A stretch of 62,145 nucleotides of DNA, taken from NCBI GenBank assembly GCA_002898555.1, contig BEHR01000020.1, positions 1 to 62,145 on the forward strand, read 5' to 3'. Below, one piece after another: positions 1 to 62,145 of this stretch. Every line of letters starts with the position of its first letter. Within the stretch, counting starts at the first letter, position 1. The position numbers and the translations under genes were made by a program. This DNA is from a bacterium HR15. GTDB taxonomy: Bacteria; Armatimonadota; Fimbriimonadia; Fimbriimonadales; GBS-DC. Under the pieces are notes generated by a model. The model was not told where the DNA came from and made no database searches. It worked only from the letters and a program-made list of their open reading frames with translations.

Positions 1-2
1 TC

Positions 3-1370
3 TCCGTTGCCATCTATAGTCGCCTCCTTCCGCCCAGCGAATATGGCATCTTCGCGCTGGTGATAGCGAACACGCTCCTTGTTCAATCCGTTGCCTATCG
101 GTGGATAACAAACTCGGTGACGCGATTTCTCCCCGCGCAACGGGAGCAGCCGCGTGAGCTTCTCGAATCGATACTTATCACATATTTGATGGTATGTGGG
201 CTGACAGGAGCACTTGGTTCGGGGATTTACTTCTGGATATCCGATCTCCATGTGCGCCGATTAATCCTTTTGGGTATCTTATTGCTTTGGGCAACGACAT
301 GGTTTGATCTTAACTTAGAAGCTGCACGTTCCAGCTTTCAACCCGCGCGCTACGCTTGGATGAGCATTACACGCTCGGTAAGCACGATTCTGATCGGCGT
401 TCCGCTGGTGCTATTGGGCTTGGGGGCTTATGGGTTGCTTGTGGGGCACTTCGTGAGCGCGTTATTGGCGGCAACGCCTTCGACGCTCACCCTCTGGCGG
501 CAGGTACGACTCAGGTGGCACGCTGGGATGGTTCGAAGGACCCTCCGTTATGGGCTCCCTCTGACGGCGGATGCGATTGTGCGTTATGTGGTTACCACTT
601 CCGATCGGCTGATAATTGGTCATTTTTTAGGAGCGTCGGCTGCTGGTCTGTATGCGGTAGGCTACGATCTGGGATGGCGACTGCTCAATCTGCTCTTTTC
701 TTCTATCGAATTAGCTGTTACTCCGCTCGTTTTTCGAGCGTTTGAGCAGCAGGATCGGTCGCGCGCATTGACCTTCCTTGCGCAAGTACGTACGCTTATA
801 TGGGCGGTTTCGGCACCAGTTGCTGCTGTGCTGATAGCCGTTCCGCGTCCTCTTGTAGAAATGGTGTTGGGGGTGAGGTTCCGTGAGACGGCGATGGAGA
901 TTATTCCGTGGATCGCCATCGCGTACCTTTTCCTGGTCATTATGAATTTTTACAATTACGCCTTTAGGCTGGGGCTGCGCACCGAGTTGCAGGTGGTGGT
1001 GATGGCGCTTGGTGCTGGTGTCAACTTGATGACGAATTTCCTTTTAATCCCTCGTATAGGGCTGCTGGGGGCTGCGATTGCGACCACCGCTGCTTTTGGC
1101 GCGGCTGCGCTGCTAAGCTATATACTGAGCCAGCGAATCCTGCCTATGCGCATACCGATCCATGATATTGCCAAGATTACACTCGCGTCCGCGATGACGG
1201 CAGGTGTACTGCGTGTTCTACCGCTGGCGCACGGCTTGTGGGGGGTAATCCAAATGTTTCTGCTGGGAAGTACCCTGTATCTGGCATTCCTCTGGGTGCT
1301 TAATCCCGCGCAGTTGCGATCCTATGCCCATCGTTTGCTGAATACGATACGGAGGCAAGAACCATGTTAG
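3..1370 (+). CDS. Polysaccharide flippase, Wzx/MurJ-like MATE-fold (5' partial)
   Basis: The reading frame is open from the window edge, so the gene starts outside; the first visible residues (SVAIYSRLLPPSEYGIFALV) already read as the first transmembrane region of an oligosaccharide flippase. About ten further hydrophobic helices follow, with the family-typical segment RYGLPLTADAIVRYVVTTSD and a late YNYAFRLGLRTELQ region. The family moves undecaprenyl-linked sugar repeat units across the inner membrane. The next genes overlap or abut it, consistent with a surface-polysaccharide operon. The exact sugar substrate cannot be read from the sequence. Confidence 0.85.
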   Translation, partial: SVAIYSRLLPPSEYGIFALVIANTLLVQSVAYRWITNSVTRFLPAQREQPRELLESILITYLMVCGLTGALGSGIYFWISDLHVRRLILLGILLLWATTWFDLNLEAARSSFQPARYAWMSITRSVSTILIGVPLVLLGLGAYGLLVGHFVSALLAATPSTLTLWRQVRLRWHAGMVRRTLRYGLPLTADAIVRYVVTTSDRLIIGHFLGASAAGLYAVGYDLGWRLLNLLFSSIELAVTPLVFRAFEQQDRSRALTFLAQVRTLIWAVSAPVAAVLIAVPRPLVEMVLGVRFRETAMEIIPWIAIAYLFLVIMNFYNYAFRLGLRTELQVVVMALGAGVNLMTNFLLIPRIGLLGAAIATTAAFGAAALLSYILSQRILPMRIPIHDIAKITLASAMTAGVLRVLPLAHGLWGVIQMFLLGSTLYLAFLWVLNPAQLRSYAHRLLNTIRRQEPC

Positions 1371-1489
1371 CGGTCATGCGGCCGAAAATTGCTGCGCTGG
1401 CTCTCACCAGCCGTGCGCATGGCGAAAGCCTTGTTGACTGGTGTGAACCCCACGCAATCGAGCCGCAACAGGAGATGAGTGAACAATGA
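1364..1489 (+). CDS. Possible 41-aa coupled small ORF
   Basis: An ATG at 1364 overlaps the stop of the flippase gene and lies 8 nt after a good GGAGG (1351-1355). The frame runs 41 codons and ends in TGA overlapping the ATG of the next gene (ATGA at 1486-1489). Both junctions are typical of translational coupling. The peptide (MLAVMRPKIAALALTSRAHG...) matches no family I recognise and has no clear membrane segment. It could be a real small protein, a remnant of a lost gene, or only a coupling device. Confidence 0.3.
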   Translation: MLAVMRPKIAALALTSRAHGESLVDWCEPHAIEPQQEMSEQ

Positions 1490-2934
1490 ACGCCTGCTCC
1501 AGCGGTGTCCGAACCCTATGGGGGGTGTTGCTGATAGTGTTTCTCAGCCGATTGCCCTTTTTAACGCCGGGGTTCGGAACGGACGATGATGGCTGGCGCG
1601 TGGCGTTGACAGCGCAGCGGCTGGCGCACACGGGAATGTATAAACCCTCACGATTGCCGGGCTATCCCGTGCAAGAGTATCTCAGCGCCCTGTTGATTGA
1701 CAAGGGAGCGATGGCAATCAATCTGCTCAGCACGGGAATGACGCTGCTGGCAACTGCCTGTTTTGTCCTGATTCTCATGCGCTTGCGATGCCAAGAGCCT
1801 TATCTGCCCGCGCTGGCCTTCGCTTTTACGCCCATTATTTATATTGCCAGCGTGAGCGCGATGGATTATATGTGGGCGATGGCATTTCTGCTGCTGGGGT
1901 TATGGATGGGGATAGCGCATCGTCCCGTGCTGGCGGGGCTGGCGCTGGGTTTAGCGACAGGCTGCCGCCTAACCTCCGCCGTTTTTATCATCCCTTTCCT
2001 CATCCTGCTGTATCAAAAAGAGAATGTCAGGGGTTCGTTGATCCGCATGTTGGAGCTGCTCACGCTGGCGGGCATCACCGCAGCTTTGGCTTATAGCCCA
2101 CTTTACGCTCGATACGGCTGGCGATTTCTGAGGCATGCCGAGGCCGCAGAGCCTTCTCTGATTGTAATAGGGCAGGCGACTATTGGTATTCTGGGAGGAC
2201 TGGGTACGGTCGCCGTGGCGGCACTGTTGCTGTGGCGAGGGATATCAACGCTGCGCGGGCACGCCCTCGCACGCGAACAGACCGCATTTCCGGAGCCGTT
2301 CTCGCGCCCGCTATCGCTGAGCTTCTGGACCGCCAGCTTGCTGACCTTGCTGCTTTATCTGCGCTTGCCGCACGAAGCCGCCTATCTCATCCCTGCACTG
2401 CCTTTCCTACTGATTGGGCTTGGAACCCTGCTATCACGCGTCCATTTTTGCTGGCTCTGCCTGTCGCTGATTGCATCGCCTTTTGTGTTGGGGATTCCCT
2501 CACCCCTCACCACCTCCTTCGTTAAACCCTCACCCGTTGCGATTGTTTTGAATTTTGATCTCACCCGCCTCGGGGGGAAAGAGGTTTTCTGGATCGATCT
2601 GCTTCAGGGACCGTTGTTGCTGGATTATCAGAAGCGTCTCCGCTGGGATGAGCTGATGCGTAGAACGGTAGAGCGAGCAGGGGAGCTGCCTCCGCGCAGC
2701 CTCATCCTCTGTGACGCCTTTCGTCCGGGCGTGCTTTACTATAATCGCGGGCGATACCCTGAGACGATGTTCGTGGAAAACTTCTCCCGGCAAGATCTCC
2801 GAACCTGGCTTCAGTCAGGGTATGTTGTCTACGCCATGCCGGGTGTAAGGGAAAGGGTCCTACGCGGGCATGGTTTCGATATTTATGAGGCTGGTGCGAT
2901 CCCGTTGATGGGCAAGGAGGCGAACGAGGAATAA
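1486..2934 (+). CDS. GT-C type membrane glycosyltransferase-like protein
   Basis: A 482-residue polytopic protein. The first helix (about residues 8-27) is followed by an acidic first loop, FGTDDDGWRVA, the position where GT-C/PMT-like (GT39, ArnT-like) enzymes carry catalytic or metal-binding acidic residues. Roughly ten helices follow and the last ~120 residues form a soluble domain. Known family members transfer sugars from polyprenyl-phosphate donors on the outer face of the membrane. It sits directly behind the flippase, so a role in surface glycan or glycoprotein assembly is likely. Similarity to GT39 is by architecture; the acceptor is unknown. Confidence 0.6.
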   Translation: MNACSSGVRTLWGVLLIVFLSRLPFLTPGFGTDDDGWRVALTAQRLAHTGMYKPSRLPGYPVQEYLSALLIDKGAMAINLLSTGMTLLATACFVLILMRLRCQEPYLPALAFAFTPIIYIASVSAMDYMWAMAFLLLGLWMGIAHRPVLAGLALGLATGCRLTSAVFIIPFLILLYQKENVRGSLIRMLELLTLAGITAALAYSPLYARYGWRFLRHAEAAEPSLIVIGQATIGILGGLGTVAVAALLLWRGISTLRGHALAREQTAFPEPFSRPLSLSFWTASLLTLLLYLRLPHEAAYLIPALPFLLIGLGTLLSRVHFCWLCLSLIASPFVLGIPSPLTTSFVKPSPVAIVLNFDLTRLGGKEVFWIDLLQGPLLLDYQKRLRWDELMRRTVERAGELPPRSLILCDAFRPGVLYYNRGRYPETMFVENFSRQDLRTWLQSGYVVYAMPGVRERVLRGHGFDIYEAGAIPLMGKEANEE

Positions 2935-2975
2935 CGCCTCGCTATATTCGAAAAGCGGCTGTGCGGAACAAGCGG

Positions 2976-2981
2976 TATAAT
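2976..2981 (+). promoter_or_regulatory. -10 box of the zinc-ribbon gene
   Basis: A perfect TATAAT lies 35 nt before the GTG start at 3016, with GGAGGTG at 3001-3007 as ribosome-binding site. No good -35 box is visible 17-18 nt upstream. Confidence 0.45.
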
Positions 2982-3015
2982 ACAGCTGTCCAAAAGGCAT
3001 GGAGGTGCATGCAAA

Positions 3016-3933
3016 GTGCTCTGTCCGAATTGTCAGCAGCCGTTGCCGGAGAATGCGCAGTTCTGTCTGCGCTGTGGTCGCCCCGTCACCCTTACCCAGA
3101 TGGGCACGCCACCTGTACAAAGCTCGCCACACCAGGCGCAGCCAAGGGGACGCCCCTACAAATGGCTCGCGTTGGGGCTTGGGCTGCTGGCGCTAATCGC
3201 TCTTGCCTTCGTGATTGGCACCCAGAGCGGTTTGTTGACCCAAGCCCGTGTCAAGAAGCCCAGCGGCCCCAGCGTGCTGGAAGCGGAAGCACCCAAGACC
3301 ACAGGTCCCAGCGTGCTGGAAGCGGAGGCGCCAAAACCCAGCGGCCCCAGCGTGCTGGAAGCGGAAGCACCGCAACCGAAACAGCCCCCTCCGCATATCC
3401 TTGACTGGCTCGAACACTTGAGGCGCACGGAGCAGCGACGCCAGCAAATGGAGCGCAACATCACGCCGCTCTTCTCGATGGTGGTTCAGGCAATCGTTCT
3501 CCGGGCGCAGGTGGCGCAGGGCATCGCGCAGGGTGACCTCGAACAAGCAGAAGCAAACTATGAGCGCGAGCGCGAGAAACTGCGCCAAAGCTATCAACAT
3601 CGCCGCAAGGAGTGGGAGGAACTGCTCCGGTTTTTCCGCAGCAAGCAGCCACCTCCTGAATGCCAGGCATTGGCAGACACTTATTACGCGGGTTTGAGCG
3701 AGTACATCACCACCATCTCGCAGATCGAGAACGACCTTATCGAAGGGGATCTGGGCGGACTCACAGGATTACTGGGATCAGCCCAGTCGGAACTGGATGC
3801 AAAGTTTGCCCATGCCGATGAGGAGCTAACGAAGGTATGCGAACAATACGGCATTCGCAAATACTTTACGATTGGTTCCTCCAGCCCTGACCTTCTTAAA
3901 AGTCTGGGCGGTGGACTGCCTTTAGGGTTATAG
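3016..3933 (+). CDS. Zinc-ribbon, single-pass membrane protein with three PSGPSVLEAEAPK repeats
   Basis: A GTG start at 3016 is chosen because GGAGGTG lies 8 nt upstream. The N-terminus is a four-cysteine zinc ribbon (C3, C6, C17, C20; CPNCQQPLPENAQFCLRCG). A transmembrane helix follows at about residues 54-70, then three tandem 13-residue repeats (residues 82-120). The remainder (about 130-305) is charged and helical and probably coiled coil. Such zinc-ribbon plus TM proteins are common and mostly uncharacterised. The repeats probably form a stalk beyond the membrane. It is followed after 2 nt by the methyltransferase gene. Confidence 0.7.
   Translation: MLCPNCQQPLPENAQFCLRCGRPVTLTQMGTPPVQSSPHQAQPRGRPYKWLALGLGLLALIALAFVIGTQSGLLTQARVKKPSGPSVLEAEAPKTTGPSVLEAEAPKPSGPSVLEAEAPQPKQPPPHILDWLEHLRRTEQRRQQMERNITPLFSMVVQAIVLRAQVAQGIAQGDLEQAEANYEREREKLRQSYQHRRKEWEELLRFFRSKQPPPECQALADTYYAGLSEYITTISQIENDLIEGDLGGLTGLLGSAQSELDAKFAHADEELTKVCEQYGIRKYFTIGSSSPDLLKSLGGGLPLGL
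3259..3375 (+). repeat. Three tandem 39-bp in-frame repeats
   Basis: Three units encode PSGPSVLEAEAPK, TTGPSVLEAEAPK and PSGPSVLEAEAPQ. The core GGTCCCAGCGTGCTGGAAGC is nearly invariant at DNA level, so copy-number change by slippage is likely. The unit length keeps the frame. Confidence 0.9.
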
Positions 3934-3935
3934 CG

Positions 3936-4571
3936 ATGGAACTCTATTCTGAACAGCTGGTGTCCTATTTAGAGTCGCTTGTCCCTGAGCGGCATCCCGT
4001 GCTGCAGGAGATGGAGCAACGCGCCGCGGAAACACGCTTTCCCATCGTGGGACCTGTGGTAGGGCAGTTTCTTTATCTGCTCACGCGGCTCACAGGGGCG
4101 CGGCGCGTGTTCGAGATGGGTTCAGGCTTCGGCTACTCCACCGCATGGTTCGCGATGGGCGTGCGCGAGAATGGTGGGGGTGAAGTGTACCATGTGGTGT
4201 GGGATGAGTCGCTCTCGCGCGACGCCCAGGTGTATCTAAGCCGATTAGGGCTGAAGGAGCTGGTGCGCTTCCATGTAAGCGAGGCGGTTGCACAACTTCA
4301 ACAGACGGAAGGGCTGTTCGATATCATTTTCAACGATATCAACAAGGAGCAGTACCCCGATTCGCTTGCCGTGATTAAGCCGAAGTTGCGCAGGGGCGGG
4401 TTGCTGGTGGTTGATAACGCGCTCTGGCATGGGGCGATTTTCGACGAGAGTGACCACTCACCCGCCACCGAAGGGGTGCGCCAGCTCACTCGGATACTCA
4501 CACATGACCCCGACTTTATCTGCAGCCTGATCCCCCTGCGCGACGGCGTGCTGATTGCACAAAGGAGGTAG
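3936..4571 (+). CDS. SAM-dependent O-methyltransferase (family 3, CCoAOMT-like)
   Basis: The protein has 211 residues, the usual length for bacterial family-3 O-methyltransferases. The SAM-binding motif I is VFEMGSGFGYSTAWFA (about residues 58-73). Further on come the acidic motif FDIIFNDINKEQYP and the strand GGLLVVDNALWHG, both typical of the catechol/caffeoyl-CoA OMT fold with its divalent-metal site. These enzymes methylate hydroxyls of small aromatic or hydroxylated molecules. The acceptor is unknown. It is tightly packed between the zinc-ribbon gene (2-nt gap) and the VOC gene (3-nt gap), so it is probably co-transcribed with them. Confidence 0.85.
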   Translation: MELYSEQLVSYLESLVPERHPVLQEMEQRAAETRFPIVGPVVGQFLYLLTRLTGARRVFEMGSGFGYSTAWFAMGVRENGGGEVYHVVWDESLSRDAQVYLSRLGLKELVRFHVSEAVAQLQQTEGLFDIIFNDINKEQYPDSLAVIKPKLRRGGLLVVDNALWHGAIFDESDHSPATEGVRQLTRILTHDPDFICSLIPLRDGVLIAQRR

Positions 4572-4574
4572 CCT

Positions 4575-4946
4575 ATGCTAAAGAGAGTTCACCATGTACA
4601 AATTAGTGTCCCTGTGGGGTCAGAAGAGGTATGCCGCCATTTCTACGGCACGATTCTTGGCATGAGGGAGGTCAGCAAGCCCGAATCGCTGCGACACCGG
4701 GGTGGGGTCTGGTTCCTTCTCGGCGATATCGAGATTCATCTGGGAGCCGAGCAAGTGGCTGACCGAGCGCAGTCCCGGCGCCATGTTGCCTTTCAGGTCG
4801 ATGACCTGAACCAAGTACGCCAGCGGCTTCAGGACCACGGGGTGCCTCTGGAGGAGGAACCAATCCCCATTCCGGGCTGGGATCGCTTCTATTGCCGTGA
4901 CCCTTTCGGCAATCGCATCGAGTTCATTCAGCGTGTAGACGAGTAA
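4575..4946 (+). CDS. VOC (glyoxalase/bleomycin-resistance) family protein
   Basis: A 123-residue single-module VOC protein opening MLKRVHHVQISVPVG, with the family-typical FYGTILGMREV, HVAFQVDDL and FYCRDPFGNRIEFIQ. The His near residue 7, His in HVAFQV and the final Glu in EFIQ are the expected metal ligands. VOC proteins act as lyases, isomerases, dioxygenases or binding proteins, so the reaction cannot be assigned. AAAGGAGG at the end of the previous gene is the ribosome-binding site. Confidence 0.8.
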   Translation: MLKRVHHVQISVPVGSEEVCRHFYGTILGMREVSKPESLRHRGGVWFLLGDIEIHLGAEQVADRAQSRRHVAFQVDDLNQVRQRLQDHGVPLEEEPIPIPGWDRFYCRDPFGNRIEFIQRVDE

Positions 4947-4990
4947 AACCTTCCAGTGGCATAACCACTCAAAAGCATCGAGGGCAAACA

Positions 4991-6487
4991 ATGATGTGGC
5001 AACGGTTTACAGATCGCGCGCGGCAGGTCATCTTCTATGCGCAAGAAGAAGCGCAGCGGCTGGGCGAATCGCGGGTCAGCACCGAACACCTGCTGCTCAG
5101 TCTCATTCGTGAAACGGATAGCGTTGCCGCGCGTATCTTCGACCGACTCGGTGTAAGCCCAGAGCACATTCGCGCCGAGATTGAGCGTTATGTCTCGCGT
5201 GGCGATGCACGCCCGGGGCAGGAGATGCAACTGACGGCACGGGCAAAGCGGGTGATTAACTTAGCGTATGATGAGGCGCGACAGCTCAACAATAACTATA
5301 TTGGCACGGAGCATCTGTTGCTGGGGCTGATTCGGGAGGGCGAAGGGCTGGCAGCCCGTGTGCTGCATAAGTTGGGCGTCGACCTTGACCGGGCGCGACG
5401 CGAAGTGATGCAGTTGCAAGACCCCGAAATGAGATCGCCATTATCTACTCCTACTACTGCACCTGCAGGGTGCCATACTACGCCAACGCTGGATGCGCTG
5501 GGCGACGATCTGACGCAGCGAGCGCGGCTGGGCAGGCTTATGCCCGTACTGGAGCGCGACGCCGAGATTTATCAACTGCTCCAGATTCTCGCTAAGCAGA
5601 GCCATCACAACCCTCTGTTGCTCGGTCCGCTGGGCGTGGGTAAAACAGCTCTCGTGAACGGCGTGACAATCACTCTCGCGCATGGCGAAGTTCCCCCAAC
5701 GCTAAGAAATAAGCGAATGATTGCCATCACGCCGGAATCGCTGATGCTAAGGATGGATAATCCATCCGCTGCGACGCAACTTCTGCAGGAAATTCGCAGA
5801 ACGCAGAATGAACTCGTTTTGTTTATCGATAATCTGGAGCGCCTCTTTGAGCCTCCCCTTAGCGCGAGAAGCGCCGAAGTGCTGCAGATACTCAGAATGA
5901 TGCTCGACCCAGGCGCTCTGCTCTGCATCGGTGCGTTCAACACAGACGGCACGGACGATGAAAAGCATCTTAGCCTGCTGACGCCTCTTTTCCAGCCGGT
6001 AACGATAAGCGAGCTGTCGCCTGAGAAGACGGTTAGGATACTCACCGCTTTGCGCCCGCACTACCAGCTGCTCTATGCCATTTCAATTGCGGACGAAGCA
6101 ATCGATGCAGTAGTTAACCTCGCGGTGCGCTATCTGCCGGAGCAGCGCTTACCCGCCAAAGCCATCGACCTGTTCGAATCTGCGGCTGCCATGCTTGCTC
6201 TGGAATCAACGCGGCTACCGCTCGCATTGTACTATAAGCTGAGCGAGAGCGAGTTACTGCGCTTGCTGATTGATGCCATTCGCATCCGCGACCCGGTGCC
6301 CGAACAGCTCAGCGAACTGGAGACGGAGCGGCAGCGTGTCCAAGAAAGCCTCCAGCAACTGTGGCAGCAGCTTCAACGGCGCGAGCAGGTTCGACCGTTG
6401 CCGATGCTCACCGCGCAGCACATCGTTCAGGAGGTGCATCGACGAACGGGCATCCCTGTAGACCAACTATTGGAGAGCAGCCCTTGA
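4991..6487 (+). CDS. Truncated, degenerate ClpC paralogue (N domain plus inactive-looking AAA1)
   Basis: The 498-residue protein starts like ClpC ([20 protein letters not shown]) and has both Clp-N repeats (1-145), then one AAA module and a short helical tail. It has no second AAA domain. Walker A is kept (GPLGVGKTA, about residue 212). Walker B reads VLFIDNLE where the partner gene has VLFVDELH, so the catalytic Glu is lost. The arginine-finger segment ERRFQPV is replaced by LTPLFQPV, and the pore-loop KYRGEFE is absent. ATP binding is possible; normal hydrolysis and threading are unlikely. It sits directly upstream of clpC. A role as adaptor, decoy or hexamer modulator is inference. Confidence 0.75.
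   Translation: MMWQRFTDRARQVIFYAQEEAQRLGESRVSTEHLLLSLIRETDSVAARIFDRLGVSPEHIRAEIERYVSRGDARPGQEMQLTARAKRVINLAYDEARQLNNNYIGTEHLLLGLIREGEGLAARVLHKLGVDLDRARREVMQLQDPEMRSPLSTPTTAPAGCHTTPTLDALGDDLTQRARLGRLMPVLERDAEIYQLLQILAKQSHHNPLLLGPLGVGKTALVNGVTITLAHGEVPPTLRNKRMIAITPESLMLRMDNPSAATQLLQEIRRTQNELVLFIDNLERLFEPPLSARSAEVLQILRMMLDPGALLCIGAFNTDGTDDEKHLSLLTPLFQPVTISELSPEKTVRILTALRPHYQLLYAISIADEAIDAVVNLAVRYLPEQRLPAKAIDLFESAAAMLALESTRLPLALYYKLSESELLRLLIDAIRIRDPVPEQLSELETERQRVQESLQQLWQQLQRREQVRPLPMLTAQHIVQEVHRRTGIPVDQLLESSP
5215..5423 (+). repeat. Near-identical tract shared with clpC (second copy 6868-7076)
   Basis: This 209-bp tract, covering the second Clp-N repeat, differs from clpC positions 6868-7076 at only three bases by eye, including silent positions. 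Flanking parts of the two genes are much more different. This is the pattern left by gene conversion. Confidence 0.8.
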
Positions 6488-6513
6488 TTTTTGGCGTCGC
6501 CATGTGCTACAAT
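6484..6513 (+). promoter_or_regulatory. Probable sigma70-type promoter of clpC
   Basis: TTGATT (6484-6489), 18-nt spacer, TACAAT (6508-6513); the -35 box overlaps the stop of the upstream clpC-like gene. The transcript would start near 6520 and carry a ~125-nt leader. No CtsR-type GGTCAAA repeat is seen. Confidence 0.5.
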
Positions 6514-6531
6514 ATAGGTGGGGAGGAACCC

Positions 6532-6552
6532 ATGCGGGACATTTCCCGATAA
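6532..6552 (+). CDS. Leader mini-ORF MRDISR in the clpC leader
   Basis: ATG at 6532 follows a strong GGGGAGG and encodes six residues before TAA. Most of the ORF is a hairpin, CGGGA-CATT-TCCCG (6535-6548). It is either a leader peptide or an accident of the hairpin. Confidence 0.25.
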   Translation: MRDISR

Positions 6553-6593
6553 TAAGGCATGGGCGAATTCCCCCTGTAAATAGCGGAGGTACT

Positions 6594-6647
6594 ATGGAAA
6601 CACTTTATCAGTACGGCGAATATGCCGGGATGGAGGGTCGAGGATGA
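6594..6647 (+). CDS. 17-aa leader peptide coupled to clpC
   Basis: The [20 protein letters not shown] begins 5 nt after a near-perfect GCGGAGGT and ends with TGA at 6645-6647, overlapping the ATG of clpC at 6644. The clpC ribosome-binding site (GGAGGG) lies inside this ORF, so its translation should affect clpC translation. The position and signal strength suggest a coupling or attenuation device. No family is recognisable in 17 residues. Confidence 0.4.
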   Translation: METLYQYGEYAGMEGRG

Positions 6648-9136
6648 TGTGGCAACGATTTACGGAGCGTGCGCGGAAGGTCATCTTCTATGCGCAAGAA
6701 GAAGCGCAGCGCATGGGCGAATCGCAGGTCAGTACCGAGCATCTGCTCCTGGGGCTGATCCGCGAACCCGATAGCGTCGCGGCACGCATTCTCGACCGCT
6801 TAGGCATCAGTCTGCAGCGTATCCGCGCCGAAATCGAACGCTATGCTCCCCGCGGCGACGCGCGTCCGGGGCAGGAGATGCAACTGACGGCACGGGCAAA
6901 GCGGGTGATTGACTTAGCGTATGATGAGGCGCGACAGCTCAACAATAACTATATTGGCACGGAGCATCTGTTGCTGGGGCTGATTCGGGAGGGCGAAGGG
7001 CTGGCAGCCCGTGTGCTGCATAAGTTGGGCATCGACCTTGACCGGGCGCGACGCGAAGTGATGCAGCTGCAAGACCATGAGGGACACTCTTCGCCCGCGC
7101 CACGCTCCCAGCGTTCGCGCACGCCCACCCTCGATGAGTTCGGACGCGACCTGACCGAACTTGCCCGACAGGGCAAACTCGACCCCGTTATCGGACGCCA
7201 CACCGAAGTGGAGCGCGTGATGCAAATCCTCGCGCGCCGCACCAAAAATAACCCCGTGCTGGTCGGCCCGCCGGGAGTGGGCAAGACCGCGATCGTCGAA
7301 GGATTAGCGCAACGCATCATTCAGGGCGATGTGCCCGACGCGCTCAAAGGCAAGCGCATCGTCGCCCTTGACCTCGCTGGACTGGTCGCAGGCACAAAGT
7401 ACCGGGGCGAGTTCGAAGAGCGCATGAAGCGCGTGCTGGACGAAGTACGCAAGGCACAGGGCGAAGTGGTGCTGTTCGTGGACGAGCTCCATACGCTGGT
7501 TGGCGCGGGGGCAGCCGAAGGCGCGATCGACGCCTCGAACATCATGAAGCCCGCACTGGCTCGCGGTGAGCTGCAGTGCATCGGCGCGACCACGATGGAT
7601 GAGTATCGCAAATACATCGAGCGCGACGCCGCCCTCGAACGACGATTCCAGCCCGTTCAGGTGCGCGAACCCTCGCAAGAGGAAGCCATCGAGATTCTCA
7701 AAGGCTTGCGCGACCGCTACGAATCGCACCATCGCGTCATCATCACCGACAGCGCGATCGAAGCCGCTGTGCGCCTCTCCACCCGCTACATCAACGACCG
7801 ATTCCTGCCCGACAAAGCGATTGACCTGATCGATGAAGCCGCCTCGCGCGTGCGCCTGCAGCAATCGCTGCCACCGCTGGAGTTGCGCCGTGCCAAAGGC
7901 AAACTCGAAATGCTGGACAAAGATATTCAGAGCCTCAAGCAGCAAGGCAAATATGAACAGGCGGCGGAACTGGAGCAGCGACGGCATTCCCTGCTCGCCG
8001 AGATTGACCGCATGGAGGACGAGTGGAATGCGCAGCGACACGAGATGACCACCCTCGTCACCGAACACGATGTGGCGCAGATCGTACAGAGCTGGACCGG
8101 TATCCCTGTCTCGCGCCTGGTGGAAGGCGAGACGCAAAAGCTTTTGCGCATCGAGGAGGAGCTGCACAAGCGCGTCATCGGTCAGCACGAGGCGGTTTCG
8201 GCAGTTGCGCGCGCCCTGCGCCGCGCCCGCTCCGGACTGAAAGACCCGAAGCGCCCAATGGGCACTTTCATCTTCCTCGGACCCACGGGCGTCGGCAAAA
8301 CCGAGTTGGCGCGCGCCCTGGCTGCCTACCTGTTCGATAACGAGAATAACCTCATCCGCATCGACATGAGCGAGTACATGGAGCGGTTCAATGTGTCGCG
8401 CCTGATCGGCGCCCCGCCCGGCTATGTTGGCTATGAGGAGGGCGGCGTGCTGACCGAAGCGGTGCGACGCCAACCCTACAGCGTCGTGCTGCTCGACGAA
8501 ATCGAAAAGGCGCACCCCGATGTGTTCAACCTGCTGCTCCAGGTGATGGAAGATGGGCGCCTGACCGATTCGCAGGGGCACACCGTTGACTTCCGCAACA
8601 CGATTATCATCATGACCAGCAATGTGGGCGTACGCTCCCTCATGGAAGAGGATGGCGTCGGCTTCCGCAAGAGCCGCACCTCACCCGAAGACCCACGCGC
8701 CTACGAAGCGATGAAAAACCGCATGCTCGACGAGATGCGCAAGCTGTTCCGACCAGAGTTCCTCAACCGCGTGGATGAAGTGATTGTGTTTCATCCGCTC
8801 ACACGCGATGAGATCCTACAGATTGTTGACCTGATGGTCGGGCGCGTGCAGGAGCAGCTCCAAGCGCACCAGATGCAGCTCATTTTGGAGCCGGCGGTGA
8901 AGGAACTGCTCGCCGAGAAGGGCTATGATCCGAACTTTGGTGCACGCCCACTGCGGCGTGTGGTACAACAGCTGATCGAAGATCCGCTTTCCGAGCAGCT
9001 GTTGCTGGGGCGGTTCGAGGAAGGCGACACGATTATCGCCCGGCTGAACGAGGCAGGCGAGATCGTGTTCGTCAAGGGCGAGCCGACACTGCCAGAGGAC
9101 GAAACCGATCTCAGCGCACCTGCGATTGCCCACTGA
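6644..9136 (+). CDS. clpC: ATP-dependent Clp protease ATP-binding subunit ClpC
   Basis: An 830-residue HSP100 unfoldase with the complete family layout: two Clp-N repeats (1-145), AAA1 with Walker [10 protein letters not shown] (about 208) and Walker [11 protein letters not shown], a middle coiled coil (about 400-470), AAA2 with GPTGVGKTE (about 546) and [14 protein letters not shown], and a C-terminal D2-small domain. ClpC hexamers unfold substrates and feed them to ClpP. The ATG at 6644 overlaps the stop of the 17-aa leader ORF. No ctsR, mcsA or mcsB gene lies beside it, unlike Firmicutes. A terminator follows directly. Confidence 0.95.
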
Positions 9137-9165
9137 ATCCGCCGGGCATAACAAGCAGCGAAAAC

Positions 9166-9196
9166 AAAAGGCGGGGCATGTTTGCCCCGCCTTTTT
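9166..9196 (+). terminator. Rho-independent terminator after clpC
   Basis: Stem AAAAGGCGGGGCA (9166-9178) / TGCCCCGCCTTTT with loop TGTT, ending in a T-run. The A-run on the other side lets it work for the minus-strand PEP-CTERM gene as well. Confidence 0.9.
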
Positions 9197-9223
9197 GGCA
9201 ACCCGGAAAGGGTTTACTGCCAC

Positions 9224-9883
9224 TTACCGCTTGCGGCGACGCAGCATCAGACCCGCCAGCCCCACGCCCAGTGCCAGCAGGCTCGCAGGCTCCGGCACCC
9301 AGTCCTGCTCCACCAGCAACAGCGACGCCGTGGAGGTGCCCGGTGTTTGCGCGCCGTCGATGTGCAGCAGGAACACCTCGAACACCATGAAGTGGCTCGA
9401 GGGGGTCGACAACGGGAAGAATGCGTTCACGGTAAACGCCCCGTTCGAACCGCCTGGATAAGAGGCACCGCTCCAGACCCAGCTGCCCGTGAACAGCACT
9501 TCGCCCGTGTCCAGATCAATCACCTTCTTGAAGCCGATGACCTGACCAAAATCAAAGACGAAGCCGCTCACCACGAAGTTGAAGCCAACCAGGGGAGCCT
9601 TCGTGCCACTGGTGTCTTGCACGGTGTAGATGCCGGTGAACGCAGCGTTGGTGAAGTTGGTGCCGTTGCCCACCGTGATGGGGGGCGTTGAGGCATTGGT
9701 GTTGAAGGTAACGCTGGGCAGCGGATTCTCTACAACGGTGGTCGGCACTGTCGTGACAACATTACCGGGGTTGAGTATGCCTGTGGAAGTAACGATGGTA
9801 ACATCCCAACCGGACGCCAGCGCACTCGCCGCGAGCGCCGCCGCAGCAACCACTGTAAGCCCATACTTCAATCGCATCATCAT
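9224..9883 (-). CDS. PEP-CTERM sorting-domain exported protein
   Basis: The start at 9883 (MMMRLKYG) is chosen because AGGAGG lies 6 nt upstream. Residues 1-26 form a signal peptide ending near SALASG. The ~165-residue middle is a beta-rich, Thr/Val-rich domain without recognisable catalytic motif. The C-terminus VPEPASLLALGVGLAGLMLRRRKR is a textbook PEP-CTERM signal: VPEP, hydrophobic helix, basic tail. The family is cut and sorted by an exosortase, usually in polysaccharide-producing bacteria; no exosortase gene is in this window. It has its own promoter with three phased repeats upstream. Confidence 0.85.
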   Translation of the reverse strand: MMMRLKYGLTVVAAAALAASALASGWDVTIVTSTGILNPGNVVTTVPTTVVENPLPSVTFNTNASTPPITVGNGTNFTNAAFTGIYTVQDTSGTKAPLVGFNFVVSGFVFDFGQVIGFKKVIDLDTGEVLFTGSWVWSGASYPGGSNGAFTVNAFFPLSTPSSHFMVFEVFLLHIDGAQTPGTSTASLLLVEQDWVPEPASLLALGVGLAGLMLRRRKR

Positions 9884-9960
9884 GCACATCCTCCTTTCTG
9901 CGGTTTGAGGTGCAAGGCATTGGGCGAAGATAGCAAACATGCCTGCACCTTCTTAATTTT

Positions 9961-9990
9961 ATTATAGCACATCGATAGCCCGTTTGTCAA
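9961..9990 (-). promoter_or_regulatory. Promoter of the PEP-CTERM gene
   Basis: On the minus strand: TTGACA (9990-9985), 18-nt spacer ending TGTGC, TATAAT (9966-9961), which also gives a TG-n extended -10. The leader is about 75 nt. The layout and several flanking bases match the promoter at 20185-20213. Confidence 0.8.
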
Positions 9991-9998
9991 GGGGTTAA

Positions 9999-10050
9999 GG
10001 GGGAAATTTGGGTTTTTTAGGGGGAAATTCCCCCAGAATCGGGGGAATTT
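9999..10050 (-). promoter_or_regulatory. Three phased GGGGGAAATTT-type repeats upstream of the -35 box
   Basis: On the plus strand GGGGGAAATTT (9999-10009), GGGGGAAATT (10020-10029) and GGGGGAATTT (10041-10050) start exactly 21 bp apart, two helical turns. The block ends 8 bp from the -35 box. The two outer copies also form a palindrome with intervening CCCCC. The block overlaps the last codons of remA. A related block precedes the gene at 20274. Best reading: an operator for an oligomeric DNA-binding protein. Confidence 0.65.
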
Positions 10051-10358
10051 CCCTCCATGAGTTCCCTCTCGTCCTCGTGGAAGGCTGTCTCGACACGGGA
10101 CAGGCGTTTGGCAAGCGTCTCTTGGGAGAGAGCCGATAGCACCACCTGCCCACTGTCTAAGAAGATGACGCAGCGGGTGCGTCGCCCCTGGGTGGCGTCG
10201 ATGAGGCGTGTGCCCTCATGGCGCAGCTGCTGCACCAGCCGTTTGATGGGTGCCGAGTCACTGCGCACCAGCGCGACAATCTTGTGGGTCATCACAAAGT
10301 TATAGAACCCCACATTCAACAGGGGTGGCAGGGCGTTTGGGCGATCTCCGTTTGTCAT
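10017..10358 (-). CDS. remA: RemA/DUF370 extracellular-matrix regulator homologue
   Basis: The core LLNVGFYNFVMTHKIVALV, SAPIKRLVQQ, GTRLIDATQGRRTRCVIFLDS and VVLSALSQETLAKRL aligns throughout with Bacillus subtilis RemA. RemA is a ring-forming DNA-binding protein that activates matrix and osmoprotection genes by binding repeats upstream of promoters. The start is uncertain: the ATG at 10358 gives 113 residues with no clear SD, and the RemA core begins about 13 residues later. The ~25-residue C-terminal tail is longer than in Bacillus, and its last codons lie in the phased repeats. It follows fliA by 46 nt, so the two are probably co-transcribed. Confidence 0.8.
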   Translation of the reverse strand: MTNGDRPNALPPLLNVGFYNFVMTHKIVALVRSDSAPIKRLVQQLRHEGTRLIDATQGRRTRCVIFLDSGQVVLSALSQETLAKRLSRVETAFHEDERELMEGNSPDSGGISP

Positions 10359-10404
10359 CAGGGCAAAGGATTCACCCTGCTTGATAGGATTCCTACCTCT
10401 GGTG

Positions 10405-11166
10405 CTAAACATCGATGGTGCCGCCGAGCAGCTCCCGCATGCGCGCGATGGCACGAGTGTGCAGCTGATAGACGCGCGACTCGGAAATATTGAGCACCTG
10501 TCCAATCTCTTTGAAGGTCAATCCTTCGTAATAGTAGAGGGCGATGACCTTCTGTTCGCGCTCGGAGAGCTGGTTAAACGCCTCGTTCAGGGCGCGGATC
10601 TGCTCGCGCTCTGCCAGCTCCTCGTAGGGGTCCTCGGAGGAAGCCAGCACCTCCACGAGGGAGGTCGGTTCTTCCTCATCGCCGTTGACGATGCACGCCT
10701 CCAGTGAGACCATGTTCGTGCGGGCATAGTCAAGCAGCAGCTGTCGATACTCTTGCAGGCTGATACCCAACGCCTGTGCTGCTTCCTCATCGGTAGGAGG
10801 ACGCCCCAGCCGAGCCTCCAGATGCACCCATGTGCGCTCCAGTTGGCGCAACTTATCCCGTGCGGAGCGTGGCACCCAATCCTCGCTGCGCAGCGCTTCC
10901 AGCACCGCGCCCCGGATGAGGGCAATCGCGTAGGTCTCGAACTTCACATTGCGTGTCGGGTCGAACTGATCGACCGCCTTGATCAGCCCGATGGCGCCAT
11001 GACTATACAGGTCCTCCCAATCCATGCCAGCGGGCGGATAGGGCACGATGCGAGCGACCGTCAACTTGACCAGATGCGCGTACTGCTTGATCAGCTGCTC
11101 ACGCGCCATTAGATCGCCGTAAACCTTGTAGCGTTTCCAAGCCTCCTGAATCTGCAGTGCGTCCAT
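10405..11166 (-). CDS. fliA: RNA polymerase sigma factor FliA/WhiG (sigma28)
   Basis: 253 residues with regions 2, 3 and 4 of the sigma28 class: LVKLTVARI and DLYSHGAIGLIKAVDQFDP (region 2), FETYAIALIRGAVLEALRSEDWVPRS (residues 75-100, split here by function), GRPPTDEEAAQALG (region 3) and LSEREQKVIALYYYEGLTFKEIGQVLNISESRV (region 4 helix-turn-helix). It directs RNA polymerase to late flagellar genes with TAAA-N15/16-GCCGATAA promoters. Such a site lies before the flagellin gene at 44475. No flagellar operon surrounds it; neighbours are a small membrane protein and remA. A GGGAG precedes the ATG. Confidence 0.92.
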   Translation of the reverse strand: MDALQIQEAWKRYKVYGDLMAREQLIKQYAHLVKLTVARIVPYPPAGMDWEDLYSHGAIGLIKAVDQFDPTRNVKFETYAIALIRGAVLEALRSEDWVPRSARDKLRQLERTWVHLEARLGRPPTDEEAAQALGISLQEYRQLLLDYARTNMVSLEACIVNGDEEEPTSLVEVLASSEDPYEELAEREQIRALNEAFNQLSEREQKVIALYYYEGLTFKEIGQVLNISESRVYQLHTRAIARMRELLGGTIDV

Positions 11167-11227
11167 CTTCTTGCTCCCTCTCTGAGGTGTTGTTCTGAGC
11201 TCCCTTTAGGTCTTGGTGAGATGATGG

Positions 11228-11521
11228 TCAGGCGGCGGGTGCGTCAGGCGGCTCTTCGTCGGCGTTGCCCAAATGGTTTGCCAAATTTTTCTTCTCCGAC
11301 CCAGAAAGGTATCCCGGAGAAGAAAAATTTGCTGGGCTTTCGGGTGGCTCGAGGCGGCACATCACAAACGCCCACAATGCCCCGGCTACCCAGCCGACCA
11401 TACCGCCAATCAATCCGCGCAGGGTACATAACAGCGGATCGACCCCTGCCACTATGCCCAACACAAGCACGAGCATGCACCCGATCCCGCCCGTTATGCG
11501 GGGTAAGATTGTCCAGTTCAT
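11228..11521 (-). CDS. Small membrane protein carrying a palindromic-element insertion
   Basis: From the ATG at 11521 the frame gives 97 residues. Residues 1-50 hold two hydrophobic segments (ITGGIGCMLVLVLGIVAG and LIGGMVGWVAGALWAFVM) and look like a real small inner-membrane protein. The C-terminal third is encoded by a 50-bp perfect inverted repeat and has no hydrophobic or conserved character. The best SD (AAGGAGG) fits a different frame opening at MRWDELDN, so the start is unsure. It lies between glgA and fliA on the same strand. Function unknown. Confidence 0.5.
   Translation of the reverse strand: MNWTILPRITGGIGCMLVLVLGIVAGVDPLLCTLRGLIGGMVGWVAGALWAFVMCRLEPPESPANFSSPGYLSGSEKKNLANHLGNADEEPPDAPAA
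11282..11331. repeat. 50-bp palindromic element, copy A (perfect 17-bp arms)
   Basis: Arms CAAATTTTTCTTCTCCG (11282-11298) and CGGAGAAGAAAAATTTG (11315-11331) are exact inverse complements around a 16-nt loop. The left 20 bases match copy B at 36262 with one difference. There is no T-run in the right place for a terminator, and it lies inside a coding frame. Confidence 0.85.
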
Positions 11522-11544
11522 CCCAGCGCATTCTGTCCTCCTTA

Positions 11545-11650
11545 TAGTGCGTAGCAAGTGGCAAGTAGTGAGTAAAATCTATCCGGTCACCATTCGCTAC
11601 TCACCTAAAATCCCACTCGCTACTGGCGACTCGCTACTCGCCACTCGTCT
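11545..11650. repeat. Short CGCTACTCGCCACT-type iterons near the glgA 3' end
   Basis: The stretch contains overlapping imperfect copies of gCTACTcGCcACT (for example 11572-11583, 11607-11622 and 11627-11645), some of which encode the last residues of GlgA (SSESPVASGILGE). A single similar piece, TTGCTACTCGCCA, occurs at 30180-30192. It looks like expanded low-complexity DNA of unknown role. Confidence 0.5.
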
Positions 11651-13087
11651 ATAGAGTGCCTCGTACTCCTGCGCGGAGCGACGCCATGACCAGTCCTGGC
11701 GCATAGCGTGCCGCATCAGGGCTTGCCAGCGCGCCTGATCCCCAAAGAGGTTCACAGCGCGTTCCACAGCATCATAAAGGGCGGCGGGCTTATAGTCACG
11801 AAAGGCGAAACCGTTGCCTGCGCCATTGGTCAGGTCGTAGTCGGTGATAGTATCCGCCAGCCCGCCCGTATGACGCACTATCGGGATTGTTCCATATCGA
11901 AGGCTAATGAGTTGCCCCAATCCACACGGTTCGAAGCGTGACGGCATCAGGAACATATCCGCACCGGCGTAAATCTGGTGCGCCCAAGCGTTGTCGAAGC
12001 CGATTGTGGCGTGTACCTTCGCACGGTGGCGCTTGTGTAGCAGGCGGAAAAAGCGTTCGTAGTCCGCATCGCCGGTGCCTAACAGCACCAACTGCACCGG
12101 CAGCTGCAGAATCTTGGCGCTAATCGCCTTGATTAAATCTAATCCCTTCTGATCGGTCAGGCGTGAGACCAGTCCGATCACTGCGCGATCGGACTCAGGG
12201 TGCCAACCGCAGGCCTGCTGGAGTGCGCGCTTACACAGCGATTTACCCGACAGGTCGTCCGCGTTATAGGGCGCAGGAATGTGCGGATCCGTTTCCGGAT
12301 TCCACTCCTCATAGTCGATGCCGTTCAGAATCCCGCTCAGCCTGTGCTGCTCGGCTAAGGTGCGCAGCAGCTCCTCCAACCGCTCGCCATATTCCGGGGT
12401 CTGAATCTCGCGAGCATAAGTGGGGCTAACAGTGTTCACCTGATCGCTGAAAAGGAGCCCGCCCTTCATGAAGTTGACCTTGCCGTAAAATTCCAAGCCG
12501 TCTGTTGCGAACAGGTGGTCGGGCAGCCCCATTTGGGAGAAAAGCTCCGCTTCAAAAATGCCCTGATAGGCGAGGTTATGAATGGTGAACACCGTGCCGA
12601 TACTCTCGAAAACAGGGTGAGAGAGCATACGCAGGTAGACCGGGATCAGCGCAGTGTGCCAGTCGTTGCAATGCACAATTTGGGGTTGCCAACTCTCAGC
12701 ATAACGCTCGATGAAAGCCGCGACCGCTCGGCAGAAAAAGATATAAGCACGCGGTTCTACCGAATAGATTCGGGTCGATTCGGTGGCTCCGTCGAACCAG
12801 TGGCTATGGATGAGATAGGCCGTCAGTTGGGGCAGGCGTATCTGATAGACGAGGGCGCGTTCCTGCCAGCCAGTGTGGATCGGCACGGTCAATTCCAGCA
12901 ATGGTTCAGCATGCCAGCGCGGGTGATTGAGGATCATCGGATAGGCGGGCAGAATCACCCGCACATCGTGTCCTCGTGCGTTCAGCGCTTTGGGCAGTGC
13001 ACCCGCCACATCTGCCAGCCCACCCACCTTGGCTAAGGGCGTCATCTCCGCTGCAGCAAACAGGATACGCATCGGGTGTATAATCAT
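11597..13087 (-). CDS. glgA: Glycogen synthase (ADP-glucose)
   Basis: A 496-residue GT5 enzyme. The N-terminal MRILFAAAEMTPLAKVGGLADVAGALP contains the KVGGL motif that binds ADP-glucose, and the C-terminal FEPCGLGQLISLRYGTIPIVRHTGGLADT is the typical GT-B donor site. It elongates alpha-1,4-glucan. The start MIIHPMRIL is chosen because GGAGGT is 8 nt upstream. The last ~12 residues come from the CTACTCGCC-type repeats and are probably a late addition. No other glycogen gene is visible in the window. Confidence 0.93.
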   Translation of the reverse strand: MIIHPMRILFAAAEMTPLAKVGGLADVAGALPKALNARGHDVRVILPAYPMILNHPRWHAEPLLELTVPIHTGWQERALVYQIRLPQLTAYLIHSHWFDGATESTRIYSVEPRAYIFFCRAVAAFIERYAESWQPQIVHCNDWHTALIPVYLRMLSHPVFESIGTVFTIHNLAYQGIFEAELFSQMGLPDHLFATDGLEFYGKVNFMKGGLLFSDQVNTVSPTYAREIQTPEYGERLEELLRTLAEQHRLSGILNGIDYEEWNPETDPHIPAPYNADDLSGKSLCKRALQQACGWHPESDRAVIGLVSRLTDQKGLDLIKAISAKILQLPVQLVLLGTGDADYERFFRLLHKRHRAKVHATIGFDNAWAHQIYAGADMFLMPSRFEPCGLGQLISLRYGTIPIVRHTGGLADTITDYDLTNGAGNGFAFRDYKPAALYDAVERAVNLFGDQARWQALMRHAMRQDWSWRRSAQEYEALYRRVASSESPVASGILGE

Positions 13088-13102
13088 ATCCCCAGACCTC
13101 CG

Positions 13103-13609
13103 TCAATGTTTGGCGAGTTGCCATTCAGCCTGTGCGGGATAGTCCCGGCACATTTGAAGCAATCGATAATATCCCTTTCGCTGTTGCCAGGCGAAGGCTG
13201 CAGCCTCGTCCGCCTGCAGCGCAAGGAAGCTATCAACAGGAATCGCCCTTGCCGCCCAGCGCATTAGACGACGCCCGATAACGGCGGTCGTACCTGTTAA
13301 AATTATCGGGATACGAGGATGGTTTCTACAGAGCCATGTCAGGCATCGGCGCAATCGCGGCAGCAGCGAGGGCATATTCGTCTTGTCTGATGGTAGCCAG
13401 AGCAGGACCATATCAGCGACCTCGAATCGTTCAAGCGATTCACCCAGTAGGTGCCACTCAGGGCATAGGTAGCGCCATTGGCTTAGCTCGTCCGCGCGAA
13501 ATTGTTGGGGCAGTCCGCAGACATGCAATCGCGCCTGCAGGTCCCAGCCAGTGGCAGCACGGGGTGTTGGACGCCAGTGCCAAAGGAGGTTGCCAGGGGG
13601 GATCTGCAT
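13103..13609 (-). CDS. Hypothetical protein upstream of glgA
   Basis: An open frame continues to 13822, but the region above 13609 contains an inverted repeat (CCCTCTCTCAGAGGG, 13678-13692) and low-quality sequence, so I take the ATG at 13609 (MQIPPGNLLWHWRP), giving 168 residues. There is no strong SD. The middle has a hydrophobic strand ADMVLLWLPSD followed by PRIPIILTGT, an alternating beta-alpha pattern as in nucleotide-binding folds, but no P-loop is present. It is not recognised. It ends 15 nt before the glgA start and is probably co-transcribed. The 270 bp between it and tRNA-Thr hold no other gene that I can support. Confidence 0.4.
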   Translation of the reverse strand: MQIPPGNLLWHWRPTPRAATGWDLQARLHVCGLPQQFRADELSQWRYLCPEWHLLGESLERFEVADMVLLWLPSDKTNMPSLLPRLRRCLTWLCRNHPRIPIILTGTTAVIGRRLMRWAARAIPVDSFLALQADEAAAFAWQQRKGYYRLLQMCRDYPAQAEWQLAKH

Positions 13610-13879
13610 CGCATCGCTGCCTGGCAGGCGAATATGGGCCTTGATCAGGGGCACCGTGTGAACACACCTTTGCTTCCCCGCTCCCTCTGAGAGAGGGATT
13701 CTGGGTAAGGAACGCTGTCGCTTTGCCCCGCTCCGCTGATTCATCCGCTGGCGCAGACCGCTTGCTTGATCCGCCATAGGTATCTTCGTAGATTCGACTA
13801 CGGGTGTTGCCTCTCCTGCCATCCTCGTAAAAATATCGGCTTATGGGGGGTAAGTTTGAAGGGGTCAGGGGAAATGCGC

Positions 13880-13954
<75 letters not shown>

Positions 13955-13964
13955 TCTGTATTTC

Positions 13965-13994
13965 ATTATACCCTGCGGGAGCGCACGATTTCAA
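13965..13994 (-). promoter_or_regulatory. Promoter of tRNA-Thr
   Basis: On the minus strand TTGAAA (13994-13989), 18-nt spacer, TATAAT (13970-13965), 10 nt before the tRNA 5' end. It overlaps the end of the DUF1611 gene. Confidence 0.6.
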
Positions 13995-15037
13995 GCGGGG
14001 GATAGCACCGCCTCCAACAGTGCTTCCACTCCAAAACGGACGGGGTCTGTACAGGGTAAGCCTGTTTCTTCCGACGCCTGTTCGATAGCAGTGCGTGCCT
14101 CCCATTCGCTCAGGTGTGCTGTGTTGAGCGCAATGGCTGCCACACGGGCGGGATAGAACGCCCCCCCTGCCGATGCCAGCTCCTCATAAAGACGGACCGC
14201 CACGGCGAGCGGGGGAATGGGCACATCGGTATAGCGCATGATATGGGTTTGTCCTGCACGGTGCACCAGAACGAGATGCGTCGGCTGTGCCCCGCGCAAA
14301 AGGGGCAGTGTTGCTGTGGACGCGGGATTGAACAGCGCCCCCTGACCCTCAACATGGACAATATCGGCATCCTGTCCCAGCCGAAGCACAGACTGCTCGA
14401 CCGCGCCCGATGCGAAATCGACACGCACGGCATCCAGCGCGACCCCATCACCCTCAATCATAATGCCTGTTTGACCTGTGGCGAGGAATTTCGAGCGTAG
14501 ACCGCGCTGGAGGCAGGCACGATGCATCTCGATACTGACCGTCATTTTGCCGACAGCCATATCGGTGCCAACGGTCAGCACGCGCTTGCAGGGGAGATAG
14601 CGTGCTGCCCCTGTGCCGACTTGCAGCCCCGGCGGCTCACGACGGATGTCCCAAATCCATTGGCAACCATGCAGGAGGGGTTTCAAATCGGGATGCTCCG
14701 CCAGTGGCAAATGCAATCCGTTCACCAAGTTCAGTCCTGCCATAATCGCCTGCTTCACTTCCTGCCACCAGGCATCGGGCAGCGTGCCGCCGGGCGGCGC
14801 AATCCCAATTACCAGCGTATCGGGCTGATAGGCGAGCGCATCCTGCAGTGAGGCAACGATGGGCACTTCGCGCGGAATCCCTGTGAGGGCAAACAGGGAT
14901 TGCCCCGCGCATTCGTAGTCGATGACGGCAACGACAGGGGCACGGCTGTAGCGCAATAGCCCGATGCCTGTCTTACCGAAGGGTCCGCGCAATCCTTCAT
15001 GCATCAGGATCGCCAATCGGTTTCGCTCGGTCAGCAT
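13991..15037 (-). CDS. DUF1611 (DgcN-like) P-loop protein
   Basis: 348 residues with an N-terminal Rossmann-like half (VVAVIDYECAGQSLFALTG, DTLVIGIAPPGG) and a C-terminal P-loop half carrying VGTDMAVGKMTVSIE (about residues 155-170). The Walker A variant GTDMAVGKMT is characteristic of DUF1611. Some members (DgcN) have been linked to D-glutamate N-acetylation; others are annotated only as NAD-dependent epimerase-like. A D-aminoacylase lies 12 kb away, so a D-amino-acid link is possible but unproven. The start at 15037 has no strong SD. Confidence 0.75.
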   Translation of the reverse strand: MLTERNRLAILMHEGLRGPFGKTGIGLLRYSRAPVVAVIDYECAGQSLFALTGIPREVPIVASLQDALAYQPDTLVIGIAPPGGTLPDAWWQEVKQAIMAGLNLVNGLHLPLAEHPDLKPLLHGCQWIWDIRREPPGLQVGTGAARYLPCKRVLTVGTDMAVGKMTVSIEMHRACLQRGLRSKFLATGQTGIMIEGDGVALDAVRVDFASGAVEQSVLRLGQDADIVHVEGQGALFNPASTATLPLLRGAQPTHLVLVHRAGQTHIMRYTDVPIPPLAVAVRLYEELASAGGAFYPARVAAIALNTAHLSEWEARTAIEQASEETGLPCTDPVRFGVEALLEAVLSPA

Positions 15038-15264
15038 GGCGGTTACCTACCTTTTGAACATCGCTTGCTCACCACCATTTTAGACCTTCGACAGAGATAA
15101 ATCAAATCCTGCAGCCAGCCACAGTAAGTAGAACCATACCACGGGGGGCTTATAACGATCCTGTAACGATGTGGGTTTTGAAATGGAGTAATATGAAAGT
15201 GTGTTGCATATTGCAACGCCGTTTTCTGCGGTTGGCTAACAAACTGGACAGATGGAGGGAAATC

Positions 15265-16848
15265 ATGGTTTGGTGGAAAGCAACTGCGGTTCTTTTGTTG
15301 AGCTGGATGGGATGTTTTGCGCTTCGGGCACAAGACTCCTTCGTCAGTGAAATCAGCGTGCCTGGCTACGGAAAAGCAGAGTTGGATGTGATAGTACCCG
15401 CGCCACGCGATGGCTACTTCAATGCTTTCTTCACCGTGGCTTCAGCAGACAATCCAAACCAGAAGCGTGTTTTGCGAGCCAGCTTTACTCCACAGGGTGA
15501 CCTGATTGATGCTGAGTGGCTGACAGAAACGATAGATACATATGGTTCATTAGTCAAAGTAGAAGAACTTGATCCGATGCGTTTGATTGGAAAATACATG
15601 ATAGCAGTTTCTGGAAATCCGGGACGAGTAGGTGTTTATGATCGCTTCAACTCAGCGGCTAGCTGGTTGGTGGCTGCTACTTTGCACACAGCTGTTATCG
15701 GGCGACCTTCCATCGGAGATCCAAACAGACGCGTTATTGCCGCGTTAGCTTGGGGTGGGGACTGGATGATCTATGTTCTGGATACAGAGGATGGTCGTTT
15801 AATACGGGCTTTTCGCTTCACCAATCGAGCTTCCCCCACATTTGGTCAGATTGATGAAAGCTACCTCACCTGGTGTTGCATGTATTCACGCCATATCTTA
15901 GCCTATGATGAGGCATCGGGCAACTTTTTGCTCGTAACTGGTGCATATTCATCACTCAGGAACCACTGGCTTTATTTGGTTTACGCGTTTACCGCTGAGG
16001 GTGATTTGCGATGGGTATTGGCGTTTTCTGCGGGATTTGGAGATGGCTACCACACCGGCGGCGACAAAATTGGTATACTCCCATTGAATGATGGTACGGC
16101 GGCTGTGTATTATACATACTACGATCAGGTGTTTCTCTGCCGAATTGACACGCGCTTAGGTCGGCTGCTTAGCGCTGTAGCATGGTCAGTTACACCTATA
16201 CCACGGCAGGGAGGTTCGGGTACACGGAAGCTGCAATATATGCACACAAGGAATTATGGTGGGCTTTTAGGCTATGTAGGAGATTATTCTGGAAATGGAA
16301 TTTTTGGGGGTGTTCGTGAAAGCGATTGGAACGGGTGGCAAGTAAGTATCCCTGATGCTCAGCTCCATGATCTGAAAGTAGCAGGGGTCTCCCTCTCAGG
16401 GGATACGCTTTGGGCAGTAGGGGGAACCAAGACAAGGGGGAACGCGGCTGTATTAGCCGTGTTTGAGCCCGATACATGGGCAGAGTTTCCCTTTTCATTC
16501 TACCCTTGCTTTGAATCACGGCAAGCCCCCCAAGTGCTTCCCTTAGGTGCCGTGATTGCGGAGAACGGCTCAGCAAGCGTGGAATCTGTAAGTGTTTCGC
16601 CCACCTCTTCAGCCTTCGCAATACGCTCTGCTGCGTTGCAAGTGACGCGTTCCTGCGAGGTATCGGAGTGTGTGCCTTCCAACGGCGATGTGAATGGAGA
16701 TGGCTGCGTGGATGATGCTGATTTATTGGCAGTATTGTTCGCTTTCGGGCAAACAGGTACAGGTTTGCCCGAGGATGTTAACTGCGACGGCGTGGTGGAT
16801 GACGCCGATTTACTGACTGTGCTGTTCAACTTCGGCAGCGGCTGCTAA
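15265..16848 (+). CDS. Exported beta-propeller-like protein with C-terminal dockerin-like repeats
   Basis: The ATG at 15265 is chosen because GGAGGG lies just upstream and a signal peptide follows (MVWWKATAVLLLSWMGCFALRAQ, cleaved near RAQ-DS; residues 1-23). The ~440-residue body has repeating beta segments and may be a propeller; no active site is recognised. The end has two EF-hand-like loops, DVNGDGCVDDAD and DVNCDGVVDDAD, and the last residues are VLFNFGSGC. Paired Ca-binding loops like these are dockerin-type and common as C-terminal tags on exported proteins. The next gene starts 27 nt downstream. Confidence 0.75.
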   Translation: MVWWKATAVLLLSWMGCFALRAQDSFVSEISVPGYGKAELDVIVPAPRDGYFNAFFTVASADNPNQKRVLRASFTPQGDLIDAEWLTETIDTYGSLVKVEELDPMRLIGKYMIAVSGNPGRVGVYDRFNSAASWLVAATLHTAVIGRPSIGDPNRRVIAALAWGGDWMIYVLDTEDGRLIRAFRFTNRASPTFGQIDESYLTWCCMYSRHILAYDEASGNFLLVTGAYSSLRNHWLYLVYAFTAEGDLRWVLAFSAGFGDGYHTGGDKIGILPLNDGTAAVYYTYYDQVFLCRIDTRLGRLLSAVAWSVTPIPRQGGSGTRKLQYMHTRNYGGLLGYVGDYSGNGIFGGVRESDWNGWQVSIPDAQLHDLKVAGVSLSGDTLWAVGGTKTRGNAAVLAVFEPDTWAEFPFSFYPCFESRQAPQVLPLGAVIAENGSASVESVSVSPTSSAFAIRSAALQVTRSCEVSECVPSNGDVNGDGCVDDADLLAVLFAFGQTGTGLPEDVNCDGVVDDADLLTVLFNFGSGC

Positions 16849-16875
16849 CCGACAGAGACAGATGGAGGTGAAACT

Positions 16876-19800
16876 ATGCGCAAGAACTTGATGTGGTGTG
16901 GAGTGCGAATGTTGAGCGTTGCCCTTGTGGGCTGGATCTTCGCCCAAGCCCTTTGCTATGAGACGCGCACGATTCAAGCAGAAACGATGTATCGCGAGGG
17001 TAATGCCGGACTACGCCTCGTTGGTAGTGATGCGGAAGGGCGCTATCTGGCGCGCGTCGGTCTTTCTCCAGATCAGCCGGCAGCGAGCCTTACCGTGCCA
17101 ATTCGCCCCTTGCCTCCGGGCAACTACAAGTTTTTCTGGCGACGCTGGTATTCTAACCGTTCTCTGCCTCATACTATTACCATAAAGTTATATAACTCAG
17201 AGATAGGTGTACCACCTTTCCAGGTTACAATAAGCAACCCTTTAGCGATAGAAACTTGCGCTTCAGATATTTGTCTGCTTGGAGTACCAATAAGTACATC
17301 ATATGGCTACGATGTTTTGCGATTAGAATTCAGGTTTTCTGGTCCTAGCTCCGATCCAGGCGGCTATGTTGAGATCGACTGGGTATTAATTACTGACGAC
17401 CCCAACATAGTCATCCGCGACAACCCATGCCGTCCCGGCGAAAAACAGTTCGTTCGTCTGTCCGATCCTACGCCCCCAGTGGCAATTCCTGTGGGTTCGA
17501 CTAATGCCTTCCCTAACTCCAGCTTTGAAGCAGGTGACATCTATTGGATGGGGCCGTATCAGTGGGATTTTCAAGCGTTCAACGCAATGATTGACGACAG
17601 CCGCGCCTATCACGGTCGGCGAAGCTTAAAGTTGATGATGTTCTCGGAACGTTATGCCACCAGACCAGAGTTTCGTGTAGGTAAGTTTGGTTCACCTGAG
17701 CTACAAGGCTTCAAGGTGCAGCCGGGTCATACCTATACCTTCAGCTTCAAGCTCTACCATGAGCGTAGCCAGCCAATTGGGGTTTATGTATGGGCGGAGT
17801 GTGTTGATTTCGCCGATCAGTGTTGCCCTGGTAATGGATGCCGACAGAGCTTTTCAAATTATTACGCTTTCAGCGGCTATACTTGGCAAGAGGCTTCCAT
17901 AACCTTTACGGTTCCTTCAAGCTTTGCAGACCCCATAGCGACGATTGGCTTTTCTGTCGGAGCAACTGACGGGGACGCTTACTCCTCTTTCCCCGTCTGG
18001 ATAGACGCCCTGCAGATTCACGAAGGCAATAGCCCGCTTCCTTATCAGCCTGCGGAGTCTGTGGTAGCAGGTGTTCGATTTACCCTTCCTGGCAATGTTG
18101 CTTGGAGCGGTCAGGAAAACACGCATATTAGGCTTTATGTCAGGAAGGAGAGTAATGTTGCTGCTTACTTTGAATATAAGGTTTACGATATCTTTGATAG
18201 GCTGATATCCCGTGGGCAAATCGATCTAACGGGATTGCCCGTAGGTTCTCATGACCTGCCCATCAATCTTAATGCTGGTCTAAAAGGATGGTTTGAACTG
18301 CACTATCGTACAGTGACTGATCCATCCAACCCACCCGCATTCCAACGCACCCATTTTTCGGTCATTCCAGCAAGCAGCGGCAACACGCTTATAGGTGGTT
18401 ATGGTTCAACAGGTCTGTTACCGCTTCAGATCTACAATCTTTCCAATATACGCTGGCAGAACCTGCTTTCTGCATCCAACTTCATCTGCTATTGGGGAGC
18501 TGTGGAACCAACTAACGATAATTTCAATCTATATCCCCATCGCATTCAGTGGGCGCGGGATCAAGGGATCCAGCTCATATTTCCTTTAGCCATTGGTTCC
18601 GCCGCCAGTAGCAGTGTGCCTGGCTGGGCAAGTCGAGGCACCTGCAGCAGTGAATGTACGCACGGATGTGGTTCTCCAAGTGAACCATATGATCCCAATA
18701 TTCACATTTGCCACCGCGTGGGTGGTGGCGACTATGAGTATTTCCGCTTGGCGGACTGGTTAGATTATGTACGAACGATGGTACGCACCTACAAGTTCCA
18801 CATCAAATACTGGCAGGTTATCGACGAGCCAATGACAGGCTTTTCGCCAGAAGAGTACCTGAAGCTGCTCAGGGCAACCTATCAGGCTATCAAGGCAGAG
18901 GATCCGACAGCTATTGTGTTGGCTTCCCCACACAGTAAGATGCGTCAATTACTGGAGTTGGAACCCAACTTGCATCTCTATTGCGACGGGGTATATGAAT
19001 ATATGCGTGACCGAAGCTATGCTTACTTCATTCGATTATGGGCGATGCTGTATGGGAAGCGTGTCGTATCTGTGGAATACATCTTTCAGCGGTCAGGGTG
19101 GTATGATGCGCTTATTGGCGTGAATTACCCTGCTGACATAGGTCAGTTTAAAGCATATTCGCGTCAGAGTGTGAAAGATACTATTTTGTCTGCGCTCCAA
19201 AGCCTCGCCTGGTCAGGAGCAGAGCGGTACATGTTGTACGACATGCGCTTCCCAGGTGATCTGAGATGGTATACATGCTTCGAACCAGATGGCACATGGA
19301 AACCCGCAGGCACTTTGGTTGCGTGTATGAATGCTATTCTGTCGGGGTATGCGGGTATGGACGAGTTGGGCACAGGAAGCACTCTGCGTGCATTCTGGTT
19401 CCGCTCATTTACAGGCAGCAATTCCCTGTTCGTAGTGATTTCTGCAACAGATGAGCTAAGATGGGTCACCTTGCCAGGCACATTTTCCTTTGTCGCCTTA
19501 GATGCTTTTGGCAACCCTGCCTTGCAATCTGGACGACGGATTCTAATCACGGGTCTGCCCACTTACATTGTTGTGCCACGGGCTAACGAGGCAGATGTTA
19601 AGAAAGCCCTGATCAGTCAATCGTTGTCCAAGCCATCGCCTGCTTTTTGGGTCGTGGGCAGTGACATGCGTTGGGCTGATGGAAAACTCTGGCTTGTCAC
19701 CCAGATTCGCAATCAAACGTCGTGGCCCTTCTTTGGTCGTGCCTATGTATTCCCTCACTGGGAGAAAAAATCGCTGTACCATCTCTGGGGATACACTCCT

Positions 19801-20028
19801 GTATATGACCGGGCGTGGTATGCCTCTACAGCGATTACGGCACCCGTCAATCTTCCCGCAGGCAGTATAGGGGAGGTATGGCTCCCCCTTGAGTACTATG
19901 ATCTGCGGAAAGACCCGGACCTAAACTTCTATTACCCATTGTACTTTTGGCTGGTACCTGACTGGGACACCCCGCAGTTACTTCCAGCTAACGAGATTTA
20001 CTCCAGTATGTTCTGGTTCCAGCCCTAA
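16876..20028 (+). CDS. Large exported glycoside-hydrolase-like protein (clan GH-A type barrel)
   Basis: 1050 residues with an N-terminal signal peptide (residues 1-26, ending ALC/YET). Residues about 200-390 include a carbohydrate-binding-like jelly roll (FPNSSFEAGDIYWMG). A TIM-barrel region follows about 530-810. YWQVIDEPM puts a candidate acid/base Glu near residue 651, and VVSVEYIFQ a candidate nucleophile Glu near 732, the spacing and order seen in GH5/10/39-like enzymes. The substrate is presumably a polysaccharide, but family assignment is tentative. It follows the dockerin-tagged gene in the same direction with GGAGGTG before its ATG. Confidence 0.65.
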   Translation: MRKNLMWCGVRMLSVALVGWIFAQALCYETRTIQAETMYREGNAGLRLVGSDAEGRYLARVGLSPDQPAASLTVPIRPLPPGNYKFFWRRWYSNRSLPHTITIKLYNSEIGVPPFQVTISNPLAIETCASDICLLGVPISTSYGYDVLRLEFRFSGPSSDPGGYVEIDWVLITDDPNIVIRDNPCRPGEKQFVRLSDPTPPVAIPVGSTNAFPNSSFEAGDIYWMGPYQWDFQAFNAMIDDSRAYHGRRSLKLMMFSERYATRPEFRVGKFGSPELQGFKVQPGHTYTFSFKLYHERSQPIGVYVWAECVDFADQCCPGNGCRQSFSNYYAFSGYTWQEASITFTVPSSFADPIATIGFSVGATDGDAYSSFPVWIDALQIHEGNSPLPYQPAESVVAGVRFTLPGNVAWSGQENTHIRLYVRKESNVAAYFEYKVYDIFDRLISRGQIDLTGLPVGSHDLPINLNAGLKGWFELHYRTVTDPSNPPAFQRTHFSVIPASSGNTLIGGYGSTGLLPLQIYNLSNIRWQNLLSASNFICYWGAVEPTNDNFNLYPHRIQWARDQGIQLIFPLAIGSAASSSVPGWASRGTCSSECTHGCGSPSEPYDPNIHICHRVGGGDYEYFRLADWLDYVRTMVRTYKFHIKYWQVIDEPMTGFSPEEYLKLLRATYQAIKAEDPTAIVLASPHSKMRQLLELEPNLHLYCDGVYEYMRDRSYAYFIRLWAMLYGKRVVSVEYIFQRSGWYDALIGVNYPADIGQFKAYSRQSVKDTILSALQSLAWSGAERYMLYDMRFPGDLRWYTCFEPDGTWKPAGTLVACMNAILSGYAGMDELGTGSTLRAFWFRSFTGSNSLFVVISATDELRWVTLPGTFSFVALDAFGNPALQSGRRILITGLPTYIVVPRANEADVKKALISQSLSKPSPAFWVVGSDMRWADGKLWLVTQIRNQTSWPFFGRAYVFPHWEKKSLYHLWGYTPVYDRAWYASTAITAPVNLPAGSIGEVWLPLEYYDLRKDPDLNFYYPLYFWLVPDWDTPQLLPANEIYSSMFWFQP

Positions 20029-20139
20029 GTTTCCAAACAGATTCAGGAGGTGCGATGGTGTTCTCGAAAGTTCGTGGATTCGGTACCGCATCAGGGCACC
20101 TACGCTATCATCCTGAAGAGGCAAAAAATCCTCTGATTT

Positions 20140-20213
20140 GGGGGAATTTGCCCAAAAAAACACAAATTCCCCCCTCTACCCCCCTTGACAAACGCACGAA
20201 AATGTGCTATATA
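20140..20213 (+). promoter_or_regulatory. Promoter plus A/T-G/C repeat block upstream of the exported-protein gene
   Basis: TTGACA (20185-20190), 17-nt spacer ending TGTGC, TATATA (20208-20213). Upstream are GGGGGAATTT (20140-20149), an A-run, then AAATTCCCCCC (20164-20174). Over about 65 bp this matches the region before the PEP-CTERM promoter (9961-10050 read on the minus strand), including the A-run, the CCCC run and TTGACAAACG. The two genes probably share a regulator. Confidence 0.7.
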
Positions 20214-20273
20214 TTAAGGTGGAGGTAGGTGCTATCCACCCCACCTGCACTCTAAGAGAAGGAGGACCAAACG

Positions 20274-21599
20274 ATGATACGACGGAACAATTGGTTAGCT
20301 GCTGGCTTTAGTGTGGCGCTGACGCTGCAGAGCGGCGTGTTATTCGCACAGCTCAAGTCTAATGACACCCCGTCTCCGAATGCTCCTACAGCGGTTCAGG
20401 AGCAGAGCCCTTATGACCTGAACCTGAGTTGGGAGCTGGTTCCTCGTCCTCCAATTAAGTTCACCCCGTTCGATATGGTTGATCCCAACACGGGCAAGCC
20501 TGTCCGACCAGACGATCTCATCGAGGTCAATGGTGTGAAGGTACGGGCGGGCGACTTTTATCGTCGCCTTAACGAAACGGAGCGGTGGCTGAATGCCCAC
20601 GGCTATTCACTGCGCACAGATACTCGCTTCGAGTACTTCTCGCCGGAACTTGAATCGCAGATTGCCGATTCGGAGCGGCGGCTGCGTGAACTGGAGCAGA
20701 AGATGCCTATTGAAGGAGAACCCACAGAGAACACTTTTGTCCCTGCAGCCTGCACGGGCGATAGTCGCTCCTTTGACACAGGCTGGTACGGAAACAGTCT
20801 GTGGGGGATCCGCTTTTATGGGTCAGGCAGCTTTCAGGCATGCCTCGAGGCCCTCTCAGCATCGGCATCAGGGCAGGCGGTGCTTTCCGGACGATTAGCT
20901 AACTTCCAAACAAACATTGCCGATGCTACCGCTAATGCTTCGGGATCCCTTACAATCATCCCGCCCTACTCCTTCGGGCTAAACTATAGTTATGCCGTTA
21001 ATGTACGGGTCTTCGGCAACACGGTTTGGGGACCGAGCGGATCCGGGACCGTACAGGGTCCGTACCAAAACAGTTGGGACTGGCGTATTTTGAGTTACAA
21101 CTGGAGCAGTCCCACTGTGCGGTTAGGATGCGTCTCCATTTTAGGGATCCCTATCTGCTTGGATGGCCAAGTCGGCGTCAATATTGGGCTTAATTTAGCA
21201 GCCAGCGTAGACATTCAGCTGCTTGCTCAAACGGCAACCGCTCGCCCTTATGGGAATGCCACAGGCTGGGCTGCTGCCTGGATTGGCGCTAATGCTGGCA
21301 TAGCTAGGGCGGAAGCTGGTGTGCGCGGTACCCTGAATTTCCTCAGTGGAAGCTTGCAGGGAACCGCTACGGGCAATTTCGCCATCGCCTCCAACTGCCT
21401 CGTTTACAACTTTAATACCCAGCTTGATGCCAACTTGACTGCATTAAGCGGTCAGGTAGATGCTTACGCTCGCGGTTGTATCTGGGTCTTTGGCTGGCGC
21501 TGTGCAGAAGCTAGTTTGCGCCTCTTCTCCTGGAACGGTATCAGTTGGAACAGAACTATAGGCAGCTTCTCGCGCAGCTACAATGTCTACTGCCGGTGA
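20274..21599 (+). CDS. Exported repetitive beta-rich protein
   Basis: 441 residues, with a signal peptide (residues 1-25, cleaved near LFAQ-LK) and a linker. Then comes a short conserved-looking segment, VNGVKVRAGDFYRRLNETER followed by WLNAHGYSLR (residues 84-113). From about residue 150 the protein is Gly/Ala/Ser/Asn-rich and beta-repetitive, with GTATGNFAIAS and LFSWNGISWN near the end and six or more Cys. From memory, the RRLNETERWLNAHGYSL and LFSWNG segments resemble exported proteins of Myxococcota that occur with HEAT-repeat proteins; that needs a search. AGGAGG precedes the ATG. A terminator follows. Confidence 0.7.
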   Translation: MIRRNNWLAAGFSVALTLQSGVLFAQLKSNDTPSPNAPTAVQEQSPYDLNLSWELVPRPPIKFTPFDMVDPNTGKPVRPDDLIEVNGVKVRAGDFYRRLNETERWLNAHGYSLRTDTRFEYFSPELESQIADSERRLRELEQKMPIEGEPTENTFVPAACTGDSRSFDTGWYGNSLWGIRFYGSGSFQACLEALSASASGQAVLSGRLANFQTNIADATANASGSLTIIPPYSFGLNYSYAVNVRVFGNTVWGPSGSGTVQGPYQNSWDWRILSYNWSSPTVRLGCVSILGIPICLDGQVGVNIGLNLAASVDIQLLAQTATARPYGNATGWAAAWIGANAGIARAEAGVRGTLNFLSGSLQGTATGNFAIASNCLVYNFNTQLDANLTALSGQVDAYARGCIWVFGWRCAEASLRLFSWNGISWNRTIGSFSRSYNVYCR

Positions 21600-21604
21600 G
21601 CGCA

Positions 21605-21638
21605 GCCCCCTGTGGAGAACTTCTCCACAGGGGGCTTT
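21605..21638 (+). terminator. Terminator after the 20274 gene
   Basis: Stem GCCCCCTGTGGAG (21605-21617) / CTCCACAGGGGGC (21623-21635) with loop AACTT, followed by TTTAG. The T-run is short but the stem is long and perfect. Confidence 0.7.
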
Positions 21639-21677
21639 AGATAAAAACATTATGATAGTAAATTTCATGAGATTGCC

Positions 21678-23528
21678 ATGTTGAAAGACAAATTAATAGG
21701 ATTAGAAATTCACTATGAGGTTAATGGACAGACTCGATCCCAATTTTGGGAATCAACACTGCTAACAATAGCGGGACAGCCTTCAGAACATTCCTCTTCT
21801 TTTTTGATTACCCAGAAGTATAAATATAAAATAAAATTTGTGTACTTAATGAATCAGGGGCAGCTGGCTATCTTTCGCGTCGCCTGGTATGATTGGCATG
21901 TAAGTAATGGCTTATCGCCGGAAATGAAAGCAATGCTGCACGAAATTCTGCGTCTTTCTCCCACCTACATACAACGAGATGAAAAAGGCCATTTACAGTT
22001 TGCAAATCCTCAGGCAACTGAAAGTTGGCAACGCCAGGCGATAGGGAGTATCCTTTGGCCGTTTCAGTTTGTGTGCGCCGGAAAAACAGAGCGTACATGG
22101 CGGGTGCAAGAAGCACATTACAGCGCTCCTGTGATTTGTCGCTATCGTCTTGTCAAGGCGGATCGGCTTATCCAAATATATAACAAAAGTGTAGAAAGTG
22201 TCATTATATCTGATGAAGAAAAACAAATGGGTAAAACACATCAAATTTTGGGATACTTGCAATATCGATTCAATCTATCAGGATGGCCCGATTCTGTGAA
22301 CGGCACTTTGAGGGAACGCGTCGCCATTAAAGGGCTACCGGCTTCCTCGAATGAAGTTAGTTTAAAAATAAAGTTTATTGGCAAAAGTAAAATTGATGCA
22401 AATCAATTGTTAAAATGGAAAAATGAAGCGCAGACGATCCTAAAAAAAGCAAAGCTCTATTCGTTATATGCCCCTCCAACCGAAATAGAACAGGCAAAGC
22501 AGCGTGCACAGGCAATTCTTAGTTCAACCACCCCGCAGCAACTGCTTAGTGAACTCGAAGCATCAGTAAAGCGCCTCCCCGAATCACCTCAAGAACGGGC
22601 TAACATTCTAACACAAATGGCACTTAAGTTGGAATCTGGAATAGTGCTCTATCCGAATTTAATTTTACCAAAAATTCAACAAATTTTATATCAAATTGAT
22701 TCAGCAAATGATGTTTACTGGATGATACTAAGCGTTTTATCTAATTCTACTTATATAGAAGCCCAACACCTGCTTCTTGATCAAATCCAACAGTCAGGAT
22801 CTGTGGAGAAACAATTGGCTGCTGCGCGGCAAATTGCTCAGATAGAAAAACCATCTGAGCAGATCTTTGAGGCGATTTGGAAACTGGATGAGCAAATTAA
22901 GGATGAAGATATTCGTAAACACTTGGAAGTATCTCTGAGTATTTTAGCCAGAAAACTATTTTTATTAAATAAAAATAGTAAATCACTTGAGCGTTTTAAT
23001 GCGTGGGTGGCTCAACACTTAGCAAAAGCGGTGGAATCACGCCAAGAAGCGGAACAGCTCCATTGGCTTATTATAGCAGGCAATTGGGGGCAATCAGAGG
23101 TGCTGCCATTTGTTGAACGCTTAGCACGTTCGGGTACACCGAATGTACGCCTTGCAGCTATCGACGCGCTTCGCCATCAGAATCCAGACCCAGCGATTCG
23201 GCTGCTGGAAAAACTTTACCCCCTTGAACCGTTAGCAAGCATTCGCCAGAAAATGATAGAGATCTTGTCTCAGTGGTGGCAGAAAGGGGCCGCACGCACA
23301 CTCATTGAACAAGCAGTGTTTGGCGATCCTGCACCGAGCGTTCGCAGAGTTTGCATATCCACGCTGACCGATCTTGCCTACAAGCACAAGGATGCACTTG
23401 ATATGCTTGTTCGGGCTGCAGAAACTAATTCGATGCCCGAAATTCGTCGAGAAGCGATGGTAGCATTAGCATCGCTACATGCTCAAGGTATAAGTGTCCC
23501 TCCCATCAAATCCCCTCCTCCAAACTAA
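21678..23528 (+). CDS. AT-richer HEAT-repeat protein
   Basis: 616 residues, no clear signal peptide. Residues 1-240 are beta-rich. Residues about 250-610 form helical pairs of HEAT type (LPESPQERANILTQMALKLE, WMILSVLSNSTYIEAQHLLL, NVRLAAIDALRHQNPDPAIR, EIRREAMVALASLHAQG). The layout of a beta domain before a HEAT solenoid recalls bacterial vitellogenin-N-like proteins; this is inference. Base composition is visibly richer in A/T, with AAA/TTA/ATA codons that neighbours avoid, so it may be acquired. It lies 78 nt after the 20274 gene beyond a terminator, and the two may form a functional pair. Confidence 0.65.
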   Translation: MLKDKLIGLEIHYEVNGQTRSQFWESTLLTIAGQPSEHSSSFLITQKYKYKIKFVYLMNQGQLAIFRVAWYDWHVSNGLSPEMKAMLHEILRLSPTYIQRDEKGHLQFANPQATESWQRQAIGSILWPFQFVCAGKTERTWRVQEAHYSAPVICRYRLVKADRLIQIYNKSVESVIISDEEKQMGKTHQILGYLQYRFNLSGWPDSVNGTLRERVAIKGLPASSNEVSLKIKFIGKSKIDANQLLKWKNEAQTILKKAKLYSLYAPPTEIEQAKQRAQAILSSTTPQQLLSELEASVKRLPESPQERANILTQMALKLESGIVLYPNLILPKIQQILYQIDSANDVYWMILSVLSNSTYIEAQHLLLDQIQQSGSVEKQLAAARQIAQIEKPSEQIFEAIWKLDEQIKDEDIRKHLEVSLSILARKLFLLNKNSKSLERFNAWVAQHLAKAVESRQEAEQLHWLIIAGNWGQSEVLPFVERLARSGTPNVRLAAIDALRHQNPDPAIRLLEKLYPLEPLASIRQKMIEILSQWWQKGAARTLIEQAVFGDPAPSVRRVCISTLTDLAYKHKDALDMLVRAAETNSMPEIRREAMVALASLHAQGISVPPIKSPPPN

Positions 23529-23534
23529 GTGCCT

Positions 23535-24206
23535 TTATCTGATAGGTTCAATCAGTCTGGGATCGTCATTTGCGGGATTGTTCACGCGCGGACTGACAGG
23601 ATAGGCAATCAGCGCCTCATCAGGCGCAGGACGCAACAGGGCAAGCAAGCGATCTGGCTGTTGCATAGCAGGGTCCAGCCACAGGTCATACGCCTCCTCA
23701 GGCAGGATCACCGCCATGCGATCATGCAATGGGCGCACGACGGCGTTCGGCTCGGTGGTGATAATGGTGCAGGTTTGCAACTCGGAGCCGTCAGCTCCCT
23801 GCCAATGTTCCCACAGCCCTGCCAGTGCGAGCAGCTTGCCCTCGCGATGACGGACGAAATAGGGCTGTTTCGTGTTGCCCTGCTTTTTCCACTCGTAGAA
23901 GCCGTCGGCGGGGATGATGCAGCGTCGGTAGCGCAGCGCGTTTCGGAAGGCGGGCTTCTCGGCAAGCGTCTCGGCGCGGGCGTTAATCATTCGCTGCCCG
24001 ATCTTCGGGTCCTGCGCCCATCGCGGCACAAGCCCCCACTGAAAATGCGTCCATTCGCGCGTATTAGTCTCCCGCAGGACATGCAGCGCCAGCACGGGCT
24101 GGCTGGGCGCGATATTGTAACGCGGCGCAATCTGGAACGGCAACGGCAGTCGGAACTGCCCCGCCAATCGCTCTGCGGAAGCGTAAAGCGCGAATCTTCC
24201 ACACAT
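23535..24206 (-). CDS. SRAP-domain abasic-site processing protein (YedK/HMCES family)
   Basis: 223 residues starting MCGRFALY, where Cys2 is the residue that crosslinks to abasic sites after Met removal. The RYNIAPSQPVLAL, NARAETLAEKPAFR, RRCIIPADGFYEWKK and HDRMAVILP motifs complete the SRAP active site (Asn, Glu and His). The protein shields abasic sites in single-stranded DNA. It is the last gene of a minus-strand unit behind fmt (15-nt gap), with AAGGAG as SD. The pairing with fmt and def looks incidental. Confidence 0.92.
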   Translation of the reverse strand: MCGRFALYASAERLAGQFRLPLPFQIAPRYNIAPSQPVLALHVLRETNTREWTHFQWGLVPRWAQDPKIGQRMINARAETLAEKPAFRNALRYRRCIIPADGFYEWKKQGNTKQPYFVRHREGKLLALAGLWEHWQGADGSELQTCTIITTEPNAVVRPLHDRMAVILPEEAYDLWLDPAMQQPDRLLALLRPAPDEALIAYPVSPRVNNPANDDPRLIEPIR

Positions 24207-24221
24207 TGTGTATGCTCCTTC

Positions 24222-25178
24222 TCACTCCATGCGCTCACCCGGCTGCGGGCGATAGCCATTGATGAAATCTTTTGCGCTCATGCGGGCACGGTTTTCTGGC
24301 TGAAGCTCCAGGATACGCAGCGCGCCCTCACCACAGGCGACCACAAGCCCCTCCGAGCTGACCGAGAGCAGCGTACCTGCTTTTGCCTCCGCTGCGAAGG
24401 GTTCAGTGAGCAGCGGCTGCGTGCGCCAGAGTTTGAGCAGTTTGCCACGCCAACGAGTCAGTGCGCCCGGCTTTGGGGAGAACGCACGCACCCGATTGTG
24501 GCAGCGCACTGCCGTCTCTTCCCAGCGGATGTAAGTGTCCTCCTTGCGAATCGGCGGGGCGTAGGTGGCTTGCGAATGATCTTGTGGAGTGCGAGTGAGC
24601 GTGCCCGCTTGCAGCTGACGCAGCCCCTCCAGAGCAAGCTCTGCAGCGCGCTCTGCCAAACGCTTTTCCAGCGTGCCGGCATCATCCTCCGGGCAGATCG
24701 GCTCCGCCACCTGGAGATAAATATCGCCCGCGTCCATTTCCGCAACCATCTCCATCAGCGTGACGCCCGTCTCGGTCTCACCGTTTAGAAGCGCGTACTG
24801 GATGGGGGCTGCCCCGCGGTATTTGGGCAGCAGCGAGGCGTGCAAGTTCCAGTTGCCCAAGGGAGCAATTTGCAGTAGTTCAGATGGAAGAATCCTGCCA
24901 TAGGCAGCCAGTATGATCAGGTCGGGCGCAAGGGTGCGTACTTGCTCGATAAATTCGGGATGGCGCGGGCGTTCCGGCGTCCACACAGGCAGTCCGAGTG
25001 ATTCAGCGGTCGCGTGTACGGGTGTTTTCTTGAGCTGCATCCCGCGTCCTGCCGGCTTAGGCGGTTGCGACACCACACCCAGAATCGGGTAGCCCGCCTC
25101 GTGCAGCCGCTTCAGCGTAGGCACGGCGAACTCGCTGGAACCGAAAAAGAGAATGCGCGGTCGCGCCTCAGAGTTCAT
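24222..25178 (-). CDS. fmt: Methionyl-tRNA formyltransferase
   Basis: Start taken at the ATG at 25178 (MNSEARPRILFFGSSEFAVP), which overlaps the def stop by 11 nt. The N-terminal formyltransferase domain has the 10-formyl-THF and catalytic region NWNLHASLLPKYRGAAPIQYALLNGE (Asn, His and, further on, Asp in MDAGDI), followed by the C-terminal OB domain. It formylates initiator Met-tRNA. The overlap with def, which later removes the formyl group, is the usual operon arrangement. Confidence 0.95.
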   Translation of the reverse strand: MNSEARPRILFFGSSEFAVPTLKRLHEAGYPILGVVSQPPKPAGRGMQLKKTPVHATAESLGLPVWTPERPRHPEFIEQVRTLAPDLIILAAYGRILPSELLQIAPLGNWNLHASLLPKYRGAAPIQYALLNGETETGVTLMEMVAEMDAGDIYLQVAEPICPEDDAGTLEKRLAERAAELALEGLRQLQAGTLTRTPQDHSQATYAPPIRKEDTYIRWEETAVRCHNRVRAFSPKPGALTRWRGKLLKLWRTQPLLTEPFAAEAKAGTLLSVSSEGLVVACGEGALRILELQPENRARMSAKDFINGYRPQPGERME

Positions 25179-25722
25179 CTTGCTCGCCCTCGTCGGGCAC
25201 ATCCCAGTGCAATGTTTCGGGAATCACGCGGTCAGTAAAGAGGATCCCATCGAGATGGTCTATTTCGTGCTGTGCGATTCGTGCCTCGATGCCCTTCAGC
25301 TGCAGCTGGATGGGTTTGCCATGCTTATTCAGCCCGCGCAGTAGAATCGCCTCAGGTCGCTTCACATCGCCATATAGACCGGGCAGGCTGAGACAACCTT
25401 CCATGCCGATGACCTGCTCGCTGGATCGCTCCAGAATTTGCGGATTGATGACGACGCGCACAGGTTGCTCCGGTGCTTCGATAATAATCACGCGCAGCAG
25501 CACACCCACCTGCGGCGCCGCCAGCCCGATACCCTGTGCCCGGCGCATGGTGGTCAGCATATGTTCAATCAGGGCATGTAGGTCGGGTGTCATGCGCGAC
25601 ACAGGGCGCGCTCGCTTGCGCAGCACAGGGTCGGGATATTTCACGATCCCGTCGTCCGTACGCTCGTAGAGCCAACGGTACTCCACCGGGATGTCCAGTT
25701 CCAGCAACTTCATCGCTCCCAT
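25168..25722 (-). CDS. def: Peptide deformylase
   Basis: 184 residues with all three family motifs: GIGLAAPQVG, EGCLSLPG (metal-binding Cys) and QHEIDHLDG (two His and catalytic Glu). It removes the N-formyl group from new proteins. The N-terminus has about 25 extra residues before YPDPVLRKRARPV. Start is MGAMKLL, or MKLL three codons later. It is 6 nt behind the LacI-type gene and overlaps fmt. Confidence 0.95.
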   Translation of the reverse strand: MGAMKLLELDIPVEYRWLYERTDDGIVKYPDPVLRKRARPVSRMTPDLHALIEHMLTTMRRAQGIGLAAPQVGVLLRVIIIEAPEQPVRVVINPQILERSSEQVIGMEGCLSLPGLYGDVKRPEAILLRGLNKHGKPIQLQLKGIEARIAQHEIDHLDGILFTDRVIPETLHWDVPDEGEQDEL

Positions 25723-25728
25723 TATACC

Positions 25729-26739
25729 TCATGCCGATTCGCGTGGCACGAGGCGGGATGGCACAATTAGGCGTCGTGGCGAGGGAGAGCGCCCCTCGAT
25801 GAGGTCAATGAGCCGTTGTGTGGCAGCGCGTGCCAGCGCAGCGATGTCGATGGCGACCGAGGTCAGGCTCGGCTCTACGAAGGAGCAGAGCGGTGTATCG
25901 TTGAAGCCGATAAAGGCGATGTCCTCAGGGATTCGCAGCTGATGCCGTTGCGCCTCACGCATCGCGCCAATCGCCAACACATCGTCCAGTGCCAGTACGG
26001 CATCGGGCGCATGCGGAAGGCTCAACAACTCGCACATCGCCCGCGCCCCACCTTGCTCGCTGAACGCACCAAACGCCACCAGACGCGCATCGTAATTCAT
26101 GCCCCATGCTTGGAGCGCGTCACGATAGCCGCGCAGGCGGTCGCGCGTGACGGTCAACCCTGCAGGACCCCCGATATAGGCGATGCGTCGGCGCCCTTGC
26201 TGAAGGAGATACTCGGTTGCCATGCGCGCTGCGCCGATGTTGTCGTTGTCCACCGTGTAGATGGCATCTTCTGGCTCATATCGCCCAATCAGCACGAAAG
26301 GAAAGCCCTCGGCGGTCAAACGAGCGATGCGCTCGTCGCGCGTCTCCGATTCCACCAGAATCAGCCCATCCACTCGGCGAGTGCGCAGCAGCTCCTCATA
26401 GATCGCGCGTTGCCCTTTGACCGTGCGCGCGGCGTCCACACAGAGATGATAACCCTGTTTGCCCGCCTGCTCGATGATGGAGGCGATGAGGGCACTGAAG
26501 AAGGGGTCATGGGCGAGCGCAGTGGGTGCACGATGCACAACCAGCCCCAGCAGGCGCGTGCGTTGCGCCCGCAGCGACTGTGCCCGCGCGTCAGGCACAT
26601 AACCCAGCGCTTCCACCACTGCCAGCACCCGTTGGCGAAGTTCCTCGTTCACCTGCGGGTCATTATTCAGCACGCGCGAGACCGTCGCCTGGGAGACCCG
26701 CGCCAGCCGGGCAATCTCCGTCTGTCTGATTTCCGCCAT
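25729..26739 (-). CDS. LacI-family transcriptional regulator
   Basis: 336 residues. The N-terminal HTH and hinge helix read TEIARLARVSQATVSRVLNN and DARAQSLRAQRT. The sugar-binding-like core includes DGLILVES, AAYLLQQGRR-type helix and VFGAF/DDVLAIGAM segments, ending with the usual SLTSVAIDIAALARAATQRL. It heads the lacI-def-fmt-SRAP unit, which is odd for a catabolite-type regulator. It is divergent from the D-aminoacylase gene, the more likely target. A palindrome at its predicted transcription start suggests self-control. Confidence 0.9.
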   Translation of the reverse strand: MAEIRQTEIARLARVSQATVSRVLNNDPQVNEELRQRVLAVVEALGYVPDARAQSLRAQRTRLLGLVVHRAPTALAHDPFFSALIASIIEQAGKQGYHLCVDAARTVKGQRAIYEELLRTRRVDGLILVESETRDERIARLTAEGFPFVLIGRYEPEDAIYTVDNDNIGAARMATEYLLQQGRRRIAYIGGPAGLTVTRDRLRGYRDALQAWGMNYDARLVAFGAFSEQGGARAMCELLSLPHAPDAVLALDDVLAIGAMREAQRHQLRIPEDIAFIGFNDTPLCSFVEPSLTSVAIDIAALARAATQRLIDLIEGRSPSPRRLIVPSRLVPRESA

Positions 26740-26753
26740 GTGCTTCCCCTATG

Positions 26754-26767
26754 AGAATACGAATTCT
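26754..26767 (-). promoter_or_regulatory. Candidate LacI-type operator
   Basis: AGAAT-ACGA-ATTCT is an imperfect-centre palindrome with 5-bp arms, located about where transcription of the regulator should start given the -10 at 26779-26774. It also lies in the only space shared with the divergent D-aminoacylase gene. Confidence 0.35.
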
Positions 26768-26773
26768 ACCTTT

Positions 26774-26779
26774 ATTATA
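26774..26779 (-). promoter_or_regulatory. -10 box of the lacI-def-fmt unit
   Basis: TATAAT on the minus strand inside TGTGCTATAAT, the same extended -10 context as in the promoters at 9961 and 20208. No good -35 is seen. Confidence 0.55.
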
Positions 26780-26810
26780 GCACAGTCCCACAACAGGTAT
26801 CCTATTCCCT

Positions 26811-28445
26811 ATGCAAGGCGAAAACGCGCGTTGCGACATTCTTTTGCGAGGTGGCATCGTGTATGATGGCACGGGCGCGCCGGGCGGCTGTGCCGATATC
26901 GCTATCACCGACGAGCGCATCGTCGCCATCGGTGAGCTGGATAACTGGCAGGCGGGCATGGTCGTGAATGTGGAGGGGCTGTGCGTCGCACCCGCTTTTA
27001 TTGACATTCATACGCATTCTGACTTCTCGCTGCTGCACCATCCTGAACAGCTCAGCATGGTCTATCAGGGTATCGGCACGCAGGTGATGGGCAACTGCGG
27101 GCTGGGCGTGGCGCAGACCGATGCCTCGCCCCGCTTCCAACAGGAGCAGCGATGGCTTAAACCCTATGGTGTGGAGGTGGACTGGAACCGCTTCGAGGAG
27201 CACCTGAAACGCGTGGAGGATCAGGGGGTCGGCACAAACATTATCTTTCTATGCGCCCACGGCACACTGCGCAAAAAAGTGATGCACTTCGACCAGCGCG
27301 CTCCCACCGCAGAGGAACTGGCGGCGATGCAGCGCGAGGTGGCGGTCTGCATGGAGGCGGGCGCGTGGGGCTTCTCCACAGGACTGGAGTATGTGCCCGG
27401 CTGCTATGCTGACACGCAGGAACTCATCGAACTGGCGAAGGTCGCTGCCGAATACGGCGGTTTCTACGCCACCCACCTGCGCAGTGAGGGTGACCAACTT
27501 ATCGAGAGCGTCGCAGAGGCAATCCAGATCGCTGAACAAGCAGAGCTGTCCTTACAACTTTCGCATCACAAAGCGGAAGGGCATCGCAACTGGGGCAAGG
27601 TGCATCAAACGCTGCAGATGGTCTCCGATGCCATCCAGCGCGGGCTCGATGTGATGCTGGATGTGTATCCCTACACCGCGTATCAGACCTCGATGGCAGT
27701 CGCCTGTCTGCCAAGCTGGGTGTTGAGTGGCGAGCCGAAAGAGGTGGTGGAACGCCTGCGCGACCCTGACATCCGTTTGCGCATCTTGCAGGAGATGCGT
27801 GAACGCCACGATGACTGGGAAACGGCAATTATCGGCTCGGTGCCGGGCAATCGTGCGCTGCAAGGGCTGTCCGTCGCACAGGCAGCCGCGGAGGCAGGGC
27901 AATCACCTGAAGAGTTCGTGCTGGATTTACTGCTACAGGAAGGGCTGTTCGTGAGTGTGGCATGCTTCAATCTCAGCGAGGAGGACCTGCGCACTGTGTT
28001 GCGCTATCCGCTCACAATGATTGGCTCCGATGGAGTCGGTTATGACCCCGCCAAAATGAACGCGGAGCGTCCTCATCCGCGCTGCTATGGCACCTTCCCG
28101 CGCGTGTTGCGCCACTATGTGCGAGAGGAGAGCCTGCTCACACTGGAGGAAGCCATTTTCAAAATGACAGGGCTTCCTGCCGCGCGATTGAGGCTCACCG
28201 ATCGGGGTATCTTGCAACCGGGCGCATACGCCGATATCGTGGTGTTCGACTATGCCCGCATCACCGACCGCGCCACCTTCCGCGAGCCGCACCAACTGGC
28301 AGAAGGCGTGGTACATCTTCTCCTGAACGGACGCTGGGTGCTGCGCGACGGACATCACACCGGCGCACGCGCGGGTAAAGTGTTGAGGAAGGATAAGCAG
28401 ACAAAGCCTACAAATAGCCACATAACATCCCTTGGCTCCGAGTGA
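26811..28445 (+). CDS. N-acyl-D-amino-acid deacylase (D-aminoacylase)
   Basis: 544-residue amidohydrolase. N-terminal DILLRGGIVYDGTGAPG; metal site FIDIHTHSDFS (about residues 63-73); GNCGLGVAQ; FSTGLEYVPG; YATHLRSEGD; LQLSHHKAEGHRNWG; IGSDGVGYDP; and the end RGILQPGAYADIVVFD. This set is specific to D-aminoacylases, which release D-amino acids from N-acyl forms. No SD precedes the ATG; a TATCCT box lies 7 nt upstream, so the mRNA may be leaderless. The 3' end overlaps the convergent methyltransferase by 91 bp. Confidence 0.9.
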   Translation: MQGENARCDILLRGGIVYDGTGAPGGCADIAITDERIVAIGELDNWQAGMVVNVEGLCVAPAFIDIHTHSDFSLLHHPEQLSMVYQGIGTQVMGNCGLGVAQTDASPRFQQEQRWLKPYGVEVDWNRFEEHLKRVEDQGVGTNIIFLCAHGTLRKKVMHFDQRAPTAEELAAMQREVAVCMEAGAWGFSTGLEYVPGCYADTQELIELAKVAAEYGGFYATHLRSEGDQLIESVAEAIQIAEQAELSLQLSHHKAEGHRNWGKVHQTLQMVSDAIQRGLDVMLDVYPYTAYQTSMAVACLPSWVLSGEPKEVVERLRDPDIRLRILQEMRERHDDWETAIIGSVPGNRALQGLSVAQAAAEAGQSPEEFVLDLLLQEGLFVSVACFNLSEEDLRTVLRYPLTMIGSDGVGYDPAKMNAERPHPRCYGTFPRVLRHYVREESLLTLEEAIFKMTGLPAARLRLTDRGILQPGAYADIVVFDYARITDRATFREPHQLAEGVVHLLLNGRWVLRDGHHTGARAGKVLRKDKQTKPTNSHITSLGSE

Positions 28446-29302
28446 GGCAGCTCCTCACGCACCCCATTGCTCTGCTGGAGTTTCTCTATTAATCGCGGGC
28501 GGTAGCGAACAGGGCGATTCTTGATTAAACCTTTTCGTGGAGTGCGAGGCTTATAGAAGATCAGGACATAGGAATGGACATTCATCGCTTGATAAGGCTT
28601 GACGCCAAAGGGACGAAACCCCCCGGAACGGTAGTATCGCCAGACATAGAGGTCGAACAGGTCAAATCCACGCTCCTGCATGAGCCAAATAACATCCGCA
28701 TGGAGAGGCAAAACGAGACGACTACGCGCAATGCGATAATCCGCCACAAAAATCGCGACATAGCGCTCCGGTTTCAACACACGTTTCATCTCGTCAAAGG
28801 CGATACTCAATTCCGCAAGGAATTGTTCATAATCCTCTATGGTGCTCAGGTCGTCCGGAAGATCAGAGTAGCGAATCATATCGGCATAAGGAATATCGGT
28901 TACGATAGCATCCGCGCATTCTGAGAGGAGGGGAAGGGCGCGCGCATCGCCTCGAATGAGGAGCTGCTGTTCGGTGGCAGGGGCTTCTTCGAAGAGTGAG
29001 CCAACTAACGCGCGAAGTTTCTTTTGGGCAACGACCAACGCTTGGGGATTGATATCGATGTTGATGGATCGGCGCTGCCGAAGAGCACACTCGACGGCAA
29101 CCGTGCCGCCTCCTGCAAACGGATCAATCACCAGCTCCCCTGGCGCGCTCAGCCGCTCCACGAACGCGCCCATGACCTGCGGTAAGATTTTCGTAGGATA
29201 GTCCGCCACATTGTGCGGAAAGGGCACGGTCGCCTCACGCCCCAGATCAATCACCGACTTATAGCCCACCTTCGCTGGATCCAGCACCTGATGCTCGAGC
29301 AT
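28355..29302 (-). CDS. DNA (N4/N6) methyltransferase, stand-alone
   Basis: Start taken at MLEHQVLDPAKVG (29302), preceded by AAGGTGG. Motif X/I, LVIDPFAGGGTVAVEC (about residues 58-73), precedes the catalytic motif IV, VTDIPYADM, so the order is I then IV. DIPY instead of DPPY/SPPY is unusual. There is no visible target-recognition domain of the usual size and no restriction gene alongside, so it is an orphan enzyme, or possibly an RNA methylase of the same fold. The last ~30 residues overlap the D-aminoacylase gene. Methylated sequence unknown. Confidence 0.7.
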   Translation of the reverse strand: MLEHQVLDPAKVGYKSVIDLGREATVPFPHNVADYPTKILPQVMGAFVERLSAPGELVIDPFAGGGTVAVECALRQRRSINIDINPQALVVAQKKLRALVGSLFEEAPATEQQLLIRGDARALPLLSECADAIVTDIPYADMIRYSDLPDDLSTIEDYEQFLAELSIAFDEMKRVLKPERYVAIFVADYRIARSRLVLPLHADVIWLMQERGFDLFDLYVWRYYRSGGFRPFGVKPYQAMNVHSYVLIFYKPRTPRKGLIKNRPVRYRPRLIEKLQQSNGVREELPHSEPRDVMWLFVGFVCLSFLNTLPARAPV

Positions 29303-29391
29303 AGGAACCACCTTTAGTATACCTAACGGCTACAAGGCAAGCGAGTTTCAGAGGACATTTGTCCGCGCGTTTCAGGTATCCTCAAAGGAGC

Positions 29392-30153
29392 ATGGGGAGC
29401 GTGCTAACAGAGGTGGAGCGTGGGAGATTGCCCGCGGTGAGTATTTTAGGCGTGCGTGTGCATCGCATGGGCATGGAGGATGTTTTACGCTGCATCGAGC
29501 AATGGATTGCCGAGCGGATTCCTCGCATGGTGATTACCGCGGATGCAAACGCGCTGGTGTTAGCACAGCAAGATAGCGAGTTCCGCACGCTCCTGCAAGC
29601 CGCTGATTTGGTCACGCCCGATGGTGCGGGGCTGCTCTGGGCGGCGCGACGGCTGAAGCAACCCTTCCCGGAGCGCGTGCCCGGCGTGGAACTCGTGGCG
29701 CAGTTAGTACGCTTGAGCCATGAGCGAGGTTATCGGCTCTACTTTGTGGGGGCAGCGCCGGGCGTGGCGCAACGCGCAGCACAAGCCCTGCAGCAATTGT
29801 TCCCGAACGCGCACATCGTGGGCATCGATCACGGCTACTTCCACCCCGACGAGGAGCCTGTGCTCCTAAGGCGCATTACGGCTGCATCTCCGGATGTGTT
29901 GCTGGTCGGAATGGGTATGCCCCGTCAAGAGAAGTGGATTGCCCGCTACAAAGCGCAGCTCGGGGTGCCAGTGTCGATAGGGGTGGGTGGCAGCTTCGAT
30001 GTGTATGCGGGCGTGGTGAGGCGTGCCCCGCGCTGGATGCAGCGATCCGGGCTGGAATGGCTCTGGCGACTGCTACACGACCCGCGCAAGATTACCAAAG
30101 TGCGCAACCTGCCCCGATTCGTGTGGCTGGTGTGGCGGGAATCGCGCTGCTAA
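29392..30153 (+). CDS. WecG/TagA/CpsF family glycosyltransferase
   Basis: Start at the ATG at 29392 next to AAAGGAG; a TTG at 29359 is an alternative. The GT26 core is complete: VITADANALVLAQQD, LVTPDGAGLLWAARRL (catalytic Asp region), RVPGVELV, LYFVGAAPGVAQRAAQ, DVLLVGMGMPRQEKW and SIGVGGSFDVYAGVVRRAP. Relatives add ManNAc-type sugars to polyprenyl-PP-GlcNAc in teichoic-acid or common-antigen synthesis. With the LCP gene nearby it suggests a wall or surface glycan pathway. Confidence 0.92.
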   Translation: MGSVLTEVERGRLPAVSILGVRVHRMGMEDVLRCIEQWIAERIPRMVITADANALVLAQQDSEFRTLLQAADLVTPDGAGLLWAARRLKQPFPERVPGVELVAQLVRLSHERGYRLYFVGAAPGVAQRAAQALQQLFPNAHIVGIDHGYFHPDEEPVLLRRITAASPDVLLVGMGMPRQEKWIARYKAQLGVPVSIGVGGSFDVYAGVVRRAPRWMQRSGLEWLWRLLHDPRKITKVRNLPRFVWLVWRESRC

Positions 30154-30183
30154 GAGGGGCGCATGGTGAGTAGAACCCACTTG

Positions 30184-31344
30184 CTACTCGCCATAGGTTG
30201 CGATGTGTCTTAGGATGGTGCGCACCTGCTCGCGGGTGGGTTGTACAGGATTGAACAGGATGGAGCCGTCCGCGAAAGTGAGATCGGTCAACTGCTCCAG
30301 TGCCTCCTCGGAGACACGAATATCGAGGTCAAACAGATGCGCAGGAATGCCGATATCGCTCATCAGCTGGCGCACGCGTAAGACAGTATCTTCCGGTGTT
30401 TCCACCCCCATCGCCTGCGCGATTTGCTCGAATCGGTCTCGGCGGCTCTCCAGATTGAACTCCATCGCGTGGGGCAGCGCAAGGGCGCAGCATAGCCCGT
30501 GCGGCAGGTCATACAGACCACCAATGGCATGCGCTATCGCATGGGCTAATCCCACCATGCTGTTATTAAACGCCGCGCCTGCAATCGTGGCGGCAAATGC
30601 CATCGCAGCACGCGCCTCGATATCGGCGGCGCCGTTCGCCACCGCACGCGGCAGATAATGCAGAATCAACCGAATCGCTTCCAACGCCAAGATATCGGAC
30701 ATGGGGTTTGCCTGCAGGTCGACAATCGCCTCAATCGCGTGGGTGAGTGCGTCCATCCCCGTTTGCGCGGTGGGCGCAGGAGGCAGGCGACGCGACAGCT
30801 CCGGGTCCACGATTGCCAGATGAGGTGCGAGATAACGGCTCAATACGGGCATCTTCTGACGACGCTCCGTGTGGGTGAACATCGCGATGAAAGTCACTTC
30901 GCTCCCTGTGCCCGCCGTGGTCGGGATAGCGATCAGCGGCTTGCACATTCCCGGAACGGTGTCGGTACCCTCGTAATCCAGCACACGCCCACCATAGGTG
31001 CGCAGCACATTGATCAATTTCGCGCTGTCCATCACACTGCCGCCTCCGACCCCGATGACTATATCCTTCTCCTGCGCCATCGGCACGGCTGCCTCGATGC
31101 ATTCAATGGTCGGGTTGGGCTGCACCGAGTCGTAGATCTCGTACCACACACCCGCTTCCTGCAGCTGGGTTTCGACGGGCGTGGTCAGTCCCGCGCCGCG
31201 CACGCCCCTATCTGTCACGATGAGCGCGCTCTGCCAGCCCTGCAAGCTGCACTCAAAGCTGAGATTACCTGTTGCGCCCACACCAAACAGCAGTCGCGTG
31301 GGCATCTCGAAGCCGAATATCTGCTCCCACATAGCGAAAGCCAT
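30184..31344 (-). CDS. Iron-containing alcohol dehydrogenase
   Basis: Start at MAFAMWEQIFGFEMP (31344); no strong SD, so it could be a few codons off. The group III ADH hallmarks are present: NAD site VIGVGGGSVMDSAK, IPTTAGTGSEVT, metal ligands in GMDALTHAIEA and GLAHAIAHAIGGLYDLPHG. The family reduces aldehydes or oxidises alcohols with NAD(P) and Fe(II). The substrate cannot be read. It is convergent with the WecG gene. Confidence 0.93.
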   Translation of the reverse strand: MAFAMWEQIFGFEMPTRLLFGVGATGNLSFECSLQGWQSALIVTDRGVRGAGLTTPVETQLQEAGVWYEIYDSVQPNPTIECIEAAVPMAQEKDIVIGVGGGSVMDSAKLINVLRTYGGRVLDYEGTDTVPGMCKPLIAIPTTAGTGSEVTFIAMFTHTERRQKMPVLSRYLAPHLAIVDPELSRRLPPAPTAQTGMDALTHAIEAIVDLQANPMSDILALEAIRLILHYLPRAVANGAADIEARAAMAFAATIAGAAFNNSMVGLAHAIAHAIGGLYDLPHGLCCALALPHAMEFNLESRRDRFEQIAQAMGVETPEDTVLRVRQLMSDIGIPAHLFDLDIRVSEEALEQLTDLTFADGSILFNPVQPTREQVRTILRHIATYGE

Positions 31345-31489
31345 TGTTTCGAGAGTGCCCGCCCTTCTCCTGCGTGCCAATCTTCCCGTTGCCTCCGCCC
31401 CCAGCCTCATCTAAGGAGGCATTTCCCCTTACATCATTGGCGAAGCCCTTCACAGAAGGCATGGCAGCGGGGGTATACTGTATGCACCG

Positions 31490-32506
31490 ATGGTCACGCT
31501 ACGCAGGGATGGGCAACGAGGCAGATGGAGGCGCCCGGCACGGAGGCGCGCGCGGCGCATCCTCTGGACAATCTTCTGGGTCATTTTCTGGCTGTGTGGC
31601 TTGCTGTTGGGCGCGGCGTTAGGCTATCTCTCCTTTGCGGGCGAGGGTAGTGTACGCCGTGCCATTATCGCCTATGTGCGGGGCGAAACCAAGCCGGAGG
31701 TCGCCTTCCCCGCACAGGATACCGTCACGGTATTAGTGGTCGGGGCGGATGAGAACCGCGACCGACGCAAGCGCGTGGTTCAAACAGCGGCACGCACCGA
31801 TACCATCATGCTCGCGCGATTCGATTTTCGCAATCGTCGCATCGATGCCCTGTCTATCCCACGCGACACGCTCGTGCGCATTCCCCGCCACGGCTGGGGC
31901 AAAATTAACGCTGCCCATGTATTGGGCGGTCCGCAACTGCTCACCGAGACGGTCAGCACCCTCCTGGGCAATATCAAGATCGACCACCTCGTGATTGTGA
32001 GCTACAAGGCGTTCGAGGAGGCGGTCGACGCGATGGGCGGTGTGACCATCGAGGTCGAGAAGCCGATGCATTACCACGACAACTGGGGCGACCTCCATAT
32101 CGATCTGGAACCGGGCGTGCAACACCTGAACGGGAAGCAGGCACTGGGCTATGTGCGCTTCCGCCATACCGATAGCGACTTCCACCGCATCGAGCGTCAG
32201 CAGAAGTTCCTGCGCGCGGTCAAAGAACGGTTGAAACTGCCCTCCGTGTGGATGCGGGCGCCCTACATCCTGAACGCGGCGCTGCGCAACACACGCACCA
32301 CGCTGGAGTATGAACAGATTCTTGCGCTGGCGCTGTTCGCTCGCGAGCTGCCCCAAGAGAACATTCGCACCGAGACGCTGCCTGTGCGCAATGGACGCGG
32401 CACCGACCTAATTGTGAAGCGCGAGGAAGCCGCGCAGCTCCTGCGCGAGATGGGCTTCTGGAGCGACAACCAGCTTTCCTACGGTCATCTGCCCTCCTCA
32501 CAATGA
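31490..32506 (+). CDS. LytR-CpsA-Psr (LCP) family protein
   Basis: 338 residues: an Arg-rich cytoplasmic N-terminus (1-24), one TM helix (25-46) and an extracytoplasmic LCP domain with LVVGADE, ARTDTIMLARFDFRNRRIDALSIPRD, GWGKINAAHVLGG and YVRFRHTDSDFHRIERQQKFL. The conserved Arg and Asp residues bind the pyrophosphate of polyprenyl-linked glycans. LCP enzymes attach glycopolymers to peptidoglycan or proteins. TATACT ends 10 nt before the ATG and there is no SD, so the mRNA is probably leaderless. The stop overlaps the next gene by 4 nt. Confidence 0.92.
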   Translation: MVTLRRDGQRGRWRRPARRRARRILWTIFWVIFWLCGLLLGAALGYLSFAGEGSVRRAIIAYVRGETKPEVAFPAQDTVTVLVVGADENRDRRKRVVQTAARTDTIMLARFDFRNRRIDALSIPRDTLVRIPRHGWGKINAAHVLGGPQLLTETVSTLLGNIKIDHLVIVSYKAFEEAVDAMGGVTIEVEKPMHYHDNWGDLHIDLEPGVQHLNGKQALGYVRFRHTDSDFHRIERQQKFLRAVKERLKLPSVWMRAPYILNAALRNTRTTLEYEQILALALFARELPQENIRTETLPVRNGRGTDLIVKREEAAQLLREMGFWSDNQLSYGHLPSSQ

Positions 32507-33285
32507 ACCGTTCTGGCTTAACCCGACTGGAGAAAATGGCTATTAGCGCGGCCATCGTGGTTGTGCTATTGGTGTTGATCCCGCTCTACCAGCAGCTGGT
32601 CGACATCAAGCGCACAGCGGACTGCCTCTCGAATCTGAAGGAAATTGCCACCGCGCTGAATCTGTATGAGATGGATTATGGTGGTGCATTGCCTATCGCC
32701 TACTATGCCCGTGCGGATGGACAGCCACAACAGGATGCCCATGGTCGCCCGCTGACATGGGTACTCGGTATCAGCGGCTATGCCCACAAGGATCTGGCGC
32801 GTATCTTGCTCTGTCCCGCCGATCCCTTGCAGGGCAGCACCAAAATCACCCATCCGCGCAATCCTCAACAGGTGCTTGGGCTGTCCTATGGCTTCTACGC
32901 CCCGCTTTCTGGACGCAAGGTGTCCGACCTCGCGCAGCCGGGGCTGACCGTGCTGATTGCCGACAGTGTGGCAGGGGGTCAGCTCGGCACGATAGACCCG
33001 ATCCCGCTGGCAAATGGCAACGACGGCTTCCTGCTAAGCTTCGATGATGGGCTGTTCATGCCCACCGCACGCAGCCGTTTCATTGCACGACTGGCGGTCT
33101 GGCGTATTCGGAATGAGAACGGGTGGCAAACGGGCAACCTACGCGCCTTCCACGGCAAAGGCGTCAATGTATTGCACGCAGACGGGCATGTCGCCACCCT
33201 TGATCCTGCTATCGTGCGACTGGAACGCGACCCCGATGGCAAATTAAAACCGCCTTGGGGCGTGCCTGAACCGCGCAGACGATAG
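32503..33285 (+). CDS. DUF1559-like pseudopilin relative with H-X9-DG end
   Basis: 260 residues. The N-terminal LTRLEKMAISAAIVVVLLVLIPL is a single membrane helix preceded by an E-K pair, like a type IV pilin without a normal GFTLIE site. After it come SNLKEIATALNLYEMDYGG and, near the end, FHGKGVNVLHADGHV, the H-X9-DG pattern of DUF1559-type proteins common in Planctomycetota and Armatimonadota. It probably sits in the envelope; its partner complex is unknown. The ATG overlaps the LCP stop (ATGA). Confidence 0.7.
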   Translation: MNRSGLTRLEKMAISAAIVVVLLVLIPLYQQLVDIKRTADCLSNLKEIATALNLYEMDYGGALPIAYYARADGQPQQDAHGRPLTWVLGISGYAHKDLARILLCPADPLQGSTKITHPRNPQQVLGLSYGFYAPLSGRKVSDLAQPGLTVLIADSVAGGQLGTIDPIPLANGNDGFLLSFDDGLFMPTARSRFIARLAVWRIRNENGWQTGNLRAFHGKGVNVLHADGHVATLDPAIVRLERDPDGKLKPPWGVPEPRRR

Positions 33286-33318
33286 GGTATACTTCTTCGG
33301 CTGAGAGGGCAGCAAACG

Positions 33319-33561
33319 ATGGCAACGGTCAAAACAGGCGGTTTTATCGGAAGATTAGTGAACCGGCTGCAAACCTGGTTTCGCGAGGTCACTGCCGAGC
33401 TGAAACGGGTGGTCAAGCCGACACCAGAGGAGACCACACAGATGATGCTTGTGGTCATCGGCTTCATCTTGATTGTCGGCTTGTGGTTCGCTTTGTGGGA
33501 CATCCTCCTGGTGAAAATCACCTCCCATATCGACCAATGGGTGCTTGGGACAGGACGATAG
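33319..33561 (+). CDS. secE: Preprotein translocase subunit SecE
   Basis: 80 residues with the SecE core WFREVTAELKRVVKPTPEE and one C-terminal TM helix (about 45-68). It clamps SecY in the SecYEG channel. It is followed after 9 nt by nusG, the standard order. A TATACT box lies at 33288-33293. The usual upstream neighbours tuf, tRNA-Trp and rpmG are instead 28 kb away. Confidence 0.95.
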   Translation: MATVKTGGFIGRLVNRLQTWFREVTAELKRVVKPTPEETTQMMLVVIGFILIVGLWFALWDILLVKITSHIDQWVLGTGR

Positions 33562-33570
33562 GAGCAGGCG

Positions 33571-34098
33571 ATGCGAAGAGCATGGTATGTGGTGCGCACG
33601 CTGGTTGGTCATGAGAACAAGGTCAAGCTCGCCATCGAGAAGCGGGCTGCCACACGCGGGATGGATGACCGTATCTTTCAGGTGCTCATCCCAACCGAGC
33701 AGGAAGTGCGCACAAAGGGTGGCAAGAAGCAGACGGTGGCGCGAAAAGTGTTCCCTGGCTATGTGTTGGTGGAGATGATTCTGGACGATGACACATGGAC
33801 ACTGGTACGCACCACGCCCGGCGTCACCGGCTTCGTCGAATCTGGAGGCAAGCCCGTGCCCCTCTCCCCCGAAGAGGTAGAGGAGATCAAGCGCTCCATC
33901 GAAGAGAGCAAGGAGCGACCACGCGTGAGCTATATGCCGGGCGATGCGGTGCGCGTGATTGCGGGCGCCTTCACTGACTTCAACGGCAGAGTGGAAAGCA
34001 TCGACTATGAGCGCAATCGCGTGAAGGTGCTCATCAATATCTTCGGGCGCGAAACGCCCGTCGAACTGGAACTCGACCAGATCGAAAAAGTTTCATAG
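33571..34098 (+). CDS. nusG: Transcription termination/antitermination factor NusG
   Basis: 175 residues: NGN domain with [17 protein letters not shown] and [27 protein letters not shown], and a C-terminal KOW domain [22 protein letters not shown]. It binds RNA polymerase and couples to ribosome or Rho. It is packed between secE and rplK. Confidence 0.97.
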
Positions 34099-34111
34099 GA
34101 GGGATCAAGCG

Positions 34112-34537
34112 ATGGCAAAGAAGGTCATGACAGTTATCAAATTGAATTTACCAGCAGGAGCGGCAACGCCCGCACCGCCTGTGGGACCCGCACTGGGTCA
34201 GGCTGGGGTCAACATCATGGAGTTCGTGAAGCGGTTCAACGAGCAGACGGCGAATCAGCGTGGCTCCACCCTGCCCGTTGAAATCACGGTCTATGAAGAC
34301 CGCTCCTTCACCTTTGTCGTGAAGCAGCCCCTTGCATCTGACCTCATTAAGCAAGCAGCGGGCATCGAGTCGGGATCGCCCAATCCCTTGCGCCAAAAAG
34401 TGGGTAAAATCACCCGCGAGCAACTGCGCCAAATTGCCGAGCGCAAGATGCCCGACCTGAACGCCAACGACATCGAAGCCGCCATGCGTATCATCGCAGG
34501 CACCGCGCGCTCGATGGGTGTGGAGATTGTGGATTAA
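34112..34537 (+). CDS. rplK: 50S ribosomal protein L11
   Basis: 141 residues with the L11 signatures [20 protein letters not shown] and [15 protein letters not shown], and the C-terminal [25 protein letters not shown]. It forms the GTPase-associated stalk base. GGAGGG precedes the ATG. Confidence 0.98.
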
Positions 34538-34580
34538 TCCGACCTGCCCGAATCTGGCCGATTTCAGGAGGAAAAAACCG

Positions 34581-35327
34581 ATGAGAGGACGCAAAATTGC
34601 TAAGCGACAACGACATAGTGAGCGATACTTGAAGCTGCTGCAACTGGTTGACCGCACGCGCCTCTATTCGCCAGAGGAGGCGATTCGCTTGGTCAAGCAG
34701 ACCGCCAGCGCGCATTTCGACGAGGCGGTCGACATCGCGGTGAATCTGGGCGTCGACCCGCGCAAAAGCGACCAGATGGTGCGCGGCGTGGTCAACTTAC
34801 CCCATGGCACAGGCAAAAAGCAAAAGGTACTGGTGTTCGCCAAAGGCGAACAGGCGGAGGCTGCACGCGAAGCGGGTGCCGACCTCGTGGGCGCGGACGA
34901 CCTCGTGGAACAGATCCAAAAAGGCTGGAAAGGCTGGAAAAATTTCGACCTAATCGTCGCCGCGCAAGATATGATGCCCGTTATCAGCCGGCTGGGCGGC
35001 ATTCTGAAGGCGCGTATGCCCAACCCCAAATCGGGCACCGTCACGCCAGACCCGGCGAAGGTGGTGTCCGATATCAAGCAAGCCTCGCGCGTGGAGTATC
35101 GCGTTGATAAGGCGGGTATCGTGCATATGCCGATTGGGCGCGCCTCCTTCAGCGAGGAACAGTTGCTGGAGAACTTCGCCGTCGCGCTGAACGCACTGCT
35201 GCGCGCCAAGCCACCCACCGCGCGTGGACGCTACCTGCGCGCCATCACGCTCTCCACAACGATGGGACCAGGCATCAAGGTGGACCCAACCCTCGCGCAG
35301 AAACTGGCGGAACAGGTGAAAACATAG
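34581..35327 (+). CDS. rplA: 50S ribosomal protein L1
   Basis: Start at MRGRKIAKRQRHS, 9 nt after AGGAGG, giving 248 residues. Typical L1 segments are DPRKSDQMVRGVVNLPHGTG, PNPKSGTVTPDPAKVV and GRYLRAITLSTTMGPGIKVD. It is normally followed by rplJ-rplL; here a terminator and a minus-strand prepilin gene follow. Confidence 0.98.
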   Translation: MRGRKIAKRQRHSERYLKLLQLVDRTRLYSPEEAIRLVKQTASAHFDEAVDIAVNLGVDPRKSDQMVRGVVNLPHGTGKKQKVLVFAKGEQAEAAREAGADLVGADDLVEQIQKGWKGWKNFDLIVAAQDMMPVISRLGGILKARMPNPKSGTVTPDPAKVVSDIKQASRVEYRVDKAGIVHMPIGRASFSEEQLLENFAVALNALLRAKPPTARGRYLRAITLSTTMGPGIKVDPTLAQKLAEQVKT

Positions 35328-35330
35328 AGC

Positions 35331-35360
35331 AACCCTCTCCCCATATGGGGAGAGGGTTTC
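35331..35360 (+). terminator. Terminator after rplA
   Basis: AACCCTCTCCCC (35331-35342) / GGGGAGAGGGTT (35347-35358) around ATAT, followed by TCTC. Strong stem, weak T-run. Confidence 0.7.
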
Positions 35361-35380
35361 TCAAGGTCAAGGGGTAGCCA

Positions 35381-36247
35381 TCACCATTCGTCGCAATAGA
35401 AGGTACGGTGATAGCAACGGAGCAGCATGCGCCCTGTATCGGGGTCATAACGGCTGGGCCAACCCATGAAACTGCTTTTGCCATGGTAGACCCCACCTTG
35501 GATGAACCATACAGGCACAGAACGCCCATCCAAAGCGATGGGACGCGCAAGATATTGGATGAAGCTGTTCCCTTCGCGTTGCACATCGGGCCGCAACCAA
35601 GCGGGCAAGTTCTGCACATGCCCGTCTAACGCAGCCGCCAGCACCCGATCCACACGCGATTGGCGGATGAGTTGCTCATAGAGCGGCTCCACTGGCTCGC
35701 CGTGTCGCGCCGCGACCGAACTCGCTGGCTCGAACCGCGTTTCGTTCCCCCGCGTGAGATAGCCATCGAACCAGACCACCGTCTGGGCAGGATAACTCAT
35801 CTGGGCGAGCGAAACTGCAGGGGTATCGGGGAAAGTAATCTCGTTCACGAACAGGCACCAGTTGGGCACTAGCGCGACCTCCACCGACGGCTCTGCAAGC
35901 GGCATATCGATACGCGACCGCAACGCAGTGAGTGGGATCGGCTGAGGCTCCAACGGACACTGATGAATCGCGTCGGTTTTGATATAAGGACGATGAAGCC
36001 CCCAGAGCGTAGCGAGAAGTGCGTGATTGCCTGTCCCGACACGGTAGAAGCCGAGCGCGAAGCACTCCTCATAATCTTGGGCATAAGCGAGTGTGGCAAA
36101 GGAGAGCTGGCGCAGGTGGCTCGCACAAACCGGGTTGTGTGCGCTGCGTCGCGCCCGCCAGAACACGGGCAGCAATATCGCCATCAGCAGCGCGAGCACC
36201 GCAATCACCATGAGCAACTCAATAAGCGTGAACCCATTCTGTCGCAT
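35381..36247 (-). CDS. Type IV prepilin-like / DUF1559-type protein
   Basis: Start at the ATG at 36247, with GAGGTGA 6 nt upstream. MRQNGFTLIELLMVIAVLAL is a standard prepilin cleavage and methylation signal (cut after Gly5). Then CASHLRQLSFATLAYAQDYEE and a Cys-, Tyr- and Trp-rich body ending FYCDEW. It should be processed by a prepilin peptidase and placed in a pilus or type II-like pseudopilus. Residues around RFEPASSVAARHGEPVEP are encoded by a repeat-like insertion. It is convergent with rplA. Confidence 0.85.
   Translation of the reverse strand: MRQNGFTLIELLMVIAVLALLMAILLPVFWRARRSAHNPVCASHLRQLSFATLAYAQDYEECFALGFYRVGTGNHALLATLWGLHRPYIKTDAIHQCPLEPQPIPLTALRSRIDMPLAEPSVEVALVPNWCLFVNEITFPDTPAVSLAQMSYPAQTVVWFDGYLTRGNETRFEPASSVAARHGEPVEPLYEQLIRQSRVDRVLAAALDGHVQNLPAWLRPDVQREGNSFIQYLARPIALDGRSVPVWFIQGGVYHGKSSFMGWPSRYDPDTGRMLLRCYHRTFYCDEW
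35684..35737. repeat. Intragenic repeat-like insertion in the prepilin gene
   Basis: CTGGCTCG occurs twice 33 bp apart (35692 and 35725) within a GC-rich tract coding FEPASSVAARHGEPVEP. Peptides of this RHGEPVEP type are familiar from dispersed palindromic repeats in other genomes; that link is from memory. Confidence 0.4.
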
Positions 36248-36261
36248 GACCACTCACCTCG

Positions 36262-36301
36262 CAAAATTTTCTTCTCCGACCTATCCAGAGAAACAGTTTT
36301 G
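36262..36301. repeat. Palindromic element, copy B (decayed)
   Basis: CAAAATTTTCTTCTCCGACC (36262-36281) matches copy A (11282-11301) at 19 of 20 bases. The right arm is decayed (GAGAAACAGTTTTG, 36288-36301). It lies 15-54 bp upstream of the prepilin ATG, in its leader on the minus strand. Confidence 0.7.
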
Positions 36302-36553
36302 GGTGTTGTTTGAGAATGCCCTCCAAAACGCTTGAGGGAGCTTCATTGGCACATATCATGCTTTAGAGAGGCAAAATGCACCCGTGCCAGTTATGGTGAA
36401 AAGGATTTCATCTTACCAAGCAGGAGGGCAAACCATTGGAGGCTTTCGCAGCAGCTACACAGCATTCTTCTGTGGAGATTGTCGGCAACTTGGCGAAAAT
36501 CTGGAGGGGCAGCCGGTCGGCTGCCCCCTACTGTTGCGGGGTAAAATCTGGCT
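36302..36553. other. Intergenic region with a GC hairpin, no gene seen
   Basis: Between the prepilin and UPF0182 genes nothing codes convincingly. GGGGCAGCC-GGTC-GGCTGCCCC (36506-36527) is a perfect 9-bp stem without T-run. TAAAAT (36542-36547) lies 6 nt before the next ATG and is its likely -10 box. Confidence 0.6.
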
Positions 36554-39328
36554 ATGACGCTCAAACAGAGGGTAACGACGGGGCTGGTGGTTATTGCGCT
36601 GCTGCTCCTCTTTTTCGGTGGGATCCTGGTGCGCATGTACACCGATTATCTATGGTTCACCCATGATGTGGGTTATCCCCAGGTGTTCACCCGTGTCTTG
36701 ATGACGAAGTTCATTTTGTTCCTTGCGGTCAGCGTGGGCTTCTTTCTGTTCGGCGCGGTCAATCTCCTTGTGGCGAACCGCGTGGTGGGTTCGGTGGAGG
36801 AGCCGGCGTTCGCACTGCGTGGGGGGCGTATCGTGCGCATCACACGAGCTGTACGGGTGGGCACTTTCTGGCTACTCCTGTTGGGCGTGTTGGTCTTTTC
36901 CATCTTTGTGGGGTTGACATCGGTCAGCGCGTGGAACGAGTTATTACTATTTCGCCATGCACAATCGTTCGGTGTTGCGGACCCCCTTTTCGGGCACGAT
37001 GTGGGCTTCTATGTGTTTCGGCTGCCATTTCTGTCGTTTGTGGCGGGGTTGCTGATATTTATGACCCTGCTCACCTTGGTGGGTGTGGCGAGTTTTTACT
37101 ATTTTAATCGTGCGCTGGGCTGGCTGGGTGGAATGCCCACTTTCCTGCCCTCGGTGAAGCCCCACCTGCTGATTCTGGCGGCGATCTTCCTGCTTTCGCT
37201 TGCTTGGTATCTATGGTTGGGGCGGTACGATCTAGTGTTTTCCGACCATGACCAGTTTTTCGGGGCGGGCTATACCGACATCCACGCAACATTGCCCATC
37301 TTGAACATAACGGTCTTCGGGCTATTGGGCGCGGCGGGATTGTGCCTGATTAGCCTGCGCCCAGGCGCAGGACTGCTGCTGCCGATTGGCGGGTTCGCCG
37401 CGGTCATCCTGTTCTGGATCCTTGCCAGCATGGTCTATCCCCCATCGGTGCAACGGTTCGTTGTCGTGCCCAATCAGCTGGAGCGAGAGCGAGTGTATAT
37501 CCAGCGCCACTTGGAGTTCACCCGCCGTGCTTATTTGCTGGATCGGGTGGCGGTGCACACGATGAATGTGCGCGAAGATCTGACTGCTGCCGACCTCAAA
37601 GGTGCCCAGGGGTCGCTGGAGAATCTGCGCCTATGGGATTATCGCCCGCTCAGTCAGGTCTACAACAGCCTGCAAGCGCTCAAACCCTATTACCGCTTTG
37701 TGGATATCGATGTAGATCGGTATCTCATCGAGGGCAAGATGCGGCAGGTGCTGCTGTCGGTGCGGGAGCTGCATTTAGAGGGCTTGCCTCCTGAAGCGCA
37801 ACGCTGGCAGAACCTGCATCTGCTCTACACTCATGGCTATGGGCTGGTGATGAACCCTGTGAATGAAGCGACGAGCGAAGGACAACCTAAACTGCTCATT
37901 CGTGACTTGCCGCCCGTCACCCCGCCCGATATCCCGCTCAAAAATCCCGCGGTCTACTTCGGTGAGAATACGACAAACTACGCCATCGTGCGCTCACGCC
38001 TAAAAGAGCTCGATTACCCGATGCTCACCGGCAGCGGCACGGAAGAGAATGTGTACACCACCTATGCGGGCGATGGGGGCGTGCCGATTGGCGGGCTGTT
38101 TGCCCGGTTGATGTTCGCGCTGCGCCTGCAGGATACGAACATCATCCTCTCGCGCGATCTGACCCCCGAATCGCGCCTGCTATTCCGTCGTGAGATCAGC
38201 GAGCGCGTGCGCACGCTCTTCCCCTTCTTGCTCTGGGATGACGACGCTTATCCTGTCATTGTCAACGGCGAGATCGTGTGGATCTATGATGGCTACACCT
38301 TCAGCCGTAACTATCCCTACAGCAAGCCCTTCTTTTCGCGCGACCGCACTCTGCGCCGGTTCAACTACCTGCGCAACGCGGTGAAAGTCACCATACACGC
38401 CTACACGGGCGAGGTGAACGCCTATATTGCCGACGCGAATGACCCCATCATTCGCGCCTATCGCGCGGCATTTCCAGGGCTGTTCAAACCGATGGAGGCG
38501 ATGCCCGCCGAGATCAAAGCGCATATCCGCTATCCCATCGATATGTTCTCGGTGCAAGCAAAACTGTTGGAACTGTACCACACGACCGACCCCCGCATCT
38601 TCTTCAACAAAGAGGACGCATGGCAAATTGCTCGCGAGGTGCTGGTGGGTCAGGAGCCGGCTCCGATGGTGCCCTACTATGTGATTATGCAGCCGCCCGG
38701 CGAGCAGGAGCCACGCTATATCCTGACCCTCCCGTTCACCCCACTCAACCGCGACAATCTGGTCGGCTGGCTGGCAGCGTTCTGCGATCCCGATCGGTAT
38801 GGCGAACTCATTCTGTACCGCTTTCCAAAAGAACGACTGGTGTACGGTCCAGCGCAAATTGAAGCGCGCATCAATCAGAACCCCGACATCGCGCAGCAGT
38901 TGAACCTATGGAACCAGCAGGGATCCCAGGTCTTTCGAGGCAACCTGCTGGTGATTCCGCTGGGCAGCGCGATGCTCTACTTTAAGCCAATCTACCTGCG
39001 GGCAGCGTATGAGGCGGCGATCCCCGAACTGAAGAAGGTGATTTTAGCCAGCGGCAATCGGGTGGTGATGACCGATACGGTGGAGGAAGGGCTGAATCTG
39101 TTGCTGGGCGAAGCGAAGGCATCGCCCGGCGTGCGACGCCCCGCCACCACCACCGCAACACCGCCACCCACCACCGCGCCAACCGACCTGCGTGCGCTGG
39201 CGCGTCAGGCGAATCGGGTCTATCGTGAGGCGCAGGACGCACTTAAAACGGGCGACTGGGCAACCTACGGCGCCAAAATGAAAGCGTTGGAGCAGCTCCT
39301 GAGCCAGATGGAAAGTGCAAGCCAATGA
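36554..39328 (+). CDS. UPF0182 family large membrane protein
   Basis: 924 residues, matching the family's usual 900-1000. Seven hydrophobic helices lie in residues 1-290, starting LVVIALLLLFFGGILVRMYTDYLWF; the characteristic YTDYLWFT follows helix 1. The rest is extracytoplasmic, with YPMLTGSGTEENVYTTYAGDGGVPIG and RYLIEGKMRQVLLSVREL typical of the family, then a Pro/Thr-rich linker and a helical end. The function of the family is unknown. No SD precedes the ATG; TAAAAT ends 6 nt upstream, so it is probably leaderless. Confidence 0.9.
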   Translation: MTLKQRVTTGLVVIALLLLFFGGILVRMYTDYLWFTHDVGYPQVFTRVLMTKFILFLAVSVGFFLFGAVNLLVANRVVGSVEEPAFALRGGRIVRITRAVRVGTFWLLLLGVLVFSIFVGLTSVSAWNELLLFRHAQSFGVADPLFGHDVGFYVFRLPFLSFVAGLLIFMTLLTLVGVASFYYFNRALGWLGGMPTFLPSVKPHLLILAAIFLLSLAWYLWLGRYDLVFSDHDQFFGAGYTDIHATLPILNITVFGLLGAAGLCLISLRPGAGLLLPIGGFAAVILFWILASMVYPPSVQRFVVVPNQLERERVYIQRHLEFTRRAYLLDRVAVHTMNVREDLTAADLKGAQGSLENLRLWDYRPLSQVYNSLQALKPYYRFVDIDVDRYLIEGKMRQVLLSVRELHLEGLPPEAQRWQNLHLLYTHGYGLVMNPVNEATSEGQPKLLIRDLPPVTPPDIPLKNPAVYFGENTTNYAIVRSRLKELDYPMLTGSGTEENVYTTYAGDGGVPIGGLFARLMFALRLQDTNIILSRDLTPESRLLFRREISERVRTLFPFLLWDDDAYPVIVNGEIVWIYDGYTFSRNYPYSKPFFSRDRTLRRFNYLRNAVKVTIHAYTGEVNAYIADANDPIIRAYRAAFPGLFKPMEAMPAEIKAHIRYPIDMFSVQAKLLELYHTTDPRIFFNKEDAWQIAREVLVGQEPAPMVPYYVIMQPPGEQEPRYILTLPFTPLNRDNLVGWLAAFCDPDRYGELILYRFPKERLVYGPAQIEARINQNPDIAQQLNLWNQQGSQVFRGNLLVIPLGSAMLYFKPIYLRAAYEAAIPELKKVILASGNRVVMTDTVEEGLNLLLGEAKASPGVRRPATTTATPPPTTAPTDLRALARQANRVYREAQDALKTGDWATYGAKMKALEQLLSQMESASQ

Positions 39329-39457
39329 GGCGCGCCACCCAAAGAGCGAAAGCGTTCAGGTAGCTGGCGCGGATGCCTCGCTGCGCCCGGAACAACAGCG
39401 TTTTTCTCTTTTCAAAAGCAGGAACTATGGTGAGGAACGCGAAACAAGAAGGGTGCG

Positions 39458-40024
39458 ATGAACATGCAGGGCTACCAACATCGGGAATACTGTGCCTATC
39501 GGCAAGGGCGCACATCATGCTGGGTGTTAGGTGGGCTGGGTTGCCTCGGACTGCTCATCCTTGCCGCTGTTTTCATCTATTTACTGGGACGCACCGTGCA
39601 AAAAACCTTTGGCGAGACCATCAAACAAGCTGCCCAAATAGAGCAGGTCGTGGAGCCGCGCCTGAAAGCCATCTATCGGGCGATACAGCGCTATGCCGCC
39701 GACCACAACGGCAAATACCCACCCAGCTTGCAGGTGCTCGTGCCGAAATATCTCAGCAAAGAGATGCTGCAGCCCGTCGCCATCGACGAAAAAACCCAGG
39801 TCAAAATCATCTATAAGCCACCTAAACCTACCGATCCCGACGATACGATTATCCTGGAGCATCAACCGCCCATCACGATGAAAATGAGCATGTTCGGCGA
39901 GACAGTTGAGACGCACATCACGCTTCAGATACAAAAAGATGGGCGTGTGTCGCAGATGCAGGAGACGATAAGTTCCAAGGGCGAGCGGCGTGTGCGTCAG
40001 CGAGTACGCCCTGCGGGACCGTAG
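39458..40024 (+). CDS. Single-pass membrane protein with GspG-like segment
   Basis: 188 residues. A short Cys-containing N-terminus is followed by a TM helix (CWVLGGLGCLGLLILAAVFI, about 22-41). Then comes RLKAIYRAIQRYAADHNGKY followed by PPSLQVLVPKYL, which resembles the start of the globular part of type II secretion pseudopilins. There is no GFTLIE signal, so it is not a standard prepilin. The C-terminus is charged. It is adjacent (6 nt) to the GH20-type gene. Function unknown. The 129 bp before it hold no gene. Confidence 0.55.
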   Translation: MNMQGYQHREYCAYRQGRTSCWVLGGLGCLGLLILAAVFIYLLGRTVQKTFGETIKQAAQIEQVVEPRLKAIYRAIQRYAADHNGKYPPSLQVLVPKYLSKEMLQPVAIDEKTQVKIIYKPPKPTDPDDTIILEHQPPITMKMSMFGETVETHITLQIQKDGRVSQMQETISSKGERRVRQRVRPAGP

Positions 40025-40030
40025 GTGGAG

Positions 40031-42862
40031 ATGCGTAGACTGCTTGGCTGGTTCGGTGGATGGTGGCTTGGAAGCGTGCTGATGGCGCAACCCGCTTCGC
40101 TGCATGGTGACGGTTGGGAAGTGCGCTATCGCGGGGCGCGTGGCATTGAATTGCGTGTCCTCGGCGCATCGATAGGGCGTGCCTCCTCCGTCCAACTGGC
40201 TGCGCCCGATTGGTCGCGCGGCTATTACTCCTCCACCGGCAGTGGGGCGCAAGTGTCCGCAACGAACAACACTTTGGTGTTGCGTCATCCGCTTGCACCT
40301 GAACAAGGGGAGCTGACCGAAACCCTGCGCCTTGTTGACCCTTCCACCCTGGAATGGAGCCTACAAGTGCGCTGGACGAGAGATGCACCTGCCATCGTGG
40401 AGTGGTGCATCGGTATCTGGAACGCCGCGCTACTGGTCGGTTCCGCTCTGCGCGGAGATGGCACACTTGCAACCGACAGGCTGCAACCGACCCCGATCAC
40501 GCGCGAGGATGACCGCCTGTTCGAGGGGCGCGTGTTGACCTTTGAAACACGGCTGGGCACTATCGCCTTGCGGGCAGAGAACGCCACGCCCTTCGCTGTG
40601 CTGGATGGGCGCGGCAATCCCAAGCGTGGCTGGGGCGCAGAAGGTCCCGCGCTCTGGTTGGGTACGCTCGGCATGCCCGTCCCGCGTGGAGAGCTTATCA
40701 CTCTGCGCTACCGAATCGAGATTCAGCCGAAACCGCTGCCTCAGACAGGGCAAACGCTGGAACAAACCATACCGACGGAACCGGTGTCGGACCGCTGGCT
40801 GCCTTTGCCACGCGAGCCTGTGTTGGTCCCGCCACCTAAAATCATCTGGCGCAGCGAAGGGATGCCCTTTGTGCTACCCGCAGCCAAGCGTGTGCTGGTG
40901 CATATTGAAAATGAGGAGTACCGTCCCGCTGCCGATGCCCTCGCCCGCGAGCTAACGCGCTATGGGCTGGAAGCGCATGTAGTAAGTGGCGAATGGCAAG
41001 CGGCACGGGGGGTTTTTATCGGTGGTAGCCGTGAGCTACAGCGGCATTTCCCTGTGCCCGACCGCCCGGGTGCCTACATGTTGCAAGTGGAGCCGGAGCG
41101 CGTGCGGATTGTGGGGCGATTCGCAGAAGGCGTGTTCCACGGGGTTCAAACGCTTATCCAATTACTGCAACCAGCCACAAACCAATTACAAGTGGCGCCC
41201 CTCACGATTATCGATTATCCCGACCTGCTGTGGCGCGGTGTGCATCTGTTCGGCGGCACGCAGATCGAGTTCCATCAGCGATTGATTGGCAACCTCATCG
41301 GCAACTTGAAGTTCAATCGGCTCGTCGTGGAGTGTGGCTATAGCCAGTGGGAGGCAATTAAGCCCGCTTGGGTGGAGTTCTCGGTGCCGAAGGCGAACCT
41401 ACGCCAGATAGTCGCATTGGCACAGGCGAACCAACTGGAACCTATCCCCCTGTTGCCCTCTTTGGGGCATATGTCCTGGGTTTTTCGCAACCAGGCGAAT
41501 ATCGAGCTGGCAGAAGACCCCGAAACGCCGTGGGCAATCTGCCCACGGCGCGAGGCATCAAGGCAGCTTTTGCGCAAATTGTTCGACGAAATTCTTTCTT
41601 CGGGGCACCCCACGGGAGGTGAAGGAAAAATTTCGGATGCGATGCTGGCGATTTTCCCGCGGCGAGCGTTCCATGTGGGGCTGGACGAGGTGACACTGCG
41701 TGGGCGGTTCCCTTACAGCCCCGAATGTCGGGGCGCGAGCGTTGCCGAGCTGTTTAGCGAGCATTTTCGCTGGCTGGTGAACGAGTTGCAGGCGCGTGGG
41801 GTGCAGCAAGTAATGCTCTGGAGCGACATGTTGCTGGCGCCGGGAGAGGCACACGATGGCGCAGCGAACGCTGCCGATGCGGCAAGCGCACGCTTCACCC
41901 GTGAACAGGTGCTGAAAGCGATTGCAGACGCGCCCAAGCCTGCGCCAGAACTGCTGCTGTGCGACTGGCACTACACGCCCACTGAACCCGACAACTATCG
42001 GAGCCTGGATCTATTGCGACGCGCGGGCTTCCCGCACCTGATCGCGACCACTTGGTATAACCCGCAGAACATCTACACCTTCGCGCAAGCAGCGCGTCAG
42101 CGGCGCATCGACGGACTGCTGCAAAGCACATGGGCAGGCTACTCTATCACCGAGCAGACACTGCGCGATGCACCTGAACAGTTCCTTGCCTATGTGCTGG
42201 CGGCAATCTATGCGTGGAACGGTGATGCGCCGCCACCAGAGCGGCTGCCCTTCGATATTGAGGCGTTTTTCCACGAGCGCTACCATCGGGAACCCGTGCC
42301 GTTACAGGCACAGGCCGGATTTCTTGTTGATTTGCGCTCCGCGTACAATCTGCGCCTGAGCGAGATCGACGCGAACGCCTTTCAGGAGCTGCCAGGTGGG
42401 CGAGTGCGCTTGGAAGGGCATCTGTTTCTGCTTGCCGACACGCCCGACCAGCCGAATGCGTTAATGCTGTTCAGCCCGCTGGCACCGGGCGATCTCACGC
42501 GCTACCCGCGCGAAGTGGTCATCCCACTGTCCCGCCCCGTGCATACCCTCTACTTTGTACATGCGACGGGCTGGCAGGCAGAACGCAACGAGGAGGTAGC
42601 TCGCTATGTGCTGGAGTATGCAGATGGCACGCGGGTGGAGCTGCCCCTGCTCTATGGCGTGCATGTGCGCGCATGGAACGACCCGAACCCCGCCATCGAA
42701 TCGCCCCCTATATGGAGTCGGCTTACCAACGGGCAGCGGGTGCGTCTGCGCCTATTGCGCTGGCAGAACCCCCACCCCGAAAAGCCCCTCCGTACTCTGC
42801 GACTGCAAGCGGTCCATCCCGCGGCGGGCTATATGCTGATGGGGATGAGCGGTGGTCCCTAA
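40031..42862 (+). CDS. GH20-type beta-N-acetylhexosaminidase-like exported enzyme
   Basis: Start at the ATG at 40031 (signal peptide MRRLLGWFGGWWLGSVLMAQ). After an N-terminal beta domain (to ~270) comes a GH20b-like domain (VLVHIENEEYRPAADALARE, GRFAEGVFHGVQTLIQLLQ), then the barrel opening IDYPDLLWRGVHLFGG. FHVGLDEV (about residues 547-554) is the HxGxDE equivalent with the catalytic Asp-Glu pair. The family removes terminal GlcNAc/GalNAc using the substrate's acetamido group. About 18 extra residues, coded by a palindromic element, sit just before the catalytic strand. Its end overlaps the FAH gene by 4 nt. Confidence 0.78.
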   Translation: MRRLLGWFGGWWLGSVLMAQPASLHGDGWEVRYRGARGIELRVLGASIGRASSVQLAAPDWSRGYYSSTGSGAQVSATNNTLVLRHPLAPEQGELTETLRLVDPSTLEWSLQVRWTRDAPAIVEWCIGIWNAALLVGSALRGDGTLATDRLQPTPITREDDRLFEGRVLTFETRLGTIALRAENATPFAVLDGRGNPKRGWGAEGPALWLGTLGMPVPRGELITLRYRIEIQPKPLPQTGQTLEQTIPTEPVSDRWLPLPREPVLVPPPKIIWRSEGMPFVLPAAKRVLVHIENEEYRPAADALARELTRYGLEAHVVSGEWQAARGVFIGGSRELQRHFPVPDRPGAYMLQVEPERVRIVGRFAEGVFHGVQTLIQLLQPATNQLQVAPLTIIDYPDLLWRGVHLFGGTQIEFHQRLIGNLIGNLKFNRLVVECGYSQWEAIKPAWVEFSVPKANLRQIVALAQANQLEPIPLLPSLGHMSWVFRNQANIELAEDPETPWAICPRREASRQLLRKLFDEILSSGHPTGGEGKISDAMLAIFPRRAFHVGLDEVTLRGRFPYSPECRGASVAELFSEHFRWLVNELQARGVQQVMLWSDMLLAPGEAHDGAANAADAASARFTREQVLKAIADAPKPAPELLLCDWHYTPTEPDNYRSLDLLRRAGFPHLIATTWYNPQNIYTFAQAARQRRIDGLLQSTWAGYSITEQTLRDAPEQFLAYVLAAIYAWNGDAPPPERLPFDIEAFFHERYHREPVPLQAQAGFLVDLRSAYNLRLSEIDANAFQELPGGRVRLEGHLFLLADTPDQPNALMLFSPLAPGDLTRYPREVVIPLSRPVHTLYFVHATGWQAERNEEVARYVLEYADGTRVELPLLYGVHVRAWNDPNPAIESPPIWSRLTNGQRVRLRLLRWQNPHPEKPLRTLRLQAVHPAAGYMLMGMSGGP
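41587..41635. repeat. Palindromic element, copy C, inside the GH20-type gene
   Basis: CGAAATTCTTTCTTC (41587-41601) and GAAGGAAAAATTTCG (41621-41635) pair at 13 of 15 positions around a 19-nt loop. Length and arm sequence resemble copies A and B. It codes in frame for ILSSGHPTGGEGKIS, which looks like an insertion between LFDE and LAIFPRRAFHVG. Confidence 0.55.
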
Positions 42863-43755
42863 TCAGCGGAGACAATAGGGTTGCGCAGGTGACCGATGCC
42901 TTCGATTTCCAACTCCACGATGTCGCCTGGCTGAAGCCAGCGATGCGTACCTTCGGCTTGTTCCAATAAGCAGCCTGTACCGACCGTGCCCGAACCAATC
43001 ACATCCCCGATTCGCAAGCGGGTGTTGCGGGATGCATGGGCAATCAGCTCGGCAAAGGTCCAGTGCATATCGCCCGCGTTGCCTTCCGAGAGGAGGATGT
43101 TGTTGACCCATGCCCGCATAGGTAATCGCCATCGGCTACCCCGTTGCGGGTCTGGCTCGCGCCACCGCGCTAACTCATCGGGCGTGACGACCCACGGACC
43201 GAGGGAGGTGGCGAAATCTTTGGCTTTGGCGGGCCCCAAACCGATGCGCATCTCCAATTGCTGAATATCGCGTGCGCTCCAGTCGTTCATAATGGTGAAG
43301 CCGGCGATAGCCGCCTCCGCCTCCTGTAGGTTCCAGTCGCCCCCCTCAGTGCCGATGATGACCGCCAGCTCCAGTTCATAGTCCAGCTGTTCCGTGTCGG
43401 GTGGCTTGCGCAGAGGCTGTTCATGCCCGAGCAAGCTTGCTGGGTTCGAGAAATAGAAGGCGGGGAGCTGATACCATTCGGGTGGCATCTCTTGTCCGCG
43501 CCGTCTACGGGCGTTGCGCACATGGGCTTCAAAAGCATAGAAATCGCGGATGCTGGGCGGGGTCAGCACGGGGGGCAAATAGACAGTGGGGGTGATGGGG
43601 CGCGCAGTCCTCAGTCGCTGCTCGCGCTCAGCAGGCGTCTGGCGCAGCCAGTCGCTGAAATCGCGGCATCCTTCCAGCTGGAACCAGCCCGATTCGAGCC
43701 ATACGGCTAAACAAGGGGGTGAATCGGGCTGGTAGCAACAGGTGAGAAACCGCAT
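42859..43755 (-). CDS. Fumarylacetoacetate hydrolase family protein
   Basis: 298 residues with the FAH fold signatures DFYAFEAHVRNARRRRG, LDYELELAVIIG (Glu metal ligands), GFTIMNDWSARDIQQLEM, KAKDFATSLGPWVV and the ending IGSGTVGTGCLLE. The family hydrolyses or decarboxylates C-C bonds of small keto acids with Mg2+. The substrate is unknown. It lies 2 nt behind greA and is probably co-transcribed. Confidence 0.9.
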   Translation of the reverse strand: MRFLTCCYQPDSPPCLAVWLESGWFQLEGCRDFSDWLRQTPAEREQRLRTARPITPTVYLPPVLTPPSIRDFYAFEAHVRNARRRRGQEMPPEWYQLPAFYFSNPASLLGHEQPLRKPPDTEQLDYELELAVIIGTEGGDWNLQEAEAAIAGFTIMNDWSARDIQQLEMRIGLGPAKAKDFATSLGPWVVTPDELARWREPDPQRGSRWRLPMRAWVNNILLSEGNAGDMHWTFAELIAHASRNTRLRIGDVIGSGTVGTGCLLEQAEGTHRWLQPGDIVELEIEGIGHLRNPIVSAD

Positions 43756-43757
43756 GC

Positions 43758-44246
43758 TTACTTTTCGATCTTCACGATGCGGTAGTGGACAGTACCTTTG
43801 GGCAGGGTAACCTCCACTTCCTCGCCCTCTCGGTGCCCAAGCAAGGCGCGCGCTACCGGTGCCTGATAGGAGAGCTTCTGCTGTTCGGGATCGGCTTCCA
43901 TCGCCCCCACGATGCGAAACTGCTTGCGCGCACCTGTGTCCACCTCTTCGATGGTCACCACCGAGCCGATGCCGACGCGATCGGTCGGGATGTCCGCCTC
44001 ACGCACGATAATCGCGTTCTGAAGCACATTGCGTAGCTCCAGAATGCGCGCTTCAACAAACGCCAGTTCGCTTTTCAGGCTTTCCAGCTCGGTATCTTCC
44101 GAGCTGAACTCGCCATGCTCTTTGTAGACGCGGAACTCCTCGGCGATTCGGGCGCGTTCCACCGTCTGGAGGCGTTTCAGCTCCGCTTCCAGCTGGCGGT
44201 AGCCACTCTCGGTCAGATAGATGCGGTCGGGTTCAAAGTCGAACAT
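43758..44246 (-). CDS. greA: Transcription elongation factor GreA
   Basis: 162 residues: an N-terminal coiled coil with YLTESGYRQLEAELKRLQTV and the acidic tip EHGEFSSEDTELES, then the C-terminal FKBP-like domain ending SYQAPVARALLGHREGEEVEV. It stimulates RNA cleavage in backtracked polymerase. AAGGAGG precedes the ATG. The flagellin gene now lies between it and lysS, a common neighbour of greA elsewhere. Confidence 0.92.
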   Translation of the reverse strand: MFDFEPDRIYLTESGYRQLEAELKRLQTVERARIAEEFRVYKEHGEFSSEDTELESLKSELAFVEARILELRNVLQNAIIVREADIPTDRVGIGSVVTIEEVDTGARKQFRIVGAMEADPEQQKLSYQAPVARALLGHREGEEVEVTLPKGTVHYRIVKIEK

Positions 44247-44395
44247 GTCGTACCTCCTTCTCTCAGCAATTCTCTTTCCCCTGCTTTAAAGGGGGGCAAC
44301 TCCCTATACTCCGTTTATTCCATAAGGGTTCCCCGCCATGCGCGATTCTCCTGCCAATCGCCCCTGAAAACGCCCGCCAGCAAGAAGACACTCTC

Positions 44396-44423
44396 TAAAG
44401 ATTGTCGCACGCGCTTCCGATAA
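44396..44423 (+). promoter_or_regulatory. Sigma28 (FliA) promoter of the flagellin gene
   Basis: TAAA (44396-44399), 16-nt spacer, TCCGATAA (44416-44423). The consensus is TAAA-N15-GCCGATAA. It lies 51 nt before the flagellin ATG. The cognate sigma factor is encoded at 10405-11166. Confidence 0.8.
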
Positions 44424-44474
44424 TCACCACCAGCAAAATTGCGGGTTCACCCGCATCACAAGGGGGTCTAACGA

Positions 44475-45926
44475 ATGAGCCTGAGGATTAACACCAACAT
44501 TCAGGCGATTAATGCGCTGAGGAATCTCACTCAGACCTCGGACGCGCTTGGGCGCACGATTGAGCGGCTGGCGTCGGGGCTGCGCGTCAACCGCGCAGCG
44601 GATGACCCCGCGGGTCTGATTATCTCCGAGAACTTGCGCGCCCAGATTACCAGCCTCCAGCAAGCCATCAATAACGCGCAGGACGCCACTAACATGCTCA
44701 AAACGGCAGAAGCTGCACTGGATGAGGTGCATAATGCCCTGCGCACCATGCGTCAGCTCGTGCTGCACGCTGCCAACACAGGCGTTAATGACTATAATGC
44801 CCTGCTGGCAGATCAGACCCAGATCCGCGCCCTGATCGATAGTATCAACCGCATCGCCGACCAGACCGCTTTCGGCACCAAAAAGCTGCTGGACGGCACC
44901 TCAGGCATCTCGGCGCAGATTACGAACGCGAACCTGATTTCGGGGGTCTTTATCGGAGGCACTTTTGCAGGGCTGCCCACCGCAACGGGCTATATCGAAA
45001 TCAGCGTCGTAACACGGGCGACTCGCGCTGCCTACGCGGGCGGGGTCACCTACGCCTTCCTCACTTCCCAGATCGGCAAAACGGGCAATATCGTGATCAA
45101 TGGGCATACCATTAATGCCGAAAGCAGCGATACGCTGGAGACCTTTCTCAATAAGGTCAACGCGGTGTCCAACCTCACGGGCGTAGTGGCGGAAGCCTCT
45201 TTTGCGAACGGCAGCTATATCATTCGGCTGCGCCAGCGGGAATACGGTGCGCAATATCAAATCACGATGCACGACACAGCGGGCTTCGTCGCGACCGCAG
45301 GGACCAGCGCCCAGGTGGCAGGCACCGACGCGGTGGTCAATGTACAGGCAAGCACCAGTACAGGGCTAACCGCCGTGCTGTTCACTGGCGGGCGCGGCGT
45401 GGGCGACTCAGGGTTGCGCGTGTCCGACGCCTATGGCAATGTGTTGCTGCTCACCGAGCAGGGCAATACCGCCACGGGCACCAACAGCGTCGCCTATGTC
45501 AGCGCAGGACAGCTCCAGTTTCAGGTAGGCGCAAACAGCGGGCAGTTCGTGCGATTCTCACTGATCGACATCCATGCGGACAAACTCGGCTCCACCGTAG
45601 TGCCCGGCAAGAGCCTCGCCACCATCGATGTAACTCAGCAGGATATGACCGATGAGGCGTTGCGCATCATCGACGCCGCCATCCAGCAGGTATCGCGCAT
45701 TCGCGGAGACATCGGCTCCTTCCAGCGCTATGTGCTGGAAAGCAACATTCGCGCGCTCAATGTTGCCCGTGAGAATGTGACCGCCAGCGAATCGACCATT
45801 CGCGACGCCGACTTCGCCACCGAGATCACCGCGCTCACGCGGCAACAGATCCTGATGCAGTCGGGCATGGCGGTGCTGGCACAGGCGAACAATATCCCGC
45901 AATCGGTGCTGTCGCTCCTCAGGTAA
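44475..45926 (+). CDS. fliC: Flagellin
   Basis: 483 residues. The conserved D0/D1 N-terminus reads INTNIQAINALRNLTQTSD and LASGLRVNRAADDPAGLIIS; the C-terminus reads ALNVARENVTASESTIRDAD, FATEITALTRQQILMQSG and ends AQANNIPQSVLSLLR. The ~200-residue centre is the variable surface part (Ala/Thr/Gly/Val-rich). It is exported through the flagellar type III system and polymerises into the filament. A FliA promoter is upstream. No other flagellar genes are nearby. Its stop codon overlaps the likely -10 box of lysS. Confidence 0.95.
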   Translation: MSLRINTNIQAINALRNLTQTSDALGRTIERLASGLRVNRAADDPAGLIISENLRAQITSLQQAINNAQDATNMLKTAEAALDEVHNALRTMRQLVLHAANTGVNDYNALLADQTQIRALIDSINRIADQTAFGTKKLLDGTSGISAQITNANLISGVFIGGTFAGLPTATGYIEISVVTRATRAAYAGGVTYAFLTSQIGKTGNIVINGHTINAESSDTLETFLNKVNAVSNLTGVVAEASFANGSYIIRLRQREYGAQYQITMHDTAGFVATAGTSAQVAGTDAVVNVQASTSTGLTAVLFTGGRGVGDSGLRVSDAYGNVLLLTEQGNTATGTNSVAYVSAGQLQFQVGANSGQFVRFSLIDIHADKLGSTVVPGKSLATIDVTQQDMTDEALRIIDAAIQQVSRIRGDIGSFQRYVLESNIRALNVARENVTASESTIRDADFATEITALTRQQILMQSGMAVLAQANNIPQSVLSLLR

Positions 45927-45936
45927 AATAGCCTGT

Positions 45937-47436
45937 ATGCAGGAGCCACTACACCCGATTGAAGAAGAAAACGAGCTGGTACAGGTCCGGCTGGAGAAGC
46001 TCCAGAAACTGCGCGAGCGGGGTCTGGACCCGTTCGCCATCGAACGCTACCCCCTCACCCACACCCTGCACGAGGTGCATGAGCAGTATGAGCAGTTGGC
46101 GGGGCAGACAGTGGTCGTTGCGGGGCGCATCTTTTCCTTGCGTCCAATGGGGCGTGCTACCTTCGCCCACCTGATAGACAGCACTGGCAAACTCCAAATT
46201 TACCTCAAGGCGGACGAGCAAGGCGACCGCTATGAGCTAATTGACCTGTGGGATATAGGCGACTATCTGGGTGTGAAGGGCTTTGTGTTCAAGACGCGCA
46301 CAGGTGAGGTCACGGTGCATGTACAGGAGTTTGCGCTGCTGGCGAAAGCGATTCGTCCAGTGCCTTTCCCCAAAGAAAAGGGGGAACACCGCTGGTACGG
46401 GCTACACGATGTGGAACTGCGCCATCGGCAACGCTATCTGGATATTCTGGTGAACCCCGATTCGCGCCGCCGATTGATTGCCCGTTGTCGCATGGTGTCC
46501 GCCATCCGTCGCTTCCTGGAGGATGAAGGCTTCCTGGAGGTGGAAACGCCTGTGTTGCAGCCGCTGGCAGGCGGCGCCGCGGCACGCCCCTTCATCACCT
46601 ATCACCACGCGCTCGATCGGCAGTTCCAGCTGCGCATCGCCCTCGAACTCTACCTCAAGCGACTGTTGATTGGCGGAATCGATAAGGTGTTCGAAATCGG
46701 GCGCGTGTTCCGTAATGAGGGTCTCTCCACCCGCCACAACCCCGAATTCACCATGCTGGAACTCTATCAGGCATATGCCAATCTGGAAGATATCATGGCA
46801 CTGGTCGAGCGGCTCTTTCAGCATGTGGCGCAGACGGTGTTCGGCACCACCATCTTCGAAATGCACGGGGTTCAGGTCGATTTTAGCCAGCCGTGGCGAC
46901 GCGTTCGCCTGATGGACGCCATTTATGACTATACGGGGCTGCGGGAGGCGGATTTCGAGACGCTGGAACGCGCCACCCAAGCGGCGGAACAACTGGGTAT
47001 CCATATCGAACGCAAAGACACAGTTGGCGGCATCATCGAGAAGGTGCTGGAAAAATGCGTGGCACATCACTTGCAGCAGCCCACTTTTCTCTATGGCTTC
47101 CCGCTGGATACCTCGCCGCTTGCTAAGCGCGAAGCCGATAACCCGCGTTTCACTCGCCGATTCGAAGGCTATGTGTTCGGGCAGGAGGTGGCAAACGCCT
47201 TCTCGGAGTTGAATGACCCACTGGAGCAGCGTGAGCGGTTCCGAGCACAACTTGCCCTGCGCGAGGCGGGCGACGAGGAGGCACACCCGTTCGATGAGGA
47301 CTTTCTGCGCGCGATGGAGTACGGCATGCCCCCTGCCGGCGGGCTGGGCATCGGCATCGACCGCATGGCGATGCTGCTCACAGGCACCGACTCAATCCGA
47401 GAAGTGATTTTCTTCCCCCAGATGCGCGAGGGATAA
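45937..47436 (+). CDS. lysS: Lysyl-tRNA synthetase, class II
   Basis: 499 residues: N-terminal OB-fold anticodon domain (VVVAGRIFSLRPMGRATFAHL), motif 2 FEIGRVFRNEGLSTRHNPEFTML, and motif 3 GGLGIGIDRMAMLLTG. It charges tRNA-Lys. No SD precedes the ATG; TAAAAT (45924-45929) ends 7 nt upstream and overlaps the flagellin stop, so translation is probably leaderless. Confidence 0.96.
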   Translation: MQEPLHPIEEENELVQVRLEKLQKLRERGLDPFAIERYPLTHTLHEVHEQYEQLAGQTVVVAGRIFSLRPMGRATFAHLIDSTGKLQIYLKADEQGDRYELIDLWDIGDYLGVKGFVFKTRTGEVTVHVQEFALLAKAIRPVPFPKEKGEHRWYGLHDVELRHRQRYLDILVNPDSRRRLIARCRMVSAIRRFLEDEGFLEVETPVLQPLAGGAAARPFITYHHALDRQFQLRIALELYLKRLLIGGIDKVFEIGRVFRNEGLSTRHNPEFTMLELYQAYANLEDIMALVERLFQHVAQTVFGTTIFEMHGVQVDFSQPWRRVRLMDAIYDYTGLREADFETLERATQAAEQLGIHIERKDTVGGIIEKVLEKCVAHHLQQPTFLYGFPLDTSPLAKREADNPRFTRRFEGYVFGQEVANAFSELNDPLEQRERFRAQLALREAGDEEAHPFDEDFLRAMEYGMPPAGGLGIGIDRMAMLLTGTDSIREVIFFPQMREG

Positions 47437-47475
47437 ACCAGCCATTCCTTGCTATACCCAAAATGGCAGCCCCCC

Positions 47476-47503
47476 TGAAGAAACCACCAGCAAGTGCCGA
47501 TAA
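47476..47503 (+). promoter_or_regulatory. Possible second sigma28 promoter
   Basis: TGAA (47476-47479), 16-nt spacer, exact GCCGATAA (47496-47503). The -10 is perfect but the -35 has one mismatch. It is just after lysS and points toward the glycosyltransferase gene, about 470 bp away. Confidence 0.35.
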
Positions 47504-47660
47504 TAAAGGTAGCCGTGTGTTAACACAGCGACGCAGTGTGGAATAACTCTGCTGACGGGCCGGGTTTCCCGACGAATCGCCCAACGCATCGGGGTATCGA
47601 CGCACCCCTCTGAAGGTGCTCGAAAAATCCGCCAAGCGTCCGAAAACCCTCGCATCCCTC

Positions 47661-47976
47661 TTGACTTTTATGTCCCGGATGGGGTATGCTTAAAAACGCT
47701 GTTGGAGAGGAAGTAGCAGATACCCCTATGCAGCAGGCAAGGATGCCGCCAGCCATTGTACGCAGGAGGCTTCGTGCTGTTCTTTGGCAGCCATTGGGTT
47801 GAACCCAAATGGATAGGCTATCCTGCGGCTACCTGGTGGCAAGGTAGCTGTCAGTGAGTTAATCTGCTTGTGCGCTCCACACTGCCACAGTCTGTCTGTG
47901 TCTCTAAGACACGGATCTGCCGCCCCGCGTGCGCAAGGGGGCAGAAGAAAATCCGATGGCATGGAGGTGAAGTGAA
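47661..47976 (+). ncRNA. Long structured 5' leader of the GT4 gene (possible cis-regulatory RNA)
   Basis: A promoter TTGACT (47661-47666), 18 nt, TATGCT (47685-47690) would give a leader of about 280 nt. It holds a hairpin CCATTGGGTT/AACCCAAATGG closed by AGCC/GGCT (47789-47819), a second one GCTACCT-GGTGGCA-AGGTAGC (47828-47848), GTGTC/GACAC (about 47897-47911) and a final GC-rich stem ending before the SD GGAGGTGA. It resembles no riboswitch class I can name; T-box, c-di-GMP and cobalamin cores are not found. A 24-aa ORF (47728-47802) also lies inside. The 220 bp from 47437 to 47660 hold no gene. Confidence 0.35.
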
Positions 47977-49203
47977 ATGGTAAGGGATAACGGTCTGGAT
48001 AAGCGCCCACAGGTCGCGTTTGTGAGCACTTACCCGCCCACGGAGTGCGGGTTGGCAACCTTTACACACGACCTGTTGCAGGCAGTGGAGCGACAAGGTT
48101 GGAGCGGTCTGGTCATTTCCGCCGATCACGAGGAGCGAATGGAACATCCGGATCCCCGCGTGATTTATCAGATTCGACGCGAGTCGATTGGCGACTATGT
48201 GGAAGCGGCGGAATTGTTGAATCGCTCGTCGGTGCGCGTGGTCAGCCTCCAGCATGAGTATGGCATTTTCGGTGGGGAGATGGGCGAGTATCTCATTCCC
48301 TTCCTCCGCCGACTGCAGGTGCCGCTGGTGACCACGCTGCACACGGTGGTCCCGCGCCCTACGGATATCATGCGTGAACTGCTGCGCAAGATCGTGCTGC
48401 ACTCCGACGCGGTGGTTGTGATGGCGCGCGCGGCAGTGCACCTGCTACGCACAGTTTATGGAGTGTCGGTGAACCATGTCTATGTGATTCCACACGGTGC
48501 GCCAGAACCGCTGCCGATTGCTCCACAAGATGCAAAAGCGAAACTGGGGCTGGCAGGACGCACCGTGCTAAGCACCTTTGGATTGGTCAATCCCGGCAAG
48601 GGCATCGAGGATGTGATTCGTGCCCTGCCGATGATTGTGAAGCATTTCCCCAATGTGCTGTACCTGGTGCTGGGCGAGACCCATCCAAAAATCCGCGCCC
48701 GTGAGGGCGAGCAGTATCGCGAAATGCTGGAATCGGAAGTGAAGCGATTGGGTCTGGAGCGACATGTGCAGTTCGTGAACCGCTACCTGACGCTGGACGA
48801 GATTCGTCTCTACCTGCGAGCGACCGACCTGTACATCACACCCTACCACAACCCGGACCAGATTACCAGCGGCACGCTGGCGTATGCTCTGGCGTCGGGC
48901 TGCGTGGTGATTTCGACGCCCTATCTGTATGCGCAGGAGGTGCTGAGCGATGGTGGCGGGCTGCTGGTGCAGTTCCGCGACCCCGATTCCATTGCCGATG
49001 CGGTGGTGCAGCTGCTATCTGACCCTTACCTGCTGCGCTATCATCGGGCGGTGGCGCAGCGGAAGGCGGTTGGAATGAGCTGGGAGGCGGTCGGGCGAGC
49101 CTACGCTCGGCTCTTTGAACGGTTGGGACGCCCGCTCAGCTACCCGCTCGGCGTCATTCAGCCGCAGCCCGCCTACGCAGATCTGGAACAAGCCGTCTCT
49201 TAG
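47977..49203 (+). CDS. GT4 family glycosyltransferase
   Basis: 408 residues of GT-B fold. The N-terminal PQVAFVSTYPPTECGLATFTHDLL has the Gly-rich acceptor-side loop, and the C-terminal half has LSTFGLVNPGKGIEDVIRAL, DLYITPYHNPDQITSGTLAYALASG and GGGLLVQFRDPDSIADAV, where the family EX7E donor motif is shifted to ITSGTLAYA. Similar proteins appear in glycan assembly and in mannosyl or glucosyl transfer. The substrate is unknown. A strong GGAGGTGA precedes the ATG, and a long leader suggests regulation. Confidence 0.85.
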   Translation: MVRDNGLDKRPQVAFVSTYPPTECGLATFTHDLLQAVERQGWSGLVISADHEERMEHPDPRVIYQIRRESIGDYVEAAELLNRSSVRVVSLQHEYGIFGGEMGEYLIPFLRRLQVPLVTTLHTVVPRPTDIMRELLRKIVLHSDAVVVMARAAVHLLRTVYGVSVNHVYVIPHGAPEPLPIAPQDAKAKLGLAGRTVLSTFGLVNPGKGIEDVIRALPMIVKHFPNVLYLVLGETHPKIRAREGEQYREMLESEVKRLGLERHVQFVNRYLTLDEIRLYLRATDLYITPYHNPDQITSGTLAYALASGCVVISTPYLYAQEVLSDGGGLLVQFRDPDSIADAVVQLLSDPYLLRYHRAVAQRKAVGMSWEAVGRAYARLFERLGRPLSYPLGVIQPQPAYADLEQAVS

Positions 49204-49234
49204 ACCGCACTTTTGCCATCTCACCTCTTTTTAT

Positions 49235-49264
49235 GGAATAACCCCCCATGCAGGGGGTTATTCC
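49235..49264 (+). promoter_or_regulatory. Perfect 12-bp hairpin just before the CAP gene
   Basis: GGAATAACCCCC (49235-49246) and GGGGGTTATTCC (49253-49264) are exact inverse complements around 6 nt. The hairpin ends 1 nt before the ATG at 49266 and hides the only G-rich SD candidate. There is no T-run, so a translation-control role is more likely than termination. Confidence 0.45.
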
Positions 49265-49265
49265 G

Positions 49266-50006
49266 ATGGGGCGAAAACAACGGCATTCGCTCTGGATAGG
49301 GTGGCTGGGCTGGCTTTGCATAGCCACCCACGCGTACGCATTAGGCGAGTGGAACGCCTTCTCGATGCGCTTGCATGAGATGGCAGTCGCCATTAATCGG
49401 GTTCGTATTGAGTATGGAGTGCCACCATTGAAGCTGAACCTCGATCTCTGCCGCGCGGCACAGAGGATGAGCGATGAGATCCTGCTTACGGGCAATTTCA
49501 GCCATATCGATGCGGAGGGGCGTCGTGCCGATGCTCGAGCACTGCAGGTCGGCTATGAGTTCGAATGGCTGGGCGAGAACCTTGCCGCGGGTCAGACCAC
49601 TCTTGAACGCGCGTTGCAAGCGTGGTTAGACAGCCCCGGCCATCGTGAGAATCTGCTGAATCCTGAGTATCGCGAGATGGGGCTGGGCTATACACGCATG
49701 GCGGGCAGCCGCTACGGTGTTTGCTGGGCACAGTTGCTCGGTTCGCGCGCGGAGGTCTACCCCGTGATTATCAATCTGGACGCGCCGCTGACCGATACGC
49801 CCGAAGTGGAGCTGTATGTGCATGGCGCGGAATATGCCCAGGCGATGCGCCTCTCCAACGACGGTATTCACTGGAGCGAATGGCGCGTGCCCGCGGCTCG
49901 CTTCAAATGGCAATTGCCCGATGAACCAGGGATGCACACCGTCTATGTGCAGCTGCGCTTCGGCGAGCGCGTCTATGAGACCAGCGACAGCATCTATCTG
50001 CGCTGA
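49266..50006 (+). CDS. Exported CAP-domain (SCP/YkwD-like) protein
   Basis: Signal peptide MGRKQRHSLWIGWLGWLCIA (cleaved near AYA-LG), then a CAP domain: VAINRVRIEYGVPPLKLNLD, SHIDAEGRRADARALQVGY, GENLAAGQTTLERALQAWLDSPGHRENLLN and YGVCWAQLLG. The His/Glu cavity residues of the family are present. A ~75-residue beta domain follows. Bacterial CAP proteins are exported and mostly of unknown function. The 3' end overlaps comF (convergent) by 13 nt. An in-frame ATG at 49248 is possible but lies inside the hairpin. Confidence 0.85.
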   Translation: MGRKQRHSLWIGWLGWLCIATHAYALGEWNAFSMRLHEMAVAINRVRIEYGVPPLKLNLDLCRAAQRMSDEILLTGNFSHIDAEGRRADARALQVGYEFEWLGENLAAGQTTLERALQAWLDSPGHRENLLNPEYREMGLGYTRMAGSRYGVCWAQLLGSRAEVYPVIINLDAPLTDTPEVELYVHGAEYAQAMRLSNDGIHWSEWRVPAARFKWQLPDEPGMHTVYVQLRFGERVYETSDSIYLR

Positions 50007-50707
50007 GGGCTATCTATCTCGCGTGCAATCGCCAGCGCCATCACCTCCGCTGCACCCGCCCGTTTCAGCGCATCCGCACAGGCATCAAAAGTGCTGCCGG
50101 TGGTAAACACATCGTCCAGCAATAGGATGCGTCTCCCGCGCACCTGCTCTGGAGAGACCACTTCGAACGCGCCTTGCACATTCTCCCAGCGTTGCGCACC
50201 CGTCAGCCCCACCTGCGGACGACGATAGAATCGGCGACGCAGAAGATGGCTCAAGAGGGGGATACCCCGCTGCTGGCTCACCAAGCGGGCAATCTCCTCC
50301 GCCTGATTGAACCCGCGCATGGCGCGCCGCAACCGATGGATAGGCACGGGAATCAACCCATCGACTTGACACAGAGGGGCGTTTTCGGGGCGGTCCATCA
50401 GCTCTATCACCAGCGCGCTCAGGGCTTCCACCGCCCGCAGCCAACGCCGAAACTTGAGATTGATAATGGCACGGCGGAGCGGTCCCTGATACAGCCCCAC
50501 ACAGATCGTCCCATCAAACCGATAAATATCGCCCCGACAATAGCGACATTCGGGCAGTTCGCCCATCGGCGCGCCGCAACGCAGGCAAGCAGGCGGATAG
50601 ACTCGCGGCAACACATCACGACAGAGTGCGCAGAACGCCTCCCGCGAAAACACGCCGCACCCCACGCAACGGCGCGGATAGAACCAGTCCAGCAGGCGCG
50701 AAAGCAT
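49994..50707 (-). CDS. ComF family phosphoribosyltransferase-like protein
   Basis: 237 residues: a four-Cys N-terminal zinc ribbon (RCVGCGVFSREAFCALC, then CLRCG and CRYC), then GLYQGPLRRAIINLKFRRW and the PRPP-binding loop ILLLDDVFTTGSTFDACADAL. ComF proteins work with the ComEC/ComFA DNA-uptake machinery or in DNA repair. The ATG directly follows the stop of the BON-like gene, so the pair is co-translated. Confidence 0.92.
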   Translation of the reverse strand: MLSRLLDWFYPRRCVGCGVFSREAFCALCRDVLPRVYPPACLRCGAPMGELPECRYCRGDIYRFDGTICVGLYQGPLRRAIINLKFRRWLRAVEALSALVIELMDRPENAPLCQVDGLIPVPIHRLRRAMRGFNQAEEIARLVSQQRGIPLLSHLLRRRFYRRPQVGLTGAQRWENVQGAFEVVSPEQVRGRRILLLDDVFTTGSTFDACADALKRAGAAEVMALAIAREIDSPQRR

Positions 50708-50947
50708 TCAGCTGCGAATAATCGCGTCGATAATCACATCGCGAATGCCCGGCTTCTGGCGCAAAATGCGGCGGATAATCTCCAGCTCTTGCTTGATATC
50801 CACCGGATACCCACGCAGCGGGCGGATGGTGCCACGAATATAGACCACGCCGTGAATCACATGCACATCCATCAGCGAGGTGTCGATGCGCCGCTTATTA
50901 ATCTCGCGCAAGACCATACGCCGCTGCTCCACATCTTCCATCGGCAT
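50708..50947 (-). CDS. BON-like small domain protein
   Basis: 79 residues: KRRIDTSLMDVHVIHGVVYIRGTIRPLRG and a helix ending KPGIRDVIIDAIIRS. The alpha-beta pattern, with VHVIHGVVYIRGTIR matching the V.V.nG.V.L.G.V strand pair, is that of a BON domain. There is no signal peptide, so it may act inside the cell. It is coupled to comF by abutting stop and start codons. Confidence 0.6.
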   Translation of the reverse strand: MPMEDVEQRRMVLREINKRRIDTSLMDVHVIHGVVYIRGTIRPLRGYPVDIKQELEIIRRILRQKPGIRDVIIDAIIRS

Positions 50948-51029
50948 CGCTGTTCACCGATGTATTAATACGCGCTTTGCTGGACAATCCCTGCCATCCT
51001 CAGCCTCTTAAAAGGGGTATACTCAAAGT

Positions 51030-51821
51030 ATGAACCCCTTCCCGGGAATGAATCCGTATTTGGAGCGGTACTGGCGGGATGTGCATGCACGGCTGGTGGT
51101 TTATGCCTGTGATGCTTTACAGGCACAGCTACCCACCGGGCTGGTCGCGCGAATCGAGGAGCGGGTCTATGTGGAGTTTCCCGACGAAAGTGTGCGTTCG
51201 ATTTACCCGGATATTCGGGTTGTGGAACAAACGGGGTCTTCCGGGGGCGGTGTTGCCACTGCCGTGCAGGTTGCCACAGAACCTGTGATCATCGATTTAG
51301 AGCTACTGGAACCAGTGACGGAGACCTATATCGAGATTGTGGAACCCATCAACGGGCGGCTGATCACAGTGATTGAGGTGCTGAGCGCAGCGAATAAAAC
51401 CCCTGGTGAGGGACGAGAGGTCTACTTGCGCAAGCAGCGCGAAATCGTTCGATCGGGCGTCAGCCTGGTGGAGATCGATCTGTTGCGCGCCGGACAGCAT
51501 GTGCTGAACATCCCTGTGTCGGAAATCCCACCCAAGTATCGAACCTACTATTTCGTCTGCGTCATGCGAGGCTGGGAACCGCATCGACGCGAAATTTACC
51601 CCATTTATCTTCAGCAGCCACTGCCCAAGGTCCGTGTCCCGTTGCGACGCAGCGATAGCGACGCCTTACTTGACCTACAGGAGCTAATCAATCGCTGTTA
51701 TGAAAGCGGGCGATATGACCAGTTGATCGATTATAGCCGCGATCCTGAGCCGCCACTTAATCCTGCCGATGCACAATGGTTGCATGAATGGTTGGTGCAG
51801 CAGGGGCGTCGAAGTGTATAA
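51030..51821 (+). CDS. DUF4058 family protein
   Basis: 263 residues opening NPFPGMNPYLERYWRDVHARL, then AQLPTGLVARIEERVYVE, YPDIRVVEQ, TYIEIVEPINGRLITVIEVLSAANK and VEIDLLRAG. The pattern of conserved Asp and Glu with EVLSAANK recalls PD-(D/E)XK-like folds, but no activity is known. The family is often multicopy in Cyanobacteria, Planctomycetota and relatives. TATACT (51018-51023) ends 6 nt before the ATG and there is no SD, so it is likely leaderless. Confidence 0.88.
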   Translation: MNPFPGMNPYLERYWRDVHARLVVYACDALQAQLPTGLVARIEERVYVEFPDESVRSIYPDIRVVEQTGSSGGGVATAVQVATEPVIIDLELLEPVTETYIEIVEPINGRLITVIEVLSAANKTPGEGREVYLRKQREIVRSGVSLVEIDLLRAGQHVLNIPVSEIPPKYRTYYFVCVMRGWEPHRREIYPIYLQQPLPKVRVPLRRSDSDALLDLQELINRCYESGRYDQLIDYSRDPEPPLNPADAQWLHEWLVQQGRRSV

Positions 51822-51843
51822 TAAGCACAAGCCAGGAGGGAGA

Positions 51844-52176
51844 ATGATGGCAACAATTAGAGACTTGCTGGAGCAAGGTGTGTTGATGGGGCTGGGCGCG
51901 GTAGCCCTCACGCGCGAAACGGCTCAACATCTGGTGGACGAGATGATTAAGCGCGGTCAGGCGCAGCGTGAAGAGGCATCGGAGCTGGTGGATAAGTTGG
52001 TCAAGCGAGGTGAACGTGAGCGCGACGCCCTACGCAAACTGATTCGCAGCGAGGTGGAGGACGCGCTCAAGGCGTTGAACTTGCCTACCCGCTCCGAACT
52101 GCGTGCTATCGAGCGCCGACTGGACGCCATCCTGCACCACCTGGAAGGTGGCGCCAAACCAACTGCCGATCAATAG
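51844..52176 (+). CDS. Phasin-like coiled-coil protein
   Basis: 110 residues after GGAGGGAG. The N-terminus DLLEQGVLMGLGAVALTRETAQHLVDEMIKRG and the long charged helix to residue 100 resemble the polyhydroxyalkanoate granule-associated (PhaF/phasin-like) family and similar small proteins that accompany AarF/UbiB genes. It lies 46 nt before a UbiB-type gene and may be co-transcribed. PHA synthesis genes are not visible here. Confidence 0.6.
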   Translation: MMATIRDLLEQGVLMGLGAVALTRETAQHLVDEMIKRGQAQREEASELVDKLVKRGERERDALRKLIRSEVEDALKALNLPTRSELRAIERRLDAILHHLEGGAKPTADQ

Positions 52177-52222
52177 CCCGCCGAGCGTGCCTGAATCGGT
52201 CAGACGGAACTAACCCAGAACG

Positions 52223-53881
52223 ATGCGTCTGTTCGCGCGGCGTGTGCGGAGCCTCCAGCGCTATCGTCAGGTGGTCAGTGTGCTGGCGCGACATGGATTC
52301 GGCTCCGCGTTGGAGTACCTCAGCGTGCATCGGCGGCTCTCGTTGCCCCGCGCGGAACTACAGCCCGATGTAGAGCCGCTCCTTTCACCTGCCGAACATC
52401 TGCGCCTCGCACTGGAGGAACTGGGACCAACCTTTGTTAAGCTGGGACAGGTGCTTAGCACGCGCTCCGACCTGCTGCCGGAACCCTTTATTGAGGAGCT
52501 ACGCAAACTCCAAGACAGCATCACCCCCACCCCATGGGAAGAGATTCGTGCCGTGATGGAACAGGAGCTGGGTCGCCCACCAGAAGAAGTATTTCCATCG
52601 CTGGACCCGAACCCCATCGGTTCCGCCTCACTCTCGCAGGTGCATGCAGCCACCTTGCCCGACGGTACCGAAGTTGCCATCAAGGTACAGCGACCCGGCA
52701 TTCGGGAACTGGTCGAAACCGATCTGGAAATCTTGCACGATCTGGCGGCATTGGCGCAGCGCACGCCCCTGGGCGAACTGTATGATGCAGAAGCCGTCGC
52801 CGAGGATATTGCCTTCACCCTGCTAAACGAACTGGACTTCCGTCGCGAGGGACGCAACGCCGAACAGTTCCGCAAAAACTTTGCACACGAACCGCAGGTG
52901 CATATCCCCCTCATCTACTGGGATTACACCACCTCGCGCATGCTGGTGATGGAGCGACTGCATGGGGTCAAGGTGGATGATGTGGCGGCCTTACGCGCGG
53001 CAGGGCACGACACACACCAAATCGCGCTGGATGCCTCACGCTTGATTATCAAAGAAGTGCTGGAGGATGGTTTCTTCCACGCCGATCCGCATCCGGGCAA
53101 CTATTTGGTGGAATCGGATGGACGCATCGGGGTGCTGGATTTCGGCATGGTGGGCACGCTCAGCGAAGATGACCGCATCCATCTCACTCGTCTCTATGTG
53201 GCGGTCATTCGGCAAGACGCTTACGCGATTCTCAATGTGTTCGCCCGGATGGGCGCACTCTCCTCACGCACCGATCGCCCACGCTTGATCCGCGCGACCG
53301 AACGACTCATCGGCAAATATCGCGGGCGCACCCTTAAAGAAAGTTCCTTTGCCGAGTTCTGGAGCGATCTCACGGAGGTGCTGCGTCAGCACCATGTGCG
53401 TCTGCCGACCAATCTGTGGCTGGTGGGCAAGACGCTGGCGATGCTGGAGGGCATCGGGCGACAACTGGACCCCGATTATGACCTGTTTGCGGTCTCGGAG
53501 CCGTTTGTCAGGCGATTGGCGCGACAGGCATGGCTGCCCCATCTCTCCACACGCGACCTGCTGGAACAGCTCGACACATGGCGATACCTGATGCGTGAGC
53601 TGCCCATTCTGGTGATGCAGTGGCTGCAGGGGGTGGAGCGAGGCAAGGTGCCTGTGGAGGCACAAATTGGTGCATCCCCTGAAACTCTGGATAGACTGGA
53701 CGCGATGATTACGCGCCTCTCGCTTAGCATCCTGGTTGCGGCATTTATCGTGGGGTTAGCCCTGTTGCTGCCTGCCACGCGCGAAATCCCATTCGCGCCC
53801 GCATTGACTTTTCTGGGCTTCCTCGCCGCGGCGCTGCTGGGCGTGTGGTTGCTGATATCGATTCTGCGCCGCCGACATTAG
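52223..53881 (+). CDS. ABC1/AarF/UbiB-family atypical kinase
   Basis: 552 residues. Family-defining motifs are present in order: PTFVKLGQVLSTR (KxGQ, about residues 69-81), IGSASLSQVHAA (Ala-rich loop in place of Gly-rich), VAIKVQRPG, EDIAFTLLNELDFRREGRN, FFHADPHPGN and VLDFGMVG. Two C-terminal TM helices (about 495-550) anchor it. Members support quinone or isoprenoid-lipid biology and have atypical ATPase activity. The true substrate is unknown. Confidence 0.93.
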   Translation: MRLFARRVRSLQRYRQVVSVLARHGFGSALEYLSVHRRLSLPRAELQPDVEPLLSPAEHLRLALEELGPTFVKLGQVLSTRSDLLPEPFIEELRKLQDSITPTPWEEIRAVMEQELGRPPEEVFPSLDPNPIGSASLSQVHAATLPDGTEVAIKVQRPGIRELVETDLEILHDLAALAQRTPLGELYDAEAVAEDIAFTLLNELDFRREGRNAEQFRKNFAHEPQVHIPLIYWDYTTSRMLVMERLHGVKVDDVAALRAAGHDTHQIALDASRLIIKEVLEDGFFHADPHPGNYLVESDGRIGVLDFGMVGTLSEDDRIHLTRLYVAVIRQDAYAILNVFARMGALSSRTDRPRLIRATERLIGKYRGRTLKESSFAEFWSDLTEVLRQHHVRLPTNLWLVGKTLAMLEGIGRQLDPDYDLFAVSEPFVRRLARQAWLPHLSTRDLLEQLDTWRYLMRELPILVMQWLQGVERGKVPVEAQIGASPETLDRLDAMITRLSLSILVAAFIVGLALLLPATREIPFAPALTFLGFLAAALLGVWLLISILRRRH

Positions 53882-53911
53882 AAATAGGTACAATACTATG
53901 GGTGAACACGA

Positions 53912-54133
53912 ATGGCAACCTTTCAAAACGAGGATCGAATGGGGCATTTGCGTACAACCGTGCAAATTGAGCCTGGAGAGCGCGTCGCGCTATGCCGTTG
54001 CTTCCACTCGAAGAACTTCCCTTTCTGCGACGGCACGCATAAACAACACCCAGGCAAAGGACCCGTGATTGTGGAGGCGCTGACAGAGCCGCTGAGCATC
54101 GAAGAAGAGGTTAGCGAGCCAGCCAGTGAGTAG
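53912..54133 (+). CDS. CDGSH-type iron-sulfur protein
   Basis: 73 residues with CRCFHSKNFPFCDGTH, matching the CDGSH [2Fe-2S] signature with three Cys and one His ligand. It probably acts in electron transfer or redox sensing. The ATG at 53912 has no SD and lies 16 nt after TACAAT (53890-53895); the ATG at 53939 has GAGG upstream and would give 64 residues. The acidic tail is EEEVSEPASE. Confidence 0.85.
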   Translation: MATFQNEDRMGHLRTTVQIEPGERVALCRCFHSKNFPFCDGTHKQHPGKGPVIVEALTEPLSIEEEVSEPASE

Positions 54134-54228
54134 GAACAGACCTATGTGTCCGCCCCGCTGAACATGGGGTGTCTTGTTAAACTTGTTGTGCGACAATATG
54201 GGGGCTTAACAGCAGAGCGTGAGACGGT

Positions 54229-55902
54229 ATGAGTACCGATTTGGTGCTGGGGCATTACCGCATCATTCGGGAGATTGCCCGCAGCAATGATGTGGTCTAC
54301 GAGGCGCTCGACACGCGCATCAATCGTCGGGTCGCCATCAAGGAGATGCTGCTCCCCGCGGGTGCAACGGAAAGCGTGCGCCAGGACCGCATCCGTCGCT
54401 TCATGCGCGAGGCACGCGCTGCAGGCTCGCTTGCTCATCCCAATATCGTCACCATCTACGAGACGGAGGAAGAGAACGGACGCTACTTCATCGTGATGGA
54501 GTACCTGGAGGGCGAGAACCTGCGCCAGCGACTCGATCGCGAAGGGGCGCTGCCCCTGGAAGAGGCATGCCGAATTATTCTGCAGGTGTTGGATGGGTTG
54601 AGCCACGCCCATTCCAAAGGGGTAATCCATCGCGACATCAAGCCCGAAAATATCCACCTGCTGCCCGACGGGCGCGTGGTGCTGACCGATTTCGGCATCG
54701 CCCGCCTGAAGTTCGAGCCGAACATCACGATGGACGGGCAGATTTTCGGCACGCCCAGCTACATGTCGCCCGAACAGGTGATGGGTCAGGAAATCGACGA
54801 GCGATCGGACATCTTCTCCGTGGGCGTGGTGTTCTATGAGATGGTGGCGGGGTCCAAGCCCTTCACAGGCGATTCGGTCGTGAGCATCACCTATAACATT
54901 TTGAACACGGATCCGCCTGCGCCGCCCGGCGTGCCCTACGCAATGGAGTGGGTCATCCGCCGCGCGCTGCAGAAAAGCCCGGCGAACCGCTTCCAGAGCG
55001 CGGAGGAGATGAAAAAAGCGATCCAGAACGCGCTGGACAGTCTCAAAATGCCCCCTGTGCTGGCGACGCCGATGGGTCCGACGACTGTGCAACCTGTGCC
55101 TGTACCTGCAGGGGGCTCTGGCATGCCAACCACAGGCTACCCGGCAACGGGCGCCCCTGTTCCGACTCCCTATCCCGCACCCTCGCCACCGCCTGCCACT
55201 TATATTCCACCCCCTCCACCCCCCAAGCCGCTGCTCTCGCCCGCAGCACGCCACTTCTGGGGCACTTTCCTCGCCGTGCTGCTCATCGGCGGTGCGATTC
55301 TGGGTGTGATCGTGATTGGCATCTACGCGGGCATTCGCGCCTATCAGCAATATGAGTTGCAACAACAGGACGAACGCATGGCGCAAGAGTACGAACGCGC
55401 GGAACAGCTTTACCGTCAAGGCAGGTATCTGGATGCAGCGCGTATCTATTACGAGCTCCTCCAGCGAGCGCGGTCGGACAAATGGCGAGACGAGTTCCGC
55501 CACAACCTTGCCAGCTCGCTAACCATGTATGGCAACCAACTCCTGCGCATGGGACGCTACGCCGAGGCGGGGCAAGTCTACACGGAAGCGTTGCAATATA
55601 AGCCACTGTCAGCGACCTATGTGGGGTTGGCACAGGTGGAGCAGGCGCTGGGCAACTTCGAAGGGGCAGTCAACCATTATCTGTCGGCGGCGCAACAGGC
55701 ACGCGGGAGCGACGCACGGAACTACCGGCGCCGAGCTGCTCAAATCCTGCTGCAACTGGGCGAGCAGGCATACAATCGGGGCGACCGCATTGAGGCCCTG
55801 AGCAAGTGGCAACAAGTCATGGAAGTCGCTCCGGGCACTGACGAAGCTGCCGAAGCACGCAAACGCTTTGAACAGGTGCTGGAAGAACCCCTGCGCCGCT
55901 GA
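54229..55902 (+). CDS. Membrane Ser/Thr protein kinase with TPR domain
   Basis: 557 residues: kinase domain (8-270) with VAIKEML Lys, YFIVMEYLEGENL, catalytic HRDIKPEN (about residues 138-145), DFGIARLK and GTPSYMSPEQVMG. The glycine-rich loop is replaced by IREIARSNDVVYEALD, lacking GxGxxG. A Pro-rich linker (about 280-335), one TM helix (about 343-365) and 4-5 TPR-like repeats (380-550) follow, so the TPRs lie outside the membrane. This is the PknB-like layout with a TPR sensor or scaffold. Nearby substrates are not evident. Confidence 0.88.
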   Translation: MSTDLVLGHYRIIREIARSNDVVYEALDTRINRRVAIKEMLLPAGATESVRQDRIRRFMREARAAGSLAHPNIVTIYETEEENGRYFIVMEYLEGENLRQRLDREGALPLEEACRIILQVLDGLSHAHSKGVIHRDIKPENIHLLPDGRVVLTDFGIARLKFEPNITMDGQIFGTPSYMSPEQVMGQEIDERSDIFSVGVVFYEMVAGSKPFTGDSVVSITYNILNTDPPAPPGVPYAMEWVIRRALQKSPANRFQSAEEMKKAIQNALDSLKMPPVLATPMGPTTVQPVPVPAGGSGMPTTGYPATGAPVPTPYPAPSPPPATYIPPPPPPKPLLSPAARHFWGTFLAVLLIGGAILGVIVIGIYAGIRAYQQYELQQQDERMAQEYERAEQLYRQGRYLDAARIYYELLQRARSDKWRDEFRHNLASSLTMYGNQLLRMGRYAEAGQVYTEALQYKPLSATYVGLAQVEQALGNFEGAVNHYLSAAQQARGSDARNYRRRAAQILLQLGEQAYNRGDRIEALSKWQQVMEVAPGTDEAAEARKRFEQVLEEPLRR

Positions 55903-55917
55903 CCAACCCAGCCCGAA

Positions 55918-58842
55918 CTAACAACCAGCCCCGAAGTTGAACAGCACGATAAGCAGGTCGGCATCGTCCACGATGCCGTCGCGATTGAGGTCCTCAGGGA
56001 GGTTGCTTCCGAAGGTGCCGAACACGAACAACACCTGCAGTAAGTCAGCGTCGTCCACACAGCCGTCGCCATTCACATCGCCTGCGCAGCGCAAAGGCGG
56101 GTCAAACTGCACGCCGTCGAGCCACAGCGTGAATCCGCTTCCCCAAGTGTCCGCGTGAATTTCGATAGACTGGATGTTCGCTAACGAGACATTCCCATAA
56201 ACCGTGCGCTGCCAGACACTGTCGCCGCTCAGAGGCACATAGAACTCGCGCCACTGCCCACGCGCTTCGTTGAGCATGTCGTAAGTTGGGCGGAGTTCGA
56301 TGTATCCATCCGACCCGCGCAAGATAATCCACGGCGAACGCTCCTGAAAACCGAGATTGGGATTCACTGCGTAGGCGTAGAAGCGCACACCCGCGACTTG
56401 GCTCAAATCCCAGCGCGCCAATCGGTGTCCTGGGTAAGACACCCATACATCGAAACCACTATCCGTGTCGAGTCGCAGTGACGCTGCTCCTACACGGCGG
56501 CGGATCGAGTCGTTACGAATCTGCGCAGAACCGCTCACGGTTGACGCTGTCCATTGGTTCGCATTATTTTCGGTCATATCAAGGGGCGTGCAAGTAATAA
56601 TCTCGCCGCCCAGCCTTACCTGACGGGGGAAAGTTGCCAGTTCTGTGGCGCCGTTCCAGTATGCCAGGTTCGCCTCTATGATGTCGAGCCACGCATAGTC
56701 GGTGAAGCCGTCCCTTTCGATCTTCAGCAGCAGTAGTCCGTTTGTACCCACCACATCGATGTAGCCGAAAGGGTTCGGTCGCAGGCAGTCGCCGTTGAAA
56801 GCGCACGGAGCAATCTGCGGGTCAATCGGCACATTGGGCAGCACATAGTAGCCGTTGGCGTCGGTCCATCCTTGAAACTTCACCTGATCGGTAATCACCT
56901 GCCCCATATCGGGGCGATCACAGAGCTGATACACGGTGACCCGCGCGTTTGCAAGCGGTTGGTTATCGATGCCGAAGAACTGCATGCGCATCGTCGCAGG
57001 TAGCGAGTAGAGGTACTGCCCATAGTAGCCGCGCGCCGTTTCGTACCAATGGAGCATCGCCCGCGCGCTGTGTTCCGACAGGAAGGGCGAGACCCCGTTC
57101 ATCAAACACTCTACTGGGCTGTAGCTCCGACCATTCACCAGATTCCGCTCCGAGCTAACCACTAACCTATAAATATCGATTAGACCGAGCTGATGCCCCC
57201 ATTCGTGGAGCAGTCCATAATCGATGTCGTCTTCAGGGTGATAATAGCCTGACTGACGCAGGTCGCCGTCAGTTGCGCGATAGCGGAATGGGAACACGGC
57301 GTAGTAGATAGTGTCTATCTCTGGGTCAGGTTCTGCATCGCGGATGGGCTGAAGGATTTCGTAATGCACACGCTTGGGAACGCCGCGCGCCGCGAACAGT
57401 TCGTTGAATCGCTGCATATGGCGATTTAGCCAGTCGATGGCGTCGTCTGTCGAGGCGTAGGTAAGCCCACGCGACCACTCGCGGAAGTTCTCGATGTACG
57501 ACCAGTCGATGTAGCTGAGAAACCCAACCGACTTCGCTGTACGCGCCATGGTGTTGTTCTGCGGGCGGGCATCGCTGAACTCGATGGTGAAGCGAATCTC
57601 GTGGTCGAGGTTATCCCAAACCTGGCTCAAGTTGAACTGACGCTGCTCGCGGGGCGCGAGGTTCAGCATAACCTGCTGCTCCAGCACCTGAATGCTGTCC
57701 ACAAGCCAACGAATGCGTGCCATTCCGCTAATCGGATTTGTGCCCCGATTGCGCACTGTGGCGATATAGGTCACAGTGGAACCGACTGCGGGCCAACGCG
57801 GTGTGTTCGCGTCCTGCCCATGCCCTAACCCTGTCGCAATACTTGTGATGTAGGGGCCGAAGCCCGACGGCTCCTCTATCGCGCTCACCGTGTAGATGGG
57901 GTCATAGCGGGGGAAACGCGGCGTGCGTCCGATGCTTACAACCTGCAGGTCGGTTTCATCGTAGGGAGTGCGAGCTATCGATTCCACTTCGGACGAGAGC
58001 GCGCCATTCTGCAGGCGCACAGCAACAGCATAGTGGTACTGCACGCCGTTGGCCAGATTGGTATCCACATACTCGGTTTGCAAACGGTTCGTAATCACAG
58101 CGATAGGGGTCATGCCCTGAACCGACCTGAACGGCTGAGTCGAGCGGTAGATCTCATACCGTAGGAAGCTAGGATGGTCTACAGGCGACCATGAGACCCA
58201 CACTTGCCGATTGCCTGCAATGACCATCTGGTGATTGGGCGGAAACGGCGGTAAATCGAAACGCAGCCCGTCAATCCAGTATACGAAGCCTGCTCCCCAA
58301 GTATCCGCATGGATTTCTATCCAGCGGATTTGGCTGAGGCTCGGATTGCCGACGCGGGTCACGCGCCAAACTCCGCTGCTCGTGAATGGCACACGGAACT
58401 CGTACCAACGATCGCGCGCTTCGTTCAGGATGTCGTAGTCTGCCTGAATGCGGAAGTAGTCGTTCGGAGTGGTGAAGAGGAGTATCCAGGGCGAGTTGTT
58501 CTGAAAGCCGAGGTTCGGGTTCTCGGTGTACATCCAGAACGCCATTCCACCGCTATTGCTCAGGTTCCAGCTCGCGTTGCGACCAATTGGGGTCAGAATC
58601 CATGTGTCGAAGCCGCCATCGGTAGTGAACCTTAGCGAGGCGTTCCCCACGCGCACGCGGGTCGTATCGTTGACAATAGAGGCAGCGCCCGAGTCGGCGT
58701 TCGCCGCCCATAGATGCGCACTGAACTCTGTGAGCTGGTCGGGGGCAGGAACGATTTGCCCAAAGCTCATTACATAAGCAGTTATGTATCCCACGCACAG
58801 ACACAGACAGGCTCTTGTCAGTCGGCTCCGATGGCACATCAT
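55918..58842 (-). CDS. Exported HExxH metalloprotease-like protein with duplicated module and dockerin-like tail
   Basis: Start at 58842, preceded by AAGGAG; signal peptide residues 1-29. An N-terminal ~190-residue module (VRVGNASLRFTTDGGFDTW ... IEIHADTWGAGFVYWIDG) recurs near the C-terminus (RRVGAASLRLDTDSGFDVW ... IEIHADTWGSGFTLWLDG). Between them are an Fn3-like domain (ISWSPVDHPSFLRYEIYRST region), a CARDB-like domain and LLHEWGHQLGLIDIY near residue 545, an HExxH zinc-protease motif. The end has DVNGDGCVDDAD, DLNRDGIVDDAD and VLFNFGAGC. It probably acts outside the cell on a polysaccharide or protein. Confidence 0.75.
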   Translation of the reverse strand: MMCHRSRLTRACLCLCVGYITAYVMSFGQIVPAPDQLTEFSAHLWAANADSGAASIVNDTTRVRVGNASLRFTTDGGFDTWILTPIGRNASWNLSNSGGMAFWMYTENPNLGFQNNSPWILLFTTPNDYFRIQADYDILNEARDRWYEFRVPFTSSGVWRVTRVGNPSLSQIRWIEIHADTWGAGFVYWIDGLRFDLPPFPPNHQMVIAGNRQVWVSWSPVDHPSFLRYEIYRSTQPFRSVQGMTPIAVITNRLQTEYVDTNLANGVQYHYAVAVRLQNGALSSEVESIARTPYDETDLQVVSIGRTPRFPRYDPIYTVSAIEEPSGFGPYITSIATGLGHGQDANTPRWPAVGSTVTYIATVRNRGTNPISGMARIRWLVDSIQVLEQQVMLNLAPREQRQFNLSQVWDNLDHEIRFTIEFSDARPQNNTMARTAKSVGFLSYIDWSYIENFREWSRGLTYASTDDAIDWLNRHMQRFNELFAARGVPKRVHYEILQPIRDAEPDPEIDTIYYAVFPFRYRATDGDLRQSGYYHPEDDIDYGLLHEWGHQLGLIDIYRLVVSSERNLVNGRSYSPVECLMNGVSPFLSEHSARAMLHWYETARGYYGQYLYSLPATMRMQFFGIDNQPLANARVTVYQLCDRPDMGQVITDQVKFQGWTDANGYYVLPNVPIDPQIAPCAFNGDCLRPNPFGYIDVVGTNGLLLLKIERDGFTDYAWLDIIEANLAYWNGATELATFPRQVRLGGEIITCTPLDMTENNANQWTASTVSGSAQIRNDSIRRRVGAASLRLDTDSGFDVWVSYPGHRLARWDLSQVAGVRFYAYAVNPNLGFQERSPWIILRGSDGYIELRPTYDMLNEARGQWREFYVPLSGDSVWQRTVYGNVSLANIQSIEIHADTWGSGFTLWLDGVQFDPPLRCAGDVNGDGCVDDADLLQVLFVFGTFGSNLPEDLNRDGIVDDADLLIVLFNFGAGC

Positions 58843-59045
58843 TTTGTTCTCCTTCTTTTCTTTTCGACCACCCTCTGCGAAACTCCTACCAGTAATTTCA
58901 CCAGGGGGCATCCCCATGATTACTTAGGCAAGAATACATCCGCCATCAAAGTGTGGTGCTCGCACCCAACTCTTGAAGCGAATGCTGCGCCCCTATGCGG
59001 GCAGGCCTGCCCTATGGGTAGGATAGTCGGATGAAGACACATTTG

Positions 59046-61646
59046 TTATCGCGTCTCGGCTGATCTGCGAATGTAGAGCGGGTTGGTGAACGAGAGAGGG
59101 AAAGTGCCCGGATAAAGAGCCGTAAAGCGGTCTCCTCTAACCAGCAGAATAAGCCAGCTCGTTTCTTTATTCTGGGGGACGGGGATGGTAATGTCCAGCG
59201 TCCGCTGGAAGTTCAGAGGGGCGTTTTCGGGCTGGTTGAGGGGCAGCTCTTGCACCACCTCGCCGTTCACAATCACTTGCAGCGTGTTGACCCGTACCCA
59301 CGAGGGCGCACGCACCTCGATATTCAGGCGGATTCGGTTGCCACGCAAGGGAACAGTCTCGCCTATTCGATAGGTGCGCCGTGGGTTCGCCGGATCGGTT
59401 GCGGTGAAGGTCAGCACCGCGCCACCACACACCACCACATCCCCTCGGCGCAGTGCCTCGGTCAGGTTGCGTGGGGTCACGCGGCGCGGCTCGCGATGCC
59501 CAAAATAGATATAGGTACGAGGGAAGCCCGGCTCCAACCGATAAGCGTGGTGGCTATCGGTATTGCCCATCGCCAGATAGCGCTTGCCTTGATTGAGGAA
59601 ATGGAACCAATCCCGCATGACCTGCTGCGCCATGTTCACATCAGTGCCGTTGAACACCTCGATGGCGTCGAAATTATCCGCGAACTCATTTGCCCGCTTA
59701 ATCTCGCCCGTTTGAGGGTCCAGCCCCACATAGGCGAAGTAGCCCATACCTCCTGAACGCGGGTGATTTACCTGCACAATCACATCGCCGTCGTAGTTTT
59801 TGCGCGCCGCTTCGAAAATCTGCGCCGCGTTCAGGTCATACCAGACCACCGCACCGTTGTTCGGCAGGCTTGGGTCATACCGCTGGGGATAGGCGTTGAA
59901 GTGTCCCAACGCCCAGATAGGGGTAATCTCCGTGCCCACGATGGAGGTAATTAGGTGCTGCACGCCCAGCTGGCGAATCACGGGCATATAATCGGTGTTC
60001 ACATCGTGGTCAGTAGCCGTGAGGATTTGCACACCGGCCGCCAGGTACGCTTTCACCTTGTCAGCCAGATAGTCGTTCGAGTCGGGCGAGGGAATTGCGT
60101 GCACATGGAAATCGCCACTGAGATAACCAGGCATTGGTGCGGTCTGCTGCAACACGGCTTCGAACCGCTCCTGTGTATCAGATTGCAGAGTGATCTCTCG
60201 TTGCGCTATCTCATATTCGAAGCCGCGTGTGAGCGTGACGCGATACCTGCCCGGCTCCACCTGCAGTATCTCGTCGCCTTTCAGACTGAAGTGGACGCGC
60301 TCAAACCGCCCGAAATCGCCTTCCTCGCCATACAGCACCCGCTCCGCATTAGGCAGTTTGCCGCCGAGCCGATCGAACACCACCGCACAGGGCGATGGGC
60401 GTCGCCGCTCGTCCAACACACGAATGGCGAGCAAAGCGGGCGCAGCCAGCTGCACCTGAACGGGCTGTTCGCTGGGCAAACGCACCGTGAACTCCTGGGG
60501 GCTGTGATGATCGGCAAACACCATGCCGCGCCACTCGCCTTCGGGCAGACGGGCAGTAAACTCACCTCGCGAATCGGTCAGTGCCAGGGTGGTGAACCGA
60601 TCCTCGTTGCCTGCCCGCTCGAACAGATAGACCCGCGCGTCTGGCACGGGCTTGCCGTTGTTGTTCACCACGCGCCCGCGCAGGGTGTGCAGCTCTTCCT
60701 GGACGCTCTGTAAGCGTCGCTTCTCGCGCCGAATCGTCTCCAACTCGCCATCCGACACGGTGAGTGCCCAACGCACCGTCACTTCACCCGCGGGCGGTAC
60801 GGGCGCGTTGTTCAGCAAGGTAATCAGGTAAATCTCTTCCGCTTTCTGAATTTGACCGAAGTCACCTTCTAAAGGGTAGACGCCATAGGCGAGGCGGGAG
60901 CCAGCGTTGGCAACGAAGGGGAACGATGCCCGAATGGTGGACAGCAACCCCATCAGTGGAGGACCAGCCGCTTTGCGCAGGGCAGCGGCTGCGCTGCCAA
61001 ACGGTGGTAGGTACATGCGCATGCCCTCCCCTTGAATCCAGCCCAGCACCAGCGTGTAATTTTGGGGCTTGCCTGTGGTGTTAATCAGTTTGCCCTCGAT
61101 CAGCAGCGTGGGTGTGTCGGGCGGGAGCGTGTAGGTGAGAATGACTTTCAGTCCGATGGGATTGCTGGGCACACGCAGCGCCTGATCGACAATCGGGAAC
61201 CGCTCATCGACCGCCTCCACCTGTACCACAGCCGGCTTGTCCTCACCGCCTGCGGAAACGATGGTCACCTTCTCCGCACGCAGCGTGCGAGCGTTCATCA
61301 GCCCGCGTGCGTCGAACGCGCCCAGAAACATTTCGCCCAGCAGGTCCGCGTCATGCCCACCCTCGTTCAGAATGGCGTCCAGCAAGCGACCACCATATCG
61401 GGAATAGCCCGAAGTGGGTCGCGCCCCCGCCACCACGAAGGTCACTTGATGATTGCGCAGCACCATATCGCCGGGCTTACCTTCGGCTTTCGGACCACCG
61501 GGCAGGTCAGCCTCTTTAGCAATCACCGCTTCCGCAACACCTTGCGGGGGAATGGGAATGGGTTTGAGCGGGCGTCCAGTGTCGTGCGCCAGAGCGCACA
61601 CTGCTATTAGCCACAGCCAGCCCAGCCAGCCTGCTCGCGCTTTCAT
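59046..61646 (-). CDS. Exported CehA/McbA-type PHP-domain metallohydrolase
   Basis: 866 residues with a signal peptide (1-20, ending ALA-HD). Residues about 335-500 contain two carboxypeptidase-regulatory-like beta domains (LRGRVVNNNGKPVPDARVYL). The PHP barrel follows: SGDFHVHAIPSPDSN (about 510), LTATDHDVN, IVGTEITP, GHFNAYP, VQVNHPRSGG and MGNTDSHHAY, the expected metal-binding His and Asp set. Known relatives cleave phosphate esters or carbaryl-type esters. The substrate is unknown. It is the last gene before tRNA-Trp on this strand. Confidence 0.88.
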   Translation of the reverse strand: MKARAGWLGWLWLIAVCALAHDTGRPLKPIPIPPQGVAEAVIAKEADLPGGPKAEGKPGDMVLRNHQVTFVVAGARPTSGYSRYGGRLLDAILNEGGHDADLLGEMFLGAFDARGLMNARTLRAEKVTIVSAGGEDKPAVVQVEAVDERFPIVDQALRVPSNPIGLKVILTYTLPPDTPTLLIEGKLINTTGKPQNYTLVLGWIQGEGMRMYLPPFGSAAAALRKAAGPPLMGLLSTIRASFPFVANAGSRLAYGVYPLEGDFGQIQKAEEIYLITLLNNAPVPPAGEVTVRWALTVSDGELETIRREKRRLQSVQEELHTLRGRVVNNNGKPVPDARVYLFERAGNEDRFTTLALTDSRGEFTARLPEGEWRGMVFADHHSPQEFTVRLPSEQPVQVQLAAPALLAIRVLDERRRPSPCAVVFDRLGGKLPNAERVLYGEEGDFGRFERVHFSLKGDEILQVEPGRYRVTLTRGFEYEIAQREITLQSDTQERFEAVLQQTAPMPGYLSGDFHVHAIPSPDSNDYLADKVKAYLAAGVQILTATDHDVNTDYMPVIRQLGVQHLITSIVGTEITPIWALGHFNAYPQRYDPSLPNNGAVVWYDLNAAQIFEAARKNYDGDVIVQVNHPRSGGMGYFAYVGLDPQTGEIKRANEFADNFDAIEVFNGTDVNMAQQVMRDWFHFLNQGKRYLAMGNTDSHHAYRLEPGFPRTYIYFGHREPRRVTPRNLTEALRRGDVVVCGGAVLTFTATDPANPRRTYRIGETVPLRGNRIRLNIEVRAPSWVRVNTLQVIVNGEVVQELPLNQPENAPLNFQRTLDITIPVPQNKETSWLILLVRGDRFTALYPGTFPLSFTNPLYIRRSAETR

Positions 61647-61716
61647 CGCTGTATCTCCCCAAATGGGCAGCTGTAGCGCATAGAGTTTATTCGTCCTCCT
61701 CTATGCGCAATAAAAA

Positions 61717-61793
61717 TGGCAGGGGCGGCCGGATTCGAACCGACGACCTTCGGTTTTGGAGACCGACGCTCTACCAGCCTGAGCTACGCCCCT
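61717..61793 (-). tRNA. tRNA-Trp(CCA)
   Basis: The minus strand folds as a cloverleaf: acceptor AGGGGCG/CGCCCCT, anticodon stem TCGGT/ACCGA with loop CTCCAAA (anticodon CCA), T arm GTCGGTTCGAATCCGGC, discriminator G and an encoded CCA (61719-61717). It follows rpmG by 6 nt, so it is probably co-transcribed with tuf and rpmG. Confidence 0.95.
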
Positions 61794-61799
61794 GCACGC

Positions 61800-61964
61800 T
61801 CACTTCGCTTCGCGATGCATCACATGTTTTCGGCAACGCGGGCAATATTTCCGCAGCTCCAACCGGTCGCGTTGCCGCTCACGATGCTTCGTGGTCGTGT
61901 AGTTCCGATTCTTGCACTCGGTACACGCGAGAACAATGATTACACGCTTACTGACTGTTGCCAT
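61800..61964 (-). CDS. rpmG: 50S ribosomal protein L33
   Basis: 54 residues, starting [20 protein letters not shown] and ending HVMHREAK. Two Cys pairs (CTEC and CPRC) form the zinc ribbon of the zinc-binding L33 type. GGAGGT lies 7 nt before the ATG. It is placed between tuf and tRNA-Trp, as in many bacteria. Confidence 0.95.
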
Positions 61965-62045
61965 CTTATTATACCTCCATGTGAGCGATGCGGGTTCCCG
62001 CCTCGCACTGGGTGATTCAGACAGTGGGAGCGGTGCCGACGGACA

Positions 62046-62145
62046 CTAATCCAGGATGTCCGTTACCACACCTGCACCAACCGTCCGACCACCCTCACGA
62101 ATCGCAAAACGCAAACCCTTCTCTATCGCCACAGGACTGATCAAC
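62046..62145 (-). CDS. tuf: Elongation factor Tu, C-terminal end (partial)
   Basis: The last 32 codons are visible and end [20 protein letters not shown] then AGVVTDILD, the invariant C-terminus of EF-Tu domain III. The rest of the gene lies beyond the right edge. Confidence 0.96.

Follow-up and report, generated by a model that had tools for sequence, protein, structure and literature searches.

A lineage-specific promoter module of helically phased A-tracts upstream of a PEP-CTERM gene in the Armatimonadota bacterium HR15

Phased A-tracts that interact with the alpha subunit of RNA polymerase or are coupled to promoters are known from other systems (PMC4081817, PMC9825172). In Bacillus, the protein RemA protects at least six AT-rich 7-bp repeats, which lie 3 bp apart and thus follow a 10-bp period, and it probably reads the minor groove through arginines (PMC8481266). 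Proteobacterial PEP-CTERM genes, in turn, use sigma54-dependent -24/-12 sites (PMC9850573). At one locus of the bacterium HR15, located in a contiguous stretch of 62,145 bp that was analyzed as a whole (the window), a repeat array overlaps the 3' end of a remA-like gene and precedes a PEP-CTERM gene (Table 1). A preliminary description had proposed that RemA controls the PEP-CTERM gene via these repeats. The current analysis shows that the feature is a real lineage-specific promoter module and a variant of the known helically phased A-tract promoters.

Table 1. Features of the two array loci in the window
Feature	Coordinates	Strand	Remarks
PEP-CTERM protein gene	9224..9883	-	PF07589, TIGR02595; likely start 9883 after AAAGGAGG
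-10 box TATAAT, extended (TG), 18-bp spacer	9961..9966	-	sigma70 consensus match
-35 box TTGACA	9985..9990	-	part of 12/12 consensus promoter
Helically phased A/T-tract - C/G-tract array	9999..10058	-	template score 0.64, p=0.001; overlaps remA 3' end
RemA-like (DUF370, PF04025) gene	10017..10358	-	sole copy in genome
Perfect 13-bp inverted repeat within array	10022..10053		RNA hairpin -28.7 kcal/mol, no U-tract
FliA/WhiG-type sigma factor gene	10405..11166	-	upstream of remA
Second array (GGGGGAATTTGCCCAAAAAAACACAAATTCCCCC)	20140..20173	+	phase template p=0.004
Promoter TTGACA-N17-TATATA after second array	20185..20213	+
441-aa protein gene downstream of second array	20274..21599	+	signal-peptide-like N terminus

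The array and its physical character

The array consists of three GGGGGAAATT-like units, GGGGGAAATTT, GGGGGAAATTC and GGGGGAATTTC, whose starts at positions 9999, 10020 and 10041 agree with those first noted, and the unit nearest to the promoter stops 8 bp short of the -35 box, as had been claimed. On the promoter strand it reads GGAGGGAAATTCCCCCGATTCTGGGGGAATTTCCCCCTAAAAAACCCAAATTTCCCCCTTAACCCC-TTGACA, and the core promoter matches the consensus at all 12 positions. The downstream gene, with a longest open reading frame from 9940, encodes a protein with a C-terminal PEP-CTERM sorting domain, according to both profile matches. The reported 21-bp phasing is exact with respect to spacing, but 21 bp corresponds to two units; further A/T-tracts are located between the three copies (TTTTTT at 10013-10018 and the weaker AGAATC at 10035-10040), and the basic repeat is therefore one helical turn rather than two. 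An exact triple of units is present once in the window and in none of 200 first-order Markov windows. When one mismatch was allowed, 14 unit matches were found versus 6.1 expected, a number that none of 100 shuffles reached, and the 10.5-bp A/T periodicity of the array (3.73; shuffle mean, 0.38) was equaled by none of 1,000 shuffles.

The perfect inverted repeat within the array probably results as a side effect of the alternation of the tracts. The reverse relationship, with an RNA hairpin that mainly ends or stabilizes the remA transcript and the repeats as its by-product, is very improbable. The hairpin is indeed stable (-28.7 kcal/mol; z, -3.6) and located at the remA stop codon, but it lacks a U-tract, was not flagged as a terminator, and array promoters elsewhere have neither such a hairpin nor a remA neighbor.

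The physical character of the element was assessed with 21 array promoters; as the last unit served as the criterion for their collection, only the turns further upstream provide an independent periodicity signal. Their A/T fraction oscillates with a period of 10.25 to 10.5 bp in a fixed register with the -35 box, and the power of this periodicity amounts to 2.05 versus 0.39 in shuffles (maximum, 0.65) and 0.14 in the class B promoters described below. The A/T-tracts of about 5 bp are centered about 6, 16, 26, 37, 47, 58, and 68 bp upstream of the -35 box, and a typical array comprises three to six turns. The A/T maxima recur with each helical turn from the -35 box and correspond to about -43, -52, and -63 relative to the start site, which is the spacing known for the binding of the alpha C-terminal domain. 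A wedge model predicts clear curvature for most arrays and none for class B promoters (L/d, 1.124 versus 1.037) and a value of 1.20 for the window promoter, which none of 300 shuffles attained; the predicted curvature is weak at some array promoters, e.g., the site on contig 40 (C40) and one in a relative (G007b). The arrays hence share helical spacing, fixed phase, and predicted curvature with helically phased A-tract promoters. An A/T-rich proximal UP subsite adjoining the -35 box was not found: the last 3 bp before the box are 0 to 10% A/T, a CCCC stretch lies next to it, and only a weaker A/T peak is located at -8 to -7 relative to it.

In the distal tracts, the identity and orientation of the A/T and C/G bases vary while the alternation of A/T with G/C is kept, a pattern that points to a readout of DNA shape. 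The C/G-tracts are more homopolymeric than the window as a whole (75% versus 43% CC/GG steps), and the proximal region is rich in C (177 C versus 39 G). These two properties suggest some reading of bases and would fit the binding of A-tract/C-tract units by another nucleoid protein or a clade-specific transcription factor, just as the restriction of the arrays to few genera fits a lineage-specific factor. We nevertheless regard such a protein as unlikely, given that the mixed orientations and A/T identities of the distal units imply that there is no fixed base motif and that the arrays lack a linked candidate gene.

Promoter classes and distribution of the array

Genome-wide work was based on pattern searches and on individual sequence stretches. 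The HR15 genome contains 58 TTGACA-N16-19-TATAMT sites versus 1 in the control, and two groups stand out by the upstream DNA of these consensus promoters. About half of the consensus sigma70 promoters (26 by one pattern), including that of rpoB, belong to class B with the element ATTTTYCGAACACCCTC-N3-7-CCCC immediately upstream of TTGACA, e.g., L140+1501 (rpoB), L170, L176, L177, L182, and L189; this element might be bound by a transcription factor or belong to a repeat that carries a promoter. The phased array defines the smaller group. When 57 HR15 promoters were scored with a phase template built from 15 promoters, all of them from other genomes, nine were selected at p<=0.01, and not one of these belongs to the 26 class B promoters. 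The scored set had been supplemented with two known array carriers (window position 20185 and contig 5), and the other seven selected promoters stem from the unselected census. The genes behind the selected promoters include three PEP-CTERM genes (in the window, at the end of contig 1, and on contig 21), a MraZ-like gene, a MerR-like gene, and a pstB leader. The array is absent from housekeeping promoters such as those of rpoB, dnaK, and infC.

Altogether, arrays precede about eight genes in the HR15 genome. The second array of the window is located ahead of a gene whose 441-aa product has no match in Pfam or NCBIfam. On contig 5, three units about 21 bp apart lie ahead of a leader and pstB, and further copies were found, e.g., on contig 8 before the MerR-like gene. 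The site on contig 40, which has a single unit, agrees with the motif, yet it failed the phase test. Pairs of units 9 to 14 bp apart occur four times in the HR15 genome, and the reversed-pattern controls gave none in all 81 genomes. The supposed promoter association of the motif is supported: a genome-wide search addressed the objection that GGGGRAWTT might merely be scattered and found it linked to promoters near TTGACA, with reversed-pattern controls of about zero.

Several other elements were observed in the course of this survey. A leader of about 300 nt starting with GTCRTTGGGGAAAC is located behind array promoters in three genomes (L132, ~4240-4560; L118; L121) and is possibly an undescribed stable RNA; no Rfam family was found for the leader that follows the contig 5 promoter and related array promoters. 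A third promoter-like element, TGTCCGGTTTTGGGCGGATTTTGAGTCATTA, lies ahead of several PEP-CTERM genes, has six exact matches in the genome (control, 0), and is perhaps an alternative-sigma promoter (loci L230-L235, L203, L206, L211, L215, and L216); in three of six promoters with the different core TGTCCG...GAGTCATTA, phased tracts are present upstream. Tandem consensus promoters, two or three within about 200 bp, occur ahead of a single secreted-protein gene (L166, 1463-1680; L198, 3043-3108).

About 25 PEP-CTERM proteins are encoded in the HR15 genome. Array promoters precede about three of their genes, a clear array is missing at the consensus promoter of another one, and about five genes have the third promoter element in common. 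The postulated connection between the array and PEP-CTERM genes accordingly stands only in part, as the array is present at three of the four own PEP-CTERM genes with a consensus promoter and at PEP-CTERM genes in two relatives (G011 and G012), but most PEP-CTERM genes lack it. The enrichment among array promoters is nominal (Fisher p=0.004) when counted by promoter site, with one gene providing three sites, and counting by gene results in small numbers, i.e., three PEP-CTERM genes with an array versus one without.

With respect to the relatives, a search for TGTCAA-N4-18-GGGGRAWTT detected the array in about ten genomes from the genera g1, g2, g4, and g5 of the family to which HR15 belongs, and the control pattern had 2 matches in 81 genomes; scattered single matches outside these genera look like chance. 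The clearest of these arrays, in G012, reads AAATTCCCCCCAACTTCCCCCCAAATTCCCCCCAAATTCCCCTTAACCCC-TTGACA. Arrays precede RHS-like genes in G003, G011, and G017, nrdB-like genes in G007 and G010, and pstB-like leaders in G001 and G004, and these names, like all those of downstream genes outside the window, were obtained by reading translations rather than by profile searches.

RemA and RNA polymerase alpha as candidate readers

The protein encoded next to the array had been addressed as a RemA homologue. It is a member of PF04025 (98 bits), passes this broader model as well as NF003315, and retains the GRRTR arginines, but with 100.5 bits it remains below the NCBIfam cut-off of 140 for the RemA equivalog NF046064; the family assignment is thus sound, the equivalog level is not reached. 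The named proteins closest to it mark the organism as an armatimonadote. The gene order glgA-sigma-remA is retained in G001 and G004. Among the relatives examined, the overlap of the remA 3' end with an array was seen in the HR15 genome only; elsewhere remA is followed by a tRNA gene, unrelated reading frames, or other genes. Synteny of remA and the PEP-CTERM gene was rejected as evidence because the downstream neighbors differ in all relatives examined. A perfect 17-bp inverted repeat (CAAATTTTTCTTCTCCG; window positions 11282-11331) separates the sigma gene from the adjacent reading frame and may be a dispersed repeat, as a similar motif lies upstream of L210.

A RemA-like ring might wrap the array, place arginines into the minor groove at the A-tracts of each turn, and activate the promoters, including that of the PEP-CTERM gene, but also array promoters beyond PEP-CTERM genes. 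Such binding would be physically plausible in view of the 10-bp period of the Bacillus RemA footprints (PMC8481266), the conserved GRRTR arginines of the window protein, and the predicted curvature of the arrays, and nearly all array-bearing genomes have remA. We still consider it rather unlikely: 60 of 81 genomes across the order carry remA, while arrays are confined to part of one family, and remA is unlinked to arrays in the relatives. Arrays and consensus promoters are absent from G002 and G005 of the same family, both of which have a good remA, so arrays do not track remA here or in most of the order. Moreover, the published Bacillus sites are described merely as poorly conserved AT-rich repeats, and the typical three to six turns are fewer than the eight subunits of the ring. 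Co-variation of RemA with the arrays was rejected as evidence, since the differences shared by the array genera are confounded with phylogeny, and a comparison of remA-positive and remA-negative genomes of family f3 by consensus promoters met genomes with almost no such promoters. The comparative evidence supports neither the proposed regulation of the PEP-CTERM gene by RemA nor a RemA regulon that reaches into PEP-CTERM systems, given the variable adjacency, the array-free but remA-positive G002 and G005, the majority of PEP-CTERM genes without an array, and the many array genes that do not encode surface proteins.

The explanation that we favor, and to which we assign an even chance, is a bent, helically phased, UP-like A-tract module that is read by its shape, most likely by RNA polymerase alpha. 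The repeats would form the distal portion of a strong promoter of composite structure, with the tracts on one face of the helix and in constant phase to a near-consensus sigma70 promoter. Their phasing would curve the DNA, the narrow minor grooves would face RNA polymerase, and the extended UP-like element would raise promoter strength by contacts of the alpha C-terminal domain and by upstream wrapping. We infer both the activation by the array and the role of alpha as its reader. Homopolymeric C/G-tracts, which simple UP elements do not need, CCCC rather than A/T beside the -35 box, and the array-free housekeeping promoters argue against this UP-like reading.

In all array genera (g1, g2, g4, and g5), alpha has a basic C-terminal tail (SGRRR and variants); acidic tails are found in the array-free G002 and G005 and in families f2-f5 (rpoA loci compared, L245-L260). 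By sequence comparison, this lineage-specific basic tail is a suggestive link to the arrays, but it is a lead and not a proof, because a single clade represents one evolutionary event. The positions that correspond to K297, K298, and S299 of E. coli differ in the array genera (judged against E. coli and B. subtilis sequences), which counts against alpha as the reader, but they are changed similarly in the array-free G002, so that the loss of K298/S299 was rejected as an array-specific change; among the alpha changes, only the basic tail tracks the arrays. A bolder and doubtful proposal is that, in one Armatimonadota lineage, alpha gained a basic GRRR tail with which it reads a long, helically phased A-tract/C-tract upstream element of a new kind. 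If true, a promoter element and a polymerase subunit changed together, and some of the strong promoters, including those of exosortase-sorted surface proteins, would follow a new code of upstream recognition.

Comparison with known systems

The arrays represent a natural promoter set from a little-studied phylum that is suited for direct tests of phased A-tracts, alpha tails, and DNA-wrapping proteins. These observations also correct the tempting but unsupported idea that the RemA regulon includes PEP-CTERM systems, an idea that stays testable. In the RpoN/PrsK-PrsR system, a shared promoter element likewise co-regulates PEP-CTERM genes, but the HR15 genes use sigma70 promoters with arrays or the third element TGTCCG...GAGTCATTA. 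The RemA sites of Bacillus (eps and tapA) have the approximately 10-bp periodicity upstream of promoters and the possible DNA wrapping in common with the array; unlike the array, they are AT-rich and poorly conserved, and the DNA that is required there lies further upstream. The UP element of E. coli, the site of the alpha C-terminal domain, is likewise located immediately before the -35 box and has the same-face spacing, whereas the array is longer and C-rich instead of A/T-rich beside the -35 box, and the alpha subunits of the array genera have changed DNA-contact residues and a basic tail. Promoters of Synechocystis and the UP-like A-boxes of H. pylori sabA share A/T-tracts at helical-turn intervals, the register with the core promoter, and the predicted curvature (PMC9825172, PMC4081817). 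In contrast to these, the tracts in HR15 and its relatives alternate with homopolymeric C/G-tracts over up to about six turns and are joined to a near-consensus TTGACA/TG-TATAAT core in a discrete promoter subset of one lineage.
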